Shown piece by piece: positions 1 to 60,730 of a stretch of DNA of 60,730 bases. The notes under the pieces were generated by a model. That model was not told the DNA's origin and did no database searches. It worked only from the letters and a program-made list of their open reading frames with translations. A program made the position numbers and the translations under genes. How positions within the stretch are numbered: position 1 is the first letter of the stretch; the number at the start of each line of letters is the position of its first letter. Origin of the DNA: Betaproteobacteria bacterium (lineage in GTDB: Bacteria; Pseudomonadota; Gammaproteobacteria; Burkholderiales; SHXO01); contig SHXO01000006.1 in the NCBI GenBank assembly GCA_009693245.1, positions 1 to 60,730 of the forward strand. The letters are read 5' to 3'.

Positions 1-104
1 TGATGAACCTGGTCTACAACATGGTGCGCCTGATGCAGTTGATCAAGCGTGCCGCAAAAAGCGCATTAGCCCCGCAAGGGGTCAATCCGTGTGCGGTTGG
101 GTAA
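1..104 (+). mobile_element. C-terminal end of a probable DDE transposase (5' end outside window)
   Basis: The first open frame runs into the window and stops at TAA 102-104, leaving about 33 residues. The stretch LVYNMVRLMQ resembles the YNLVR-type helix that closes many DDE transposases. It lies about 140 bp upstream of a TatT gene that has lost its N-terminus, which fits an old insertion that cut that gene. The 105-244 stretch holds no open frame that I recognise and may contain the element's end, but I could not identify a terminal inverted repeat. The family assignment is uncertain because only the tail is visible. Confidence 0.4.
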
Positions 105-244
105 GTTGGATACAAAGCCAGTGAAGAGGCTCGCAAAACGCCTTGAAAGTCGAGAAATAACCCGGCTGAAGGTCACCTGGCCGAGAATGAAACTCATTTC
201 GCTAACGCGGTAAGAGATCCGTCGTAGAAAAGTGATTATTAGAG

Positions 245-634
245 GTGCCCTTAATCGCCGAAGTACCCATCATGGAAGGGCTGATGGGCCGGGCGTTGGA
301 GTTGGACGAATCCTACGAGGCGGGCGCGATCCACCAATTTCTCGCCGGTTATGAACTCAACCGCCGCCATCGCAAGGGTGACCCCGCGCAGCTTGCGCGC
401 GATCACTTTTTTCGCGCGGTGCAATTATCCCAAGGCAAGCACGCCGCGAGTTTTGTGATCCTCGCCGAAAGCGTCGCCGTGCGAGAACAGAATCGCGCGG
501 AATTCGAGAAGCTCTTGGGCACGGCCATCAAGATCGATCCGAATGCCGCCCCTCAATGGCGCTTGGCGAATTTGCTCTGGCAGCAACGGGCACGATGGCT
601 GCTCACGCGCAAAGAACAACTCTTCACGGAATAG
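245..634 (+). pseudogene. TRAP transporter T-component (TatT), N-terminally truncated
   Basis: The 129 residues match the C-terminal half of TatT proteins, TPR-like lipoproteins that accompany some TRAP transporters in the periplasm. Recognisable landmarks are MGRALELDESYEAGAIH near the start, AVQLSQGKHA in the middle, AESVAV, and the closing LANLLWQQRARWLL. Full TatT proteins are roughly twice this long and begin with a lipoprotein signal, which is absent here. The GTG at 245 is therefore only the first start in a truncated frame. The gene sits directly before the matching binding-protein gene, the usual order, so the locus was once a complete TatT-type TRAP system. I read it as a remnant left by the mobile element at the window start. 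Confidence 0.75.
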
Positions 635-645
635 CGAACTTACCC

Positions 646-1690
646 ATGCGACTAGAGCGGGCTATCCGCCATGTGTTGTTAGCGATTACCGCCATCACTG
701 CGGGGCTGTGCATTCCGCGGGGCTTCGCCGATGAAATGGTCAAGATACGCTTGGGCACTCTCGCACCCAAGGGATCGGCCTATCACCGGGCATTGCAGGA
801 GATGGGGGACAAGTGGCGCCAGGCGCAAGGCTCCGCGGCGAGCTTCGTGATCTACACCGATGGCACCCAGGGGGGGCGAGGCCGACATGGTGCGACGCAT
901 GCGCGTGGGCCAGCTCAACGCGGCCCTCGTGTCCGTGGTGGGGCTCATGTAAATCGACCGTTCCGTCAGCGCCCTGCAATACATGCCCATGGTATTTCGC
1001 GAGTGGGGCGAGGTGGATTACGTGCGCGATCATCTGCGCGAGCAACTCGAACGCCGGTTGTTCGATCGCGGATTCGTCGTGTTGTTTTGGGGGGACGCCG
1101 GGTGGGTGCGTTACTTCACCAAGGAACCCATCGTTCACCCCACGGATTTCAAGCGCATGCGCATCTTCGCTTGGAACGGAGATAGCAACACCGTGGACAT
1201 CATGAAGGCGATGGGCTACCAGCCCGTGCCCCTGGAGACCTCGGATATTCTTCCAGGCTTGCAGGCCGGCTTGATCAACGTCGTTCCCTCCGGCGCGTAT
1301 TACGCGCTGTCGGGCCAATTCAATACGGTGGTGCGCCATATGATCGACGTGAAATGGATACCCATCGTGGGGGCGGCCGTGGTCACGCGCCGCGCCTGGG
1401 ATCTGATGACCCCGTACGCTCGCGAGCAATTGCGCACCGCGGCCGTGGACGCGGGAGTCAAGATTCGCGATCGCGCCCGCGTGGAGGATTCCGAGGCCAT
1501 CGACGCCATGCGCAAGCGCGGCTTGAGCATCGTGGCGGCCACGCCGGAAGTGGAGGCCGAATGGCGGCGGCTCGCCGAAGAAGCCTATCCCAGAATTCGA
1601 GGTTCCATGGTGCCCGCCGAATTGTTCGACCAGGTTCGCCAACTCGTTCGAGAATATCGCGGGCGGGCAAAGTCCGCCGCCCGCTTCTAG
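646..1690 (+). pseudogene. TRAP transporter substrate-binding protein (DctP family), frameshifted and with an internal stop
   Basis: From ATG 646 the frame encodes a signal peptide and the DctP-type start (KIRLGTLAPKGSAYHRAL). At the G7 run 870-876 the reading shifts: with one G fewer, the protein continues as GGEADMVRRMRVGQLNAAL in frame 2. That frame then meets TAA at 950-952 where the family continues with an Ile-Asp. The rest (983-1690) is a good match to the TRAP binding-protein body, including the GFVVLFWGDAGWVRYF region and a PLETSDILPGLQAGLI helix. Such proteins capture organic acids in the periplasm for DctQM. With two lesions the gene should not give a full product. The substrate cannot be told. 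Confidence 0.75.
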
Positions 1691-1710
1691 ACCTTTCTCC
1701 CCCGCGCGCC

Positions 1711-3456
1711 ATGCAGGTTTTGCGGCGGGTGGAGAATGTATTCCTCGCCACGGCTCTGGGCGCCATGGTGTTGTTGCCCCTCGCGGAAATACTTTCCCGC
1801 GCTGGCTTGCGAGCGGATATCCCCGGAAGCCCGGCCATATTGCAGCACCTCTCTTTGGTGGTGACCATGTTGGGCGCGACTGTCGCGGCTCGCGAAGGAC
1901 GCTTGCTCGTGTTGTCCAACATCCAGCCTATTCTCACGGGCCACCCTAAAAATCTTGCGCGCTGGTTCGCGAGTTCGGTGACGGCGGCCATGGGGATCGT
2001 GCTTGCCTACTGCGCCTGGATTTTTATTAATAGCTAATGGGAAGCAGGCAAACAGTGGTTCGGTACCGTACCGGCCTGGATCGTCCAATGGGTCATGCCC
2101 GCGGGCTTTGCCGCCATCGCGTTGCGCTCGCTTTTATTTGCGCTATTGGGCTCGCGGTGTTCGCCTTGGATCTATTCCCCAGGCAAGCCATGGTGGTCCT
2201 GGGTTTGTGCATGCTGGGATTGGGCGCGATGCTGGGGGCCGCGGTGTTCGCGCTATTGGGCGGAGTAGCGGTCCTGCTCTTCTGGGGTAGCGAGCTACCC
2301 ATTGCTTCCCTGGCCGTGGATCACTACCGCCTCGTGGCGAATCCCGCGTTGCCCGCCATACCGCTCTTTACCTTGGCCGGGTATTTTCTGGCTGAAGGGG
2401 GAGCGCCCGCCCGGCTCGTCCGGGTTTTCCGTGCTGCCTTTGGCGACCGCCCGGGCGGAGCCGCGGCGGTCACTGTCTGAGCCTGCGCTTTTTTTACCGC
2501 TTTTCACAGGGGCTTCTGGCGCCGCCATTTTGGCCCTAGGCGGGTTGCTGCTGCCCTTGTTGGTGGCCTCTGGCCAATCCCAACGTTCGGCTTTGGGGCT
2601 GGTCACAAGTGCTGGCTCCCTGGGCGTGTTGCTGCCTCCAAGTTTGCCGCTCATTCTTTATGCCGTGGTGGCGAAGGTGCCTCTGCGGGATTTGTTTCTA
2701 TCGGCCATCGCTCCGGCCTTGCTGCTATTGAGTTTGGCGTTTCTTTGGGCGCGCTGGGCTCAAGGCGCAGTGCCGCCCGCCGCCGCGAACGTTAGGGAAC
2801 CCTTGGGTCCCGCACTCAAAGCGGCGTGCTGGGAATTGCTCCTGCCTGTCGTGGCCTTCGCCGCTCTTTTCGGTGGTTGGGCCACACCAGTGGAAGAGGC
2901 GGCCGTGACCGCGTTCTACGCATTCGTGGTGGAGGTGTACGTCTACCGGGGGCTTAGCCTACGGACCGGTGTCCCACGCATAGCCGCCGAGTGTGGCCTG
3001 TTGGTGGGCGGCATACTCCTCATCCTTGGGGTGGCGCTAGGGCTCACGAATTTCCTGGCGGATGCTCAGGTGCCAGAATTACTGGTGGATTGGGTACGCG
3101 ACAATCTGGAATCCAAATGGGTTTTCCTGCTGGTACTCAATGTATTCTTATTGGCCGTGGGCTGTTTCATGGATATCTTCTCGGCCATCGTCGTGGTCGT
3201 TCCCCTGATCGTGCCCCTGGGCGCCGCGTTCAATGTTGACCCCATCCACCTCTGTATCATCTTCCTCGCCAACATGGAACTCGGCTACTTGACCCCGCCG
3301 GTAGGGATGAATCTGTACTTCGCTTCCTCTCGCTTCGGGCGCCCGCTGGGGGAAGTGGCCTGGGCATCGTTCCCGTACGTGGTTGTACTTGCCCTAGGCG
3401 TTCTGGCGATCACTTATGTGCCGTGGATCTCGGCACTTTCTCGCGGTGCGTTCTAG
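1711..3456 (+). pseudogene. TRAP transporter fused small/large permease (DctQM), multiply broken
   Basis: ATG 1711 begins a DctQ-like small subunit (LVVTMLGATVAAREGRLL). The frame stops at TAA 2035-2037, yet similarity goes on in the same frame (WEAGKQWFGTVPAWIVQWV). Around 2115-2150 the homology moves to frame 3 (FALDLFPRQAMVVLG) and enters the DctM large subunit; near 2480-2500 it moves again to frame 1, which carries the DctM body to 3456 (TGASGAAILALGG, GVLLPPSLPLILY, MELGYLTPPVGMNLY). The layout indicates a fused DctQM protein, common in TatT-associated systems. One nonsense codon and two frameshifts make the inner-membrane channel non-functional as read. It is the third consecutive damaged gene of the same transporter. 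Confidence 0.75.
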
Positions 3457-3470
3457 GGAGTGTTTCCAGC

Positions 3471-4781
3471 ATGATTCAAAATAAGCGCAGCGTCCTGGCG
3501 CGCGATGTTCGCCCCATCGAGGTGTGGGCGTGGGCCATGTACGACTTCGCCAATTCTGGATACACCACGGTGGTGATCACGGCGGTGTTCAATGCCTATT
3601 TCGTGGCCAGTGTCGCGGGTAATGCGGCGTGGGCGACCCTCGCATGGACTGCTTCGCTCTCCGTATCCTACGTGCTCATCATTTTGCTGGGACCGGCTAT
3701 TGGCTCCTATTGCGACCGCCACAACGCGAAGAAAAAAGTGCTCATGTTAAGCACCGGGGGTTGCATCTTTTCAACGGCCTTGTTGGGATTGGTTGGGCCT
3801 GGGGAAGTCGCCCTCGGTGTAGGTTTGATCGTGCTGTCCAATACATTTTTTGGCCTGGGAGAAAACGTCATCGCGGGATTTTTGCCGGAGCTGGCCAAAG
3901 GCAAAGCCTTCGGGCGAATTTCGGCCTGGGGTTGGTCACTGGGATACGTGGGCGGGTTGGTGAGCTTGGGTGCCAGCCTTGCGTACATCACCTGGGCACG
4001 GGGGCAAGGCCACAATGCGGCTCAGTTCGTCCCCGCGACGATGGTCATCACGGCGATATTGTTCTGCGTGGCCAGTCTCCCGGCCTTTGTGTTCCTGCGC
4101 GAGCGCCCGTCGGAATCGGGCCCAGTGGCGCGCGGCGCACAGGGGTTGGGCCAATGGACCAAGGACGCCTCGCGATTTCCCGACCTGTCGCGATTCCTGC
4201 TGTGCATCGTGCTCTACCAAGCGGGAGTGCAGGCGGTCATCGCGCTGGCCGCCATCTATGCGCAGCAAGCGATGAAATTCGATACCCAGGACACACTGCT
4301 TCTCGTACTCGTGGTGAACGTCACCGCTAGCATCGGAGCTTTTGCCTGCGGCTACCTGCAAGACCGCATCGGTCACAAGCGTACCTTGGCGATCACGCTG
4401 GCGGGTTGGTGCGCCATGGTCGCTTTGGCATGGTTCGCCACCGCCCCAGGCTTGTTTTGGGTGGCGGCGAACGTGGCGGGGCTGTGCTTGGGTTCCAGCC
4501 AGGCGGCCGGACGCGCACTGGTGGGGTACATGAGTCCCCACAGCCGGCGTGCCGAGTTCTTTGGGTACTGGGGTTTGGCCGTTAAGCTAGCCTCCGTCAT
4601 GGGGCCGCTGACCTATGGGCTCGTCACCTGGCTGACGAACAACCATCACCGGATGGCCATGTTGGCCACTGGCATATTCTTTGTTCTCGGGCTCTTGGTA
4701 CTGGCAAGGATCGATATCAAGCGCGGCCGGATCGCGGCCCGGCGCGCGGAACGAACCTTGCGAAGAGCCGTTGCCACCTAA
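3471..4781 (+). CDS. MFS permease of the UMF1 (Atg22-like) family
   Basis: The 436-residue product is a polytopic inner-membrane protein with about 12 hydrophobic segments. The N-terminal AWAMYDFANSGYTTVV signature is characteristic of the UMF1/Atg22-like branch of the major facilitator superfamily. Further MFS features are GPAIGSYCDRHNAKKK after the second helix and GYLQDRIGHKRTLAITL in the second half. ATG 3471 was chosen because GGGAG lies at 3456-3460 and because the protein then begins just before the signature; the longer frame from 3423 overlaps the TRAP gene. It is intact, unlike its neighbours on both sides. The family exports varied small solutes (amino acids have been proposed for some members); no substrate can be inferred here. 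Confidence 0.85.
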   Translation: MIQNKRSVLARDVRPIEVWAWAMYDFANSGYTTVVITAVFNAYFVASVAGNAAWATLAWTASLSVSYVLIILLGPAIGSYCDRHNAKKKVLMLSTGGCIFSTALLGLVGPGEVALGVGLIVLSNTFFGLGENVIAGFLPELAKGKAFGRISAWGWSLGYVGGLVSLGASLAYITWARGQGHNAAQFVPATMVITAILFCVASLPAFVFLRERPSESGPVARGAQGLGQWTKDASRFPDLSRFLLCIVLYQAGVQAVIALAAIYAQQAMKFDTQDTLLLVLVVNVTASIGAFACGYLQDRIGHKRTLAITLAGWCAMVALAWFATAPGLFWVAANVAGLCLGSSQAAGRALVGYMSPHSRRAEFFGYWGLAVKLASVMGPLTYGLVTWLTNNHHRMAMLATGIFFVLGLLVLARIDIKRGRIAARRAERTLRRAVAT

Positions 4782-4867
4782 CGCATTCCCAACGCTGCAT
4801 ATCGACATGAACCGCTGTTATATCGAGGCCCTCATCATCACCGTACGAAGGATGTCCCGTTAAGCCC

Positions 4868-6330
4868 ATGGCGCGCGCGAATACCAACGATCCCTTTCGC
4901 TCCGTGGAAGAAGTCATATATATGCTCGACGCCGCGCGCACACAGGCGGGGATCAAGCCAACGGTACTGTATCGGTCCATCGGGGATCTGGAAGCCAAAG
5001 CCCAGCCCTGCATCGAGGCCATCACTTTGGAATATGCGCGCGAAGGAGGGCGTCTTCAACGTGCCCATGAGCGCCGCATATGGAATGCGGTGGCCGAATT
5101 CTGGCGCCATCTGGGGGCGGCCTATGAGGACTGTTTTTGGCAGTTCCAGTCAGGGGAGGGCGATTCGGACGGGTTGAAGGAGGCCATTCCGGTGATTGTC
5201 AGCCGTGCCATTCGTGCCATGGGTGCCGAACTCAAATGGACCAAGATGGCTTACGGCCCCGCGGATCCCACCCTATGGGGACGGATGGGCGCGCTTTATG
5301 TGATCGCCGAGCAAATGAAATGCTCGCGGGAACCATGCTTGATTTTCGCGCAAAGCGATGAGGAATCCAGTATTCACGACGAGTACTTGCGCGTTCTGAT
5401 GTTTTCCATGGATGCCGTGGATACGTTGACGCCGCAAGAAATCGAATTGGTGCACCGGCTAAGCGCGAGTTTTGTGCACGCTTTCCTCATGCAGACTCAG
5501 CCTGGTAAAGGCTGCCACTACTACGTGGATCTGAGCGCCGCCCGCCCGCCTGGTGGACCGCCTGCTGTCCCCAGCACCCAATCCGCGTTATTACGGGCCA
5601 GGGCAAGCCGGTGCGCAGACAGAGAAACTCATAGAGCTCGTCGAATCGCGCAACGAGGTTCCGGTAGACCTGGGAATCGGTAAGGACTATGAGCCTGCCG
5701 TGGTGGCCGAAGCATTGCGCCACCTCGCGCGGCAATGGGCCTCCATCCCGCCGGCCCGCGGCGAGGAGCGGGAGGAGTCCTCACAGCGGCTGCGCATCGT
5801 GCACGACTTCGACACCGTTCTCAGGGCCGTCCTCGCCATGGGGCGAAACCCTCAAATCGAAGCCAGCATGGAAACATGGACCGTGCAAAATTCCAGCGTG
5901 CACGGCCTGGGAGCCGTATTGCCCGAAACCCCGCAAGATTGGCTGCGGGTGGGGATCCTCATAGCGGCGCGTCCGGAAGGGGGGCAGTTGGGGAGTGGGC
6001 GTGATCCGCAGGATCACCATGAACCCCAACCGCCAGCGCTATGTCGGGATACAGATGATGAGCCTGAGCACCACGCCCGTGAGGCTCTTCGCCGCGGATG
6101 CCTCGGAGGAAACCGAGAACCCCGGCGAAGTGGCGCTACTGCTGCCCAGCAACGGGGAAGACTCCGCCGGGCGCAGTGAACTCGATTTGTTATTGCGGCC
6201 TGGCAGTTTCTTTTCTCACCGGCCGGTGCGCATGGAGTTCCATCAAAAAACCTATCCGCTCATGCCCAAGCAGGCGGTGGAAGCGGGGCGCGATTTCGAA
6301 ATGGTTCGCTTTCGCGTCGCGGAGCGTTAA
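4868..6330 (+). pseudogene. Conserved protein of unknown function with PilZ-like tail, two frameshifts
   Basis: Three consecutive frames make one protein of about 485 residues. Frame 2 runs from ATG 4868 (SVEEVIYMLDAARTQAG) to about 5550; one extra base in the GGTGG at 5550-5555 moves the reading to frame 3 (VDRLLSPAPNPRYYGP); an extra G in the run near 5982-5987 moves it to frame 1 (GVIRRITMNPNRQRYVGIQ) up to TAA 6328-6330. The last part, with an RRI...VGIQ pattern, reminds me of PilZ-type beta-barrel domains, but the RxxxR and D/NxSxxG motifs for c-di-GMP are not evident. The gene at 24139-25820 is a distant paralog broken in the same manner. I do not recognise a function; a cytosolic protein is suggested by the lack of a signal peptide or membrane segment. 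Confidence 0.55.
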
Positions 6331-6395
6331 TTAGTCTCCTTCGGGTTAAATGTTGGCGGAATTGGAGAAGAAGTTGCGCAACGGTGCCCTGGTTA

Positions 6396-6463
6396 TGGGG
6401 GATTAACAAGGGGATCGCCCCTTGTTCCTCTTGGGGGATAAACAAGGGGGTTCTCCCCTTGTT
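6396..6463. repeat. Tandem pair of palindromic (REP-like) units
   Basis: Two imperfect direct repeats with a 36-bp period begin at 6396 and 6432. Each contains a perfect 9-bp inverted repeat, AACAAGGGG / CCCCTTGTT: unit 1 at 6405-6426 with loop ATCG, unit 2 at 6441-6463 with loop GTTCT. They lie between two convergent genes, so they could end transcription from both sides, although no T-tract follows. The repeated unit and variable loop are more typical of REP-type elements. Only these two copies were seen in this window. Confidence 0.7.
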
Positions 6464-6509
6464 CGTAACATGATTGTTGCCGAGGCGAGTGCATGCGTTT
6501 TGGTTCCGG

Positions 6510-7109
6510 CTAGGCCGGCTTTGGGTTCTTGGGCCGGATCGCTGATTTCGGCCGGAACGCCTTGACCACGGCCTCCTGGGTTTCGATGTAAGGCCCGCCC
6601 AACAAGTCGATGCAGTAGGGCACCGCCGCGAAAATACCCTGGACGATAGGTTTCCCTTCCGCGTTCTTGAGGCCCTCCAGCGTCTCCCGAATGGATTTAG
6701 GCTGGCCCGGTAAATTGATGATGAGGGCCTTGCCGCGAATGACGCCCACCTGGCGCGAAAGAATCGCGGTGGCCACGAACTGCAAGCTAATCTGGCGCAT
6801 CTGTTCGCCGAAACCTGGCATCACGCGATCCGCCACGGACAGCGTAGCCTCGGGCGTGACATCCCTGGGGGCAGGCCCGGTTCCACCGGTGGTTAGCACG
6901 AGATGGCAACCTTCCACATCCACCAATTCCTTGAGGGCGGCTTCAATCAACGGTTGTTCATCGGGAATCAATCGCGACGCGAGCGTCCAGGGGGAACTCA
7001 AGGCCGCGCGAAACCATGCCTCCAGGGAAGGAATGCCTTCGTCCTTGTACACGCCTTGGGAGGCGCGATCGCTTACGGATACCAATCCGATTTTTAGTAG
7101 ATCGTTCAT
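6510..7109 (-). CDS. mogA: Molybdopterin adenylyltransferase
   Basis: This 199-residue protein belongs to the MogA/MoaB family, which adenylylates molybdopterin before molybdate insertion in molybdenum-cofactor synthesis in the cytosol. The sequence shows IGLVSVSDRAS at the N-terminus, the family signature TTGGTGPAPRDVTPEAT in the middle, and INLPGQPKSIRE plus PYCIDLLGGPY near the end, all in the expected order. Length fits MogA. The start ATG overlaps the stop of the upstream darP gene by four bases (ATGA), so the two are probably co-transcribed and translationally coupled. The short tail rich in Lys/Pro is unremarkable. Confidence 0.93.
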   Translation of the reverse strand: MNDLLKIGLVSVSDRASQGVYKDEGIPSLEAWFRAALSSPWTLASRLIPDEQPLIEAALKELVDVEGCHLVLTTGGTGPAPRDVTPEATLSVADRVMPGFGEQMRQISLQFVATAILSRQVGVIRGKALIINLPGQPKSIRETLEGLKNAEGKPIVQGIFAAVPYCIDLLGGPYIETQEAVVKAFRPKSAIRPKNPKPA

Positions 7110-7675
7110 GATGACTCGCCTGAATTGCCGGGCGATATATCCGGTGACAGGGCGGGCGCGGAAACGTATTCCTTCAACACCTGGAATAACCGCCGAAACG
7201 CCCGCGGTGCCTTGGCTTCATCGCGCTCCTTGCGCGCGTTGCGAAGCAATTGCCGCAGGTGCTGAATATCGCACCCGGGGTGTTCGGCCACGAACTCCTC
7301 CAATGCCGCATCGTCCGCGATGAGCGTGTCGCGCCAGCGCTCGAGGCGGTGATGATAGGCGGTCAGCGCGGTGGATTTTCCCCGGATCTGGTCGAGGTAA
7401 GCGCGAATTTCCCCGGCGTCCACGTCTCGCATCAAGCGCCCGATGTATTGTCCTTGGCGCCGCCGCGCCTCATGCTTGGTGATGCGCTTGGCTTGCAGCA
7501 CGGCATCCAGCAAGATCTCCGGCAGCGCGATTTTTCCCAGTTGTTCCCGGGAAAGACTCACCAGTTCCTCCCCCATGGCTTGAAGATCCAGCATGTTTTT
7601 TTTGCGCCGGGTCTTGCTTGGTGGTGTAACGCCCGTGTCCGCGGGATCCGGTACGTGTTGTTGCGCGTGTATCAT
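7106..7675 (-). CDS. darP: Ribosome-associated 50S biogenesis protein DarP (YjgA, DUF615)
   Basis: The 189-residue protein has the DUF615 hallmarks: a basic N-terminus (KTRRKK), the LVSLSREQLGKIALPE block, KRITKHEARRRQGQYIGRLM, and LRQLLRNARKERDEAKAPRAFR near the C-terminus. DarP/YjgA associates with late 50S precursors in E. coli and assists large-subunit maturation. It is highly charged, helical and cytosolic. The gene diverges from pmbA with about 90 bp between starts, an arrangement also seen in many other proteobacteria, and is followed by mogA with a 4-bp overlap. Other ATG codons inside are possible starts, but the residues before the basic cluster are short and plausible. Confidence 0.92.
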   Translation of the reverse strand: MIHAQQHVPDPADTGVTPPSKTRRKKNMLDLQAMGEELVSLSREQLGKIALPEILLDAVLQAKRITKHEARRRQGQYIGRLMRDVDAGEIRAYLDQIRGKSTALTAYHHRLERWRDTLIADDAALEEFVAEHPGCDIQHLRQLLRNARKERDEAKAPRAFRRLFQVLKEYVSAPALSPDISPGNSGESS

Positions 7676-7765
7676 AGCTTGGCCTCGATGCTCCCATCTT
7701 GTTGCCGCTGGATTCCTACTAGTAATTTCCGAATCGTTTCCTCTCCATTCTCTTGCCCGATATCA

Positions 7766-9118
7766 ATGGATGATCTTGCACGCCGTTCTTCCTTCAGTTT
7801 TTCCCGCGATACGCTCTCGCAAATTGCCCGGGATGTCCTAGCGCACGCCAGGAGCGCGGGCGGCAGCGCCTGCGAAGTGGAAGTCAGCGAAGGCTTTGGC
7901 CAGACCGTCGCGGTTCGCCAGGGCGAAGTCGAGAACATTGAATATAACAAGGATAAGGGCGTGGGCGTGACGGTCTATTTGGGCCAGCAACGCGGTAGCT
8001 CCAGCACCTCGGATTTTTCTCCGCGTGCCCTGCGCGAAACCGTGGACAAGGCTTTATCCATCGCTCGCTTTACCGCCATCGACGATTGCGCCGGATTGGC
8101 CGACCGCGAGGGCTTGGCGACGGAGTTTCCCGATCTGGATCTTTTTCACCCTTGGGCGCTGTCCGTGGAAGACGCCATCGAAATGGCCAAGGTGTGCGAA
8201 GCGGCCGCCTTGGTGGTGGATCCGCGAGTGAAGAATTCGGAGGGTGCCTCGGTGTCCACGCAGCAATCCCATTTCATTTACGCCAACTCCAACGATTTTC
8301 TAGGAGGCTACCCGTCTTCGCGGCAATCGGTTTCGTGCTCCGTCATCGCCAGCGAAAACGGGCAGATGCAGCGCGACGACTGGTACAGCATGGCGCGCAG
8401 CCAAGCCGACATCGAGAAACCCGAGGAGGTGGGCCGGCGCGCGGGAACGCGTTGCGTGCGGCGCTTGGGCGGTAGGCAGATGGGCACGACGGAAGTCCCG
8501 GTGGTGTTAGAAGCCCCTATCGCTTCGTCTCTTTTGGGCCATTTCGCGGGTGCGGCCAGCGGCGGCAGCCTTTACAGAAAATCTTCTTTCTTACTGGATT
8601 GCCTGGGGCGCGAAATATTCGCGCGCAACGTGCAAGTGCACGACGTGCCGGATCTCAAAAGAGGCTTTGGCAGCAGCGCGTTCGACGATGAAGGGGTGCG
8701 GACCCAGCGCCGGCATATCGTGAAGAACGGCGTGCTGGAAGGTTACTTCCTGGGCAGCTACTCCGCGTGCAAGCTCGGCATGAAAACCACCGGCAATGCC
8801 GGTGGCAGCCATAATTTGATCATGGATAGCACGGGCGAGGATTTCGCCACGTTGCTGAAGAAACTGGGCCGTGGGTTGCTGGTTACCGAGCTCCTGGGCA
8901 TGGGCGTGAACCAACTCACCGGGGACTACTCGCGCGGTGCCGCCGGGTTTTGGGTGGAAGGCGGCGAGATCGCCTATCCCGTGGAAGAAATCACCATCGC
9001 CAGCACCTTGCAGGAGATCTTCAAGGGGATCGTTGCCATCGGCAACGACGTACTGGTTCGCGGTGCGCGCCAATGCGGGTCCATTCTCATCGATCGCATG
9101 ACCGTGGGCGGCCAGTAG
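7766..9118 (+). CDS. pmbA: Metalloprotease PmbA (TldE)
   Basis: The 450-residue product matches PmbA/TldE, the partner of TldD in a cytosolic heterodimeric protease that matures peptide antibiotics and CcdA in E. coli. Typical stretches are EVEVSEGFGQTVAVRQGEVE, NKDKGVGVTVYLGQQRGSSS, FDDEGVRTQRRHIVKNGVLE, TGNAGGSHNL and the end GNDVLVRGARQCGSILIDRM. PmbA itself lacks the HExxxH zinc motif found in TldD, and none is seen here. ATG 7766 was chosen because it gives the family length; the open frame extends upstream to 7250 only because it overlaps darP on the other strand. The gene is intact and divergent from darP. No tldD is present in this window. Confidence 0.93.
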   Translation: MDDLARRSSFSFSRDTLSQIARDVLAHARSAGGSACEVEVSEGFGQTVAVRQGEVENIEYNKDKGVGVTVYLGQQRGSSSTSDFSPRALRETVDKALSIARFTAIDDCAGLADREGLATEFPDLDLFHPWALSVEDAIEMAKVCEAAALVVDPRVKNSEGASVSTQQSHFIYANSNDFLGGYPSSRQSVSCSVIASENGQMQRDDWYSMARSQADIEKPEEVGRRAGTRCVRRLGGRQMGTTEVPVVLEAPIASSLLGHFAGAASGGSLYRKSSFLLDCLGREIFARNVQVHDVPDLKRGFGSSAFDDEGVRTQRRHIVKNGVLEGYFLGSYSACKLGMKTTGNAGGSHNLIMDSTGEDFATLLKKLGRGLLVTELLGMGVNQLTGDYSRGAAGFWVEGGEIAYPVEEITIASTLQEIFKGIVAIGNDVLVRGARQCGSILIDRMTVGGQ

Positions 9119-9129
9119 CTTGGGCGTAG

Positions 9130-9156
9130 GTTGGGCTGGGCAATGCGAAGCCCAAC
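9130..9156. repeat. Short palindromic intergenic repeat (GTTGGGCT / AGCCCAAC)
   Basis: An 8-bp inverted repeat, GTTGGGCT at 9130-9137 and AGCCCAAC at 9149-9156, sits in the 46-bp gap between convergent pmbA and the BenE-type gene. The core resembles the common GTAGGTTGGGC-type interspersed palindromes of proteobacterial genomes. No T-tract follows, so it may act as a Rho-independent-like stop only weakly, if at all. Confidence 0.55.
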
Positions 9157-9164
9157 TATTTTCT

Positions 9165-10325
9165 CTACACCCTCCCGCGCCAGCTTGCCACGCCGAGCGC
9201 CAGGGCACCCGCCAGCAATCCCCAAAACGCCGAACTGATTCCAAGGAGCGAGGCACCCGAAGCCGTCACCAGGAAGGTGATGAGCGCCGGTTCGCGCTGC
9301 TTGTCCTCCTTCATGGCGGTGGCAAGCCCGCTGGCGATGGTGCCGATCAGTGCGAGCCCCGCGATGGCCGCGATTAATTCCTTGGGAAAGGCGGCGAAAA
9401 CAGAAGCTACTGCCGCCCCAAGCGCGCCCACCACGAGATAGAACACTCCGGCGGCCACCGCGGCGGTGTAACGCTGTTTGGGGTCTTCGTGCGCCTCCTT
9501 ACCCATGCAGAGGGCGGCGGTGATGGCGGCCAAGTTCAACGCGAAGCAGCCAAAGGGTGCCAGCACCAAGGTCGTAATGCCCGTCCACGTGATCAATGGC
9601 GACACGGGGGTGTCGTACCCAGCGGCCCGTATCACGGCGTAGCCGGTGACGTTCTGAGAAGCCATCGTCACTACGAACAAAGGAATCCCAACTCCAATCA
9701 TCGCCCGCCAGGAAAAGGCCGGAGCGGTGAAAACCGGTGTTGCCAATACCAATTGCAGTTTTTCGAATCGTAGCAAGCCTTGTACACTGGCGAGCAACGC
9801 ACCTAGCAACAGCACCATCAATACGGCGTATCTCGGCCACCAACGCTTGCAGACCAGATAAGACGCGAACATCGCGAGCACCAAGACCAGCTGCGACTTC
9901 ATGGCCACGAACACTTCCATGCCGAAGCGCACGAGCACCCCGGCGAGCAACGCCGACGCGATGGACAGGGGAATGCGGTCCATGATGCGCTCGAACCATC
10001 CTGTCATGCCGCTAAGGGTGATGAGCAAGCCGCAAAACATGAAGGCACCAATGGCCTCGGACATGGGAATTCCCACGAGGCTGGTCGCGAGCAAGGCCGC
10101 GCCGGGCGTGGACCAAGCCGTCACCACGGGTTTTCGGTAGCGTAGGGATAAGCCAATGCAAGTGAGCCCCATCCCAAGACCCAAGGAGCCGATCCAGGAA
10201 CTCACTTGCTGCACGTTAGCTCCCGCCGCCGCGGCAGCCTGATACACCAGCGCGGCGGAACTCGAGAAGCCTACCAAGACCGTGATGAATCCGGCGGCAA
10301 TACTGGCCGGGGAGATGATCCTCAC
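9165..10325 (-). CDS. BenE-family benzoate/H+ symporter-like permease
   Basis: The 386-residue protein has about 12 hydrophobic segments and the length of the BenE family. Characteristic blocks are GFITVLVGFSSSAALVYQA at the start, VTAWSTPGAALLATS near residue 75, IPLFVVTMASQNVTGYAVIRAAGY in the middle, and a late LNLAAITAALCMGKEAHEDP segment. BenE of Acinetobacter takes up benzoate with protons across the inner membrane; other members are uncharacterised. No ring-hydroxylation genes lie adjacent, but a CoA-ester operon of alicyclic type starts 7 kb away, so an aromatic or alicyclic acid is a reasonable guess and no more. Its start overlaps the stop of the upstream DUF1499 gene by four bases. 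Confidence 0.85.
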   Translation of the reverse strand: MRIISPASIAAGFITVLVGFSSSAALVYQAAAAAGANVQQVSSWIGSLGLGMGLTCIGLSLRYRKPVVTAWSTPGAALLATSLVGIPMSEAIGAFMFCGLLITLSGMTGWFERIMDRIPLSIASALLAGVLVRFGMEVFVAMKSQLVLVLAMFASYLVCKRWWPRYAVLMVLLLGALLASVQGLLRFEKLQLVLATPVFTAPAFSWRAMIGVGIPLFVVTMASQNVTGYAVIRAAGYDTPVSPLITWTGITTLVLAPFGCFALNLAAITAALCMGKEAHEDPKQRYTAAVAAGVFYLVVGALGAAVASVFAAFPKELIAAIAGLALIGTIASGLATAMKEDKQREPALITFLVTASGASLLGISSAFWGLLAGALALGVASWRGRV

Positions 10326-10681
10326 GCCGAACTGGACCGGAAGGCGGCGGCGATTTTTCCCATGCGCGCACGGTTCACGCCGAAGTCCGAGTATCCCGTG
10401 CGTGCGCCGCTGCGAAAATGGATCAGCCGGGCAGCGTCATCGAAGGAGAACTCCGCATCGTCGGTGAAGCGAAAGACCAGGGAGCGAAATTCAACGCGCA
10501 GGTACCCGGTTTCGCGCTGGACGATGGTGATGCGAGGAAGCCCGCGCAAAATGGTTTCCAAGCGCCTCTGCGACTGGGCGAGCTCTCCTGTAAAGGGAAT
10601 GGGCGCCATGCGATGGGATTCCTTCGCCGCGCTGGTACAAACGCAATTGGGTGAGGGCGGGCACGGACGCGGAGATTTCAT
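10322..10681 (-). CDS. DUF1499 family protein
   Basis: This 119-residue protein shows the DUF1499 pattern: CPPSPNCVCTSA near the N-terminus, HRMAPIPF, a central LRVEFRSLVFRFTDDAEF strand region, and the C-terminal IHFRSGARTGYSDFGVNRAR. The family is widespread in proteobacteria and plants and has no agreed biochemical role. No signal peptide is apparent in this version. The gene ends with a 4-bp overlap on the BenE-type permease and starts seven bases after the end of the SDR pseudogene, so all three were probably one transcription unit. Confidence 0.8.
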   Translation of the reverse strand: MKSPRPCPPSPNCVCTSAAKESHRMAPIPFTGELAQSQRRLETILRGLPRITIVQRETGYLRVEFRSLVFRFTDDAEFSFDDAARLIHFRSGARTGYSDFGVNRARMGKIAAAFRSSSA

Positions 10682-10687
10682 GCGAGG

Positions 10688-11200
10688 TCAGCCAACATTC
10701 GCTGGCTCGATCCAATTATGCAGCGCGATCCCGCCGTCCACCACCACGGTGGTGCCCGTCACGTAGGATGAAAAACGATCGGCCAGAAGGGCCAGCGCCA
10801 TGCCGGCGATCTCGCGCTACAGGGTGAAGCCCGCGTGGAGATTGACCTCCAGCATCTCTTGCCATGTGGCGTCTTCCACGGCGAGAATATGATCGATCTC
10901 CTTGCGGCGCGGGCTGGCGCTGTGGACAAACACCGAAGGCGCACTACCAGAAGCTCGCATTCGCTCGATCAACTCCAACGCTTAGCCTGGTGAACCAAGG
11001 TTCGCGCATAGGAATTGGACGTCGCGTCCCTCTTTCAGAAGGAGCCCCGTGATTTCCTCACCACGGCGAACATCGGAGTCGCTCAAGAGGACTCGGGCAC
11101 CCTCTTGGGCCAGGGTCATGGCGATGGCCCTGCCGATACCGGAGGCAGCACCGGTTACCAGAGCCGTATCGCCAGCGAGTAATCTCGTATTGGAGGTCAT
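10688..11200 (-). pseudogene. Short-chain dehydrogenase, two in-frame stops and loss of the catalytic region
   Basis: From ATG 11200 the frame gives a clear SDR start, DTALVTGAASGIGRAIAMTL, with the TGxxxGIG NAD(P)-binding motif. A TAA then interrupts the same frame at about 10983-10985, followed by more SDR-like sequence (MLEVNLHAGFTL) and a second stop (TAG) near 10817-10819. After that the frame jumps directly to the typical SDR C-terminal end (SSYVTGTTVVVDGG). The segment that should hold the catalytic Ser and the YxxxK pair is missing, without change of frame, so an in-frame deletion of roughly 80-90 codons occurred. The product cannot be active. It lies upstream of the DUF1499 and BenE-type genes on the same strand. 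Confidence 0.8.
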
Positions 11201-11340
11201 GGTTTGGAGTGCTTGCCCGGCATTGAAGATGCTCCAGAAAATGCGAGGGAGGCAGTGTACCGGGTAATCTTTAGTTCTGGTTTTCGGATGGCGGGAGTAA
11301 GCTAACGTCCCCGCATTGAAAGACAATCCAGAATCGCAAC

Positions 11341-12285
11341 ATGAAAATTCTCGTAACCGGTGGCGGTGGCTTTGTAGGCGGCGCGATCGTGCGAGCGTTG
11401 CTTGCTCGTGGCGACAACGTCATCGCTTTCGACACCCATTTCTCGCGGCACTCGGCCGCGAGCGAAGAACTCCTCCGCGTGCCTGTCGACATCACGGACA
11501 TGGCGGCCGTGGCCCAAGCCATGGTGCGGCACAAGATTGATGCGGTGATCCATGCCGCGGCCGTCGTGGGTGTGCTCACATCTATCGGCAGCCCGCTGAA
11601 CGTCGTGCGAGTGAACATCGAAGGGTCCCTCAACGTCTTCGAGGCCATGCGCCTGGCTGGCGTGAAGCGCTGCGTGCATATCAGCTCCGAGGAAACCTAC
11701 GGCGCCTTCCAGGCGGACAAGATCGATGAGAACCATCCGCAAAATCCCGTATACCCCTACGGCATTTCCAAGCTTACCGTGGAACATTTGGGACGCACCT
11801 ACGGCGAGGTTCATGGAATCGAAGTGCTCAACGTTAGCACCTGCTCCGTCTACGGCGTGGGGTTGCCGCGCGCGCGCATACCGAAGAACATCGTTGAAGC
11901 GGCCCTGGCCGGGCGTAAGCTGCATGTTCCCAGTGGCGCGGAAACGGCCATCGACCATACCTATATCGGCGATACGGTGAGCAGTACAGTGGCCATCCTG
12001 GACCATCCGGGCCATCGCTTCGATGCCTACAATATCGCCAGCGGGCGTAGCGTGACCCTGGGCGAAATCGCCGCCATCGTTCGCGAGTCGATTCCCGGGG
12101 CGGAACTGACCATAGGGCCTGGGCCGGCACGTCACGGCGATCAAGTGGAAATGGTTCGCAAGGGGGCTTTGGATGTGTCGCGCGCTGAAGCGGAGTTTGG
12201 CTGGCGGCCCCAATACGATATTCGCTCGGGGCTCGCGGCGTACATCGGCGCATTGAGGAGAATAAGTGCCCAAGAAGGAAGCTAG
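11341..12285 (+). CDS. NAD-dependent epimerase/dehydratase family protein (extended SDR)
   Basis: The 314-residue protein begins with the extended-SDR dinucleotide motif TGGGGFVGGAIV and carries the catalytic YPYGISK motif near residue 140, preceded by HISSEETYG which supplies the Ser. DHTYIGDTVSSTV and the late DVSRAEAEFGWRPQYD are typical of UDP-sugar epimerase/dehydratase relatives. These cytosolic enzymes oxidise and modify nucleotide sugars or other hydroxylated substrates. No other sugar-nucleotide or polysaccharide genes are close, so the substrate is open. Its 3' end overlaps a small GTG-start ORF, which is followed by an HD-domain gene; the three probably form one operon. Confidence 0.82.
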   Translation: MKILVTGGGGFVGGAIVRALLARGDNVIAFDTHFSRHSAASEELLRVPVDITDMAAVAQAMVRHKIDAVIHAAAVVGVLTSIGSPLNVVRVNIEGSLNVFEAMRLAGVKRCVHISSEETYGAFQADKIDENHPQNPVYPYGISKLTVEHLGRTYGEVHGIEVLNVSTCSVYGVGLPRARIPKNIVEAALAGRKLHVPSGAETAIDHTYIGDTVSSTVAILDHPGHRFDAYNIASGRSVTLGEIAAIVRESIPGAELTIGPGPARHGDQVEMVRKGALDVSRAEAEFGWRPQYDIRSGLAAYIGALRRISAQEGS

Positions 12286-12445
12286 CGCAAAGGCTGTCGT
12301 CCGGCCCGCGGCCGCGGTGATGTGGGAGGAGCCGCCCGAGCATTACGGCGGTGCCTACTCCATTTACAACACGGGGATGACGGATTTGCCCTTTATCGTG
12401 GTGACGTCTCCGCCCGATCATGAACCCAAGCAACGAAAGGAATAG
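12266..12445 (+). CDS. Small conserved-looking ORF (59 aa), unknown function
   Basis: GTG 12266 is preceded by GAGGAG at 12255-12260 with a 5-base gap, a strong ribosome binding site. The 59-residue frame overlaps the epimerase stop by 20 bases and ends two bases before the HD-domain gene start. It begins with a Lys/Ala-rich segment and has a compact core (WEEPPEHYGGAYSIYNTGM) ending in charged residues. There is no signal peptide or membrane segment. I do not recognise it; its tight position between two genes in the same direction is the best evidence that it is real. Confidence 0.5.
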   Translation: MPKKEASAKAVVRPAAAVMWEEPPEHYGGAYSIYNTGMTDLPFIVVTSPPDHEPKQRKE

Positions 12446-12447
12446 AC

Positions 12448-13116
12448 ATGGAAGCAGACCACGCGGCACATATGCGAGAGATCGGTGCCAGCACCCGAAA
12501 AAGCGCACGAACCATGGCAGACGAACCGGCGATGCCCGCGCGGCCCACGCTGGCGGACATTCTCACTAAGCGCCTGCACAAACCGCGCTTCGGCTTGCCT
12601 TTCGCCGCCGCCCACCACGGCGCTCAATGCGCCGCGCTTGCATTGAAGGCGGGCGTGGATGAGGAAACCGTAATTGCCTGTCTGCTGCACGATATCTCCA
12701 TGGGGCTCAACCGCTCCGATCATGGCTGGTGGGGCGCACAGTTGATCGAGCCCTACGTATCCGAAAAGATATCCTGGGGCGTGCGCTATCACCAGGCGCT
12801 GCGCTTCTATCCCGACGAAGCGGCCGGTTACCAATACCCGCAGATGTATGTCACCATGTTCGGCGAAAACTACAAGCCTCCCGAGTACATCGAAGCGGCC
12901 TACAAATTCGCGCGCAATCACAAGCTATACATGGCGGCGCGCCATATAACCGTGTACGACGACTACAGCTTCGATCCCGGCGTGCCTTTCACCATCGAGC
13001 CCTTCATGGACATCATCGGGCGCCACTTCCGCCAACCCAAGGAAGGCTTGGGCAATGACGGCAGCCCGACGGCTCACATGTGGCGTACGATGATCGACCC
13101 CACCAAGCCGCTGTGA
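12448..13116 (+). CDS. HD-domain protein (phosphohydrolase or PhnZ-like oxygenase)
   Basis: The 222-residue cytosolic protein carries HD-superfamily metal motifs: AAHHGAQCAALALKAG followed by ACLLHDIS (the HD pair), DHGWWGAQLI, and RYHQALRFYP with a further His. This spacing resembles the PhnZ/TmpB class of HD-domain mixed-valent di-iron oxygenases used on phosphonates as much as it resembles simple phosphohydrolases. The long C-terminal part contains a late Asp/Tyr cluster (VYDDYSFDPG). An AAAGGA precedes the ATG. It follows the epimerase and the small ORF closely, suggesting shared use of a sugar or organic acid derivative. The exact reaction cannot be settled from the sequence. Confidence 0.7.
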   Translation: MEADHAAHMREIGASTRKSARTMADEPAMPARPTLADILTKRLHKPRFGLPFAAAHHGAQCAALALKAGVDEETVIACLLHDISMGLNRSDHGWWGAQLIEPYVSEKISWGVRYHQALRFYPDEAAGYQYPQMYVTMFGENYKPPEYIEAAYKFARNHKLYMAARHITVYDDYSFDPGVPFTIEPFMDIIGRHFRQPKEGLGNDGSPTAHMWRTMIDPTKPL

Positions 13117-13144
13117 CCTCGGTTCCGGTCGCGAACGAACGCCG

Positions 13145-13510
13145 GTGAAAACCTCTGCGTTGTTCTGGGGCCTGCTGGCAATGAATACGGTTGCCCTCGC
13201 TCTGGAGCCGAAGGAATGCCTCAAGTTCGAGGTGATTGCCAACGGTGATGCCACGTTCACCAATATCTGCAGCGACGTGCTCAACATGCAATATTGCGTG
13301 GACAGCGCGGCCAGCACCAAATCCTGCGCGCGTGCCAGCATCCCGGTAGTCACATTCCATCACGGCGTGAGCGATCGGATTCCATCTTATGCGAACCACG
13401 GTAAGCCGCCAGTCCATTCCGCCATTTGCGTCTACCCGGAAGCCCCGGTGGGATGGAAGCCGGAAAAGGATAGTGTTTACACCTGCAAGAAGACTTGTGT
13501 GATGTGCTGA
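13145..13510 (+). CDS. Secreted cysteine-containing protein, unknown function
   Basis: GTG 13145 starts a 121-residue frame with a short signal peptide (hydrophobic LFWGLLAMNTVALA, cleavage probably just after ALA). The mature part contains eight cysteines, including a terminal CKKTCVMC cluster, so disulfide bonding in the periplasm or outside the cell is likely. No known domain was recognised. It lies alone between the HD-domain gene and the nuclease gene, 28 bp after the former. A clear ribosome binding site is not visible upstream of the GTG, so the start is tentative. Confidence 0.6.
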   Translation: MKTSALFWGLLAMNTVALALEPKECLKFEVIANGDATFTNICSDVLNMQYCVDSAASTKSCARASIPVVTFHHGVSDRIPSYANHGKPPVHSAICVYPEAPVGWKPEKDSVYTCKKTCVMC

Positions 13511-13620
13511 CAGAGGGCCAGAGTGCGCCGTAAAGCATCCAAAACCACGATTCAGGCGGTGCCCTTCGACCTCGGAATAGATGGATTCGAGCGGTTCGTT
13601 CCTGTGAATTGGTGCCGCCA

Positions 13621-14379
13621 ATGACCAGCGAAATTCTGCACATCGTAGCCGATGACCGGGAAGCGAACAGCGGGGTGATAGATGCCTTGAAGCGTCATCC
13701 GCAGTGCAGCGTGCGGATCGCGCGCATGCGGCTGGGGGATTATCAGGTGAGCGGCCGCCTGCTGTTCGAGCGAAAGACATTACGTGACTTGGTCGAATCC
13801 ATTATCGACGGCCGGTTTCTCAATCAAGCGCGCAGGCTCTCAGCCAATCCCCTAAGACCCGTCATTCTTCTTGAAGGCACTGCGCGCGACATAGCAGGTT
13901 GCGGGATGACCAGAGAGGCAATCCATGGCGCGCTGGTTTCGGCCGCCATTGTGTTCGGTATTCCATTGCTGCGTTCGCGGGATCCTGAAGAATCCGCGAT
14001 GTTGATGCTGTTCGCGGCACGACAGACTCAGGAGGGGATTGCTGGCGCGTTGCCGCGCCCGGGATTCCGTCCAAAGTCGAAGCGAGGACTTCAACTGCAT
14101 ATCCTGCAAAGCCTGCCAAGCATAGGCCCCGTGCGCGCAAGACGATTGATCGACAGATTTGAAACGATCGAGTCCGTAGTCTCGGCAATGCCTGAGGAGC
14201 TGGCGAATGTGGAAGGGATAGGACCTATCCTCGCCCGCAAGATTCGCTGGTCGGTGTGCGAGCCTACGGCGAAATACCTCGTCTTCGCGTCTGATCGCGC
14301 AGGACGATGCGGGAACAGTGCGAATGCTGGAAGAACGCCGGGCGGTAGCTTGATTTTTTCCATGTGTGGGACCATCTGA
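13621..14379 (+). CDS. ERCC4/XPF-type nuclease with helix-hairpin-helix tail
   Basis: The 252-residue protein has the ERCC4 nuclease core: VADDREANSG near the start, RLGDYQV, then LFERKTLRDLVESI, which is the V/FERKxxxDL catalytic signature of XPF/Mus81 nucleases. The C-terminal half has two helix-hairpin-helix elements, LPSIGPVRARRLIDRF and VEGIGPILARKIRW, that bind structured DNA. The family cuts branched DNA in archaea and eukaryotes and is sporadic in bacteria. ATG 13621 is preferred over the in-frame TTG 13609. The last 30 or so residues (after RWSVCE) look unlike the family and run into a transposase fragment in another frame, so the natural C-terminus may have been replaced by an insertion. 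Confidence 0.75.
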   Translation: MTSEILHIVADDREANSGVIDALKRHPQCSVRIARMRLGDYQVSGRLLFERKTLRDLVESIIDGRFLNQARRLSANPLRPVILLEGTARDIAGCGMTREAIHGALVSAAIVFGIPLLRSRDPEESAMLMLFAARQTQEGIAGALPRPGFRPKSKRGLQLHILQSLPSIGPVRARRLIDRFETIESVVSAMPEELANVEGIGPILARKIRWSVCEPTAKYLVFASDRAGRCGNSANAGRTPGGSLIFSMCGTI

Positions 14380-14759
14380 GCGCGGCGGCCAAGGTCATCA
14401 TTACTGAGGCAAAGGCGCAAAAAGCGTGGATGGAGGAGCAAAAAAACCAGCTCAAAACACAGCGTGCTGAGCAGGTCCTGCAAACCCTAGGGCCGTACAT
14501 AGAAGCACCAGAGATCGATGACAGCAATGCCCCTGTGAGACAGTGCCAGCGCTATCTCATCCACCGGCGCGAACAACTCGGCTACCAGGGCGCGCTAGAG
14601 CGTGATTTACCGATTGGATCGGGAGAAATCGAAAGCGCGCACCGCTACATAGTACAACAACGCCTAAAATGCCCAGGCGCTTGGTGGAAAGCCGCCAACG
14701 CCGACCATATGTTGGCCTTGCGGATCAATCGCGCAAACCACAAGTGGAATGAGTATTGA
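14349..14759 (+). mobile_element. ISKra4-family transposase C-terminal remnant
   Basis: The frame after TAG 14346-14348 begins with DFFHVWDHL, part of the DDE core, and ends with the ISKra4 hallmark: LPIGSGEIESAHRYIVQQRL, then PGAWWKAANADHMLALR. About 136 residues remain of a protein that is normally over 400. The 5' end overlaps the last 31 bases of the ERCC4 reading frame, so the insertion or a later deletion joined the two. No intact N-terminal part or inverted repeat was found nearby. It cannot transpose by itself. Confidence 0.8.
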
Positions 14760-14907
14760 GCGCAGGACTTGAAGCAAGCCCATAGTCAACGTCCCAACAA
14801 CACATCAGTTTGAATCGCACCCGTTTCCGCGGCAGAAACGGCAAAATTGCCAGTAAGGAGGCTGACCATTACAATTTCCAGTGTGATGTGACCAAGAGCA
14901 CGATGCC

Positions 14908-15159
14908 ATGACGAAATTGACCGTTACTGCCAAGGGACAAGTGACATTCAGAAAAGAAGTGCTGCAACACCTGGGCATCAGACCGGGCGACAAGATCGAG
15001 CTCGACCTACTGCCAGACGGCCGGGGGCTGCTCAAGGCGGCACGGCCCGCGGGAACGATCAAGGGCTTCGTGGGTTTGCTGGCCGGCCGGACCAAGAAAG
15101 CCGCCACGATCGAGGAAATCAACGAGGCCACGGCTCAAGGGTGTGCCGGCAAAAAATGA
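14908..15159 (+). CDS. AbrB/MazE-type antitoxin
   Basis: The 83-residue protein has the swapped-hairpin AbrB fold signature at its N-terminus: LTVTAKGQVTFRKEVLQHLG followed by RPGDKIELDLLPDG. Such proteins bind their own promoter and neutralise a partner toxin through the C-terminal tail. The C-terminal 40 residues (IKGFVGLLAGRTKKAATIEE) look like VapB-type toxin-binding tails. Its stop overlaps the PIN gene start by four bases, the classic toxin-antitoxin arrangement. It lies just after the ISKra4 remnant, within what looks like an accessory patch. Confidence 0.85.
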   Translation: MTKLTVTAKGQVTFRKEVLQHLGIRPGDKIELDLLPDGRGLLKAARPAGTIKGFVGLLAGRTKKAATIEEINEATAQGCAGKK

Positions 15160-15551
15160 AGGTTGCCGTCGATACCAACGTGCTGGTGCGCGCGGCCGTG
15201 CGAGACGATCCGGCGCAAGCGCGTGTTGCGTCCAAAGTGTTGACCGGTGCCGAATTGATCGCCATCGCGTTGCCGTGCCTGTGTGAGTTTGTGTGGGTGC
15301 TGCGCAGGGTTTACGGCTTCCCGCCCGCCGATGCGGTCACGGCGATCCGCGCGCTGCTCGCCAGCGCAAACGTGGAAATGAATAGGCCAGCCGTTGAGGC
15401 GGGTTTGTCCGTGCTTGAGGCCGGTGGAGATTTCGCCGATGGCGCGATTGCCTACGAGGGGAACTGGTTAGATGGCGAAACGTTCGTGTCCTTCGACAAG
15501 CGGGCAGTTGTGCTTCTCAAGGCACAAGGCCAATCCGCGCGTCTTTTGTGA
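15156..15551 (+). CDS. PIN-domain ribonuclease toxin (VapC type)
   Basis: The 131-residue protein starts with the PIN motif VAVDTNVLVR (first acidic residue at Asp6), has CLCEFVWVLRRVYG with the second acidic residue (Glu), and later DFADGAIAYEG and SFDKRAV with the remaining aspartates. VapC toxins cut tRNA or rRNA when released from the antitoxin. ATG 15156 overlaps the antitoxin stop as ATGA, so the upstream in-frame extension to 15141 is not used. Fully open; the module looks intact. Confidence 0.85.
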   Translation: MKVAVDTNVLVRAAVRDDPAQARVASKVLTGAELIAIALPCLCEFVWVLRRVYGFPPADAVTAIRALLASANVEMNRPAVEAGLSVLEAGGDFADGAIAYEGNWLDGETFVSFDKRAVVLLKAQGQSARLL

Positions 15552-15642
15552 TGTCGCAATCAAGTGCTCATGTTTCGCGAGATTCAAGAGTTGGAGGGTG
15601 TATGGTGTATGAATTGGCGTTTAGACCAAGAAAGGAGTGCCC

Positions 15643-16584
15643 ATGGCTTTGAATTCTGTAGGCATCGCAATCCACAAACCCACCACCACGGCTATGCTTA
15701 AGAGCTTGCAGGAGGCCGAGGCCGCCAACGTGCCCACCGTATGGCTGACCACCGGCGCGGGCCCCGATGGGTTGACGGTGTTCGCGGCCGCCGCCGCGAC
15801 TACGCAGCGCGTGCGTATGGGCACGGCCATCGTGCCGACCTTTCCCCGGCATCCGTTGGTGGTGGCGCAGCAAACGGCGGACATCGCGCAGATGGCGCCG
15901 GGGCGGTTCGTGCTCGGGTTGGGGCCCAGCCACGCGGCGGTCATGCAAGGCCGTTACGGAATTGCCTACGAGAAACCCTTGGGCCATTTGCGCGAGTTCG
16001 CCGCCGTGGTGAAGGCGCTTCTGACGGGGCAGCAGACGGATTACGAAGGCCAGCACTTCAAGGTGCACGCCAAATTGAACTACGGCGCGCAGGTTCCTGT
16101 AATGATCTCCGCGCTGCGAGCGAAATCCTTCGAGTTGGCGGGCGAGATCTCCGAAGGCGCCATAAGCTGGTTGTGTCCGGCGCCTTATCTGCACGATGCC
16201 GCTATGCCGGCCCTGAAACGCGGCGCCGAAATCGCGGGGCGTAAACGGCCTTCGCTCGTTGCGCACGCTTTCTTGGCTCTTACCACGGACCTAGCCGAGG
16301 TTCAGCAAGGCGTGAGTGAATTCCTGCCCCACTATCCGCGGTTGACCGCCTACCAGGAGATGTTCGCCGCCGCCGGTTATCCCGAAGCGCGCCAGGGCAC
16401 CTGGTCCCAAGCCATGGTGGACGCCGTGGTACTGCACGGCAATGAAGACCAGTGCCGGAGGAAGTTGGAGTCCTTCATGCAAACGTCCGGTTGCGACGAA
16501 ATCATTCTGTCCATCATGTTCGTGGGCGCGGACCGGCAAAAGGCCATGAGCCAAGCGCTGTCCTGGGTGGGAAAGCTGGCATAG
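15643..16584 (+). CDS. LLM-class (luciferase-like) flavin-dependent oxidoreductase
   Basis: The 313-residue cytosolic protein fits the TIM-barrel luciferase-like family that uses FMN or F420: AEAANVPTVWLTTG near the start, TQRVRMGTAIVPTFPRHP, MAPGRFVLGLGPSH, and KVHAKLNYGAQVPVMISAL. Bacterial members act as monooxygenases or dehydrogenases on varied organics. ATG 15643 is chosen because AAAGGAG (15631-15637) lies five bases before it, whereas the GTG at 15637 would overlap the ribosome binding site. It stands before the MAPEG and CoA-ester genes in the same direction, but with 300 bp in between, so separate transcription is likely. Whether it needs F420 cannot be decided here. Confidence 0.85.
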   Translation: MALNSVGIAIHKPTTTAMLKSLQEAEAANVPTVWLTTGAGPDGLTVFAAAAATTQRVRMGTAIVPTFPRHPLVVAQQTADIAQMAPGRFVLGLGPSHAAVMQGRYGIAYEKPLGHLREFAAVVKALLTGQQTDYEGQHFKVHAKLNYGAQVPVMISALRAKSFELAGEISEGAISWLCPAPYLHDAAMPALKRGAEIAGRKRPSLVAHAFLALTTDLAEVQQGVSEFLPHYPRLTAYQEMFAAAGYPEARQGTWSQAMVDAVVLHGNEDQCRRKLESFMQTSGCDEIILSIMFVGADRQKAMSQALSWVGKLA

Positions 16585-16663
16585 GCAACCCGCCCGTGGC
16601 ACGCCGCGCACAGCCAGGTAACTGGCAAGAATGACAGGCTGAATCGCGGCATCTACCGCTAGC

Positions 16664-16813
16664 GTGTCTCAGCTACCCGGCCAGGAATACACGCTGGACA
16701 AAGTCGCCAACCTCAGCCTTGGCGCCGACTTTGATCTGGCGGTCATGGCGTTCGGGGCGCTTGGACCGGATGCTTGCCGGGATTTCTATCTCCAGGTACA
16801 TAATGCGCCGTAG
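16664..16813 (+). CDS. Possible small ORF (49 aa), weak
   Basis: The 300-bp stretch 16585-16884 has no standard gene. A GTG-start frame at 16664-16813 encodes 49 residues with a plausible composition (DKVANLSLGADFDL, then FYLQVHNAP before TAG). No clear ribosome binding site precedes it and I recognise no family. It could be the relic of a larger gene. Confidence 0.2.
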   Translation: MSQLPGQEYTLDKVANLSLGADFDLAVMAFGALGPDACRDFYLQVHNAP

Positions 16814-16884
16814 TGGGCGCCACCAAGCCGTTCGGCGAGCGCGGCCAGCAAGTGCGAACAGACTAAAACAACGAAGGAGAAGCG

Positions 16885-17265
16885 ATGACTTTTGCGAATT
16901 GGTGTATCGCCCTGGCAGTGCTGCTACCCATTGGTTGGAGCATGTTGAGTAAAGCCCAGCCTAGCTACAACAACCGCCAACCGCGGGCCTACGAGGAAGC
17001 TCTGACGGGTTGGCGCCAGCGTGCCCATTGGGCGCATTTGAATTCCATCGAATCCTTCGCGCCTTTCGCCGCCGCCGTCCTCGTGGCGCAGCAGGCGGAG
17101 GGCGTGCAGGGGATGATCGATCTGCTGGCGGGGATCTTCATTGCCTTTCGTCTGCTCTACGGCGCTTGTTATCTCGCGGACCTGGGCGCGCTGCGTACGC
17201 TGGTTTATAGCCTCGGATTGGGTTGCGTTCTGGGATTGTTCGTTGTTGCCGCCGGCTGGTTCTAG
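16885..17265 (+). CDS. MAPEG-family membrane protein
   Basis: The 126-residue protein has four predicted hydrophobic segments and the MAPEG pattern: an N-terminal helix (CIALAVLLPIGWSML), the loop ending RAHWAHLNSIESFAPFAAAV with the conserved N-x-x-E-x-F/P arrangement, then RLLYGACYLADLGALRTLVY. The family includes microsomal glutathione transferase and leukotriene synthase; the bacterial short members are largely uncharacterised inner-membrane proteins. AAGGAGA lies just before ATG 16885. It precedes the CoA-ester operon by about 100 bp. Confidence 0.82.
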   Translation: MTFANWCIALAVLLPIGWSMLSKAQPSYNNRQPRAYEEALTGWRQRAHWAHLNSIESFAPFAAAVLVAQQAEGVQGMIDLLAGIFIAFRLLYGACYLADLGALRTLVYSLGLGCVLGLFVVAAGWF

Positions 17266-17362
17266 GCGAAGTGCCCGAGCGTGGGCTTCCTACCTCGTGT
17301 GATTGCCTAAAGGCCCGGGCAAGCGGCTAAACTCTGGCTCCAAAACACCAGGACTTCACACC

Positions 17363-18142
17363 ATGACATACGAAGAAATTCTCTACGAAGAAGACGGCCC
17401 CATCGGGACCATCACGCTCAACCGACCCGGCGACGGCAACATGTTCACCGCCAAGATGTGTCACGAAGTTCGCGATTGCATCAACGCTATTCGGCGCGAG
17501 ACGCGCACCCGCGTCATTGTCCTGACCGGCGCGGGAGAGAAGTTCTTTTGCATCGGCGGGCGCAAGCAAGGCATGGAGGGCACGCTGCTCTACGCCGGTG
17601 TGCTGCCCGCCATGGACATGTACGAGAGCATCGACCGTTTGCAAAAGCCCGTCATCGCCTCGGTGAACGGCTTCGCCGTGGGCGGGGGCAACGTGCTGCA
17701 GATGATGTGCGACCTCACCATCGCCAAGGAAAGCGCCGTGTTCCGCCAGGTGGGCACCATGATGGGGAGTTTCGACGCGGGCTACGGCACTTGGTATCTG
17801 GAAGATTTGGTCGGAAAGAAGCGCGCGAAGGATATTTGGTACCGCAATCCGCGCATCTCGTTCAAGGAAGCGCTGGACATGGGTCTCATCAACAAGGTGG
17901 TTCCCGATGCTGAGTTGAAAACGGCGACCCGCGCCTATGCATTGGAGGTCGCCGATCGCGGCGCTTTTGCCTTGGCGAGTATCAAGGCGGCTTTCAATGC
18001 CCGCCACGGCGGGGTGAACGGACTCGCGCGCATGGCCCATGATCTGTTGCTTCGCGGGTACTTGGAAACCGACGAATCCCACGAGTTGGCTGCCTCTTTC
18101 GCCGAGAAACGAAAACCCGATCCGGATAAGTTCGGGCACTAA
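17363..18142 (+). CDS. Crotonase-family hydrolase, BadI/MenB-like (2-ketocyclohexanecarboxyl-CoA hydrolase-like)
   Basis: The 259-residue protein belongs to the MenB/BadI branch of the crotonase superfamily, not to ordinary enoyl-CoA hydratases. Supporting motifs are the oxyanion region VNGFAVGGGNVLQMMCDLTIA, the MMGSFDAGYGTWYLEDLVG block that carries the Asp conserved in MenB and BadI, KRAKDIWY, and the C-terminal GYLETDESHE and EKRKPDPDKF. BadI of Rhodopseudomonas opens the ring of 2-ketocyclohexanecarboxyl-CoA to pimelyl-CoA; MenB does the related Dieckmann condensation in menaquinone synthesis. No menaquinone genes are close, while a CoA ligase, SDR and acyl-CoA dehydrogenase follow directly, so ring opening in catabolism is favoured. 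Length equals that of BadI. Start ATG 17363; AGGA at 17349-17352. Confidence 0.75.
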   Translation: MTYEEILYEEDGPIGTITLNRPGDGNMFTAKMCHEVRDCINAIRRETRTRVIVLTGAGEKFFCIGGRKQGMEGTLLYAGVLPAMDMYESIDRLQKPVIASVNGFAVGGGNVLQMMCDLTIAKESAVFRQVGTMMGSFDAGYGTWYLEDLVGKKRAKDIWYRNPRISFKEALDMGLINKVVPDAELKTATRAYALEVADRGAFALASIKAAFNARHGGVNGLARMAHDLLLRGYLETDESHELAASFAEKRKPDPDKFGH

Positions 18143-18143
18143 A

Positions 18144-19817
18144 GTGCAGCACGTCCTCACCCTGCACACCCCCAGTGCGGCGCGAGAGTACTACCGCACG
18201 GGAGTATGGCAATCAGAGACGCTATATAGCCTGCTGCAAAAGCATGCGCGCGAACGTGGCGCCGCGTACGCCTTGCGAGATGCGGCGCACCGCTTGAGTT
18301 GGGCGCGGCTTCTGGCTTGGGTGGATGCCGTGGCTCATGATTTGGACCAAGCCGGGGTCCGGCCAGGAGAGCGTGTATCCGTGTGGCTGCCCAGCCGGGT
18401 GGAGTGGATGATAGTATTGCTGGCCTGCTCGCGTAACGGGTACATGTGCAATCCTTCCTTGCACCAGAACTACACCGTGGGTGAGATCGTTACATTGCTC
18501 TCCCGCATTCAGGCGCGCGCGCTATTCGCGCAAGTAGGTTATGGCGCCGATGGGAAGCAACACAGCGTGTTTGAGCTGGTAAAGGAAGTGGCGGCACTCA
18601 AACGCGTCTATGCGTTACCGGGCGAGGCGCGGGGCGAGGCGCCATATACGTATCCGTATCCGGCGGCGAATGCCGTGGCGGCTGGCCGCGCGCCCGATCT
18701 GGATCCAGACAAAGTGGTCTATCTGGCCTTCACCTCTGGCACGACGGGCATACCCAAGGGCGTGATGCATAGCGACAACACCTTACTGGCCAATGGCCGT
18801 GCGATGGTTCGCGATTGGCATCACGACAAGGGCACGGTGCTGTTGTCCTTGAGCCCTTCCAGCCACCATATCGCCACGGTCGCTCTGGAACAAGCGTTGG
18901 TCGGGGGTTTCGAACTGGTGTTGAACGATCCAGCCGTGGGAAAACCGGCCATCGATTGGATCGAGGAATCGGGCGCCACCTACGTGATGGGCGTGCCTAC
19001 CCACGCCATCGATATTCAAGCCACCATGCGTGCCCGCAACCAGAAAAAGCTTGGGCGTGTGACCGTGTTCTACATGGCGGGCGCACCCATACCGAAGGAA
19101 ATTGCCCAGCGCTTTTTGGATACCGGTATCGTGCCGCAGAATATCTACGGCATGACGGAAAACGGCTCCCACCAGTACACACTGCCGGCGGACGATGCGC
19201 AGACCATCACGGCTACCTGCGGGCGCGCGTGCCATGGCTACGAAGTCAAATTATGGAAGCAGGACAATCCCGACGCCGAAGCGGTGCCCAGTGAAATCGG
19301 CGAGATAGGCGGCCGGGGCGGTGTCTTGACCCTCGGTTATTTCGCCGCCCAGGAGGTCACGGAGAATTCCTTCAATGCACGCGGTTGGTTCATGAGCGGA
19401 GACCTGGGGCGCTTCGATGAGAAGGGCTGCTTGCAAATCGTGGGGCGAAAAAAAGACCTCATCATCCGCGGGGGCCATAATATTTATCCGGCGCGTATCG
19501 AGGATCTCGCCCATCGCCATGCGGGCGTGGCGAAAGCCGCCGTGGTACCGGTGCCCGATGAGCGCTTGGGTGAGAGGGTGTGCCTCTCCATCATTCCCGT
19601 CGCGGGCGCGCAACCCAGCGGCGAAGAGCTTCTGGATCACTTGCACGCGGCCGGATTGTCCAAGTACGACATGCCGGAATTCTTTCTTTGCATGACGGCA
19701 TTCACGCTCACGGCCAGCGGCAAGATCCTCAAGCGCGAATTGGCGCAGTGGATTCGCAGCGGACAAGTTCAACCGCTGCCCGTGCGATGGCGGGAACGCG
19801 AAAGGGCCAAGTCATGA
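18144..19817 (+). CDS. Acyl-CoA synthetase (AMP-forming), AliA-like
   Basis: The 557-residue protein is an ANL-superfamily ligase that forms an acyl-CoA from a free acid with ATP. It shows the P-loop FTSGTTGIPKGVMHSDN, the YGMTENGSH adenine-binding motif, SGDLGRFDEKGCLQIVGRKKD with the hinge, GGHNIYPARIED, and the C-terminal SGKILKRELA with the catalytic Lys. GTG 18144 lies one base after the stop of the BadI-like gene; the larger frame starting earlier overlaps that gene. In Rhodopseudomonas the counterpart AliA activates cyclohexanecarboxylate next to badHI and aliB. The operon context supports an alicyclic or medium-chain acid substrate, but substrate specificity is not visible in the sequence. 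Confidence 0.8.
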   Translation: MQHVLTLHTPSAAREYYRTGVWQSETLYSLLQKHARERGAAYALRDAAHRLSWARLLAWVDAVAHDLDQAGVRPGERVSVWLPSRVEWMIVLLACSRNGYMCNPSLHQNYTVGEIVTLLSRIQARALFAQVGYGADGKQHSVFELVKEVAALKRVYALPGEARGEAPYTYPYPAANAVAAGRAPDLDPDKVVYLAFTSGTTGIPKGVMHSDNTLLANGRAMVRDWHHDKGTVLLSLSPSSHHIATVALEQALVGGFELVLNDPAVGKPAIDWIEESGATYVMGVPTHAIDIQATMRARNQKKLGRVTVFYMAGAPIPKEIAQRFLDTGIVPQNIYGMTENGSHQYTLPADDAQTITATCGRACHGYEVKLWKQDNPDAEAVPSEIGEIGGRGGVLTLGYFAAQEVTENSFNARGWFMSGDLGRFDEKGCLQIVGRKKDLIIRGGHNIYPARIEDLAHRHAGVAKAAVVPVPDERLGERVCLSIIPVAGAQPSGEELLDHLHAAGLSKYDMPEFFLCMTAFTLTASGKILKRELAQWIRSGQVQPLPVRWRERERAKS

Positions 19818-20566
19818 GTAGCGCGCCCAACCCATGCATCATCGTCACCGGCGCCAGCCGTGGCATTGGTGCCGCCATTGCCTTTGCGCTGGCGCGCGAT
19901 GGTTACCGCGTGGGTTGCCTATCGCGCTCCGGCGCGGCGCCCAAGGGCGATGGGGTAGACGCCAGCGTATCCCACCATTGGATCATGGCGCGTTGCGATG
20001 TGACGGATTCCGCTTCGTTGAAACAGGCGATTGCGCAGGTGGCAGGGCATGGCGTGACCCCCATGGGGTTGGTCAACAATGCGGGCGTGCACATGGAAGG
20101 GCCCTCGAAGGAATTTTCCCTGGCGCAATTCAACGAAGTCATGAACACCAACGCCACCTCGGTCTTGCTGGGTTCGCAAGCCATCTATCCCTATCTCGAA
20201 GCCAATCACGGCGGGTTGATCGTGAACATCGGTTCTTTCTTCGACAAGCTGGGCGTCAAGCGCAATTTGGCCTACTGTGCTTCGAAGGCGGCCGTGGGCG
20301 CCATGACGCGATGCCTCGCCGTGGAGTGGGCCTCCAAGCACATACGAGTCCTCAACGTCGCACCAGGCTATATACAGACGGATCTCAACAAAGTGGCCAT
20401 GAGCGCCGGGCCGCTGCGAGCCTACCTGGAGAAACGCATTCCCGCGGGCCGGCCTGGAACCGCCATGGAAGTGGGCGAGTTGGTCGCGGGGCTTTTCAAG
20501 ATGCCAAGCCCGTTTCTGACGGGGGAGACCCTCTACTTCGACGGTGCACAAGGGATCGCCCACTGA
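19814..20566 (+). CDS. Short-chain dehydrogenase (FabG/BadH-like)
   Basis: The 250-residue protein is a classical SDR: TGASRGIGAAIAFAL binds NAD(P), VNNAGVHMEG is the NNAG motif, IVNIGSFFDKLGVKRNLAY supplies Ser and the catalytic Tyr, followed by CASKAAVGAMTR with the Lys. The end, FLTGETLYFDGAQG, is the usual C-terminal block. ATG 19814 overlaps the ligase stop (ATGA), so translation is coupled. In a cyclohexanecarboxylate pathway this would be the 2-hydroxyacyl-CoA (BadH) dehydrogenase that makes the 2-keto substrate of the BadI-like hydrolase; this role is inferred from context. Confidence 0.8.
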   Translation: MSSAPNPCIIVTGASRGIGAAIAFALARDGYRVGCLSRSGAAPKGDGVDASVSHHWIMARCDVTDSASLKQAIAQVAGHGVTPMGLVNNAGVHMEGPSKEFSLAQFNEVMNTNATSVLLGSQAIYPYLEANHGGLIVNIGSFFDKLGVKRNLAYCASKAAVGAMTRCLAVEWASKHIRVLNVAPGYIQTDLNKVAMSAGPLRAYLEKRIPAGRPGTAMEVGELVAGLFKMPSPFLTGETLYFDGAQGIAH

Positions 20567-20569
20567 TTC

Positions 20570-21739
20570 ATGAACGTCCTGGAACGACTCGACGCAAAGC
20601 TGGGCCTTTCACAAGAAGAAACTCTGCTGCTGGACAATGTGCGCGCGCTGGCGCGCGAGAAAATCGCGCCGCGCGGGGCAGGGCATGATCGCGACAGCAG
20701 CTTTCCGTGGGATAACGTCGCGGATATCAACGCCTTGGGACTGAACGCCATGTTCATCCCCGAGGCCCATGGCGGCGCGCCGCTTTCCTACAAATGCTAT
20801 CTCGCTTGCGTGCGCGGGATCTCCAAAGCCTGCGCCTCCACCGGGGTGATATGGGCCACGAATTTCCATGCGATGGGGCCAGTGGTGGCCTTTGGCAACG
20901 AAGAGCAAAAGAGCAGATTCCTACCAAGCATTGCACAAGGGGGCATCGGTGCCCTGGCAATTACCGAAGCCACGGCGGGTTCCGATGCAACGGGAATGAA
21001 AACGCGTTTCCGGCCGGAGGGTGACAATATCGTCATCGACGGAGCCAAGCTCTTCATCAGCAACGGCGACGTGGCGGATCGTCTCCTGCTCTTTGGCAAG
21101 TGGAGCGAGATCGAGGATGCCAAGGCGTCCATCTGCGTTCTGGTGTTGGAGAAGGGGACTCCGGGATTTTCCGTGTTGCGCACGGAAGATAAGCTGGGCA
21201 CTCTCGCATCGGGTACGGCGGCCTTGTCCTTCGAAAACTGCCGCGTACCGCGCGCCAACCTCATCGGTAACCCTGGCGACTGGCTGCGCATTTTGTTCGC
21301 TTCGCTCAACAAGTCGCGCCCGAGTATTGCCGCGCACGCCTTGGGGATTGCGCGCGCGGCCTTCGAGGACGCCGTGGACTACATCAACGAGCGCCGCCAA
21401 TCGGGACGCCGGATCTTGGAGTTTCAGGGCATTCAGTTCATGATCGCGGAACTCGCCGCGGAATTGGCGCTGTGCGAATCGATGCTATGGCGCTTGGCGG
21501 ACTGGGTGGATGAAGGCGAGGCTGGCATCGCGATCGAAGCGTCCATCTTGAAGTTGCGCGCGAGTGACCTCGCCATGCGCGCCGCCACCGATGCGGTCCA
21601 ACTCCTTGGCGGCTACGGTTACTGCAAGGACTACCGGGCCGAGCGGCTCATGCGCGACGCCAAAATCACCCAAATTTGGGAAGGCACGAATCAGATTCAC
21701 CGGCAATTGATTGGGAAGAGTTTCTTGAGAAAACCATGA
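20570..21739 (+). CDS. Acyl-CoA dehydrogenase (AliB-like position)
   Basis: The 389-residue flavoprotein has ACAD signatures: ALAITEATAGSDATGMKTRF at the FAD/substrate site, TAALSFENCRVPRANLIG, and the C-terminal AVQLLGGYGYCKDYRAERLM and ITQIWEGTNQIHRQLIG. The Glu in IWEGTNQ is at the position of the catalytic base in short/medium-chain members. It would introduce the first double bond into an acyl-CoA, passing electrons to ETF. It starts three bases after the SDR stop and its own stop overlaps the next start. In an alicyclic pathway it would correspond to AliB (cyclohexanecarboxyl-CoA dehydrogenase). Confidence 0.88.
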   Translation: MNVLERLDAKLGLSQEETLLLDNVRALAREKIAPRGAGHDRDSSFPWDNVADINALGLNAMFIPEAHGGAPLSYKCYLACVRGISKACASTGVIWATNFHAMGPVVAFGNEEQKSRFLPSIAQGGIGALAITEATAGSDATGMKTRFRPEGDNIVIDGAKLFISNGDVADRLLLFGKWSEIEDAKASICVLVLEKGTPGFSVLRTEDKLGTLASGTAALSFENCRVPRANLIGNPGDWLRILFASLNKSRPSIAAHALGIARAAFEDAVDYINERRQSGRRILEFQGIQFMIAELAAELALCESMLWRLADWVDEGEAGIAIEASILKLRASDLAMRAATDAVQLLGGYGYCKDYRAERLMRDAKITQIWEGTNQIHRQLIGKSFLRKP

Positions 21740-22611
21740 CAGTCATTCAAACAGTAGGCATTGCCGGCTGCGGAACGATGGGCGCGGGAATCGCCATCGT
21801 GTGCGCGCGGGCGGGGTTCAAGACCGTCGTCTACGACACGCGTTCCGAAGCATTGGCGCAAGCGCGCGGCCAGACAGAAGATTTCCTGAAGAAGTCCGTG
21901 GAGCGCGGCAAACTTGCCCCAGAGAAATTGCAGGACATCCTCGGCCAATGGACAAGCACCACGGAAATCGGCGGGCTCGCGCAATGCGATATCGTCATCG
22001 AGGCCGTGCACGAAGACCTGAAAGTCAAGCACGATCTCTTCGCGCGCCTGCACCGGGTGTGCCCTGGGCATACCTTGTTCGCTTCCAATACCTCCACCAT
22101 TTCCATCACCGAAATCGCCGGCGGGTCTGGGCGGGACGATCGTTTCGTTGGCATGCACTTTTGTTTGCCGGCTCAGCTCATGAAATTGGTGGAGATGTCC
22201 CCTGGACTCAACACGAGCGACGTCTCCTTCCAGAGTGCGTGGGCCTTCTGCGAAGCGCTCGGCCAAAGACCGGTGAAGACGCAGGATTCTCCCGGCTTCA
22301 TCCTCAACTACTTCCTCATTCCCTTCAACAACGACGCCATTCGTCTGGTGGAGCAAGGTGTGGCGGAGCCCGCGGAGATCGACAAGGCTATCAAGGCGGC
22401 GCTGGGTTATCCCATGGGCCCCTTGGAACTGCTCGATCTGATCGGCCTCGATACGGAATTACTACTATGCGAGGCGATGCACGGATTGACTCACGAGCCG
22501 CGTGCAGCCTGTCCGCCGCTGGTGAAGCGCATGATCGCCGCCGGCCATCTTGGCAGGGAAAGCGGGCGCGGATTTCACCGCTACGGCGACACCAAGATGT
22601 TTGGAGCATGA
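21736..22611 (+). CDS. 3-hydroxyacyl-CoA dehydrogenase
   Basis: The 291-residue protein has the Rossmann motif VGIAGCGTMGAGIAIV, ASNTSTISITEIA, then FVGMHFCLPAQLMKLVEM with the catalytic His, and DSPGFILNYFLIPFNNDAIRL leading into the C-terminal helical domain that ends with GRESGRGFHRYG. It oxidises L-3-hydroxyacyl-CoA with NAD+ in beta-oxidation. The usual size (280-310) fits a single-function enzyme. ATG 21736 overlaps the acyl-CoA dehydrogenase stop (ATGA). MHFCLPAQ departs from the common MHFFNPVH, so a non-standard acyl group is possible. Confidence 0.87.
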   Translation: MTVIQTVGIAGCGTMGAGIAIVCARAGFKTVVYDTRSEALAQARGQTEDFLKKSVERGKLAPEKLQDILGQWTSTTEIGGLAQCDIVIEAVHEDLKVKHDLFARLHRVCPGHTLFASNTSTISITEIAGGSGRDDRFVGMHFCLPAQLMKLVEMSPGLNTSDVSFQSAWAFCEALGQRPVKTQDSPGFILNYFLIPFNNDAIRLVEQGVAEPAEIDKAIKAALGYPMGPLELLDLIGLDTELLLCEAMHGLTHEPRAACPPLVKRMIAAGHLGRESGRGFHRYGDTKMFGA

Positions 22612-22615
22612 GGGC

Positions 22616-23275
22616 ATGAGCTACCAGATTTTGCGGCGAGGCGAGAGCCGGTCTTTTCCAGTGCCCCATGCCTTCACGGAAGGTGCCGCCGGTGCGGGGG
22701 CGGGGATTTTCCTGACGGGCGCCGGTGCGGGAAAAGCCTTCGCCGAATTGCCTGACACCACGGCGTTCGAGTTCATAGCCATCGAGCTCGGCACCGAGTG
22801 CCTGGGTGTGCACACTGGCGAGAGCAGGGGAGAGGAGGGCTTCAACGTCGTGGGTTTCGCGCGCTTTCGGTTGGGGGATGCCGAGCCTACGAAATTGGTG
22901 GAGTTGGTGAAGCAACCACGAACCTTCCAGCGCGCGCTGGAGGCCGCCAAGATGGCGCTGGAGGGGAGCGGGCTGGTGGTGGCGGTATGCAACGATTTTC
23001 CTGGCTGCATCGTGGACCGTCTCGTGCGCCCGTACTACAACGCCGTGTTGCGCAGGCTCGATGAGAAACTGGCATCGGCGGACGGTCTCGACATGACGTT
23101 GAAACTTGGATTGGGCTATCCCGAAGGCCCCATCTCGTTGCTGGAACGCACTGGGCTCGCGCATCACCACGATGTGACGCAGGCTCTTTATGAGGCCCTC
23201 GGCCAGGAGGCGTACGCGCCGGCTCGCCGCGCGCAAGTTTCCAAGACACGAAGCGGGAGGAAGCCCAATGAATGA
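22616..23275 (+). CDS. 3-hydroxyacyl-CoA dehydrogenase C-terminal-domain-like protein
   Basis: This 219-residue protein resembles the substrate-side half of 3-hydroxyacyl-CoA dehydrogenases: VVGFARFRLGDAEPTKLVELV mirrors the His-containing MHFxNPxxLxxLVEV strand, and CNDFPGCIVDRLVRPYYNAV mirrors DxPGFIxNRxLxPYxNEA, followed by LGLGYPEGPISLLERTGL. The N-terminal part has no GxGxxG motif and is only about 85 residues long, so NAD binding is unlikely. The catalytic His is replaced (FARFRLG). It could be a regulatory or binding partner of the upstream enzyme. Start ATG 22616; the stop overlaps the next gene by eight bases. Confidence 0.7.
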   Translation: MSYQILRRGESRSFPVPHAFTEGAAGAGAGIFLTGAGAGKAFAELPDTTAFEFIAIELGTECLGVHTGESRGEEGFNVVGFARFRLGDAEPTKLVELVKQPRTFQRALEAAKMALEGSGLVVAVCNDFPGCIVDRLVRPYYNAVLRRLDEKLASADGLDMTLKLGLGYPEGPISLLERTGLAHHHDVTQALYEALGQEAYAPARRAQVSKTRSGRKPNE

Positions 23276-24122
23276 AGGAATCTTGCAGGATAAGGTAGCC
23301 ATCATCACTGGCGCGGCGGGCGGATTTGGCCGGGTGCTCACCGCGGCATTCCTGAAAGAAGGCGCGCAGGTATGCGCCCTCGATTTAACCGAGACCGGCC
23401 TTGAGCAATTGCGCGATGGCCTGCCCGCTGCTCACCGTGCGAGGTTGCATTGCACGGTGGCGGACATCTCCGATTACTCCGCGTGCGAAAACTCGGTGTC
23501 AGCCGTGCTATCCAAGTTGGGGAGCGTGCATATTCTCATCAACAATGCCGCCCTGGGCATGGGAATCATTCGCCGGGATCATATGCGTGATCCGGTTCAT
23601 ATTCATGAGATCACGCCGCGGATGTGGCAGCAATTCGTGGCGGTGAATTTCACGGGTGCATGGAACATGACTCGCGCGTGCGCGCCGAAGATGCTGGAAC
23701 AACGCTGGGGCCGCATCATCGACATCACGACTAGCTTCTTCACCATGCTGCGCGGCGGCTTCCAGCCATACGGGCCGTGCAAGGCCGGCTTGGAGGCCAT
23801 GGCGGCCGCTCATGCGCAAGAATTCGAAGGCACCGGTGTCACGGTGAATGTCGTGGTGCCAGGCGGGCCCGCCGATACGCCGATGGTGACGGAGGAATCC
23901 GGATTCGACCGTAAAGCCTTGGTGCAACCACCGGTCATGGCCCCGCCCATAGTGTGGCTGTGTTCCGACGCAGCGAACGCCATCAACGGTAATCGCTACG
24001 TGGCCTCCCATTGGGATACCTCACTTGCGCCATTGGAAGCCGAAAAAAAGTGCCGCGCTCCGATCGCGTGGCCAGGTCTTGCGCAAAACCCGGTGTGGCC
24101 TGGGGGAAAACCTCCGAAGTAA
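23268..24122 (+). CDS. Short-chain dehydrogenase (last gene of the CoA-ester operon)
   Basis: The 284-residue SDR has VAIITGAAGGFGRVLTAAFL, ILINNAALGMG, DITTSFFTMLRGGFQPYGPC with the catalytic Ser and Tyr, then KAGLEAMAAAHAQEF. A GGGAGG ribosome site precedes ATG 23268, which lies inside the end of the previous gene. The extra insertion around the HMRDPVHIHEITPRMW segment and a 30-residue Pro/Trp-rich tail are not typical of FabG-like enzymes. Its role in the pathway is probably oxidation of another hydroxy group or reduction of a side product; the substrate is unknown. Confidence 0.78.
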   Translation: MNEGILQDKVAIITGAAGGFGRVLTAAFLKEGAQVCALDLTETGLEQLRDGLPAAHRARLHCTVADISDYSACENSVSAVLSKLGSVHILINNAALGMGIIRRDHMRDPVHIHEITPRMWQQFVAVNFTGAWNMTRACAPKMLEQRWGRIIDITTSFFTMLRGGFQPYGPCKAGLEAMAAAHAQEFEGTGVTVNVVVPGGPADTPMVTEESGFDRKALVQPPVMAPPIVWLCSDAANAINGNRYVASHWDTSLAPLEAEKKCRAPIAWPGLAQNPVWPGGKPPK

Positions 24123-24138
24123 TACCCCGGTTTTGGCG

Positions 24139-25820
24139 TCAGCTACCGGTGGGCACGCCAACTTCGATTTCTTCGTAGTCGTACCCGCGTTTCAGAATAC
24201 GCTTGAGCCATACCTTGTGCCAGCGCCGCTCGTAGGACAGCATGTACTCGCCAGCGACGGAAAAAACGTCCGGCGGAAGCAAGAGAACAGGCATCTGCGC
24301 GGTATGTAACAGAATTGCATCATGCGTTTCCTTGGAGCCATCATCGGGAGCAATCCAGGTATCCGTGGGTTTGCGTTCGCCGAATTTGACCCGCGCGGAT
24401 TGGACCTTGCCGGTGAGCGACTGTATGCCTAAGGAGAGTTTTCCCTTGGGGGAGCGCACGAGCCTGGAAACGACACTGATGTGCCAGTTCAGGCTCTCCG
24501 GGCGCCGGTATCCCACCAGCATTCCAGGCCGTGCCCAACCACCATGGGCGTGCGCAACCACCCATATGCCGTTCTGGCTAATATCGGCGATGGCCCATCG
24601 TTCGGTTAGCCGCATATCTTCTTCAAGCCATTGCAAGACCTCCATCTGGCTAAGCAACCGGCTTGCTTCCGCCGGTGCGAGATTGCGCGCTTCCTCAGAG
24701 TCTAAGTCGAACGTTTCTAGGTTCTTCCGGCTAGCGAGTTTAGGGTCCTGGTAGTTCAATTGCCTACCGGCTTTCGCAAACTCACTCGCCACGAGCATCC
24801 TTCGCACCGGGCCCACGCCGTGAGTGACCATCAATTCCCCCGTGTGGGATTTGCGGCGCAGGCGCCTCTGAGGGGGGGGTCACCGACCAATGCGTGGCCA
24901 ATAATTCGAGTAGTGCCAGATAATTGTCCGTGTCCACACGGGACGACGCGAGCCATCCGGGAACCTGCGCGGACGTTCTGGCCTCGTTGAGCAACTTGGC
25001 CAGTTCCGCATACGCCGCCCCAATGCCGAAAAACCGCTGCCCTGGACGCTGTGCGAGGCCCTCGAGCTGCTTGAGCGCCGGTCGTGTCCACTACGAATGG
25101 CGTCTCGGCCCGGAATCTCTCGGAGAAACGATAGTGCTCCGAGAATTGCCGCAGGATGAGATCGAGCGCCGCAATCTGGTTCGGCAGCATGTTTGCAACC
25201 GGGGCAACATCGAGCGCAAGCGCGGTTAGATACTCGCGGCTAGTGCTGGTTTGCAATCCGCTGCCCTTGTAAAGTTCGAGTGGCTTCTGGGATTCGCCAA
25301 ACCGGGCATTCCATGCGGCCAGGCGGTTGTGTTGCTCCCAATAATCGGGGCCCGGATCGCGGTGGCGCAGTCTCAAGAGCGCTTTGTGCCTACCCATCGC
25401 CGCCATGGCGCGGCAGGCGAGCAAGATAGCATCCTCGCGCTCGCCACTTGATAGGCCGCCTGCCGGCATGGCATCCAGGCAGGTGCGGTAACCAGTATGG
25501 ACGTTACGGTAATAGCGAGCCAATACGAGCCAAGCGGAATCCGACATCGCGCGCGCGTCCTTGGAATCGAAAATACGAGCCCAAGTCGCTTCGATGTACT
25601 CCTGGGCGCGTTCGTCGAGGTGCTTTAGCACATGGCGCAGCCTGTCCGGGCGAATGTTCAGGCTCGCGGCCTTCTCAAGGGGTTCGCCGATAGCATCGAG
25701 CGTCCGTACTGTATCGGAGACATGGAGGTCCGCCCAGAATTGCTTCAGGCCCTTGTCAGAACCCAACGAATCCAGCAATTCACTAGACTCAGAGGAGGGC
25801 TTCGCTAACCAGTTCAGCAT
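24139..25820 (-). pseudogene. Conserved protein of unknown function, paralog of 4868-6330, two frameshifts
   Basis: From ATG 25820 the frame encodes a helical N-terminal region (LLDSLGSDKGLKQFWADLH). An extra base near 25078-25082 moves the reading to the frame with ALKQLEGLAQRPGQRFFGIG, and one extra base in the G8 run at 24872-24879 moves it back to the frame ending at 24139. That last part (TGELMVTHGVGPVRRMLVAS to the end) contains HISVVSRLVRSPKGKLSLGI, which lines up with the PilZ-like tail of the gene at 4868-6330. Middle regions also align (STSREYLTALALDV with SIHDEYLRVLMFSM). The two form a divergent paralog pair and both are damaged. Function unknown; no signal peptide or membrane segment. 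Confidence 0.55.
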
Positions 25821-26199
25821 GCGATTTTGGGTTTGATCTTAGATGGCATGTGGATGAGGCTAGGGCATTGATGGCCGGTCGAGGATCATGGCGGTATCGG
25901 TTAGTGCCAAGCGTTGCCGGATGAGCCAGGATGAGACTTCGGCAGGCCGGCCGGCCTGCAATTTCGTCCTCTGGCCTATATCGGCCCGGTGGCTGCCGGG
26001 CTTTAGGACCCGAACGCTGCCCCGGGTTGGTATGCGCCCCACATGGACAGGCTGGAGAGCCCTCCGGTGAGAGCGTTCTCCCACCATCGGTTGCGATGTT
26101 CCGGGCTGGTGAAGCAGCCCACTACGCGGTCCGTGCGCTTTGAACCGCCCGCGGCGCACCGATGCGCGCCTTCATTTCATCGCTTGAATCCTCGTAGGA
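25821..26199. other. Intergenic stretch without a recognised gene
   Basis: Several short overlapping open frames occur on both strands in this GC-rich stretch, but none has a clear start site, family resemblance or convincing composition. The minus-strand frame 25860-26159 could be a relic (its end reads SSWLIRQRLALTDTAMI), but I cannot assign it. The right edge carries the promoter of the amidohydrolase gene. Confidence 0.4.
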
Positions 26200-26227
26200 T
26201 TGGCGCGCCTTGCGCCAGCACTATAAT
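26200..26227 (+). promoter_or_regulatory. Predicted sigma-70 promoter of the amidohydrolase gene
   Basis: TTGGCG at 26200-26205 and a perfect TATAAT at 26222-26227 are separated by 16 bases. The start codon at 26262 is preceded by AAGGAG at 26250-26255. This is the clearest consensus promoter in the window. Confidence 0.65.
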
Positions 26228-26261
26228 GGTTCGTACCCATGGCGCATTTAAGGAGCAGACA

Positions 26262-27947
26262 ATGCACGATCTAGTGATTGAAAACGCGAAAGTCATCGAT
26301 GGCCTAGGCAATCCCGCGCGCGAAGGGGGGGTGGCGATCCAAGGCGGGCGCATTTCCGCCGTGGGCAAGGATCTCGGGCCAGCCCGCAAGCGCGTCGACG
26401 CGGGCGGGCTTGTGGTGGCGCCCGGCATCGTCGATCTGCACACGCACTTCGATGCGCAACTCACTTGGGATAGTTTTGCTACTCCCTCGCCCAGCAACGG
26501 CGTCACCACGGTCGTCATCGGCAATTGCGGGTTCACCATCGCGCCGTGCAAGCCGGAGCACCGCGACATGACCATGCGCAATCTCGAGCACGTGGAAGGC
26601 ATGCCCATCGAGGCCTTGCGCGCTGGCGTCGATTGGGGTTTCGAGAGCTACCCCGAATATCTCGATTTGCTACAACGCAAGGGCATGGTGCCCAACGTGG
26701 CCTCCTTCTGCGGGCACTCCTCGGTGCGCGTGAACGTCATGGGCGAGGACGCCATGAAGCGCAAGGCCACGAAAGATGAAATCAGCCAGATGAAAAAAAT
26801 CGTCCGCGAAGCCGTGGAGGCTGGCGCCATCGGATTTTCCACGTCCACATTGGAGCAGCATAACGGCGAGGGTGGCATCCCGATGGCGTCGCGTTTCGCT
26901 GGCGCTGACGAGATCGAGGAACTCACCGGCGTGCTGGGCGAAGCGCGCAAGGGTGTATTCATGCTCACCAAGGGTATGACCACGACGGTGCCGTGGCTGG
27001 AAAGCCTGGCAGAACGCAATGGCCGCCCGGTTATGATCGCCGCCATGCTCTCCGATCCCAACGACCCCGAGCGCGTCACGCGCGAATTCGGTGAAATCGC
27101 CGCGGCTCGTGGCCGCGGCCGCGAACTGTGGGGCCAGGTGGGCTGCTATCCGCTGGGAATGGAATTCACCATGACCTTGCCGTATCCGTTCCACGCCATG
27201 ATGTCTTGGCGCCCAGCCATGGAATCCATCGGCACCGAGCGTTATTGGGAATTGTTCTCCGACCGGTCCTTTCGCGAAACCGTGAAGGCCGAAGCCCTCA
27301 CCAAGGGCGTGCCCGTGCGGCTTTCCTATCACTCCTTCGAGCAGATGCGGGTGCAAGAAGTCCTCAATCCGAAGTTCAAGCCGCTAGTCGGACGCATCGT
27401 GGCGGATATGGCGCGCGAAGCCGGCAAGGATCCCTTCGATTGGGTATTCGATCACGCCCTGGAGGGTGGCAAGCAGACCATGTTCGATTGCAAGCTGTTC
27501 AACTTTGACGAAGAGCGAGTGCGCGAATTGTTGGTCAACCCGTACTCCGCCCTTGGCCTCGGCGACGCCGGTGCGCATCTGGCCTTCCTATGCGACGCCG
27601 GCTTTGGCTTGCATCTGTTAGGTCATTGGGTCCGCGAGCGCGGTGATCTGACCCTGGAGAGGGCCGTGCAGATGGTGACGAGCCGCCTCGCGGATGCCTA
27701 TCGCATCCCCGGCCGTGGCCGTCTGGCTCCCGGTGCCCACGCGGACGTCATCATGTTCGACCCAAAAACCGTCGGCCGGGGCGAGAAGCGCCGCGTCCAG
27801 GACCTGCCCGCGGGTGCCAGCCGCGTCGATATTCCGCCGGCAGGATTGAAAGGCGTCTGGATCAATGGCCAGCGGGTGGTAAATGAGAGCGGCCCGCTGG
27901 CGGATTGCGGTACGCCTGGGACGTTGATTCGAGATTTTTCGGCGTGA
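26262..27947 (+). CDS. D-aminoacylase-type amidohydrolase (N-acyl-D-amino-acid deacylase family), copy 1
   Basis: The 561-residue protein is a metal-dependent amidohydrolase. It shows the N-terminal beta-sandwich start (DLVIENAKVIDGLGNP), the metal-binding VDLHTHFDAQLTWD, the IGNCGF Cys motif found in D-aminoacylases, CGHSSVR, and the late GLGDAGAHLAF with the catalytic Asp. The family hydrolyses N-acyl-D-amino acids or other cyclic/linear amides in the cytosol; true substrates of this long branch are not established. A strong promoter and ribosome site precede it and it is monocistronic. A paralog of equal length (558 aa) lies at 58679-60355, with matching motifs throughout. Confidence 0.87.
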   Translation: MHDLVIENAKVIDGLGNPAREGGVAIQGGRISAVGKDLGPARKRVDAGGLVVAPGIVDLHTHFDAQLTWDSFATPSPSNGVTTVVIGNCGFTIAPCKPEHRDMTMRNLEHVEGMPIEALRAGVDWGFESYPEYLDLLQRKGMVPNVASFCGHSSVRVNVMGEDAMKRKATKDEISQMKKIVREAVEAGAIGFSTSTLEQHNGEGGIPMASRFAGADEIEELTGVLGEARKGVFMLTKGMTTTVPWLESLAERNGRPVMIAAMLSDPNDPERVTREFGEIAAARGRGRELWGQVGCYPLGMEFTMTLPYPFHAMMSWRPAMESIGTERYWELFSDRSFRETVKAEALTKGVPVRLSYHSFEQMRVQEVLNPKFKPLVGRIVADMAREAGKDPFDWVFDHALEGGKQTMFDCKLFNFDEERVRELLVNPYSALGLGDAGAHLAFLCDAGFGLHLLGHWVRERGDLTLERAVQMVTSRLADAYRIPGRGRLAPGAHADVIMFDPKTVGRGEKRRVQDLPAGASRVDIPPAGLKGVWINGQRVVNESGPLADCGTPGTLIRDFSA

Positions 27948-27957
27948 GGCAGGCGGC

Positions 27958-27978
27958 GTGCCGGTAGTTGGCCGGCAT
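27958..27978. terminator. Hairpin between convergent genes, possible terminator
   Basis: GTGCCGG (27958-27964) and CCGGCAT (27972-27978) form a 7-bp stem (one G-T pair) with a 7-base loop. It lies just after the amidohydrolase stop and before the converging enoyl-CoA hydratase end. A weak T-rich stretch follows on the plus strand after a gap. Confidence 0.35.
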
Positions 27979-28001
27979 GGCGCTACTTTGTTTTCGCTCG
28001 T

Positions 28002-28799
28002 CTACCGTCCCTTGAACACTGCCTTGCGCTTCTCGTTGAAGGCGGTTATGCCTTCCACCCGGTCTTCCGTGTCCACCAAATGATTGTAGGCTTCGACCTC
28101 GAAGCGGTAGGCCGTGCGCAGTTCCATCTGCATGCCATAGCGCACGGATTTCTTGATCTGGCGCACGGAAAGCGGCGCGTTATGGGCGATGGTTCGAGCG
28201 GTATCGAGCGCCAAGTTGAGCGCTTGCCCCGGTTCGCAGATCTGGTTCACCAGTCCCCATTCATATGCTTGCTCGGTGGTGAAGGGTTTGCCGGTTAGGA
28301 GGATTTCCTTCGCGCGCCGCTCGCCCAGCGCGCGCGGCAGATTCTGCGTTCCTCCAGCGCCCGGCATGATGCCCAAAGTCACTTCGGTGAGGGCCATGCG
28401 CGCGCCTTTCACGGCGTAAATGAAATCGCAGCACAGGGCGGTCTCCAATCCGCCCGCGTAGGCATGGCCGTTCACCGCGGCGATCACGGGCAAGGGCAGA
28501 TCCACCAATGCCCAGTACGCGCGCTCTAACACCTCGTGCTGCAAACGCCAGTTCTGGCTGCTCATGCCCTTGCGTTCCTTCAAGTCCGCGCCGGAGCAAA
28601 AAGCGCGATCGCCCGATCCCGTGAGCACCACACAGCGCATCCCCCGCGCATCTTCCGTGAGCCTCGTCCACAAGTCCGTCAAGTCGCGGCCCATCTGGGT
28701 ATTGAGCGCGTTCAACACATCTGGCCGGCTCAGGGCCACCACTAGCAGGTGCGGTTCAGGCGAGGTGGTTTCAAGGGTTTCGTAAGCGGGTAGATCCAA
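28002..28799 (-). CDS. Enoyl-CoA hydratase/isomerase family protein
   Basis: The 265-residue crotonase-fold protein shows LVVALSRPDVLNALN, RAFCSGADLKERKGMS (first oxyanion strand), PVIAAVNGHAYAGGLETALCCDF (second), and EVTLGIMPGAGGTQNLPRAL with the catalytic Glu position. It ends with GITAFNEKRKAVFKG, typical of the family. TTG 28799 is chosen as start: AGAGGAG lies a few bases upstream and the protein then begins with the normal MDLPAYETL-like stretch, whereas the frame continues open to 29024 inside the next gene. It could hydrate an enoyl-CoA made by the acyl-CoA dehydrogenase at 20570, the BadK step, but it is on the other strand and 4 kb away. Confidence 0.85.
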   Translation of the reverse strand: MDLPAYETLETTSPEPHLLVVALSRPDVLNALNTQMGRDLTDLWTRLTEDARGMRCVVLTGSGDRAFCSGADLKERKGMSSQNWRLQHEVLERAYWALVDLPLPVIAAVNGHAYAGGLETALCCDFIYAVKGARMALTEVTLGIMPGAGGTQNLPRALGERRAKEILLTGKPFTTEQAYEWGLVNQICEPGQALNLALDTARTIAHNAPLSVRQIKKSVRYGMQMELRTAYRFEVEAYNHLVDTEDRVEGITAFNEKRKAVFKGR

Positions 28800-28821
28800 G
28801 GGCTGACTCCTCTCGCGCCGT

Positions 28822-30087
28822 TCAAGTTTTCTCGAAATCGATACGCTCATCCACGGGCAAGCCTTGAAGATAGCGCCGCAAGCAATCGAGCGCCATCTCC
28901 ACCGCACCCAAGCGCACCCATTCACGCCCGCCGAGCATGCGGCTATGCCTCGAGACCGTTTCCTGCTCCGTGGCGATGGCGATAAAAATATTGCCACCGA
29001 ATTCGATGCGGTCGGCGCCTTCATCCAAATGGATCAATACTGCCAGGGCATGGGTGGCGCCGGAATGCTGCCGGGTCGCGCGTGCCGTGGCTTGTGCGAA
29101 TTCCAGTGTGAAGCCGGCATGCTTCGCATCCAAACCCGCCATGGCGCACAACTGGGCAAGATCTCTCGTTACGATCCCACGGCGAAATAATTTTTCCGCC
29201 CCCGCCATATGCGAGATGCGAGCGGCCATGGTGCCGCCGGTAAAAGTTTCCACCGTAGCGAGCGTCGCCTGGTGCCGGGTCAATTCTTCCAGTAAGACGG
29301 TTTCCAGTTTTTGCTCGTCTTCGCCCAGAATGAAATTGCCCAAGCGCTGGCGTACAGCCTGTACGGCCGGCGCCAGCTTGCGGCGGATGTCTTCGATGTC
29401 CGTCCCGCGCACTGTGAGCTTGGTTTCAAGCTGCGGATAGTGGGCGCGAAAGCCGAGCTTGAGACCCCCGTCCGGAACCAGCGCTTCCACACCTGCCAGC
29501 AAGGTATCCGCGTGGGATTCACCGATACCGTAGGAGTGAAAACGTTTGAGGTAAATGGCTGTCTGTCTGCCACTCCTAGCCAGTAAACGCGGGATGATTT
29601 GTTCGTCGAGCATGCGGTGCAGTTCGCGTGGCACGCCAGGTGTAAAGAAAAATCTCGCTTTGCCAATATCCACCGCGAAACCGCATGCCGTGCCGATGGG
29701 GTTATCGAGGAACTCCGCCCGCGCTGGTAGCATCGCTTGTTTGCGGTTGCTAGGTGGCATGACGCGGCTGCGGCGCCGGAAAAAATCTTCCATGCGCGTG
29801 TACCACTCCTCGTGGAACACCAGTTCCACGCCCGCGGCGCGGGCGGCGATTTCCTGGGACAAATCGTCCACGGTTGGGCCCAGGCCGCCGTTCACGATCA
29901 CGGCGTCCGCACGGGCCCCGGCCAAGCGAAAGGCTTCCAGCAGCGTCGCGCGATCATCCCCGACCGTGGTTCCCCACAAGACCGAAAGGCCCGCGTCGCC
30001 CAGCTTCTGGCTCATGTAACTGAAATTGGTGTTCACGGTGGCACCGGTCAGCACCTCGTCGCCGGTACAGAGGATTTCTATTCTCAT
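28822..30087 (-). CDS. CinA-like protein (MoCF-binding domain plus degenerate NMN deamidase domain)
   Basis: The 421-residue protein begins with the COG1058 domain: IEILCTGDEVLTGATVNTNF, VNGGLGPTVDDLSQEIAA, and NPIGTACGFAVDIGKARFFF with TPGVPRELHRML. The C-terminal part is the CinA/PncC domain, but its active-site block reads TVETFTGGTMAARISHMAG where PncC enzymes have an ESCTGG motif carrying the catalytic Ser, and the following VxYS segment reads IVTRD. The C-terminal NMN-deamidase activity is therefore probably lost, while the ADP-ribose pyrophosphatase-type N-terminal half looks intact. It lies 22 bp upstream of the enoyl-CoA hydratase gene on the same strand. Confidence 0.82.
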   Translation of the reverse strand: MRIEILCTGDEVLTGATVNTNFSYMSQKLGDAGLSVLWGTTVGDDRATLLEAFRLAGARADAVIVNGGLGPTVDDLSQEIAARAAGVELVFHEEWYTRMEDFFRRRSRVMPPSNRKQAMLPARAEFLDNPIGTACGFAVDIGKARFFFTPGVPRELHRMLDEQIIPRLLARSGRQTAIYLKRFHSYGIGESHADTLLAGVEALVPDGGLKLGFRAHYPQLETKLTVRGTDIEDIRRKLAPAVQAVRQRLGNFILGEDEQKLETVLLEELTRHQATLATVETFTGGTMAARISHMAGAEKLFRRGIVTRDLAQLCAMAGLDAKHAGFTLEFAQATARATRQHSGATHALAVLIHLDEGADRIEFGGNIFIAIATEQETVSRHSRMLGGREWVRLGAVEMALDCLRRYLQGLPVDERIDFEKT

Positions 30088-30298
30088 AATGTGAGGCTAG
30101 CAGATGCGCGGGTCGTCATGCCTGGTGCGGTTCACCCCCAAGCGCGCCGTGCCCTCGGTGGTCTTCGAAGCCTCAATCTAACGCAAAAGGTGGCGTTCAT
30201 TGCAGACGCGGGGCGGGTACCCTTTTCGCTCCAATCATTGAATGCCAGCCGAGATCTAACGGGTATGGACCGGAATGGCCATGGGAAAGGAGCGGGCA

Positions 30299-31002
30299 AT
30301 GAAGGCAATGGGCTTCAGAGGGAGTCTCTTGAGCGCGGTGATCGGCTGTGCCTTGGCGGTGCCAGCCGTCGCGGGACAACTGTACCGGTGTGGAAATGCC
30401 TATCAGGATCATCCCTGCGAGGGCGATCAAACGGGTAAGCAGCTAAAAGGCGTGGGTGAGGTTAAGAGGCAGGCTGCCACGCCCGGCGGCGCCGAGAGAA
30501 CCAACCCGGAGTGCGCGAGGCGGGGCGAGAACTCGCAAAGAATTGTGTGGGCCCGCGAAGGTGGGGTGACGGAACGGACGCCATATCGGGCGAATCGAAC
30601 TCGAACCGAAGAAAATTGATCGCCGATGTGTACCGTGTGCGAGGGAGTGCGCCAGAGGTGCGCGCGCGAATCGAGGCCGAGTGCAAGACGGAACTGGAGG
30701 AGAAGGCAAAGCTTATCGCCTTGCACGAGGCGATGTTGAAGGCCGGCGTGGTGCCTGCGGCACAAGCGGCACCCGCGAATACGAGCGAGGCGCGGCCAGC
30801 GCAACAAAGCGCGTCATCTCAAAACGCCTGGCAAAGTGCGCAGCAGTCCCGAGAAAAGAAAGAAATGTGCGACCGCCTGAGTAGAAACTTGCAGTCGAAC
30901 CGCAACCGGCAGCGCCAGGGAGGGGGTGCCGAAGCCATGGACAAATTGAACCAAGAGCGCAGAGACTTGGAGCGGAGCTTCAGCGATTTCGAATGTGGGT
31001 GA
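30299..31002 (+). pseudogene. Secreted DUF4124-like protein, one frameshift
   Basis: ATG 30299 (AAAGGA at 30286-30291) starts a signal peptide (LLSAVIGCALAVPAVAGQ) followed by LYRCGNAYQDHPCEGDQTGK, the short Cys-containing module of DUF4124 proteins. Near 30555-30563 the reading changes from frame 2 to frame 1; one more G in the GGTGGGG run would join them (DAISGESNSNRRKLIADVY onward). The second part is rich in charged helices (ARIEAECKTELEEKAK) and ends in a coiled-coil-like KLNQERRDLERSFSDFECG. The family is periplasmic with no defined role. As read, the product would be truncated after about 106 residues. Confidence 0.6.
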
Positions 31003-31017
31003 GCGGCGCGCGATGAA

Positions 31018-32170
31018 TTAGGTATTCAACTTGAAGTGGTCGAAGGACGTGGCATCTTTCGCCGCGACCATCTTGGCCGCATCGCCCAGTTTGCCCATCC
31101 CGCCTTGCTCGGAGTTGTTCATGATACAGGACAGGTTTGGTCGCGGAATCGGAGTTGCGCAAGGCCTCTTCCTTCGTGATCTTGCCCTGGTTGTAGAGCT
31201 TGAAAAGGGACTGTTCGAAGGTTACCGAGCCCGGCGACAGGCTCTTTTGCATGGCTTCCTTGATTTCATCGAACTCGCCCTTGACGATCAATTCCGCGAT
31301 GTGAACGCTGTTGATCATGACCTCCACCGCAGCCGCTAGGGATCCATCGAAGGTTTTCACGAGCCGCTGTGAAATGACGGCCTTCAGGCTCACGGACAAG
31401 TCGGAAAGAAGGGCCGAGCGCGCATCGTGGGGGAAGAAATTCACGACCCGGTTCAAGGCGTGATAGCTGTTGTTGGCGTGCAAGGTCGTCAAGCAAAGGT
31501 GTCCGGTCTGGGCGTAGAGCGGCGCCTGTTGAAGGGTTTCCTTATCCCGCACTTCGCCAATCATTAGAATGTCGGGTGCCTCGCGCATGGCGCTGACCAA
31601 GGCACTGTTGTAGGACTTGGTGTCCATGCCCACTTCGCGTTGATTGATGACGCACTTGCCATGCTTGAAGACGAATTCGACGGGGTCTTCAATGGTGAGG
31701 ATGTGGCCGCCCTTGGTGGCGTTGCGGTGCTAGATCATGGCGGCCAGGGTCGTTGACTTGCCAGAGCCAGTGGCCCCCACGAGTAGGACCAGGCCGCGCT
31801 TCTCCACGATGAGCTCCTTCAATATCGCGGGAAGTTTCAAGGCGTCGAGACCTGCCGTCTGCGAGCGCAAATAGCGGATGACCAGCGCGACGTCTCCGCG
31901 CTGGCGGAAGATGTTGACCCGGAAGCGCCCGATGTCCGGTACTTGCAGCGAGAGGTTCATTTCCCACTTTTCCTCGAACTCGCGCTGCTCTTTCTCGGAC
32001 ATGAGTTCCTTGGCGATGCGCTGTGTCTTTTCCGCATCCAGCACATCGGAGTTGACCGGCATGATGACGCCAAGAATCTTGATGCAGATGGGGGTTCCGG
32101 ACGAGATGAAGAGGTCCGAGGCCTGCTTCTCGGCCATCAACTTGAGAACGGGCGTGAGGAGTTTTGACAT
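31018..32170 (-). pseudogene. pilU: Twitching-motility ATPase PilU, in-frame stop and C-terminal frameshift
   Basis: From ATG 32170 the frame encodes the PilT/PilU N-terminal domain (LLTPVLKLMAEKQASDLFIS, GRFRVNIFRQRGDVALVIRY) and Walker A GATGSGKSTT. A TAG at 31730-31732 follows AAMI, where the family has Asp or Tyr; the same frame then continues through HILTIEDPVEF, the AMREAPDILMIGEVRD Walker B/Asp box, and TGHLCLTTLHANN. Near 31136-31138 an extra T shifts the reading; corrected, the end is KMVAAKDATSFDHFKLNT and TAA 31018-31020. The SDLFIS / RGDVALVIRYLRS pattern points to PilU, not PilT. PilU is an accessory retraction ATPase of type IV pili; as read only a 146-residue fragment is made. 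No other pil gene is in the window. Confidence 0.8.
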
Positions 32171-32230
32171 GGAGTCTCGTTAGGGGGCGCGCAGTACGAA
32201 TGCCCCCTAAGCAAGATCCCTGCACGAGCT

Positions 32231-33052
32231 TCAGACGCCCCGCAGAAGTTCGTTGATGCTGGTCTTGGCGCGGGTTTTCGCGTCCACGCGCTTCACTATG
32301 ACAGCGCAATATAAGCTGTACTTGCCGTCGGCGGAAGGCAGGTTGCCGGACACCACGACGGAGCCCGAGGGGATGCGCCCATGGAGTACTTCGCCGGTTT
32401 CCCGGTTGTAGATCCTGGTGCTGGCGCCGATATAAACGCCCATGGAGATGACCGAGCCTTCCTCGACGATGACGCCCTCGACGATCTCGGAGCGCGCGCC
32501 GATGAAGCAGTTGTCCTCTATGATGGTGGGATTGGCCTGCACGGGTTCGAGCACGCCGCCAATGCCCACGCCGCCGGAAAGGTGCACATTTTTGCCGATC
32601 TGCGCGCATGAACCCACGGTGGCCCAGGTATCCACCATGGTGCCCTCGTCCACGTAGGCGCCAATGTTGACGAAGGAGGGCATGAGCACCACGTTCTTGG
32701 CGATGAATGACCCGGCGCGCACGACGGCGGAGGGCACCACGCGGAAACCGCCCGCCCTGAAATCCTTTTCCCCGTAGCTGGCGAACTTCGCGGGAACCTT
32801 GTCGAAATAGTTGGTATAGCCGTCGCGAATGACGCCGTTATCCTGCAAACGGAAGGAGAGCAACACGGCTTTCTTGACCCATTGGTGGGTGACCCAACTC
32901 CCGGTGGTCTTGTCGGCGACGCGGAGCGTACCGGCATCGAGCTGCGCCAGCGCGCTGTTGACTGCCTCCCGGATCTTGGGATCGGCGTTGCCCGGCGAAA
33001 TGTTCTGCCGGTTCTCGAAGGCATCGTCTATGGTTCGTTGTAAATCGTTCAT
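32231..33052 (-). CDS. dapD: 2,3,4,5-tetrahydropyridine-2,6-dicarboxylate N-succinyltransferase
   Basis: The 273-residue protein is DapD, the left-handed beta-helix acyltransferase that succinylates tetrahydrodipicolinate in lysine and peptidoglycan precursor synthesis. Seen are [16 protein letters not shown], the hexapeptide-repeat segment [58 protein letters not shown], and the [20 protein letters not shown] tail. Length equals other proteobacterial DapD. ATG 33052 overlaps the dapC stop by four bases; the longer upstream frame is ignored. Confidence 0.95.
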
Positions 33053-34248
33053 CCGTGGATCTCCCGAAAAAAAAGTTTGAGCCGCCGCACGGCGTCCATG
33101 CATTCCCCGTACTCCGCCACCAATGCGATGCGCACGAAATTCTTCCCGGGATTCACGCCACGGGCCTCGCGCGCCAGGTAGCTGCCAGGTAGCACGATGA
33201 CGTTGTAGCGCGCGTAGAGTTGCTGGGCAAAAGTCTGGTCGTCCATGGGCGTGCGCATCCATAAATAGAAAGCGGCATCGGGCATGTTGGTCTCGGTGAC
33301 CTCGCGCAATTCCTCGATGGCCGCGTTGAATTTAGCCGTGTACTGGCGCCGGTTCTCGACCACGTGAGCTTCGTCATTCCAGGCCACCTCGCTGGCTACC
33401 TGGATGGCGGGGTTCATGGCGCATCCGTGATAGGTACGATAGAGCAGAAAGCGCTCTAGCACCTCGGCATTGCCCGCCACGAAACCCGAGCGCATACCAG
33501 GCACATTGGAGCGCTTGGACAAGCTGCCGAAGGCCACCAAGCGCTCATAGTTCTTGAGCCCCAATTGCTGCGCCGCCTGAAGGCTCCCCAAGGGCGGATG
33601 GGCCTCGTCGAAATAAATTTCCGAGTAGCATTCGTCGGAGGCGATGACGAACCCGTGTTTCGCCGAGAGTTCGAACAGCGCGCGCCAATCCTCTAGATTC
33701 ATCACGGCGCCGGTGGGGTTCCCCGGCGAGCAAACGTAGATGAGCTGGGTGCGCCGCCATACTTCATCTGGAAGTTGCGCGAGATCTGGGTGAAATCCGT
33801 TCTCCGGACCCAGATTGAGGAATCTAGGTTGCGCGCCCGCCAGCAGCGCCGCGCCTTCGTAGATCTGGTAGAAAGGATTCGGGATCGCCACACTCGCTTG
33901 GGGCTGGGTGTGATCCACCACCGTTTGGGCAAAGGCGAACAGTGCCTCCCGGCTACCATTGACGGGCACCACTTGCGTGTCCGCGTCAAGGGCGTTCAAT
34001 TGGTACCGCCGCCGTAGCCAGCCCGCGATGCTTTGGCGTAATTCCGCGCTACCCGCCGTGGCCGGGTAGCGCGCCAACCCAGATAGATTGCTGGCGATCG
34101 CCTGCTGGATCAGGGCCGGGGTGGCGTGCTTGGGCTCGCCAATGGATAGGCTCACCTGCGGGTAATTCGCGTTAGGGGTCAGACCTTGGAACAAGGTCTT
34201 GAGCTTTTGGAACGGGTAGGGTTGGAGAAGCGCGAGGTTTGGATTCAT
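33049..34248 (-). CDS. dapC: Succinyldiaminopimelate aminotransferase
   Basis: The 399-residue class I/II aminotransferase has the motifs [18 protein letters not shown] at the start, [39 protein letters not shown], and the PLP site [17 protein letters not shown], whose Lys in SLSKRSN binds the cofactor. It converts N-succinyl-2-amino-6-ketopimelate to N-succinyl-LL-diaminopimelate with glutamate, the step after DapD. The ATGA overlap with dapD indicates coupled translation. The DapC name is favoured over ArgD-type enzymes because of this operon and its own subfamily look. Confidence 0.92.
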
Positions 34249-34319
34249 GGGGTCGCGGCCACGCGATCATCCGAGGCGAATTGAGGCGGCGGATTATAAG
34301 ACGAGAGCAAAGGCGCACT

Positions 34320-35255
34320 GTGAAGGCGGACAAGACGAAGACGCATGCGATCGCCGGATTATTGACCGGCGCGGTGGTGTGGGGGCTCATTTGGTATCCC
34401 TTCCGGGTCCTTGAAGACCAGGGTTTGTTCGGAAGCGTGAGTACCGCCTACGTTTATGGGGTTGCTCTGGCCGTGGCGTTGCTCTTGTCTTGGCGCGAGT
34501 TGCCGCGCGCGCAAGGGTACGGGATGGTCCTGCTGTGGATTGGGCTAGTCGCGGGCTGGACCAACTTGGCTTACGTCATCGCCATCATCGAGGGCGAAGT
34601 CATGCGGGTGATGTTGCTGTTCTATCTCGCCCCGCTCTGGACGGTGTTGTTCGCGCGCTGGCTGTTGTACGAGAAGCCTGGGGGCATTGGCCTTCTGGTT
34701 ATACTGATATCGGCCACCGGTGCCGTGACCATGTTGTGGAATCCCACGCAAGGGTTGCCCATTCCCACCAATCGCGCGGAGTGGCTAGGGTTGAGCGCCG
34801 GCATGGCGTTCGCGCTGAGCAATGTTCTCATCCGCAAGGCTCACTGGGTAGGCATTGGCCTCAAATCCCTCGCGGTGTTCGCCGGGGTGACGGCGCTGGC
34901 GGTGCTTTGGAGCTTGTGGACGTCTCCCATGCGGCCAGCGCCCGCCCTGGGAATCGCATCCTTTGGCTTGGTTGTCGTACTCGCATTGGTCATACTGGCG
35001 ACTAACTGGGCAGTGCAATATGGAATCAGTAAGACTCCCGCCACCCAGGCCATCGTCATCTTACTGTTCGAGCTGGTGGTGGCCGCATTGGGTTCCTACT
35101 TCCTTGCCGGCGAAGCCATGACGCTCCAGGAATGGGCGGGCGGGGCTTTGATCGTCGCCGCCAGTTTGCTGTCGGGACGGCTTGGCGCTCAGGCCGTCCC
35201 CATGCCCCCAGTGCTGGAGCCGGACGCAAGTTCGCCCAGTTGCACGCGAGGCTGA
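34320..35255 (+). CDS. EamA-type (DMT superfamily) transporter
   Basis: The 311-residue protein has about ten hydrophobic segments in two halves, as usual for EamA transporters: [19 protein letters not shown] at the start, [20 protein letters not shown] and WLLYEKPGG at the end of the first repeat, then [16 protein letters not shown], and [20 protein letters not shown] with [14 protein letters not shown] in the second. Such proteins export metabolites or amino acids across the inner membrane. GTG 34320 is preferred; the longer frame from 34239 would overlap the start of dapC. Its last 67 bases overlap the 3' end of queF on the other strand. Confidence 0.82.
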
Positions 35256-35614
35256 GGGTTCCAGCCGGCCTTACGCTGCTCGGCCACCACGGTCGTGAAA
35301 ATGCCGCCTCTCACCCAAAATTTCGCTGTGAGCCGTATGAATCTTGGCTTCGTCGCGCTCGCCAAATCCTCCAAGATGCGGTTGGTCACGGCTTCATGGA
35401 ACGCCCCCTCGTTGCGGAAGGACCAGATGTAGAGCTTCAGGCTTTTCAGCTCAACGCAAGTTTGGTCCGGTATGTAATCCAGAATCAAGGTGGCGAAATC
35501 CGGTTGCCAGGTCATGGGACACAGGCAAGTAAATTCGGGGATTTCCATGTGAATGTGGTAGTCCTTATCCGGCGACGGATTGGAAAAGGTACGCAACTCT
35601 TGGGCAGCGGGCAT
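35189..35614 (-). CDS. queF: NADPH-dependent 7-cyano-7-deazaguanine reductase (QueF, short type)
   Basis: The 141-residue protein is a unimodular QueF (YkvM-like), which reduces preQ0 to preQ1 in queuosine tRNA modification. It has [19 protein letters not shown] with the catalytic Cys and the downstream Asp, the QueF signature [20 protein letters not shown], and [10 protein letters not shown]. Common homologs read CPKTGQPDF; here Lys-Thr-Gly is Met-Thr-Trp, a mild deviation. ATG 35614 was chosen to start just before the family N-terminus. The tail after WNPQPRV is unusual and lies in the convergent overlap with the EamA gene. Confidence 0.88.
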
Positions 35615-35833
35615 GGGTAGAGGTCTTTCGCTAGAATACGGTCCGAAGAATACATGGCGATAGCATACGCGATCGAGTAATAGTGGCGGCAAGCAGTGGC
35701 GGCAAACCGAGCCTGGTGACCAGGAAAAGTCCAGGCGATTGATTTATCTTGCTTTCCGGCAATTAGAAGAACCAGGATCCTAAGCCGGCTTAGCCGGTAC
35801 GTGATTCTCCAAGAGCCCACAAGAGACCAGCAA

Positions 35834-38800
35834 TTGCGCCTCGCGCACATCAAACTCGCAGGATTCAAATCCTTCGTCGATCCGACGCATATCCCCGTGC
35901 TCAGCTCCTTGGTGGGCGTGGTGGGCCCCAACGGCTGCGGTAAATCCAACGTCATTGACGCCGTGCGCTGGGTGTTGGGCGAATCCTCCGCCAAGAATCT
36001 GCGCGGGGAGACCATGCAGGACGTGATCTTCAATGGGTCTAGCGGACGCAAGGCGGTGGGCCGCGCCAGCGTGGAATTGATTTTCGACAATAGTCTGGGC
36101 AAGGCTTCCGGCCCTTGGTCGCGCTACGCGGAAATCTCGGTCAAGCGCGTGCTGGAGCGAAACGGCGAGTCCGATTACTACATTAACAACCAGCACGTGC
36201 GACGGCGCGACGTTGCCGATATGTTTCTGGGCACCGGCCTGGGCGGGCGCGCCTACGCCATCATCGAGCAGGGCATGATCTCTCGCATCATCGAGGCGAG
36301 GCCAGAGGAACTGAGGAGTTTTCTCGAGGAGGCGGCGGGTGTTTCCAAATACCGGGAGCGGCGCAAGGAAACCGAAAGCCGCCTCGCGGACACGCGCGAG
36401 AACCTGGCGCGCGTCAGCGACATCGTGCAAGAACTCGCGCGCAATCTCGAACATCTGGAGGCCCAGGCCGAAGTGGCGGCGAAGTTTCGCGCCTTGGAGG
36501 CGGAGCTTAAATCCACCCAGCACCTGCTCTGGTATTCGCGCAAGCAGGAGGCCGTGCAACAGCGCGCGCGTTATCTGCGCGACCTGGATCAAACTTCCAC
36601 CGAGTTGGAAGCGGAGATGGCTCGCATTCGCGAACTCGAACGCATGCTGGAGAGCGCGCACCAGGAATATATCGCCGGAAGCGACCGTTTGCAGCAAGCC
36701 CAAGGGGGGCTCTACGAGGCCAATGCCGCGGTTGCCAGGCTAGAGCAAGGCCTCGAACATCTGCGCGAGAGCCGGCGCCGCTTACAGGGGCAATTGGACC
36801 GTGCCCAAGCCGAACGCGCGCAAGCGGAGGAACGCAAGGCCACCATCGAATCCGGCCTTGGCGAGCAGTCACTGGCTTTGGAGTCCGCGGGGCGCGAAGC
36901 CGCCGAGGCGCAAGAACGCGCGGAGCATGCAGGCAATGCACTCCCCGCCGCCGAGCAACAGCACGCCTCCAAGCGAGAGGCCTTGGACGAAGCGCAAGAA
37001 CAGCTGGCCTTGGCGCAGCGCGAACTCGGGGTAGAGCGCACGCGCCTCACTCATGCCGAACGCGTGATGGAGCAAGTGCGGCAGCGACGAACGCGCCTAT
37101 CCGAGGAACGGGCGGGATTGCAGCAACCCGACCCGAGAGTCTTGGAAGAATTGAAAGCCAAGCTCGAAAGCCGCGGCGAGGCGTTGCGGCGCGACCGCGA
37201 GGCGCTGGCCGCCATTGACGCTCAATTGCCAATGTTGGACCAGGCGGTGAAAAGCGCCGCCCAGTCTCTGGAAACCGAGGAACGCGAAATCGGTGCGCAA
37301 GATGCGCGCCGGCAAGCCTTGGAGTTGTTGCAACGGCAAGTCAGCCGCTCGGGGGAGATGCACGCTTGGCTGGACCAACAGCAATTGGACGGTATGTCCC
37401 GCTTATGGGAAGGACTGAGTATTCGTCCAGGCTGGGAGGATGCCTTGGAGGCCGTGCTGCGCGAGCGCCTGAATGGCATCGCCCTGGAACAACTCGGCCG
37501 GGCGCAAGACTGGTTGCAGCACCCGCCGCCGGGGAAGGTGTCTTTCTTCGAGCGGCAGCAACGCATTGCTCCGGATGAACCCTGGCAAGGCCATGCCACG
37601 TTGTTGAGCCGCTTGGAAATTCGCGATCAAGCGCTGGGTGCCGTGTTGGCGGACTGGCTCGGCCAGGTGTACATGGTGGACAGCGCCTCGGAGGGATTTC
37701 GCCGCCGCGCGGACTTACCCGCGGGCGCGCGCCTGGTGTGTCCCGAGGGGCATGTTTTCACATCCAGCAGCGTGAGTTTTCACGCCGAGGATTCCGAAGT
37801 ACACGGCATACTCGCGCGCCAGCACGAGATCGAGGCGCTACAGACGCGCCGCGAAACCATTGCCAGGAGCGTTGAGGCGGGCAAGCATCGTAAGGAAGAA
37901 GCACTGCTGGCCCTGGAAACTTCCCGGCGGAACCAGCAAGCCGCGCGCGACCGGCGCGACGAGACCCAGCGTTCCCAGCACGCGGCCGAATTGGAGTGGG
38001 TCCGTGCCTCTGAACAAGCGGACCGAATTCACCAGCGCTTCCGGCAGATCGAGGCGGAACTCTCTCGGTTGGAAGACGAACAGACACGAGAGCAAGGCTT
38101 GCGCGCGGACGCGCTGGGCGCGGTGGCACGCCTGGAAAATCAAGAGGACGCCGCCCAATCCAGGCTCGCGGAATCGCGCGAGGAATATGACGAGGCCGCG
38201 GAACAACTGCGCCGAACGAGGGAAGCGCATTCAAGCGCCTTGCGCGCTTTGCAGGAGCGCCAATTTTCCAAACGGGTGATCGAGCAAAAATTGCAGGACT
38301 TGCGCGCGGCACGTGAACAAGTGTCGTCGGGATTGGAGAACTTGACTGCCTTGCTGGCGAGTGTTCAAGGGGAAATGCAAACCCTGGATGAAAGTGCGCT
38401 GATGCGGGAGTTGCAAAGCGCGCTGGCACTCAAGGCGCGGCGCGAGGCGGCACTCTCCGGGCTGAGGCGGGAGGCCGAGGAAAAAGAGAGCGTGCGGCGC
38501 GAGCTCGATCGCGAACGCATGAGCACCCAGCAACGCCTAGCTCCCTTGCAAGAGCGCGCGGGAGAATTGAAACTCAAGGAGCAGGAGGCTCGTCTGGCGC
38601 AAGAGAACTTCTCCAGCCAATTGGAGGAGTCTGGCGCCAACGAAGAGGAACTGGCGCCGCGTCTCGTCAAGGGCGTGAGAGCCTCCGCCCTACAAGGGAG
38701 CATAGCGCAATTGACCAGCGAGATCGCCGCCTTGGGTGCCGTCAACTTGGCTGCCCTGGAAGAACTGGAATCTTCACGCACGCGCAAGAATTACTTGGAC

Positions 38801-39355
38801 GAGCAAAGCCGCGATTTGACCGAGGCCATCGATACGCTGGAGGATGCCATCCGCAAGATCGATCGCGAGACCCGCGAACGACTGCGCAACACCTTCGAGG
38901 CGGTGAACCGGCATTTCGGCGAGATGTTTCCCCAGTTGTTTGGCGGCGGCGAAGCCCAGCTCCTGATGACCGGCGAGGAGATATTGGATTGCGGATTGCA
39001 AGTGATCGCCCGTCCGCCGGGCAAGCGCAACGCTTCCATTCATCTGCTATCCGGAGGGGAGAAGGCGCTTACAGCCATCGCCTTGGTATTCTCTTTATTT
39101 CAACTGAATCCCGCGCCCTTCTGTTTGTTGGACGAGGTGGATGCACCCTTGGATGACACCAATACGGAGCGCTTCTGCAAATTGGTGCAGCGTATTTCCG
39201 AACAAACGCAATTTCTCTATATCAGCCACAACAAAATCACCATGGAGATGGCTCACCATTTGGTGGGCGTCACCATGCCCGAGCAAGGCGTGTCCAGGAT
39301 CGTCGCCGTGGATGTCGGTGAGGCCGTGCGGATGCGTTCCGAAGTGGCGGCTTAG
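35834..39355 (+). CDS. smc: Chromosome segregation protein SMC
   Basis: The 1173-residue ATPase entraps and organises chromosomal DNA together with ScpA/ScpB. The N-terminal head holds IKLAGFKSFVDPTHIPV and Walker A GPNGCGKSN (about residues 31-39). Two long coiled coils flank a hinge around residues 510-640 (LSIRPGWEDALEAVLRERLN). The C-terminal head has the ABC signature LLSGGEKALTAIALVF and Walker B FCLLDEVDAPLDDTNTERF. TTG 35834 gives the family start (MRLAHIKLAGFK-like); GTG 35801 in the same frame would add 11 residues. The frame is fully open over 3.5 kb. It begins the smc-zipA-ligA row, which is conserved in beta- and gammaproteobacteria. Confidence 0.95.
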   Translation: MRLAHIKLAGFKSFVDPTHIPVLSSLVGVVGPNGCGKSNVIDAVRWVLGESSAKNLRGETMQDVIFNGSSGRKAVGRASVELIFDNSLGKASGPWSRYAEISVKRVLERNGESDYYINNQHVRRRDVADMFLGTGLGGRAYAIIEQGMISRIIEARPEELRSFLEEAAGVSKYRERRKETESRLADTRENLARVSDIVQELARNLEHLEAQAEVAAKFRALEAELKSTQHLLWYSRKQEAVQQRARYLRDLDQTSTELEAEMARIRELERMLESAHQEYIAGSDRLQQAQGGLYEANAAVARLEQGLEHLRESRRRLQGQLDRAQAERAQAEERKATIESGLGEQSLALESAGREAAEAQERAEHAGNALPAAEQQHASKREALDEAQEQLALAQRELGVERTRLTHAERVMEQVRQRRTRLSEERAGLQQPDPRVLEELKAKLESRGEALRRDREALAAIDAQLPMLDQAVKSAAQSLETEEREIGAQDARRQALELLQRQVSRSGEMHAWLDQQQLDGMSRLWEGLSIRPGWEDALEAVLRERLNGIALEQLGRAQDWLQHPPPGKVSFFERQQRIAPDEPWQGHATLLSRLEIRDQALGAVLADWLGQVYMVDSASEGFRRRADLPAGARLVCPEGHVFTSSSVSFHAEDSEVHGILARQHEIEALQTRRETIARSVEAGKHRKEEALLALETSRRNQQAARDRRDETQRSQHAAELEWVRASEQADRIHQRFRQIEAELSRLEDEQTREQGLRADALGAVARLENQEDAAQSRLAESREEYDEAAEQLRRTREAHSSALRALQERQFSKRVIEQKLQDLRAAREQVSSGLENLTALLASVQGEMQTLDESALMRELQSALALKARREAALSGLRREAEEKESVRRELDRERMSTQQRLAPLQERAGELKLKEQEARLAQENFSSQLEESGANEEELAPRLVKGVRASALQGSIAQLTSEIAALGAVNLAALEELESSRTRKNYLDEQSRDLTEAIDTLEDAIRKIDRETRERLRNTFEAVNRHFGEMFPQLFGGGEAQLLMTGEEILDCGLQVIARPPGKRNASIHLLSGGEKALTAIALVFSLFQLNPAPFCLLDEVDAPLDDTNTERFCKLVQRISEQTQFLYISHNKITMEMAHHLVGVTMPEQGVSRIVAVDVGEAVRMRSEVAA

Positions 39356-39389
39356 GTTCCTTGGTGCCGAGAATTTATTAGGAAGATAG

Positions 39390-42576
<3,187 letters not shown>

Positions 42577-42583
42577 GCCATTC

Positions 42584-43453
42584 ATGACAACGGTAACCAA
42601 GGCAGTCTTTCCAGTGGCGGGATTGGGTACGCGCTTTCTCCCGGTGACCAAGTCGAGTCCCAAGGAGATGCTTCCCATCGTGGACAAGCCTCTCATTCAA
42701 CATGCCGTCGAGGAGGCCGTCGCGGCGGGCATTACCCATATGATTTTTATCACGGGCCGGAACAAGCGCGCCATCGAGGATCACTTTGACAAGGCCTACG
42801 AACTGGAAACGGAGTTAGAGATGCGCGGGCGCGACAAGCTGCTCGCCCAAGTACGTAATATCGTTCCGCGCCACGTCAATTGCACCTACGTGCGGCAGAC
42901 CGAAGCCTTGGGCCTGGGCCATGCCGTGCTGTGTGCCAAGCACGTGGTGGGCGACGAGCCCTTCGCGGTGATCTTGGCCGATGACTTGATCGACTCCACC
43001 ATACCAGTAATCCGGCAAATGGTGGAGGTGTACGAGCGCAAGCGCTGCTCGGTGATTGCCGTGCAGAGCGTCTCCCGCGAGGAGACTTCCAGTTACGGCA
43101 TCATCGCCGGGGATCCCGAGGGAGACCGGCTCATCCGCATGTCCAAGATCGTGGAAAAACCGAAGCCCGCCGACGCGCCTTCCACCTTGGGCGTGGTGGG
43201 GCGTTACGTGCTGTCGCCCTCAGTGTTTCGCCACCTCGAGCAAGTGAAGCCTGGGGCTGGCGGAGAAATTCAGTTGACCGATGGGATTGCCGCGGCCCTT
43301 GCCAGCGAGGGCGCCCTGGGTTACCAGTTCGAAGGGACACGCTACGACTGCGGCACGAAGCTGGGCTACCTTCAAGCCAATATCATGTACGGGTTGCGTC
43401 ACACCGAAGTGGCGGATGAATTGGCGGCATTCCTCAAAAGATTGCCGAGGTAA
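42584..43453 (+). CDS. galU: UTP-glucose-1-phosphate uridylyltransferase
   Basis: The 289-residue enzyme makes UDP-glucose from UTP and glucose-1-phosphate for envelope sugars. It shows [20 protein letters not shown] and [20 protein letters not shown] at the nucleotide site, [26 protein letters not shown] with the metal-binding Asp, and [23 protein letters not shown] 42584 begins seven bases after the ligA stop; the longer frame upstream is a shadow inside ligA. The length of 289 matches GalU. Confidence 0.96.
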
Positions 43454-43460
43454 CGGCATC

Positions 43461-44009
43461 GTGTTAGCTCACGCCGAGGCCTGGAAGGTGTTGCAAGGCG
43501 CGGACTTGATCTGCGACGAAGCCGCCGCGCGCGCCGCCGTGGAACGTGTTGCCCAAGAGATTACCGCTGCGCTGGGAGAGCGCTCTCCTCTCGTGATATC
43601 GGTCATGGGCGGTGGGGTGGTGTTTACGGGGCAATTGCTCCCTTTGCTACGTTTCCCCTTGGAATTCGATTACCTGCACGCGACGCGATACCGCGATGGC
43701 ACGAGCGGCGGTCAGATCGAGTGGAAGGTGCTTCCCCGCGCTGAGGCCAAGGGGCGCGTGGTTTTGGTACTCGATGACATCCTGGACCAGGGTCACACGT
43801 TGTTGGCCATTCGCGAGCGCATGCTAGGGCAGGGTGCCAGCGCTTTCTACAGTGCCGTCTTCGCCGATAAAATTCTCGCCGAGACCAAGCCTATCCACGC
43901 CGATTTCGTGGGGGTGCGCGTTCCAGACCGCTATGTGTTTGGCTTTGGCATGGACGTGCATGGCGCCTGGCGTAATCTTCCCGCTGTATATGCTTTGAAC
44001 AAGGAATAG
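43461..44009 (+). CDS. hpt: Hypoxanthine-guanine phosphoribosyltransferase
   Basis: The 182-residue protein matches the HPRT family of purine salvage: VISVMGGGVVFTGQLLPLL near residue 50, the RYRDGTSGGQIEW loop, VVLVLDDILDQGHTLLAI (the PRPP-binding motif), and the late DFVGVRVPDRYVFGFGMD base-binding segment. GTG 43461 starts eight bases after the galU stop. It precedes methylthioinosine phosphorylase, which delivers hypoxanthine, so the two form a salvage pair. The alternate start further upstream overlaps galU. Confidence 0.9.
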   Translation: MLAHAEAWKVLQGADLICDEAAARAAVERVAQEITAALGERSPLVISVMGGGVVFTGQLLPLLRFPLEFDYLHATRYRDGTSGGQIEWKVLPRAEAKGRVVLVLDDILDQGHTLLAIRERMLGQGASAFYSAVFADKILAETKPIHADFVGVRVPDRYVFGFGMDVHGAWRNLPAVYALNKE

Positions 44010-44011
44010 CA

Positions 44012-44764
44012 ATGCTGGCAATCATCGGCGGTTCGGGTTTGACCCAACTCGCCAATTTGGAAGTCACGCACCGGCAGATCGTGCGTACCCCCTGGGGGGA
44101 GCCCTCTGGACCGCTCACATTTGGCCTGATGCAAGGCAAGGAAGTGATGTTTTTGGCGCGCCATGGCTACGGCCACACCATACCGCCTCACCGGGTCAAT
44201 TACCGGGCGAATATCTGGGCGCTCAAGGAGTACAAGGCGAAGCAGGTTGTATCGGTCGCGTCCGTGGGCGGGATTGGAGCGAACATGAAACCAGGCGTCT
44301 TGGCTATTCCGCGCCAGATCATCGATTACACCCACGGGCGGCAGGGCACCTTCTTCGAAGGGGAAGGCTCGGGCGATGAACGTGCCGTGGTGCACATCGA
44401 TTTCACTCACCCCTACGACCAAGCTCTACGCGTCCAACTATTGCAAGCGGCCAAGGCAATCTCGATACCGGTGATCGACGGAGGTGTCTACGCCACGACC
44501 CAGGGACCGCGGTTGGAGACGGCGGCTGAAATCAACCGTCTTGAGCGTGACGGTGCGGACATGGTTGGCATGACAGGAATGCCGGAGGCTGCCCTCGCGC
44601 GCGAAATCGGGCTTCCCTACGCCGCGGTGGCGGTGGTGGCCAACCATGCCGCCGGACGCGCCGACAGCGAAAGCGGCGTTCATCTGGATGCCATTCACGC
44701 GATCTTGAAAGATGCGCTCCGGCAAGTCCGCGGCGTGATCGAGCAGTTACTCGTGACTCAATGA
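44012..44764 (+). CDS. mtnP: S-methyl-5'-thioinosine phosphorylase (MTAP/PNP family)
   Basis: The 250-residue phosphorylase has [15 protein letters not shown] at the phosphate loop, [35 protein letters not shown], and [16 protein letters not shown] with [16 protein letters not shown] in the active site. The sequence is closer to Pseudomonas-type methylthioinosine phosphorylase (MTIP) than to MTA phosphorylase; hypoxanthine would be released and taken by the adjacent hpt product. Final ATGA overlaps the deformylase start. MTAP activity is not excluded. Confidence 0.85.
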
Positions 44765-45291
44765 TTAGAACAGTGCTGCGCATGGGCGACCCGCGGTTGC
44801 TGGAAGTGAGCAAGCCGGTGGAAGCCTTCGATACTCCAGAATTGCATGCGCTGTTGCAGGATATGGATGACACGATGCGTGCGCTGAGCGGCGCGGGGAT
44901 CGCGGCGCCCCAGATCGGCGTGCTCTTGCGCATGGTGATTTTCGAGGTCAAGGAGAATCCCCGCTATCCCGATGCGGAGCAGGTGCCCTACACGGTGCTG
45001 ATCAATCCCGTCATCACTCCCGTGAGCGAGGTCATGGAGGAGGGCTGGGAGGGGTGTCTGAGCGTTCCCGGCATGCGTGGGGTGGTCCCGCGTTACACCC
45101 AGTTGCGCTATCAGGGCCATGATCTTCAGGGCCAGCCCATCGACCGGACGGTTTCGGGATTTCACGCGCGCGTCGTGCAACACGAATGCGACCACCTGAA
45201 CGGCATCCTCTATCCCATGAGAATCAAGGATTTGCGGATGTTTGGCTACAATGACGTGCTTTTTCCAGGCCGGGAGGTGGTTGAGGACTGA
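44761..45291 (+). CDS. def: Peptide deformylase
   Basis: The 176-residue metalloprotein removes the formyl group from new proteins. All three motifs are present: [11 protein letters not shown] (motif 1), [15 protein letters not shown] with the metal-binding Cys (motif 2), and [15 protein letters not shown] with the HExxH-type metal site (motif 3, here HECDH). It overlaps the phosphorylase gene by four bases. This operon position (with hpt and mtnP) suggests it is a second deformylase; the copy usually linked with fmt is not in the window. Confidence 0.94.
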
Positions 45292-45351
45292 TTTTGTAAA
45301 TTCGCTGTTAAGTATTGTGTAATTTCGTCGTAACCCTGGCTGTCGAGACCC

Positions 45352-47546
45352 ATGAAGCATGCAGCCAGCACCGTGGCAGTTCGTTTTACCTCCCTTAAGA
45401 ATGGAACTCCCAGAGGCGTTTCCCAGCGCTCCGAGGATTTGCTAGCTCGCGCCATCGCCCATCATGGTGCCGGGCAATTTGCGCCCGCACTGGATATTTA
45501 CCGCCAGCTACTCGGTGATAACCCGGGGCATGCCAAAGCGTTAGAGCTCGCTGGAATTTGCTGCATGCAGGCGGGGCGCCATGCTGACGCCGCCGGTTAT
45601 CTGCGCGCGGCTCTCAAGAGCGATTCTGATAACCATACCCTTAACAACAATCTTGGCGTCTGTCTCCAGCATCTAGGCGATTTTTCCGGGGCCGCGCAGG
45701 CATTGCGCCAATCGGTCCGGTTGCAGCCCAATTATCCGGAAGCCCACAACAATCTCGGTAGCGTGTTGGAAGCGTCGAATCGATTACCGGAGGCGGTGAG
45801 TGCCTATCTGAAGGTTCTTGAGCTGGCACCCGAACATCGCGCGGCACTCCTGAATTTGAAACGCTTGGCCTGCGACCCCGAACTTGCCCCGGCGATAGCG
45901 CGGGAATTGGCGGTGCTTCCAGTGCAAAGCATCGCGCTTCGCGAGTTGCACTTCATCGCCAAAGCCGTATGCGACAGGCAGAGTTCCGCCGTGACTACCC
46001 AACCATTGAGGTTGATGCTGGAGTCCGCCGAGGCCAAGGCCGAGCGCGGCGACGCGGCGGGCGCCATCGAAGAATACCAACGCGTCGTGGCACATAATCC
46101 ACGCAATGCCGCGGCCTGGAATAACCTCGGGTTGCTCTTCAGGCGCGTGCACGATTACGCGCAAGCCTTGTCCGCTTTGGCGCGCGCGACGCAGCTCGAT
46201 CCGGACTTCGCCATGGCATGGAATAGTTTGGGCAGTTGTTACCTCGATCTTGGCGATCTCGCCCAGGCGCGTGGCGCCCTTGAGCGGGCCAAGAGCCTAG
46301 CGCCGACCACCGCGAGTATCGAATGCAACCTTGGCGTGCTGCACCGTGCTTCGCAAGACGCCACACAAGCCCTGGCGTGCTACGAGCGGGCCTTAATCAT
46401 GGACTCGAACCTGTGTACGAAACGCATTTGAATCTGGGAAACTTGCGCGGCGACTTCGGCGATGAGGCCGGCGCCCAGGAGGCCTTTGGACGTGCCGTGC
46501 AGTTGGCGCCCCAAAGCGCGGAGGCTCATTATGGTTTTGCGGTGGCGCAAAGTGCCCACGAGGTGGCGATGCATCATTTTAATCGTGCCCTTGCGTTGAA
46601 GCCTGAGTATCCGGAGGCCGAACTTGCCCGCCTTTATACCCAACTCAAGGCCTGCTACTGGAATGGCCTCTCCAGCCGCATCGCGCGAGTGAGCGAAATG
46701 GCGCAAGACCAGTCCATGCCGGCGTTGTAGCCCTTCTGGTTTGTGGCGATTTCGCCTTCACGCAAAGCCCAACAACAGTGCGCACGCAAATGGGCCCGCC
46801 TGAAAATGCCTCCGATCGCGCCCCTTGCGCGCGACAACATCCAGGTAGGGCACCCTAAGAAGACCTCGCTGGTTTGGGTAGGGTTTCTCTCGGGAGATTT
46901 GCGTTCGCATGCCGTCGTGGAGTTACTGAAGGAGGTATTGCCTTGCATCGATCCGCGCCGCTGCGAGCTCTTCGCGTACGACTCAAGTCCCGATGACGGC
47001 AGCGCAACGCGAAGGGAACTCCTGGCTTCATTCCGCGAAGCTCGTCCCGTGGCTACCCTGGACATGCACGCGCTTGCCAACACCATCGCCTCAGATGACA
47101 TCGACGTGCTGGTGGATCTCTCCGGTTACACGCAACACTCCCGCTCCAAAGTGCTCGCCTTGCGTCCCGCGCCAGTGCAAGTGAGTTATCTCGGATTTCC
47201 GGGAGCCATGGGGTGGAGCGCGGTGGATTATTTGTTGGCCGACGATTACCTCGTCCACGCATTACACGAGGCCGGCTACGACGAGCGTATCGTGCGCTTG
47301 CCGCTTTGCTACCAACCGGCCCGGCGCTTCGATCTGGATACGAACGCGATTCCCGCCCGCGAATCCATGGGATTGCCAAAGGAGGGGATCGTGTTCGCGT
47401 GCTTTGGCAACCCCTACAAATTGCGGCCGGAGATGTTCGAGTGCTGGCTGCGCATATTGCGGCAGGTGCCTGGAAGCGTACTGTGGTTCGCGCGTTATAA
47501 CGATATCGCCGAAAGCGCGCTGCGTGCCTTTACGAAGCCGAGCTGA
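45352..47546 (+). pseudogene. TPR / O-GlcNAc-transferase-like protein, frameshifted, stopped and truncated
   Basis: ATG 45352 starts a TPR array: about nine repeats such as NNLGVCLQHLGDFSGAAQAL and NNLGLLFRRVHDYAQALSAL. Near 46410-46420 the reading moves from frame 1 to frame 3 (THLNLGNLRGDFGDEAGAQE). An in-frame TAG at 46728-46730 precedes a segment typical of the OGT glycosyltransferase domain (VWVGFLSGDLRSHAVVELL, DVLVDLSGYTQHSRSKVLA, VQVSYLGFPGAMGWSAVDYL). The gene stops after RYNDIAESALRAF and lacks the C-terminal UDP-sugar lobe. Relatives glycosylate proteins in the cytosol, including flagellins. Three independent lesions make it a pseudogene beyond reasonable doubt. Confidence 0.8.
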
Positions 47547-47619
47547 TCGTCGCGTTGTACCGAAAATCCAAGACCAACGGCGTCGAATAGCCCGCGCCCA
47601 GGGTCTTAAGGGTTAGCCC

Positions 47620-48635
47620 ATGGCGGATGCCTTCACCGCCGTTACGCGCTTGTTGCTCGAAGGCGCCCTTCTTAGGGATTCCCGCGAAGGGGCGGAAAAC
47701 CCGAAATGGACGCCCGGCACCCAGGTGAAAGCCGAGGTGCGCGCCGTCATCGAACCATACCGGGCCCTGCTCCAAATCGGCCAACACGTCGTGGATGCCA
47801 GGCTACCAGTCCCGGTGAAGCTAGGGGAGCGCTTGCCGTTGCGCGTGGTGGAACCATTCCCGAAACTCGTGTTTGCGCTGGAGCCGGAAGACGCCCCGGC
47901 GGCGCAACGCAGCCAGGTGAGCATGAGTTCGGCGGCGCGGGTGATCGCCGAAGTCATACGCAATGCGGAGCCTGGGCAGACCAAGCCGTTGCAGCTCACG
48001 CAGCCATTGCCTCTGCCCCAAGGTGCGGCGCCACGCCCCGAGGAAATCGCACATAGCCTGAAGCAAGCCCTGGAACGCAGCGGGTTGTTCTACGAGAAGC
48101 ATCAAGCTCGCTGGATATCGGGGGAATATCCCTTGGCGGAGCTTGCGCGCGAGCCCCAAGCCAAGACATACCGGCCGGTTGGTACCGCCAGTCCGGTGTA
48201 CACGGAAATCCCGCCCGGCCCGACACTCCCCGATGAGGGGGTGTTACCAGCGGCGAAAAGCTCGCGGCCACTCTGAAGGAGGGCTCTTTTCCCCGTATGC
48301 CAGCGGAAGTGCCTCTGCGGGCACAACTGGATTTGATCGAGGGCCGCCCGGTCATGGTGGCCATCCTGGGTTGGGAGCCGCGGGAGGCGCATTGGGAGTT
48401 ACCGCGGAAGGGTCAGGCTGAGCGGGAAGAAGACATTTGGACTACCCAACTGCAACTGAATTTCCCGCGTTTGGGGCAAATGACCGCGCGCATCCGCCTG
48501 GCCGGCGACAGTTTGGCCCTCGCCTTGACCGCGGAATCTGGACAAACCAGGGCTGAATTGGCCGCGCGGCAGGAGGCCCTCAAGGCTGCGGGCCTTAGCC
48601 TGTCTGCCTTGGCGGTGAGCCATCGCGATGGGTGA
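47620..48635 (+). pseudogene. fliK: Flagellar hook-length control protein FliK-like, one frameshift
   Basis: ATG 47620 starts a Pro/Ala/Gln-rich protein with a long central region (RVIAEVIRNAEPGQTKPL, ALERSGLFYEKHQARWISGE). At the G5 run 48237-48241 one G is missing: adding it joins frame 1 to frame 3, giving VTSGEKLAATLKEGSFPRMP and then the C-terminal domain (TTQLQLNFPRLGQMTARIRL), which resembles the FliK hook domain. Total about 338 residues. FliK is an exported molecular ruler that tells FlhB to switch substrate. An FlhB-tail gene follows with an 8-bp overlap, a common pair. Whether the indel is real decides if the cell can finish hooks. Confidence 0.7.
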
Positions 48636-48951
48636 GGAGCGACGCCACGCGGTTGCCCTGACATACCGGAAGGACGATCAAGCCCCCAAGGTGGTGGCGA
48701 AAGGGCGTGGCCTCATCGCGGAAGAGATCATTGCGCGCGCCAAGGAGGCGGATATATTCGTCCACGAATCCGCCGAGCTGGTCTCCATGCTCATGCAGGT
48801 GGAGCTGGACCAGCACATCCCGCCCCAACTCTACCGCGCCATCGCGGAATTGCTAGCCTGGTTGTATCGCATCGAGGCAGGTGAGAACGTTCCCGCCCCA
48901 GTAGGCCCTAGTTCTGCAGCGCTTGCAGCAGCTCGCTCTCCAGGCGAATAA
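48628..48951 (+). CDS. FlhB C-terminal-domain-like protein (FhlB type)
   Basis: The 107-residue protein corresponds to the cytosolic C-terminal domain of FlhB without the membrane part: AVALTYRKDDQAPKVVAKG followed by GLIAEEIIARAKEADIFVHE and LDQHIPPQLYRAIAELLAWLY. The NPTH autocleavage motif of full FlhB is absent. Such stand-alone tails lie next to fliK in many betaproteobacteria and can partly replace the FlhB domain in export switching. Its last 44 bases overlap the 3' end of glnD on the other strand. Confidence 0.85.
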   Translation: MGEERRHAVALTYRKDDQAPKVVAKGRGLIAEEIIARAKEADIFVHESAELVSMLMQVELDQHIPPQLYRAIAELLAWLYRIEAGENVPAPVGPSSAALAAARSPGE

Positions 48952-51466
48952 CCTCCATCGTATTTTTCAATACATCCCCTGCCACCACGAAGGTATCTTC
49001 CGCGCGCTCGCCCATGGTGTTGATCTTGGCATTATGCAAATCCACTTCGTAGCGCACCAGGACTCGCGCGATGCTGGACAGCAACCCAGGGCGGTCGCCG
49101 GCAGTGATGGACAGGTAGTAGGCGTTGCCGCGCTCATCGGGGCGCAGGGACACTTCGGGAGACACGGGGAAGCTCTTCAGGCGGCGGCTAATGCGGCCCT
49201 TTACCGGAGGAGGCAGGGGCGCGTCGCGTTCCAGTTGCGCGCATAACTCGTGTTCGATGTAGTTTAGGAGATCACGGTAATTGGCCGCATTGGGCTCGGG
49301 GCTCATCACCTGGAAAGTGTCCAGGGCGTAGCCGTGCAAAGTGGTGTGGATGCGCGCTTCTATGATGGAGAACTGTACACGCTCGAAGAACGCGCATATC
49401 TGGGCGAAAAGATTCTTTCGGTCGGGTGTGTAGATCAATACCTGGATACCTTCGCCCGCGGGGCTTACGCGCGCTTTCACCACGGGTACGGGCGTATTGA
49501 CGCGGTAGTTGAGCACGCGCGTGTGCCACGCTATCTCGCGCGCATCGTGGCGCAGAAAGTAAGCGGTATCGAACTGCGCCCATAACTTCTCGTGGGCATC
49601 GTCGGGCACGGCGTAGAGCCTTAATTTTTCGAGCGCGAGTTTTTGCCGCGATTGCAGGCGCTCGCCGCTCGGATCGCGGTCGCCTCCGAGAAAACGCCGC
49701 GCGGACCAGAACAGATCTTCCAGCAATTTGCCCTTCCAGGCGTTCCACACCTTGGGACTGGTGCCGCGAATATCCGCCACCGTAAGAAGATAGAGCGCGA
49801 TCAAGCGCCGCTCGTCGCGCACCAGCATGGCGAAATCGGCGATGACCTTGGGATCGGCGAGATCTTTTTTTTGCGCGGTCGAGGACATCACCAGATGCTG
49901 CTCCACCAGCCACACCACCAATTCGGTATCCGTCTTGTCCATCCCGTGACTACGGCAAAAACGCGTGGCATCAGCGCTGCCCAAAGCGGAGTGGTCGCCC
50001 CCGCGGCCTTTGGCGATATCGTGTAAGAGGCCAGCGAGGTAGAGCAGTTCAGGCTTGGGGAATTCGCTCATCAGCCGGCTGCACAGGGGATATTCGTGAG
50101 CCATCTCCGGCACGGCGAAACGGCGTAAATTGCGCACCACCATGAGAATGTGTTCGTCGACGGCATACACGTGATAGAGATCGTGCTGCATCTGGCCCAC
50201 GATGCGCCCGAAGGCGGGAAGGTAGCGCCCGAGCACGCCGTAGCGGTTCATGCGCCGCAAAGCGTGCGTGAGCCCGCTGCCATGCTGAAATAGCCCGAGA
50301 AAAACGCGCTGGTTGGCCGGGTCGCGCCGAAAGCGATGGCCGATCAACCGCGTGCCCCGCCATAGGGCGCGCAAGGTGCCCGCCGCCAAGCCCTTCAATT
50401 CGGGGTGTTGTTGCAGGAGGCTAAAACACTCCAGTAGGGCGCCGGGTTGCCGCTCGAACACGTTTTCGTCGGTGGCTTTCAAGTATTCGTGTTCCGCCAC
50501 GAAGCGCTCGTTGATGGGCGTGGTTGGAACCCCGGCCGATGCATCGATGCGCGTGCGCAGGTTATGCAGCAAGACTTCGTTCAAGGCCGTCACCTCGCGC
50601 GCGGTACGAAAGTAGCGCTGCATCACGCGCTCGCTACCTAGGCGCTGGGGCGTATCTTCCAGGGACAATTGTTTGGCGAGGGGTGCTTGCAGATCGAATA
50701 ACAACCGATCCTCCCGTCTTCCCGCCTGGTAGTGCAACCGGATCCGCAGAGTTTGCAGCACCGCTTCGTGTTGGCTGATGCGTTTGGCCTCGCTCGCCGT
50801 GAGCAATTGGTGCAGGGCCAGGGCATGCCAGCTCGCACCCAGCGAGGCCGCTTGGCTTACCCATAATATGGTGTTGAGGTCCCGCAAACCTCCGAGGCCT
50901 TCCTTGATGTTAGGTTCCAGGTTGGATGCCGTATCATTGAAGCGGTTATGGCGCTGCTGCTGTTCCAGCAGCTTAGCCTCGAGAAAACGCTTCGGGTCTA
51001 GGCTTTGTGCCACCCTCTCGGAAAATTCGCGGAACAATGCGCGGCTTCCCGCCACCCAGCGGGCTTCGAGCAAGGTGGTCTGGATGGTGATGTCGCGCGC
51101 GGCTTCGTCCAAGCACTCACCAATGGTGCGGATGCTATGGCCGGTCTCCAGACCTATGTCCCAGATGGGCGCTATCAACGCGCCGGCTTGCTCGCGCAGT
51201 GATTGGTCTTGCTCGGGGACGAGAATCAACACATCCACATCGGAATGCGGAAAAAGTGTACGGCGGGCGTACCCGCCCACCGCGACCAAGGCGAGGGGCC
51301 CGAGCACTTCGGCACCGCGCCACACGCTTCGCAGCACGCGATCCACCAAGGCGGCGTGCTTGCGCAGAAGTGGCCCGGGGCGGCCGGTGCTCAGAAAATG
51401 GATCTTGAGCGCAGCCCTCTCGCGGGAGACCACCTCCCGGTAATGCGCTACCGGAACTTGATTCAA
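48908..51466 (-). CDS. glnD: [Protein-PII] uridylyltransferase / uridylyl-removing enzyme
   Basis: The 852-residue sensor of glutamine modifies PII in nitrogen control. Domains in order: nucleotidyltransferase (LVAVGGYARRTLFPHSDVDV, with the GG and D-x-D pair), the GlnD-specific helical region (IKEGLGGLRDLNTILWV), the HD domain (LAGLLHDIAKGRGGDHSALG) that removes UMP, and two C-terminal ACT domains (GIQVLIYTPDRKNLFAQICA; YYLSITAGDRPGLLSSIARV) that bind glutamine. TTG 51466 is favoured as start: it lies 12 bases after the map stop, and the frame upstream runs inside map. Fully open over 2.5 kb. Confidence 0.94.
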   Translation of the reverse strand: MNQVPVAHYREVVSRERAALKIHFLSTGRPGPLLRKHAALVDRVLRSVWRGAEVLGPLALVAVGGYARRTLFPHSDVDVLILVPEQDQSLREQAGALIAPIWDIGLETGHSIRTIGECLDEAARDITIQTTLLEARWVAGSRALFREFSERVAQSLDPKRFLEAKLLEQQQRHNRFNDTASNLEPNIKEGLGGLRDLNTILWVSQAASLGASWHALALHQLLTASEAKRISQHEAVLQTLRIRLHYQAGRREDRLLFDLQAPLAKQLSLEDTPQRLGSERVMQRYFRTAREVTALNEVLLHNLRTRIDASAGVPTTPINERFVAEHEYLKATDENVFERQPGALLECFSLLQQHPELKGLAAGTLRALWRGTRLIGHRFRRDPANQRVFLGLFQHGSGLTHALRRMNRYGVLGRYLPAFGRIVGQMQHDLYHVYAVDEHILMVVRNLRRFAVPEMAHEYPLCSRLMSEFPKPELLYLAGLLHDIAKGRGGDHSALGSADATRFCRSHGMDKTDTELVVWLVEQHLVMSSTAQKKDLADPKVIADFAMLVRDERRLIALYLLTVADIRGTSPKVWNAWKGKLLEDLFWSARRFLGGDRDPSGERLQSRQKLALEKLRLYAVPDDAHEKLWAQFDTAYFLRHDAREIAWHTRVLNYRVNTPVPVVKARVSPAGEGIQVLIYTPDRKNLFAQICAFFERVQFSIIEARIHTTLHGYALDTFQVMSPEPNAANYRDLLNYIEHELCAQLERDAPLPPPVKGRISRRLKSFPVSPEVSLRPDERGNAYYLSITAGDRPGLLSSIARVLVRYEVDLHNAKINTMGERAEDTFVVAGDVLKNTMEVIRLESELLQALQN

Positions 51467-51477
51467 CGCAATTGGTG

Positions 51478-52302
51478 CTACGCCACGGGGCTGGAAACGG
51501 CCGCCTGCTGGAAGGCAGGCGGGGGAGGAGTCGCGGCCGACTGCGTGAGGATCTCGAATCCCTCTTCGATGACCAGCACGGTGTGCTCCCATTGCGCGGA
51601 TAAGGAATGGTCCTTGGTGACCACCGTCCATCCGTCGCCCAATACCTTGATGCCTGCCTTGCCCGCGTTGATCATGGGTTCCACCGTGAAGGTCATGCCG
51701 GGTTGCAACTTGACTCCGGTATTGGGCCTTCCATAGTGCAAGACCTGGGGTTCTTCATGGAACTTGCGGCCGATACCGTGCCCGCAGAATTCCCGCACCA
51801 CACTGTACCCGCGCTGTTCGGCATAACGCTGAATGGCATGGCCAATGTCGCCCAGATGGGCGCCCGCCCGCACGGCGCGAATGCCTAGCCACATGCATTC
51901 GTACGTCACCTCGCACAGCCGCCTGGCTTGGATGGAGGGTTCGCCCACGAAAAACATGCGGCTGGTGTCGCCATGAAAACCGTCCTTGATGACGGTGATG
52001 TCCACGTTGACGATATCGCCGTTCCTGAGCTTCTTCTGTCCCGGCACGCCGTGGCAAACCACGTGATTGACGGAGGTGCAGATGGAACGCGGAAAGGGAT
52101 GGTAGCCAGGCGGAGCATAGTTGAGTGGCGCGGGGATCGTCCCTTGCACCCGCACCATGTACTCGTGGCATAGCGCATCGACTTCATCGGTGGTCATGCC
52201 AGTCTTGATTTGCGGACCGATGAAATCCAATACTTCCGATGCGAGGCGCCCGGCGATGCGCATCTTCGCGATCTCGTCGGGAGTTTTCAGGATGACTGCC
52301 AT
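51478..52302 (-). CDS. map: Methionine aminopeptidase type I
   Basis: The 274-residue enzyme removes initiator methionine. It shows LNYAPPGYHPFPRSICTSVN with NHVVCHGVPG, NGDIVNVDITVIKDGFHGDT (two metal Asp), FCGHGIGRKFHEEP with the metal His, MTFTVEPMINAG with Glu, and SAQWEHTVLV with the last Glu. ATG 52302 was taken because it begins the normal MAVILKTPDEIAKM start; nine further codons are possible upstream. It has a Pro/Ala-rich tail of 20 residues. glnD follows 11 bp downstream. rpsB, often the divergent neighbour of map, is not there. Confidence 0.95.
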   Translation of the reverse strand: MAVILKTPDEIAKMRIAGRLASEVLDFIGPQIKTGMTTDEVDALCHEYMVRVQGTIPAPLNYAPPGYHPFPRSICTSVNHVVCHGVPGQKKLRNGDIVNVDITVIKDGFHGDTSRMFFVGEPSIQARRLCEVTYECMWLGIRAVRAGAHLGDIGHAIQRYAEQRGYSVVREFCGHGIGRKFHEEPQVLHYGRPNTGVKLQPGMTFTVEPMINAGKAGIKVLGDGWTVVTKDHSLSAQWEHTVLVIEEGFEILTQSAATPPPPAFQQAAVSSPVA

Positions 52303-52406
52303 AAGGGGAGGGGAGAGATTCCGTGGCATGGGATTCTACTGGACCGGGCGAGCTCATTGCGTGCGGACGCCGCGGCCATTAGAGTGCTCGGGCATGAAGG
52401 AGGTGC

Positions 52407-53536
52407 ATGAAGATCACCGACATTCAGGTACTGAGCCTGGCGGGGCCGAAGGTACCGTTCCCCATGAAGCCCGCTTGGGCGGCAGGGAGCCAATGGGAGC
52501 GTTATGGCGGCACGCTCGTCAAGGTGTTTACTGATGAAGGAATCGTTGGCCTGGGTTCCCCCGGCTACGTGGTGTCGCCCAAGATCGAGTCGTGGATCAA
52601 ACCTCAACTCATCGGGCAAGACCCCTTCGCCGTGGAACGCCACGCACGCGTATTTCGCGGAGCCGGAGAGGCTTGGGGAGTGGAGATTGCGCTCTGTGAC
52701 ATAATCGGCAAGGCCTGCGGGCAACCCGTGTACAAACTCTGGGGCGCTTATCGCGACCGGGTACCGGCCTATGCCTCATGTATCGAAGTGCGCACCCCGA
52801 AGCGGCGTGCCGCGGATATCGTGGCGGTTAAGGCGCAAGGCTGGCGCGCCGCCAAGTTGCGCCTCCACGATTGGACGCTCAAGGCCGACGTCGCGCAAGT
52901 GGAAGCGGTGCGCCGCGCCGTGGGAGAGACGACTTCACCCTTCTGGCCGATGCCAATCAGGCGCAACTCCCCGGCACTCAGCAACCAGATGAAAGCGCTG
53001 TGTGGCGCTACGAGTGCGCTCTGCATACCGCACGCGAGTTGGAGCGCTTAGGCGTGTATTGGTTGGAGGAGCCCATGGGGCGCTACGATTTTGACAACCT
53101 CACGCGCCTCGCGGATGCCGTGGATATTCTCATCGCGGGCGGAGAAAATAATCTGGGGCTGCACGAGTACCGCTAGCTGGTGGACCGCAACTGTTACGAC
53201 GTGCTGCAACCCGAAGCCATGGTGGGGGAGACCATGACGCAGTTGCGCAAGGCCTGCGCATATGCCGAGATGCATCACAAGCTGTGCGCGCCCCATCATG
53301 GCGGAGGCGGAATGGGATTTGTGGCGCATCTGCTCTTGTGCGCCGCCATTCCCAATTGCCCCTTTGTCGAAGTGTTTCACGACCCTCCGGGATTGACCAG
53401 CGACCTTTTCCAGTGGTACCTCAAGGAACCCATCGAGCTCGATCCCGCCGATGGCTGCATGCCCTTGCCGCGAAAACCACGCTTTGGTGTGGATCTGGAT
53501 GAGGACAAGATCCGCCGGTACGCCGTAACGAAATAG
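52407..53536 (+). pseudogene. Mandelate racemase/muconate-lactonizing-type enzyme, frameshift and in-frame stop
   Basis: ATG 52407 begins an enolase-superfamily sugar-acid dehydratase or racemase (KITDIQVLSLAGPKVPF, then EIALCDIIGKACGQPVYKLW and AAKLRLHDWTLKADV). Around 52922-52926 the reading moves from frame 3 to frame 2; one more G would restore RDDFTLLADANQAQLP, which carries a metal-binding Asp. The same frame then has YWLEEPMGRYDFDNLTRLAD (Glu ligand) and AGGENN, is stopped by TAG 53174-53176, and goes on with the end of the protein to 53536. Members of this family dehydrate sugar acids or racemise acids. Two lesions in about 375 codons. Confidence 0.78.
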
Positions 53537-53544
53537 GGCGAAAC

Positions 53545-54407
53545 CTAAGTCTCCTTGATTCTGAATTCGACGCGGCGGTTTTCCGGAGCGTTAGGTTCCG
53601 CTGCATTCAACGGCATGCGCTTGCCCATGCCCACCACCGTAATATTCTCGGGAGCAATTTGATGCACCTTCACGAGGTAGTTTTTCACCGCGCTCGCCCT
53701 AAGAAAGGACAAGATCAGGTTGTATTGATCGCTCCCGTGCGCGTCCGTGTGACCCTCGATAATGAGCTTGAGGCCGGGCCCCGCCATTTTTATTCCTTCG
53801 GCTAATGCGTCAAGCTGAGGTGCCGCATCGGGCATGATCTGCGCGGAGTTGAATTGGAACGGTACCAATAGTGCGATAGATTCGGAAATCCCAGTCTCGG
53901 TAGCGGGCGTGTTACCCATCTCGGATTCTTCTTGCACTCCAGTGGGGGGGGGCTTTTGCTGGCGCTGACGCCGAGCGAGGGGCAATCCTCTTGTACTGTT
54001 TGTGCGGCGGGGGAACCAGCAGGGTGCTTATCGAGAGGATATCCAGAAGGACGACTGACGCCACGAATCTTGAGCGATGCAGATGGCTCGTCTTCCGGCC
54101 CAGCCTTGTCCTCGTTTCCTTGAGTAAACGCCTCCTGGCAATCGGGTAAATTTGCTTGAAGCTGAGAAGCCGCCTTCACGCCACTGGCAACCACGGTTCC
54201 CGCGGCGGACAAAAGCCGTATCCCACGGGTCTTCACCACCGGGTCGTGGATTGGGGAACGAGAAAAAATCGAGGCTAACTGAACCGGATCCGGGATTTGT
54301 CCTGCTGGGAACACGATCGGTTCCCTCGCGTTCGCACCCGCTACGCCTGCTAGTAGGTGGGCCGAGGCTAAAACGGCTATCCACTTCATCTTCTTCGCGC
54401 GATTCAT
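53545..54407 (-). pseudogene. OmpA-family protein, frameshift in a G9 (C9) run; possible slippage site
   Basis: ATG 54407 starts a signal peptide (KWIAVLASAHLLAGVAGANA) followed by a low-complexity region of about 130 residues. At the G9 run 53944-53952 (C9 on the coding strand) the reading changes; a tract one base longer would join it to TGVQEESEMGNTPATETGIS and the OmpA domain, whose core reads LLVPFQFNSAQIMPDAAPQL and KLIIEGHTDAHGSDQYNLIL, ending in NRRVEFRIKET. That domain binds peptidoglycan in the periplasm. The gene diverges from the amyloid-type subunit gene with 228 bp between starts, so shared control is likely. A 9-base run can vary by slippage, so the gene may be switchable and not dead. 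Confidence 0.65.
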
Positions 54408-54425
54408 CGAGATCTCCTGGATTAA

Positions 54426-54441
54426 ATGTGCATGGGCACAT
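54426..54441. promoter_or_regulatory. Palindrome in the divergent promoter region, possible operator
   Basis: ATGTGC (54426-54431) and GCACAT (54436-54441) form a perfect 6-bp inverted repeat with a 4-base spacer. It lies 19 bp upstream of the OmpA-type start codon and about 200 bp before the subunit gene, within the 228-bp divergent region. Confidence 0.35.
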
Positions 54442-54450
54442 GACGCACGA

Positions 54451-54539
54451 TGAGTCGCAGCTTTCCGGGATTAGGTTTCGCCGGCGGCGGCGCGGTAGTG
54501 AATATTTCCTTGAACCGCTGTGAAAGATCTTGCGACTCA
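54451..54539. promoter_or_regulatory. Separated inverted repeat in the divergent region
   Basis: TGAGTCGCA at 54451-54459 recurs inverted as TGCGACTCA at 54531-54539, with 71 bases between. The spacing of about 80 bp centre to centre would suit two binding sites for one regulator, or a loop. No protein is known to bind it. Confidence 0.3.
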
Positions 54540-54635
54540 ATGGCCAGATGGGGCTTGAAGCATATGGGCCCTCATCGAACAAGAGGCCGGCATCCGCTGG
54601 TCTCAAACTCAATCACCTTACTTTGGAGATAAATC

Positions 54636-55064
54636 ATGAATGCAGTTCTGAAAGCTGGAATCGTAGCCTTGGGTTTTGTCTGTGCCGGTGCGTTTGCCGC
54701 CTCGACCGACGTCAAAGTCGAGAAGCTCGACCAAACTCAATCCGGAACCTACAACCGCCAGTATCTGGACCTGGGTAATGCGTTTGGAAAGGGCGCGAGC
54801 AAAGTCGATGCGAAGAATGTCAAGCAGTCCCAGAAGGGCGACCATAACATTCAACAGATGGCCATCGGCAATGCCAGCGGAGAAGGCAAGACCGATGTGA
54901 AGGTGGACAAGATCACGCAAACCCAGAGCGGGTCCCGTAACCACCAACTCATGACCATCGGCAATGCACGTTCCGGGAAGAGCAAGGTCGTTGCCAAGAA
55001 CGTGACCCAATCCCAATCGGGAAAGTATAACGACCAACGCATGAACATCGGTAACGCCAACTAA
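54636..55064 (+). CDS. Secreted amyloid-type repeat protein, curlin-like
   Basis: The 142-residue protein has a signal peptide (residues 1-22, ending AFA) and then four repeats at residues 26-49, 57-80, 88-111 and 118-141, spaced 31, 31 and 30 apart. The shared pattern is Q-x-Q-x-G-x(2)-N-x-Q-x(3)-[IL]-G-N-A, near the curlin pattern Q-x-G-x(2)-N-x-A but distinct. Repeats 1 and 3 read QTQSG; repeats 2 and 4 read KNV.QSQ, giving an A-B-A-B order. No Cys in the mature part, many Gln, Asn, Gly and Ser: the composition of functional amyloid subunits. GGAG lies at 54625-54628. A CsgG-like export lipoprotein gene is two genes downstream. Fibre formation is inferred. Confidence 0.75.
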   Translation: MNAVLKAGIVALGFVCAGAFAASTDVKVEKLDQTQSGTYNRQYLDLGNAFGKGASKVDAKNVKQSQKGDHNIQQMAIGNASGEGKTDVKVDKITQTQSGSRNHQLMTIGNARSGKSKVVAKNVTQSQSGKYNDQRMNIGNAN

Positions 55065-55077
55065 GCCAGTCAGCTTG

Positions 55078-55123
55078 CCTGGATCGTCTTGCGCCTGCCT
55101 GGCACGCGGCGATCCAGGTTTTT
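55078..55123 (+). terminator. Hairpin plus T-tract between subunit and export genes (terminator or attenuator)
   Basis: CCTGGATCG (55078-55086) pairs perfectly with CGATCCAGG (55110-55118), 9 bp, with a 23-base loop that can fold further (GCG/CGC), and TTTTT follows at 55119-55123. It begins 13 bases after the subunit stop. This has the form of a Rho-independent terminator. Since the next genes point the same way without an obvious new promoter, partial read-through could give much more subunit than exporter. Confidence 0.65.
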
Positions 55124-55177
55124 CGTCACATTGCACGGCGAATCCAAGCTCGTGCGGCCCAAATCTAGGAGTTTTAC

Positions 55178-55480
55178 ATGTACGCATTCAGAAGAGCGAT
55201 CTTGGCGGCATTCTCGGCGTTGAGCCTGGTGCTTTGTTTCCACAGCGCTCCAAGTGCAGGTGCGGCGGAAATGAGTATCGGCGACCGCGCCAAGCTGGCC
55301 AAGGAGCGCGCCAAACAAAGCGTCGCATTTGGCAGCAAATCCAAGGGCGGCGGCGGCGGGGATAATCCGTGCAGCCTGGATATCGGTAATGTATCCACCG
55401 GTGGCCCTGGTAGAGCACCCCGCGAGATCAATGTGTTCGTCCAAGGAGATGTCATCCAGGCGAATAGGAACTGCAAGTAA
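55178..55480 (+). CDS. Small secreted protein of the curli-like locus
   Basis: The 100-residue protein starts with a signal peptide (LAAFSALSLVLCFHSAPSAGAA). The mature part begins with a charged helix (GDRAKLAKERAKQSVAFGS), has a GGGGG linker, and ends with a compact domain: NPCSLDIGNV, PREINVFVQGDVIQANRNC. The two cysteines of that domain could form a disulfide. I have no family name for it; the DIGNV phrase echoes the IGN phrase in the amyloid subunit. AGGAG lies at 55167-55171, before ATG 55178. Its position between subunit and exporter suggests a minor subunit, nucleator or chaperone, which is inference. Confidence 0.65.
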   Translation: MYAFRRAILAAFSALSLVLCFHSAPSAGAAEMSIGDRAKLAKERAKQSVAFGSKSKGGGGGDNPCSLDIGNVSTGGPGRAPREINVFVQGDVIQANRNCK

Positions 55481-55503
55481 CGCCTAGTGCCAGAGGAATT
55501 GTC

Positions 55504-57048
55504 ATGAAAAATATTCGGAATCGGTTTCCTCGCAATGCGCTCTTGCCTCTAGCCTTGGGCGGATTGTTGGACGGTTGCACCGTCATGGATGTGAAGAAGG
55601 ACGCGGTAGCCAAGACCGAGGCGGCCAGGAAAGGCCCGGAGTCCGCACCCCAGCGTTCGATCACCAATTTCTCCGCTGCCCTGGGGTGCATGGACAGAAT
55701 GCTCATGGACTACGGCGTGCGCGATGTGTCCGTCCTCGTGGAGGACATCACGGACCAGACCAAGAAGGTCAATGCGGGCACCAAGGACATGCTCATCTCG
55801 GCGGTGTCCGATATGACCAAGCGCAGCCGCGCTGTCAAGCTCATCGCTTTCGGCTCGGATTCGGGAAATCTGGTGTCCTTTCTTCAGCAAGCCGAGCGTA
55901 AGCAGGTATACGAAGTTGTTCCGCAGTACGACATTAAAGGTTCCATCACGCAGTGGGACGAAAACGTCATCCAGAAGCAGAAGGAACTAGGCGTGGGCTA
56001 CGAGTCCAATAGCGCGGGATTGAACATTGGAGTCGCCAAGGATGCGGCCTCCTCGGTACTAGGTTTGGATCTCACCATTCTTTCCACTTCCGATTTGTCG
56101 GTCGTCCATGGGGTGACATCACGCAATACCGTGGTCATCTTCAAGGAAGGTTCGGGCTACGACGGGGACGCGCGTATCAAGAAGTTCGGCATTAATTTCA
56201 GCATGAATCTCTCCAAATCGGAGGGGCAATCGCAGGCGCTTCGAGGCCTGGTGGAGTTGGCCTCCATCGAACTCTTCGGCAAGCTTACCAAGACTCCTTA
56301 CTGGAGCTGTCTCTGGTCGCCGTCCAACAATGAAACCGTCCGCGAGGAGATCGCGGATTGGTTCGATGCCATGTACGCGAACCCCGTTGAACTCGTTACC
56401 TACTTCCAGAAGCAATTGCACCAGCGCGGCTACTACTCTGGCAAAGCCGATGGGCAACCGAACCCCCAGCTACGTGATGCGGTCTCCAAATATAGAGTGG
56501 CCTTGGGCTTGAGCGACGAGCCAAGGTTGGACTTCGAATTCTTCGACGCCTATCTGAAAGCGAATCATAGCGATGTCCTAGCGAAAAACCCTCCTTCGGC
56601 CACCAAGGAAGACGAACCCGTGGCTGTAGGGGAGGATCTGAAGATGGATGTCGCCGCCACCAACAAGACTGGAAAGTTCTCGGCCGTCGAGGTCATCAGC
56701 TTAACTGTAAAACCCAGCCGCGATGCTCATGTGTACTGCTACATGCAGGACGAGACGCGAAAAATCATGCGCTTTTATCCGAACCGGTTCAGCAAGAGCG
56801 CGCTCGTACATAGTGCGGTGCCGCTCAACCTCCCCGACAACAAGCACTTAGAGATCGTCGCCAACGCAAAACGCGCAAAAGAGACCGTGGCTTGTTTCGC
56901 CACGGAGCAGGATATCTCCAGCGGTCTATCGCCTACGGCCGTGGGAACCGATTTTGAGTATCTGCCGGTTAAGTCGCTTTCCGAAGTGCGCGACCTGTTC
57001 GTCATCGCTTCCGATGGCAAGATTGGAGAGGGGTATTTTCATGTCTAA
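55504..57048 (+). CDS. CsgG-like outer-membrane lipoprotein with peptidoglycan-binding and DUF4384-like domains
   Basis: The 514-residue protein has a signal with a lipobox-like LLDGC (Cys25; Asp before Gly is unusual). Residues about 60-270 resemble CsgG, the curli export channel: VSVLVEDITDQTKKVNAGTK, VPQYDIKGSITQWDENV, GLDLTILSTSDLSVVHGVTS, NTVVIFKEGSGYDGDARI, LRGLVELASIELFGKLTK. Residues 295-335 form a PG_binding_1-like repeat (FQKQLHQRGYYSGKADGQPN). From about 395 there is a DUF4384-like domain (SLTVKPSRDAHVYCYMQDE, IMRFYPNRF). Ordinary CsgG ends after about 270 residues, so this is an extended form that could anchor the pore to the cell wall. It follows the small secreted protein by 23 bp. 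Confidence 0.75.
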   Translation: MKNIRNRFPRNALLPLALGGLLDGCTVMDVKKDAVAKTEAARKGPESAPQRSITNFSAALGCMDRMLMDYGVRDVSVLVEDITDQTKKVNAGTKDMLISAVSDMTKRSRAVKLIAFGSDSGNLVSFLQQAERKQVYEVVPQYDIKGSITQWDENVIQKQKELGVGYESNSAGLNIGVAKDAASSVLGLDLTILSTSDLSVVHGVTSRNTVVIFKEGSGYDGDARIKKFGINFSMNLSKSEGQSQALRGLVELASIELFGKLTKTPYWSCLWSPSNNETVREEIADWFDAMYANPVELVTYFQKQLHQRGYYSGKADGQPNPQLRDAVSKYRVALGLSDEPRLDFEFFDAYLKANHSDVLAKNPPSATKEDEPVAVGEDLKMDVAATNKTGKFSAVEVISLTVKPSRDAHVYCYMQDETRKIMRFYPNRFSKSALVHSAVPLNLPDNKHLEIVANAKRAKETVACFATEQDISSGLSPTAVGTDFEYLPVKSLSEVRDLFVIASDGKIGEGYFHV

Positions 57049-57409
57049 ACTAAGTAAACGCCGGACAAACGGGCGTGCACCCGTTTGGCTATCTTCAATA
57101 GCTCTCATTGTCACTCCCCTCGCGGCGTTAGCGGCGACCAATTTCTCGCCATTGGCCGAGGTGGAAAGGAAGGGACTGCAAGTGGATGCTGGAACACCCG
57201 CGGCGGCCGAACCGGAGAAAAACGCCGCGAAGACCAACCTACGCTGTTGGCAGTACGGGCGCCTGCTATTCGAGGAAGTAGGTTTGGAGTTGGCGAGCGA
57301 CCAATTCAACCGTTTGCTTACACTGCAGCAAGGGTCCCAGGGCAAGCCCCGTTTGCACTTGGTCGAAACTCCCAACGCCACGTGTCTGTTGAAAGAGTAC
57401 AAGCCTTGA
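57041..57409 (+). CDS. Secreted protein of unknown function in the curli-like locus
   Basis: ATG 57041 overlaps the end of the CsgG-like gene by eight bases, so translation is coupled. The 122 residues contain a long signal peptide (APVWLSSIALIVTPLAALAA), a linker rich in Ala/Glu, and a domain with two Cys (NLRCWQYGRLLFEEVGLELA, then NATCLLKEYKP). No family was recognised. The periplasm is its likely place; a role as accessory of the CsgG-like channel, in the manner of CsgE or CsgF, is possible from position only. Confidence 0.65.
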   Translation: MSKLSKRRTNGRAPVWLSSIALIVTPLAALAATNFSPLAEVERKGLQVDAGTPAAAEPEKNAAKTNLRCWQYGRLLFEEVGLELASDQFNRLLTLQQGSQGKPRLHLVETPNATCLLKEYKP

Positions 57410-57429
57410 TTTCGCTGGCGCGCAGTTGG

Positions 57430-58155
57430 ATGGCTTCGTCCATTAAGAGCGTTGCAGCCGCTGTCTTGCTGGGTTGCTGCGGCGTAGCCTACTGCGACGC
57501 TGAGTTGGGCTCCCGAAGTATCTGGGTGTCCAATTTCAATGGCGTAACGCTACGCGTCCCAGGGGATCTCTACATCACGCAAAATGGCACGCAGGCTATG
57601 GTCGTGGAGGCCGAGCCAAAGGTGCTGGCACGCATTCAGGCGCGTGTGCACAAAGGCATGCTCATCATAGACGCGGTTGGCGGGGGATTTCAAACCCAGA
57701 AACCGCTCCGGTTCCGGTTGGGCGTGAAGTCGTTACGGGACCTGGCATTGGAGAGTTCCGGGGATATTCACGCTGGTTCATTGAGGGTGGACATGCTGCG
57801 AATCGCATCGGATGGCAGCGGATCGGTCAGCGTGGAGGAGTTGATTGTGGGGCATCTACAGGTGGAACTCACCGGCTCGGGAGAGATCCGCGTAGCCGGG
57901 GGCCGGGTCACCGAGCAGATCGTTAGCCTGGACGGTTCCGGCGACTATCGCGCACCGCGCTTGCGTGGCCAGACCGTCCTGGTGTCATTAAGCGGCAGTG
58001 GCAGCGCTTACGTGATGGCAACCGGTCGGCTGCACGCGGGGATTTCGGGTAGCGGTGACATCGTCTACTTCGGGCACCCGCGAGTGAGCGAATCTGTCAG
58101 CGGATCGGGCCAAGTCATCGCGTCTAATGGCAAAGAGCGCGGTCGACAAGAATAG
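57430..58155 (+). CDS. DUF2807-type secreted beta-repeat protein
   Basis: The 241-residue protein starts with a signal peptide (SIKSVAAAVLLGCCGVAYC). Its body is a beta-strand repeat with many S/G turns: SSGDIHAGSLRVDML, SDGSGSVSVEELIVG, LTGSGEIRVAGG, LDGSGDYRAPRL, LSGSGSAYVMATGRLHAGIS, GSGDIVYFGHP, ending VSGSGQVIASNGKE. This is the GSG-rich DUF2807 (head GIN) pattern, which forms a beta-helix-like fold on the cell envelope. ATG 57430 is preferred; TTG 57406 in frame would overlap the previous stop. It closes the locus, so it may be part of the matrix or an anchoring factor. Confidence 0.75.
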   Translation: MASSIKSVAAAVLLGCCGVAYCDAELGSRSIWVSNFNGVTLRVPGDLYITQNGTQAMVVEAEPKVLARIQARVHKGMLIIDAVGGGFQTQKPLRFRLGVKSLRDLALESSGDIHAGSLRVDMLRIASDGSGSVSVEELIVGHLQVELTGSGEIRVAGGRVTEQIVSLDGSGDYRAPRLRGQTVLVSLSGSGSAYVMATGRLHAGISGSGDIVYFGHPRVSESVSGSGQVIASNGKERGRQE

Positions 58156-58281
58156 CCGGAATGTAGCGTCCCGGCTTCAATGTAGGGACGCCGTTCGGTT
58201 GGCCGGTAGGCATTTGATCCGAACGCCTCGCCGTCCCATGCAAGAAATTGCAGATCCTGAATGGCGGCCCGCAAAGTAATC

Positions 58282-58310
58282 AAGGTCCCAAGTCCTTGAC
58301 TTGAGACCTT
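58282..58310. terminator. Long hairpin between convergent genes
   Basis: A 13-bp stem with one mismatch (58282-58294 and 58298-58310) and a 3-base loop CTT lies between the DUF2807 gene and the small minus-strand ORF. The arms end in AAGGTC and GACCTT. No strong T-tract follows, but the position and stability suit a bidirectional terminator. Confidence 0.5.
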
Positions 58311-58330
58311 TATCGCAGGATCTCGGTTCG

Positions 58331-58501
58331 TCAGTGAGCGGTCGCGCAGGATTCGTCATTCACCGCTTGGGTCAGGATCGAATCCAGATAGGGGTCTTCG
58401 AAGAAAGCCGACAAATCTTCATTGCCTAATATTAGATCCACTACACGCTGGGTAATTTCAGGTTGAATGTCGTCCGAAAAAAGCAGTTTGAATCCGTTCA
58501 T
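58331..58501 (-). CDS. Small acidic protein (56 aa), unknown function
   Basis: ATG 58501 is preceded by GGAG six bases upstream. The protein is acidic and helical (DIQPEITQRVVDLILGNED, SAFFEDPYLDSILTQAVN) with one Cys near its end. No signal peptide. The longer frame from 58528 has no better start. I recognise no family; expression is plausible because of the ribosome site and the terminator-like hairpin after it. Confidence 0.5.
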   Translation of the reverse strand: MNGFKLLFSDDIQPEITQRVVDLILGNEDLSAFFEDPYLDSILTQAVNDESCATAH

Positions 58502-58678
58502 GGTTCGCTCCAGTTGTAATACGAACAATAGGTCGCGTCTCTAGGCGCGGTGGTTCAATCGTTCCTGTGAGGGAAGGGGCTCATTGCCATGCATGAACAT
58601 AGAGCTGCTCTTGCTGGCGCTCCCGGGGCGTGTCCTATCTGATAACATCTAACCTATTTGTGAGCGTGGATTCAGTCT

Positions 58679-60355
58679 ATGTTTGACTTGGTAATCAAGG
58701 AAGCGCTGGTATACGACGGGCTCGGTTCGGCCCCGGCGCTCGCAAGCTTGGCAGTGCAAGACGGGCGCATCGCCGCAATCGGTGAGAACGTGGGCGCCGC
58801 GAAGACGACGGTTGGCGCTAAAGGCTTGGCGTTGATGCCGGGCATTATCGACAGTCACACCCACTATGATGCGCAGGTCACTTGGGATCCCTTGGCGTCG
58901 CCTTCGCCCGCGCTGGGCGTGACCACGGTTGTCATGGGCAATTGCGGTTTTAGCTTGGCGCCGTGCCGCCCGGCCGACCGCGATTTGAATTTGCGCAATC
59001 TCACCTACGTGGAAGGCATGTCACTGGACACCCTGCGCGCGGGCGTGGATTGGCAGTTCGAGAGCTTTCCGCAGTATCTCGATTTCATTCAACGAAACGG
59101 TGTCGGACCCAATGTGGCAGCCTTCATCGGGCACTCTTCGGTTCGAACCTGGGTCATGGGCGATGACGCCTCCAAGCGCGCGGCCACCCAGGATGAGATT
59201 AGTGCCATGCGCCGCATCGTCATCGAAGGCCTGGAAGCCGGTGCCGTGGGCTTGTCCAGCACCACGTCCTACCAGCATAACGGAGAGAATGGGATTCCCA
59301 TGCCTTCGCGCTTGGCCAAGGAGGAAGAGTTTCACGCCCTGGCCAGCACGCTGGGCGAGACGGGGCGCGGCGTGTATATGATGACCAAATCGTCCGACAC
59401 CAGCCCGCCCTGGTTGCAAGCGCTGGCGGCTTCGGCGAAGCGTCCGTTTCTGGTGGCGGCCGTGTTGCACAACCCCTTGGTACCGGACGCGGTATTCGAT
59501 GACATGCGCGGTGTGGCCGAAGGACGTGCGCGCGGACTCGATATGTATGGCGCTGTGTCGTGCTGCCAGCTGAAATTCGAGTTCAACATGCGCGAGCCTT
59601 ATGTGTTTGAAGGCCTGCGTTCCTGGAAGCCCGCCATGGCCGTGCGCGGCGATAGCGCGAAGGCCTTGTTTGCCGATGCGGCCTTTCGCCAATCCGTCAA
59701 GGACGAACTGGCGGTGAAGGTGCGCCGCGTGTTCGCGGGCGATTGGGAAAAAGTGCACGTCGTGCAAGTCCGCGATGCGCAACACCACGGCTTCGAGGGC
59801 CGTAACGTTGCTGAGCTGTCTGCAAGGGACGGTAAACATCCCCTCGATTGGTTGCTCGATTTGTCTCTCGACGAAGATCTGGATACGGTGTTCACCGCCG
59901 TGCTGCTCAACTCCGACGAAGAGGCCGTGGCGCGCTTGCTCACGGACCCCAACAGTATCGTGACTTTGTCCGACGCGGGTGCGCACACCACCTTTTTCAG
60001 TGACGCAGCCTTCGGATTACACCTACTGGGTTACTGGTCGCGGGAGAAAGGGCTCATGTCCTTCGAGCGCGCCGTGCAGAAACTTACCAGCGAGCAGGCA
60101 CGACTATTCGGCATCAAGGACCGGGGCATGCTCAAGGTTGGCGCGTACGCGGATTTGCTGCTATGGGATCCGAAGACCGTGGGGCGCGGGGATTCCAAGC
60201 GCTATCACGACTTACCCGCGAAGGGTACTCGTCTCATCACGCCCGCCAAGGGGCTGCACGGCGTGTGGGTGAACGGTACCCTCATCGCCGATGGCAGCGG
60301 GCTGCGCTCCGATGCCGGGCGCCCTGGGACAGTGCTACGGAATTTTGCGCCCTGA
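58679..60355 (+). CDS. D-aminoacylase-type amidohydrolase, copy 2
   Basis: The 558-residue paralog of the enzyme at 26262-27947 keeps all landmark motifs: IIDSHTHYDAQVTWD, VMGNCGFSLAPC, FIGHSSVRTWVMGDDA, SSTTSYQHNGENGIPMPSR, and LSDAGAHTTFFSDAAFGLHL. The best-differing region is the middle (TKSSDTSPPWLQALAAS against TKGMTTTVPWLESLAER), which may set substrate choice. It belongs to the family of N-acyl-D-amino-acid deacylases, with unknown true substrate. Only a weak ribosome site (GTGGA) precedes ATG 58679. It converges on a gamma-glutamyltranspeptidase gene with three bases between the stops. Confidence 0.87.
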   Translation: MFDLVIKEALVYDGLGSAPALASLAVQDGRIAAIGENVGAAKTTVGAKGLALMPGIIDSHTHYDAQVTWDPLASPSPALGVTTVVMGNCGFSLAPCRPADRDLNLRNLTYVEGMSLDTLRAGVDWQFESFPQYLDFIQRNGVGPNVAAFIGHSSVRTWVMGDDASKRAATQDEISAMRRIVIEGLEAGAVGLSSTTSYQHNGENGIPMPSRLAKEEEFHALASTLGETGRGVYMMTKSSDTSPPWLQALAASAKRPFLVAAVLHNPLVPDAVFDDMRGVAEGRARGLDMYGAVSCCQLKFEFNMREPYVFEGLRSWKPAMAVRGDSAKALFADAAFRQSVKDELAVKVRRVFAGDWEKVHVVQVRDAQHHGFEGRNVAELSARDGKHPLDWLLDLSLDEDLDTVFTAVLLNSDEEAVARLLTDPNSIVTLSDAGAHTTFFSDAAFGLHLLGYWSREKGLMSFERAVQKLTSEQARLFGIKDRGMLKVGAYADLLLWDPKTVGRGDSKRYHDLPAKGTRLITPAKGLHGVWVNGTLIADGSGLRSDAGRPGTVLRNFAP

Positions 60356-60358
60356 TAC

Positions 60359-60730
60359 TTAAAATCCGGCGGCTTGCCCGTCGCGCCGGGGCTCCGAGCC
60401 CGCAACGTAGCCGTTGTCCACTTTACGGATGAGTTGGGCGCTGCCGTATTCCATGCTTCCCGGCTCGGTGACCACTACCCGGTGCCCGCGCGCGCGTAGC
60501 CCTTCAGCCACCTGAGAAGAAACGCTCGCCTCCAGCAATATGTCGCCGTTTTTCGCGATCTTCCAACGCGGACCGTCGGCGGCGGCTTGCGGATTTTGTT
60601 TGTAGTCCAGCGTGCGCGCGGTCATTTGCACATGACCTTGCGGTTGCATGTCCGCACCCATGACACCGAAACTCATCACCGGTTTCGCGTCCCGGGTCAT
60701 GAACGCGGGAATGATCGTATGGAAAGGCCG
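60359..60730 (-). CDS. Gamma-glutamyltranspeptidase C-terminal part (5' end outside window)
   Basis: The minus frame enters from the right edge and ends at TAA 60361-60359. Its 123 residues match the end of the small subunit of gamma-glutamyltranspeptidases: FHTIIPAFMTRDAKPVMSFG, MGADMQPQGHVQM, AADGPRWKIAKNG and GYGSAQLIRK-like YGSAQLIRKVDNG. These enzymes split gamma-glutamyl bonds in glutathione or related peptides, usually in the periplasm, after self-cleavage at a Thr not visible here. An amidohydrolase and a GGT-type enzyme side by side may share peptide-like substrates; this is inference. Confidence 0.85.
   Translation of the reverse strand, partial: RPFHTIIPAFMTRDAKPVMSFGVMGADMQPQGHVQMTARTLDYKQNPQAAADGPRWKIAKNGDILLEASVSSQVAEGLRARGHRVVVTEPGSMEYGSAQLIRKVDNGYVAGSEPRRDGQAAGF

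Follow-up and report, generated by a model that had tools for sequence, protein, structure and literature searches.

A recurrent gene cassette around a CsgG/HfaB-fold channel candidate in Burkholderiales, probably encoding a curli- or holdfast-anchor-type fibre system

Results

Organization of the locus

The locus lies at positions 53,545-58,155 of the window, a stretch of 60,730 nt (contig SHXO01000006.1, assembly GCA_009693245.1, Betaproteobacteria bacterium, Burkholderiales). Five genes, here named A to E, are all located on the plus strand and span 54636-58155, and an OmpA-domain gene diverges from them:

53545-54407, minus strand: OmpA-domain gene in two frames, the N-terminal part at 54407-53802 and the OmpA domain at 53985-53545
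54636-55064, plus strand: gene A, 142 aa, signal-like start and four repeats of 30-31 residues; putative fibre subunit
55178-55480, plus strand: gene B, 100 aa, signal-like start, two invariant Cys and a C-terminal IGN...GDVIN..C(K/R) pattern
55504-57048, plus strand: gene C, 514 aa, lipoprotein-like, with a CsgG/HfaB-fold domain (about residues 50-272), PG_binding_1 (297-337) and DUF4384 (397-469), according to Pfam, AF2, fold search and hhalign
57041-57409, plus strand: gene D, 122 aa, signal-like start, two invariant Cys, one of them within a conserved RCWQxGRL motif
about 57430-58155, plus strand: gene E, DUF2807 (head GIN domain) beta-repeat protein

A sequence-only reading of this DNA had described five genes in one direction, encoding a repeat subunit, a small Cys protein, a CsgG-like protein, a small secreted protein and a DUF2807 protein; all five were confirmed on one strand. 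Ribosome-binding-like sites, judged by eye, precede A, B, C and D. The frame of E opens at 57085 with a probable start codon at 57430, and its product matched Pfam DUF2807 (E 2.6e-36). The OmpA-type gene does diverge as described and matched Pfam OmpA (E 1.7e-20), but its reading frame is broken: the N-terminal part and the OmpA domain are matched by relatives in two different frames, and the switch occurs near a run of nine G (53944-53952). That this gene is out of frame in the window counts against a working fibre system.

Gene A encodes a repeat protein with a predicted solenoid fold

Protein A contains four in-register copies of QxQxGxxNxQ, at residues 33, 64, 95 and 125, and four copies of the minimal curlin motif X6QXGX2NX10 as defined in PMC3521004. 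In 20,000 shuffled versions of the mature protein, four minimal QxGxxN motifs never occurred (the mean count was 0.12 and the highest 3), and the curlin-type repeats noticed earlier are real. A four-rung beta-solenoid was predicted by AF2 (pLDDT 88, pTM 0.77), with a pLDDT of at least 90 at 119 of 142 residues. The top two PDB matches in Foldseek were functional amyloids, the CsgA fibril and then the FapC fibril, both weak (E 0.0094, probability 0.21 and TM 0.16-0.19 for CsgA; E 0.010 for FapC). The second of these is the likeness to Pseudomonas Fap, whose export channel FapF is a protein different from C. In another fold comparison CsgA reached Z 8.9 versus 5.6 for the next row, at an rmsd of 8.9 Å, a score that is indecisive for repeat proteins by the tool's own guidance.

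Several results on A argue against a fibre system. Besides the weakness of the CsgA match, Pfam Curlin_rpt was absent from the 9 A proteins tested, with a curlin from another locus (L116) positive as control in the same search, and from the 25 of 45 Pfam families listed for the A family; at least two minimal curlin motifs were present in just 29 of 91 family members. An hhalign match of A to CsgF (40.5% over 29 columns) was confined to the signal-peptide region and was rejected as homology.

Gene C encodes a member of the CsgG/HfaB superfamily

In C of the window, Pfam recognised PG_binding_1 and DUF4384 only, the CsgG domain lying below Pfam detection, but 18 of 59 aligned family members matched Pfam CsgG at E<=0.1 (best 4.6e-5). 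With the AF2 model of C (pTM 0.70), CsgG was the best match in Foldseek (E 1.7e-6) and led a second fold search (Z 14.2 over 170 residues, 3.8 Å). The CsgG-like character proposed for this gene is therefore supported by family Pfam matches and fold search, but not by Pfam CsgG on the window protein; it is seen by Pfam in some relatives and in profile-profile and fold comparisons. A single-sequence PDB search with C gave nothing useful, and the family profile gave 11 PDB matches, none better than E 0.0092 and all but one confined to the PG-binding part. Strands at 142-153, 179-194, 200-215, 220-227 and 230-237 of the model may form two membrane hairpins, and the loop 157-178, with a pLDDT <50, weighs against the fibre system. 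A lipobox-like Cys25 is kept in 51 of 59 rows.

Profile comparison by hhalign aligned C with HfaB at 98.2% over 242 columns and with CsgG over 231 columns. Profile-level homology across the CsgG domain thus places C in the CsgG/HfaB channel superfamily, closer by profile to the holdfast protein HfaB than to CsgG. This proximity and the extra domains of the channel had been missed in the earlier reading. Two conserved Cys in the C and HfaB families were aligned by hhalign; the first, C62, occurs in 33/33 C rows and 9/9 HfaB rows and in 0/9 CsgG rows. In a quickly searched tree, in which several long branches were flagged and the branching order is provisional, C formed its own group outside nine CsgG controls (SH-aLRT 88).

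The cassette could accordingly be read as a HfaABD-type holdfast anchor that fastens surface polysaccharide to the cell and makes no free fibres, as HfaB is nearest to C, both share the conserved first Cys, and a passage of PMC6707917 describes HfaA as curlin-like and HfaB as CsgG-like. We regard this as unlikely. No HfaA similarity was detectable by hhalign in A, B or D (no alignment was longer than 21 columns or exceeded a probability of 11.4%), C scored 17.8 bits with the HfaB model NF037935, far under its cut-off of 300, and no polysaccharide gene was found among those recurrent neighbour clusters that were identified, which are some of the clusters. The nine aligned HfaB-like proteins, of 284-338 residues, also differ from C in ending shortly past the channel domain. 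OmpA and DUF2807 partners are not known as parts of Hfa.

The gene set recurs around relatives of C

Relatives of C are encoded on 213 stretches in a genome scan. Neighbourhoods were compared for the best 80 of these 213, which biases the set to close kin. Record titles were used to set 13 alphaproteobacterial loci apart from 68 others, the latter taking in L063 (labelled Hyphomicrobiales), L071 (Geobacteraceae) and records without a class. Among the non-alphaproteobacterial loci with enough contig, A was present in 36/36 (loci with >3.5 kb on both sides of C, either strand counted), B in 63/64, D in 50/59 and OmpA in 31/36. A lay directly upstream of C on the same strand in 46 of 54 loci, and among the 47 with enough flank, 39 had OmpA no farther than about 4.5 kb from C and 26 had DUF2807 close to C. 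The exceptions speak against the fibre system: no A was found upstream of C in 11 of 13 alphaproteobacterial loci. In the Azospirillum relatives A and B were not detectable, and an annotated Azospirillum record carries DUF4399 genes in place of A upstream of C; the locus DNA examined of L063, L064 and L091 likewise held no A.

Of 200 genomes surveyed in the order, 10 had C at E<=1e-20, while at E<=0.001 B was detected in 6 and D in 5; every B and D detected adjoined a C, as both do in the window. These matches are partly by construction, because the family models for B (A5) and D (A6) include proteins seemingly from some of the 200 genomes; what is informative in the survey is that the 190 genomes lacking C yielded neither B nor D at E<=0.001, where scoring covered up to 22-23 candidates in each genome. 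Chance co-occurrence of the cassette genes was rejected on the locus counts and this survey. Phages held no C relative, and plasmids held C relatives in 2 of 72,556 records, both from Azospirillum and annotated as DUF4384.

Of 81 loci, 30 contained caspase-motif genes and 29 an ECF sigma cluster. Together with the matches of the C model to PelC, FlgT and TolB (Z about 9 to 10.8), these neighbours would fit a periplasmic envelope-stress or lipoprotein scaffold that has a CsgG-like fold and works with the nearby caspase and sigma-factor genes, A being a solenoid adhesin exported otherwise. Such a scaffold appears very unlikely, as CsgG scored higher and over 170 residues compared with 114-150 for the PelC, FlgT and TolB rows, and the window contains no caspase-motif gene.

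Genes B and D may take the place of CsgE and CsgF

The two small proteins have their Cys pairs fully conserved: C65 and C99 in all 32 rows of the B alignment, and C69 and C115 in all 31 rows of the D alignment. Pfam gave no family for B or D of the window and no common family for their relatives. They were considered as diverged CsgE or CsgF and rejected (hhalign best 4.3% over 4 columns), and showed no detectable similarity to HfaA. In the genome as a whole, for which the 97% complete assembly in 130 contigs is the base, Pfam CsgE, CsgF and Curlin_rpt had no match, with E. coli controls positive for each; Pfam CsgG had none either, gene C included, nor had the HfaB model at E<=0.001. No CsgC or CsgD was seen within the cassette.

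The rule that curli always pairs CsgG with CsgE and CsgF, on which the earlier reading leaned, is overstated: passages of PMC3521004 (Dueholm 2012) report that curli systems of Alphaproteobacteria and of one Firmicute can lack csgE, and that both csgE and csgF are missing in about half of the alphaproteobacterial genera. For many Alphaproteobacteria only subunits were found, and that text leaves CsgG unstated in the csgF-less cases. Our locus L116 has curlin, CsgF and CsgG with no CsgE gene between them.

Given such known losses of csgE and partly of csgF, the CsgG fold of C and the minimal QxGxxN motif in A, the cassette could be a true but divergent curli operon in which both genes were merely lost. 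We consider this quite improbable. C falls outside the CsgG controls of the quick, long-branched tree, is closer to HfaB by profile and shares C62 with HfaB, B and D have no detectable relation to CsgE or CsgF, and, among the 200 genomes, the 3 that have CsgF do not overlap the 10 with C. Repeats of A relatives are mostly 30-35 residues long, versus 23 +/- 5 for curlin in a passage of PMC10192328. The csgH-type curli of Alphaproteobacteria, as outlined in parts of PMC3521004, resembles the cassette in having subunits without csgE, in some genera without csgF, and an extra small gene, but its subunits are recognised by curlin models.

Discussion

Most of what is understood about functional amyloid secretion comes from curli, in which CsgE gates the pore and CsgF couples it to the growing fibre. 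The repeats, predicted folds, relatives and gene association described above were found here, and we interpret the cassette as probably a curli- or holdfast-anchor-type extracellular fibre system; there is good support for C as a distinct branch of the CsgG/HfaB family that has helpers of its own. A, with its putative Sec signal, would be exported unfolded through the outer membrane via an oligomeric pore formed by C, and, once outside, would fold as a beta-solenoid and stack to give an amyloid-like fibre. In the periplasm, under the pore, the PG-binding and DUF4384 domains of C may anchor and perhaps gate it, the role of CsgE in curli. B and D, as their conservation suggests, would be dedicated accessory factors, likely with one disulfide each, B being the better nucleator or cap candidate since it ends in the strand-like GDVIN..C pattern. 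The OmpA-domain protein may tie the assembly to peptidoglycan, and E may act as a surface adhesin.

The cassette shares with curli (CsgA-G, type VIII secretion) a CsgG-fold lipoprotein and a QxGxxN repeat subunit predicted to be a beta-solenoid; it differs in having B, D, DUF2807 and OmpA proteins instead of CsgE and CsgF, in the fusion of the channel to PG-binding and DUF4384 domains, and in longer repeats unseen by Pfam. None of the three observations that the sequence-only reading had named as counting against it occurred, because the set recurs in other genomes, the product of 55504-57048 has the CsgG fold as best match in both searches, and the genome yielded no CsgE, CsgF or Pfam curlin. 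Of its proposal of a separate class of fibre system, the separate CsgG/HfaB branch with its own gene set stands, but not the argument from a fixed CsgEF pairing.

A bolder reading, which we hold tentatively and at somewhat less than even chances, is a third nucleation-precipitation class beside curli and Hfa, in which a PG-anchored channel with built-in gating domains exports beta-solenoid subunits of mostly 30-35-residue repeats, two disulfide mini-proteins replace CsgE and CsgF, and some lineages have wired the system to an ECF sigma factor, an anti-sigma factor and a caspase-like protease. No description of the cassette, and nothing joining curlin with DUF4384 or CsgG with DUF2807, was found in the searched literature collection, which has no bioRxiv preprints and only a minority of subscription papers; DUF4384 papers, judged by titles and abstracts, did not concern curli, and a passage of PMC10128055 holds annotation names only.

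If our interpretation is correct, a recurrent relative of curli with its own periplasmic domains and other helpers would make it possible to ask which of these secretion tasks are essential, and would offer new pores as well as solenoid subunits whose repeats differ in length. Amyloid-like matrix would then also reach lineages in which its genes go unnoticed, as in an annotated Azospirillum record that names C just a DUF4384 protein.

Gene order and surroundings of the cassette

The window is one of the 130 contigs of a 3.0 Mb genome that was rated 97% complete. The sequence-only reading had described five genes in one direction here, and this gene set was correct:

54636-55064, gene A, co-directional with B-E, putative fibre subunit
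55178-55480, gene B, co-directional with A and C-E, small two-Cys protein
55504-57048, gene C, co-directional with A, B, D and E, lipoprotein-like, with the CsgG/HfaB fold
57041-57409, gene D, co-directional with A-C and E, small two-Cys protein
about 57430-58155, gene E, co-directional with A-D, DUF2807 protein (Pfam)

The cassette genes have a G+C content of 53-60%, compared with 60% for the window. An OmpA-domain gene diverges from them and is split over two frames; the switch lies near a run of nine G (53944-53952), the longest G or C run within the window. Either the assembly is wrong here or the run is a site of slippage (phase variation). The stretch 52407-53536, which we take to resemble an enolase-superfamily gene, is open only piecewise (52407-53051, 52871-53176 and 53180-53536).

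Gene A encodes a repeat protein

Following a signal-like start, A consists of four repeats of 30-31 residues, each of which carries the motif QxQxGxxNxQ in register (residues 33, 64, 95 and 125), and none of 20,000 shuffles of its mature part reached four minimal motifs. The AlphaFold2 model, built on a 33-row alignment, had a mean pLDDT of 88, and each repeat contributes two of its eight strands. Its best two PDB matches were the CsgA and FapC fibrils (E ~0.01, probabilities 0.21 and 0.09), and a second structural aligner gave Z 8.9 against CsgA (next row 5.6) with a poor rmsd of 8.9 Å, a Z that for repeat proteins is indecisive by the aligner's own guidance. The Pfam curlin repeat was not detected in A or in eight relatives by a scan that did find the curlin of the comparison locus L116. 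Two or more minimal motifs occurred in 29 of 91 A-family members, and 23 of 81 loci had two or more A genes. In the 24 relatives with at least three QxGxxN motifs these are mostly spaced by 30-35 residues, whereas published curlin repeats average 23 ± 5 residues (PMC10192328). By its motifs, predicted solenoid and longer spacing, A resembles a solenoid subunit of the curli kind but with longer repeats, a likeness that does not imply common descent with curlin.

The cassette recurs around relatives of gene C

Scanning genome contigs yielded 213 stretches with C relatives, the best 80 of which were retained and, together with the window, gave 81 loci; jackhmmer found A at 66, B at 67, D at 61, DUF2807 at 42 and OmpA at 57 of these. 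When only loci on sufficiently long contigs were counted and 13 alphaproteobacterial loci (sorted by record title) were kept apart, A lay within ~6.5 kb of C on either strand at 36 of 36 loci and immediately upstream on the same strand at 46 of 54, D followed C directly at 50 of 59, and B, OmpA and DUF2807 were near C at 63 of 64, 31 of 36 and 25 of 36, respectively. The order A-B-C-D on a single strand was observed at 36 of 58 loci with both sets pooled. Within the alphaproteobacterial set, A was upstream of C at 2/13 loci and B at 1/13, with D downstream at 6/12. Three loci (L063, L064 and L091) had no A within the sequence examined.

Among 200 genomes of the order, C was detected in 10 at E ≤ 1e-20; at E ≤ 0.001, six genomes had B and five had D, every detected B and D at most 1.5 kb from a C; CsgF occurred in three, none of which carries C. 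C was not found in the three other sampled genomes of the genus, two of them just 68% and 78% complete. In the phylum, 17 of 299 genomes, the window's own included, matched C at E ≤ 1e-50, and most remaining matches span the PG-binding or DUF4384 part alone. One cassette with A, B, C, D, E and OmpA (L037) is located, by record title, on plasmid pVarWS11_2 of Variovorax sp. WS11, so the cassette may move between strains.

Gene C encodes a putative channel protein of the CsgG/HfaB type

Pfam recognized PG_binding_1 and DUF4384 in C; across 59 aligned members (E ≤ 0.1), DUF4384 was found in all 59, PG_binding_1 in 44 and CsgG in 18. The predicted model (pTM 0.70) had CsgG as its top structural match (Foldseek E 1.7e-6; Z 14.2 across 170 residues in a second fold search), followed by PelC, FlgT and TolB (Z ~9-11). 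In profile comparisons HfaB was nearest (98.2%, E 4e-14) and CsgG second (93.6%, E 2e-7), HfaB and CsgG being closer to one another (99.6%) than C to either; the Pfam CsgG cut-off was exceeded by the HfaB-like protein of L106 and the CsgG of L116. C62 is present in 33/33 rows of C and 9/9 of HfaB vs 0/9 of CsgG. In the profile alignment C269 falls on HfaB's second, invariant Cys, although in the MAFFT alignment only 2 of 9 HfaB rows align at this column. A quick tree, with long branches flagged, placed C, HfaB and CsgG in one group each (SH-aLRT 88, 94 and 98). Reading of eight CsgG controls placed CsgE-like and CsgF-like genes directly upstream. The earlier claim that curli operons always pair CsgG with CsgE/CsgF is overstated (PMC3521004).

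Two Cys are invariant in B (32/32 aligned rows) and in D (31/31), whose family also has a CWQxG motif with W in at least 90% of rows. Pfam gave no match common to two or more members of the B or the D family, and hhalign detected no relation of B or D to CsgE, CsgF or HfaA.

Neighbouring genes and variant loci

In raw counts, an ECF sigma factor cluster (Pfam-confirmed for one member) adjoins the cassette at 29 of 81 loci; at 21 there is a cluster that, judged from position and reading, likely encodes anti-sigma factors. Both are mostly oriented as the cassette, and the two putative anti-sigma members scanned had no Pfam match. Genes with a caspase motif occurred at 30 of 81 loci (raw count; e.g., L035:4997-5833), 38 of 42 on the strand of C and one confirmed as Peptidase_C14; none was found in the window.

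At seven Azospirillum loci (L136, L090, L095, L096, L101, L103 and L104) a C relative is accompanied by OmpA and by another C-like gene; A and B were not detected there, and the same channel has perhaps been put to a different use. In A. ramasamyi (L136, annotated plasmid NZ_CP029832.1) two DUF4399 genes sit where A and B would be, with a second DUF4384 gene, sigma-70 and zf-HC2 genes upstream and an adenylate/guanylate cyclase gene. Two more C-like channels, of 373 and 399 residues and with no DUF4384 match, are encoded at L023 and L025 close to OmpA-like genes and small secreted proteins, with a DUF2807 neighbour at L023 and a 1214-residue repeat protein at L025. At L114 and L115, secreted proteins rich in Ser/Thr or Gly/Asn are encoded after HfaB-like genes, whose products form a pair of their own in the quick tree.

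Relation to curli and the holdfast anchor

The cassette was not filed as curli because searches of the genome found no CsgE, no CsgF and no Pfam curlin repeat. Nor was it filed as Hfa, the Caulobacter holdfast anchor: no HfaA partner was detected in the cassette, and C does not reach the HfaB cut-off. The sequence-only reading was right to raise a separate class of fibre system as a possibility. From the parts we infer a scheme in which A would cross the inner membrane via Sec, be kept unfolded, exit through a ring of C and, once outside, stack as a fibre of beta-solenoids. C would have its PG-binding and DUF4384 domains on the periplasmic side, beneath the pore, at the site of CsgE action in curli; B and D would be exported helpers, and the OmpA and DUF2807 proteins may serve anchoring and decoration. 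The channel C is a member of the superfamily that holds the curli and Hfa channels, and the cassette probably works in the manner of these two systems.
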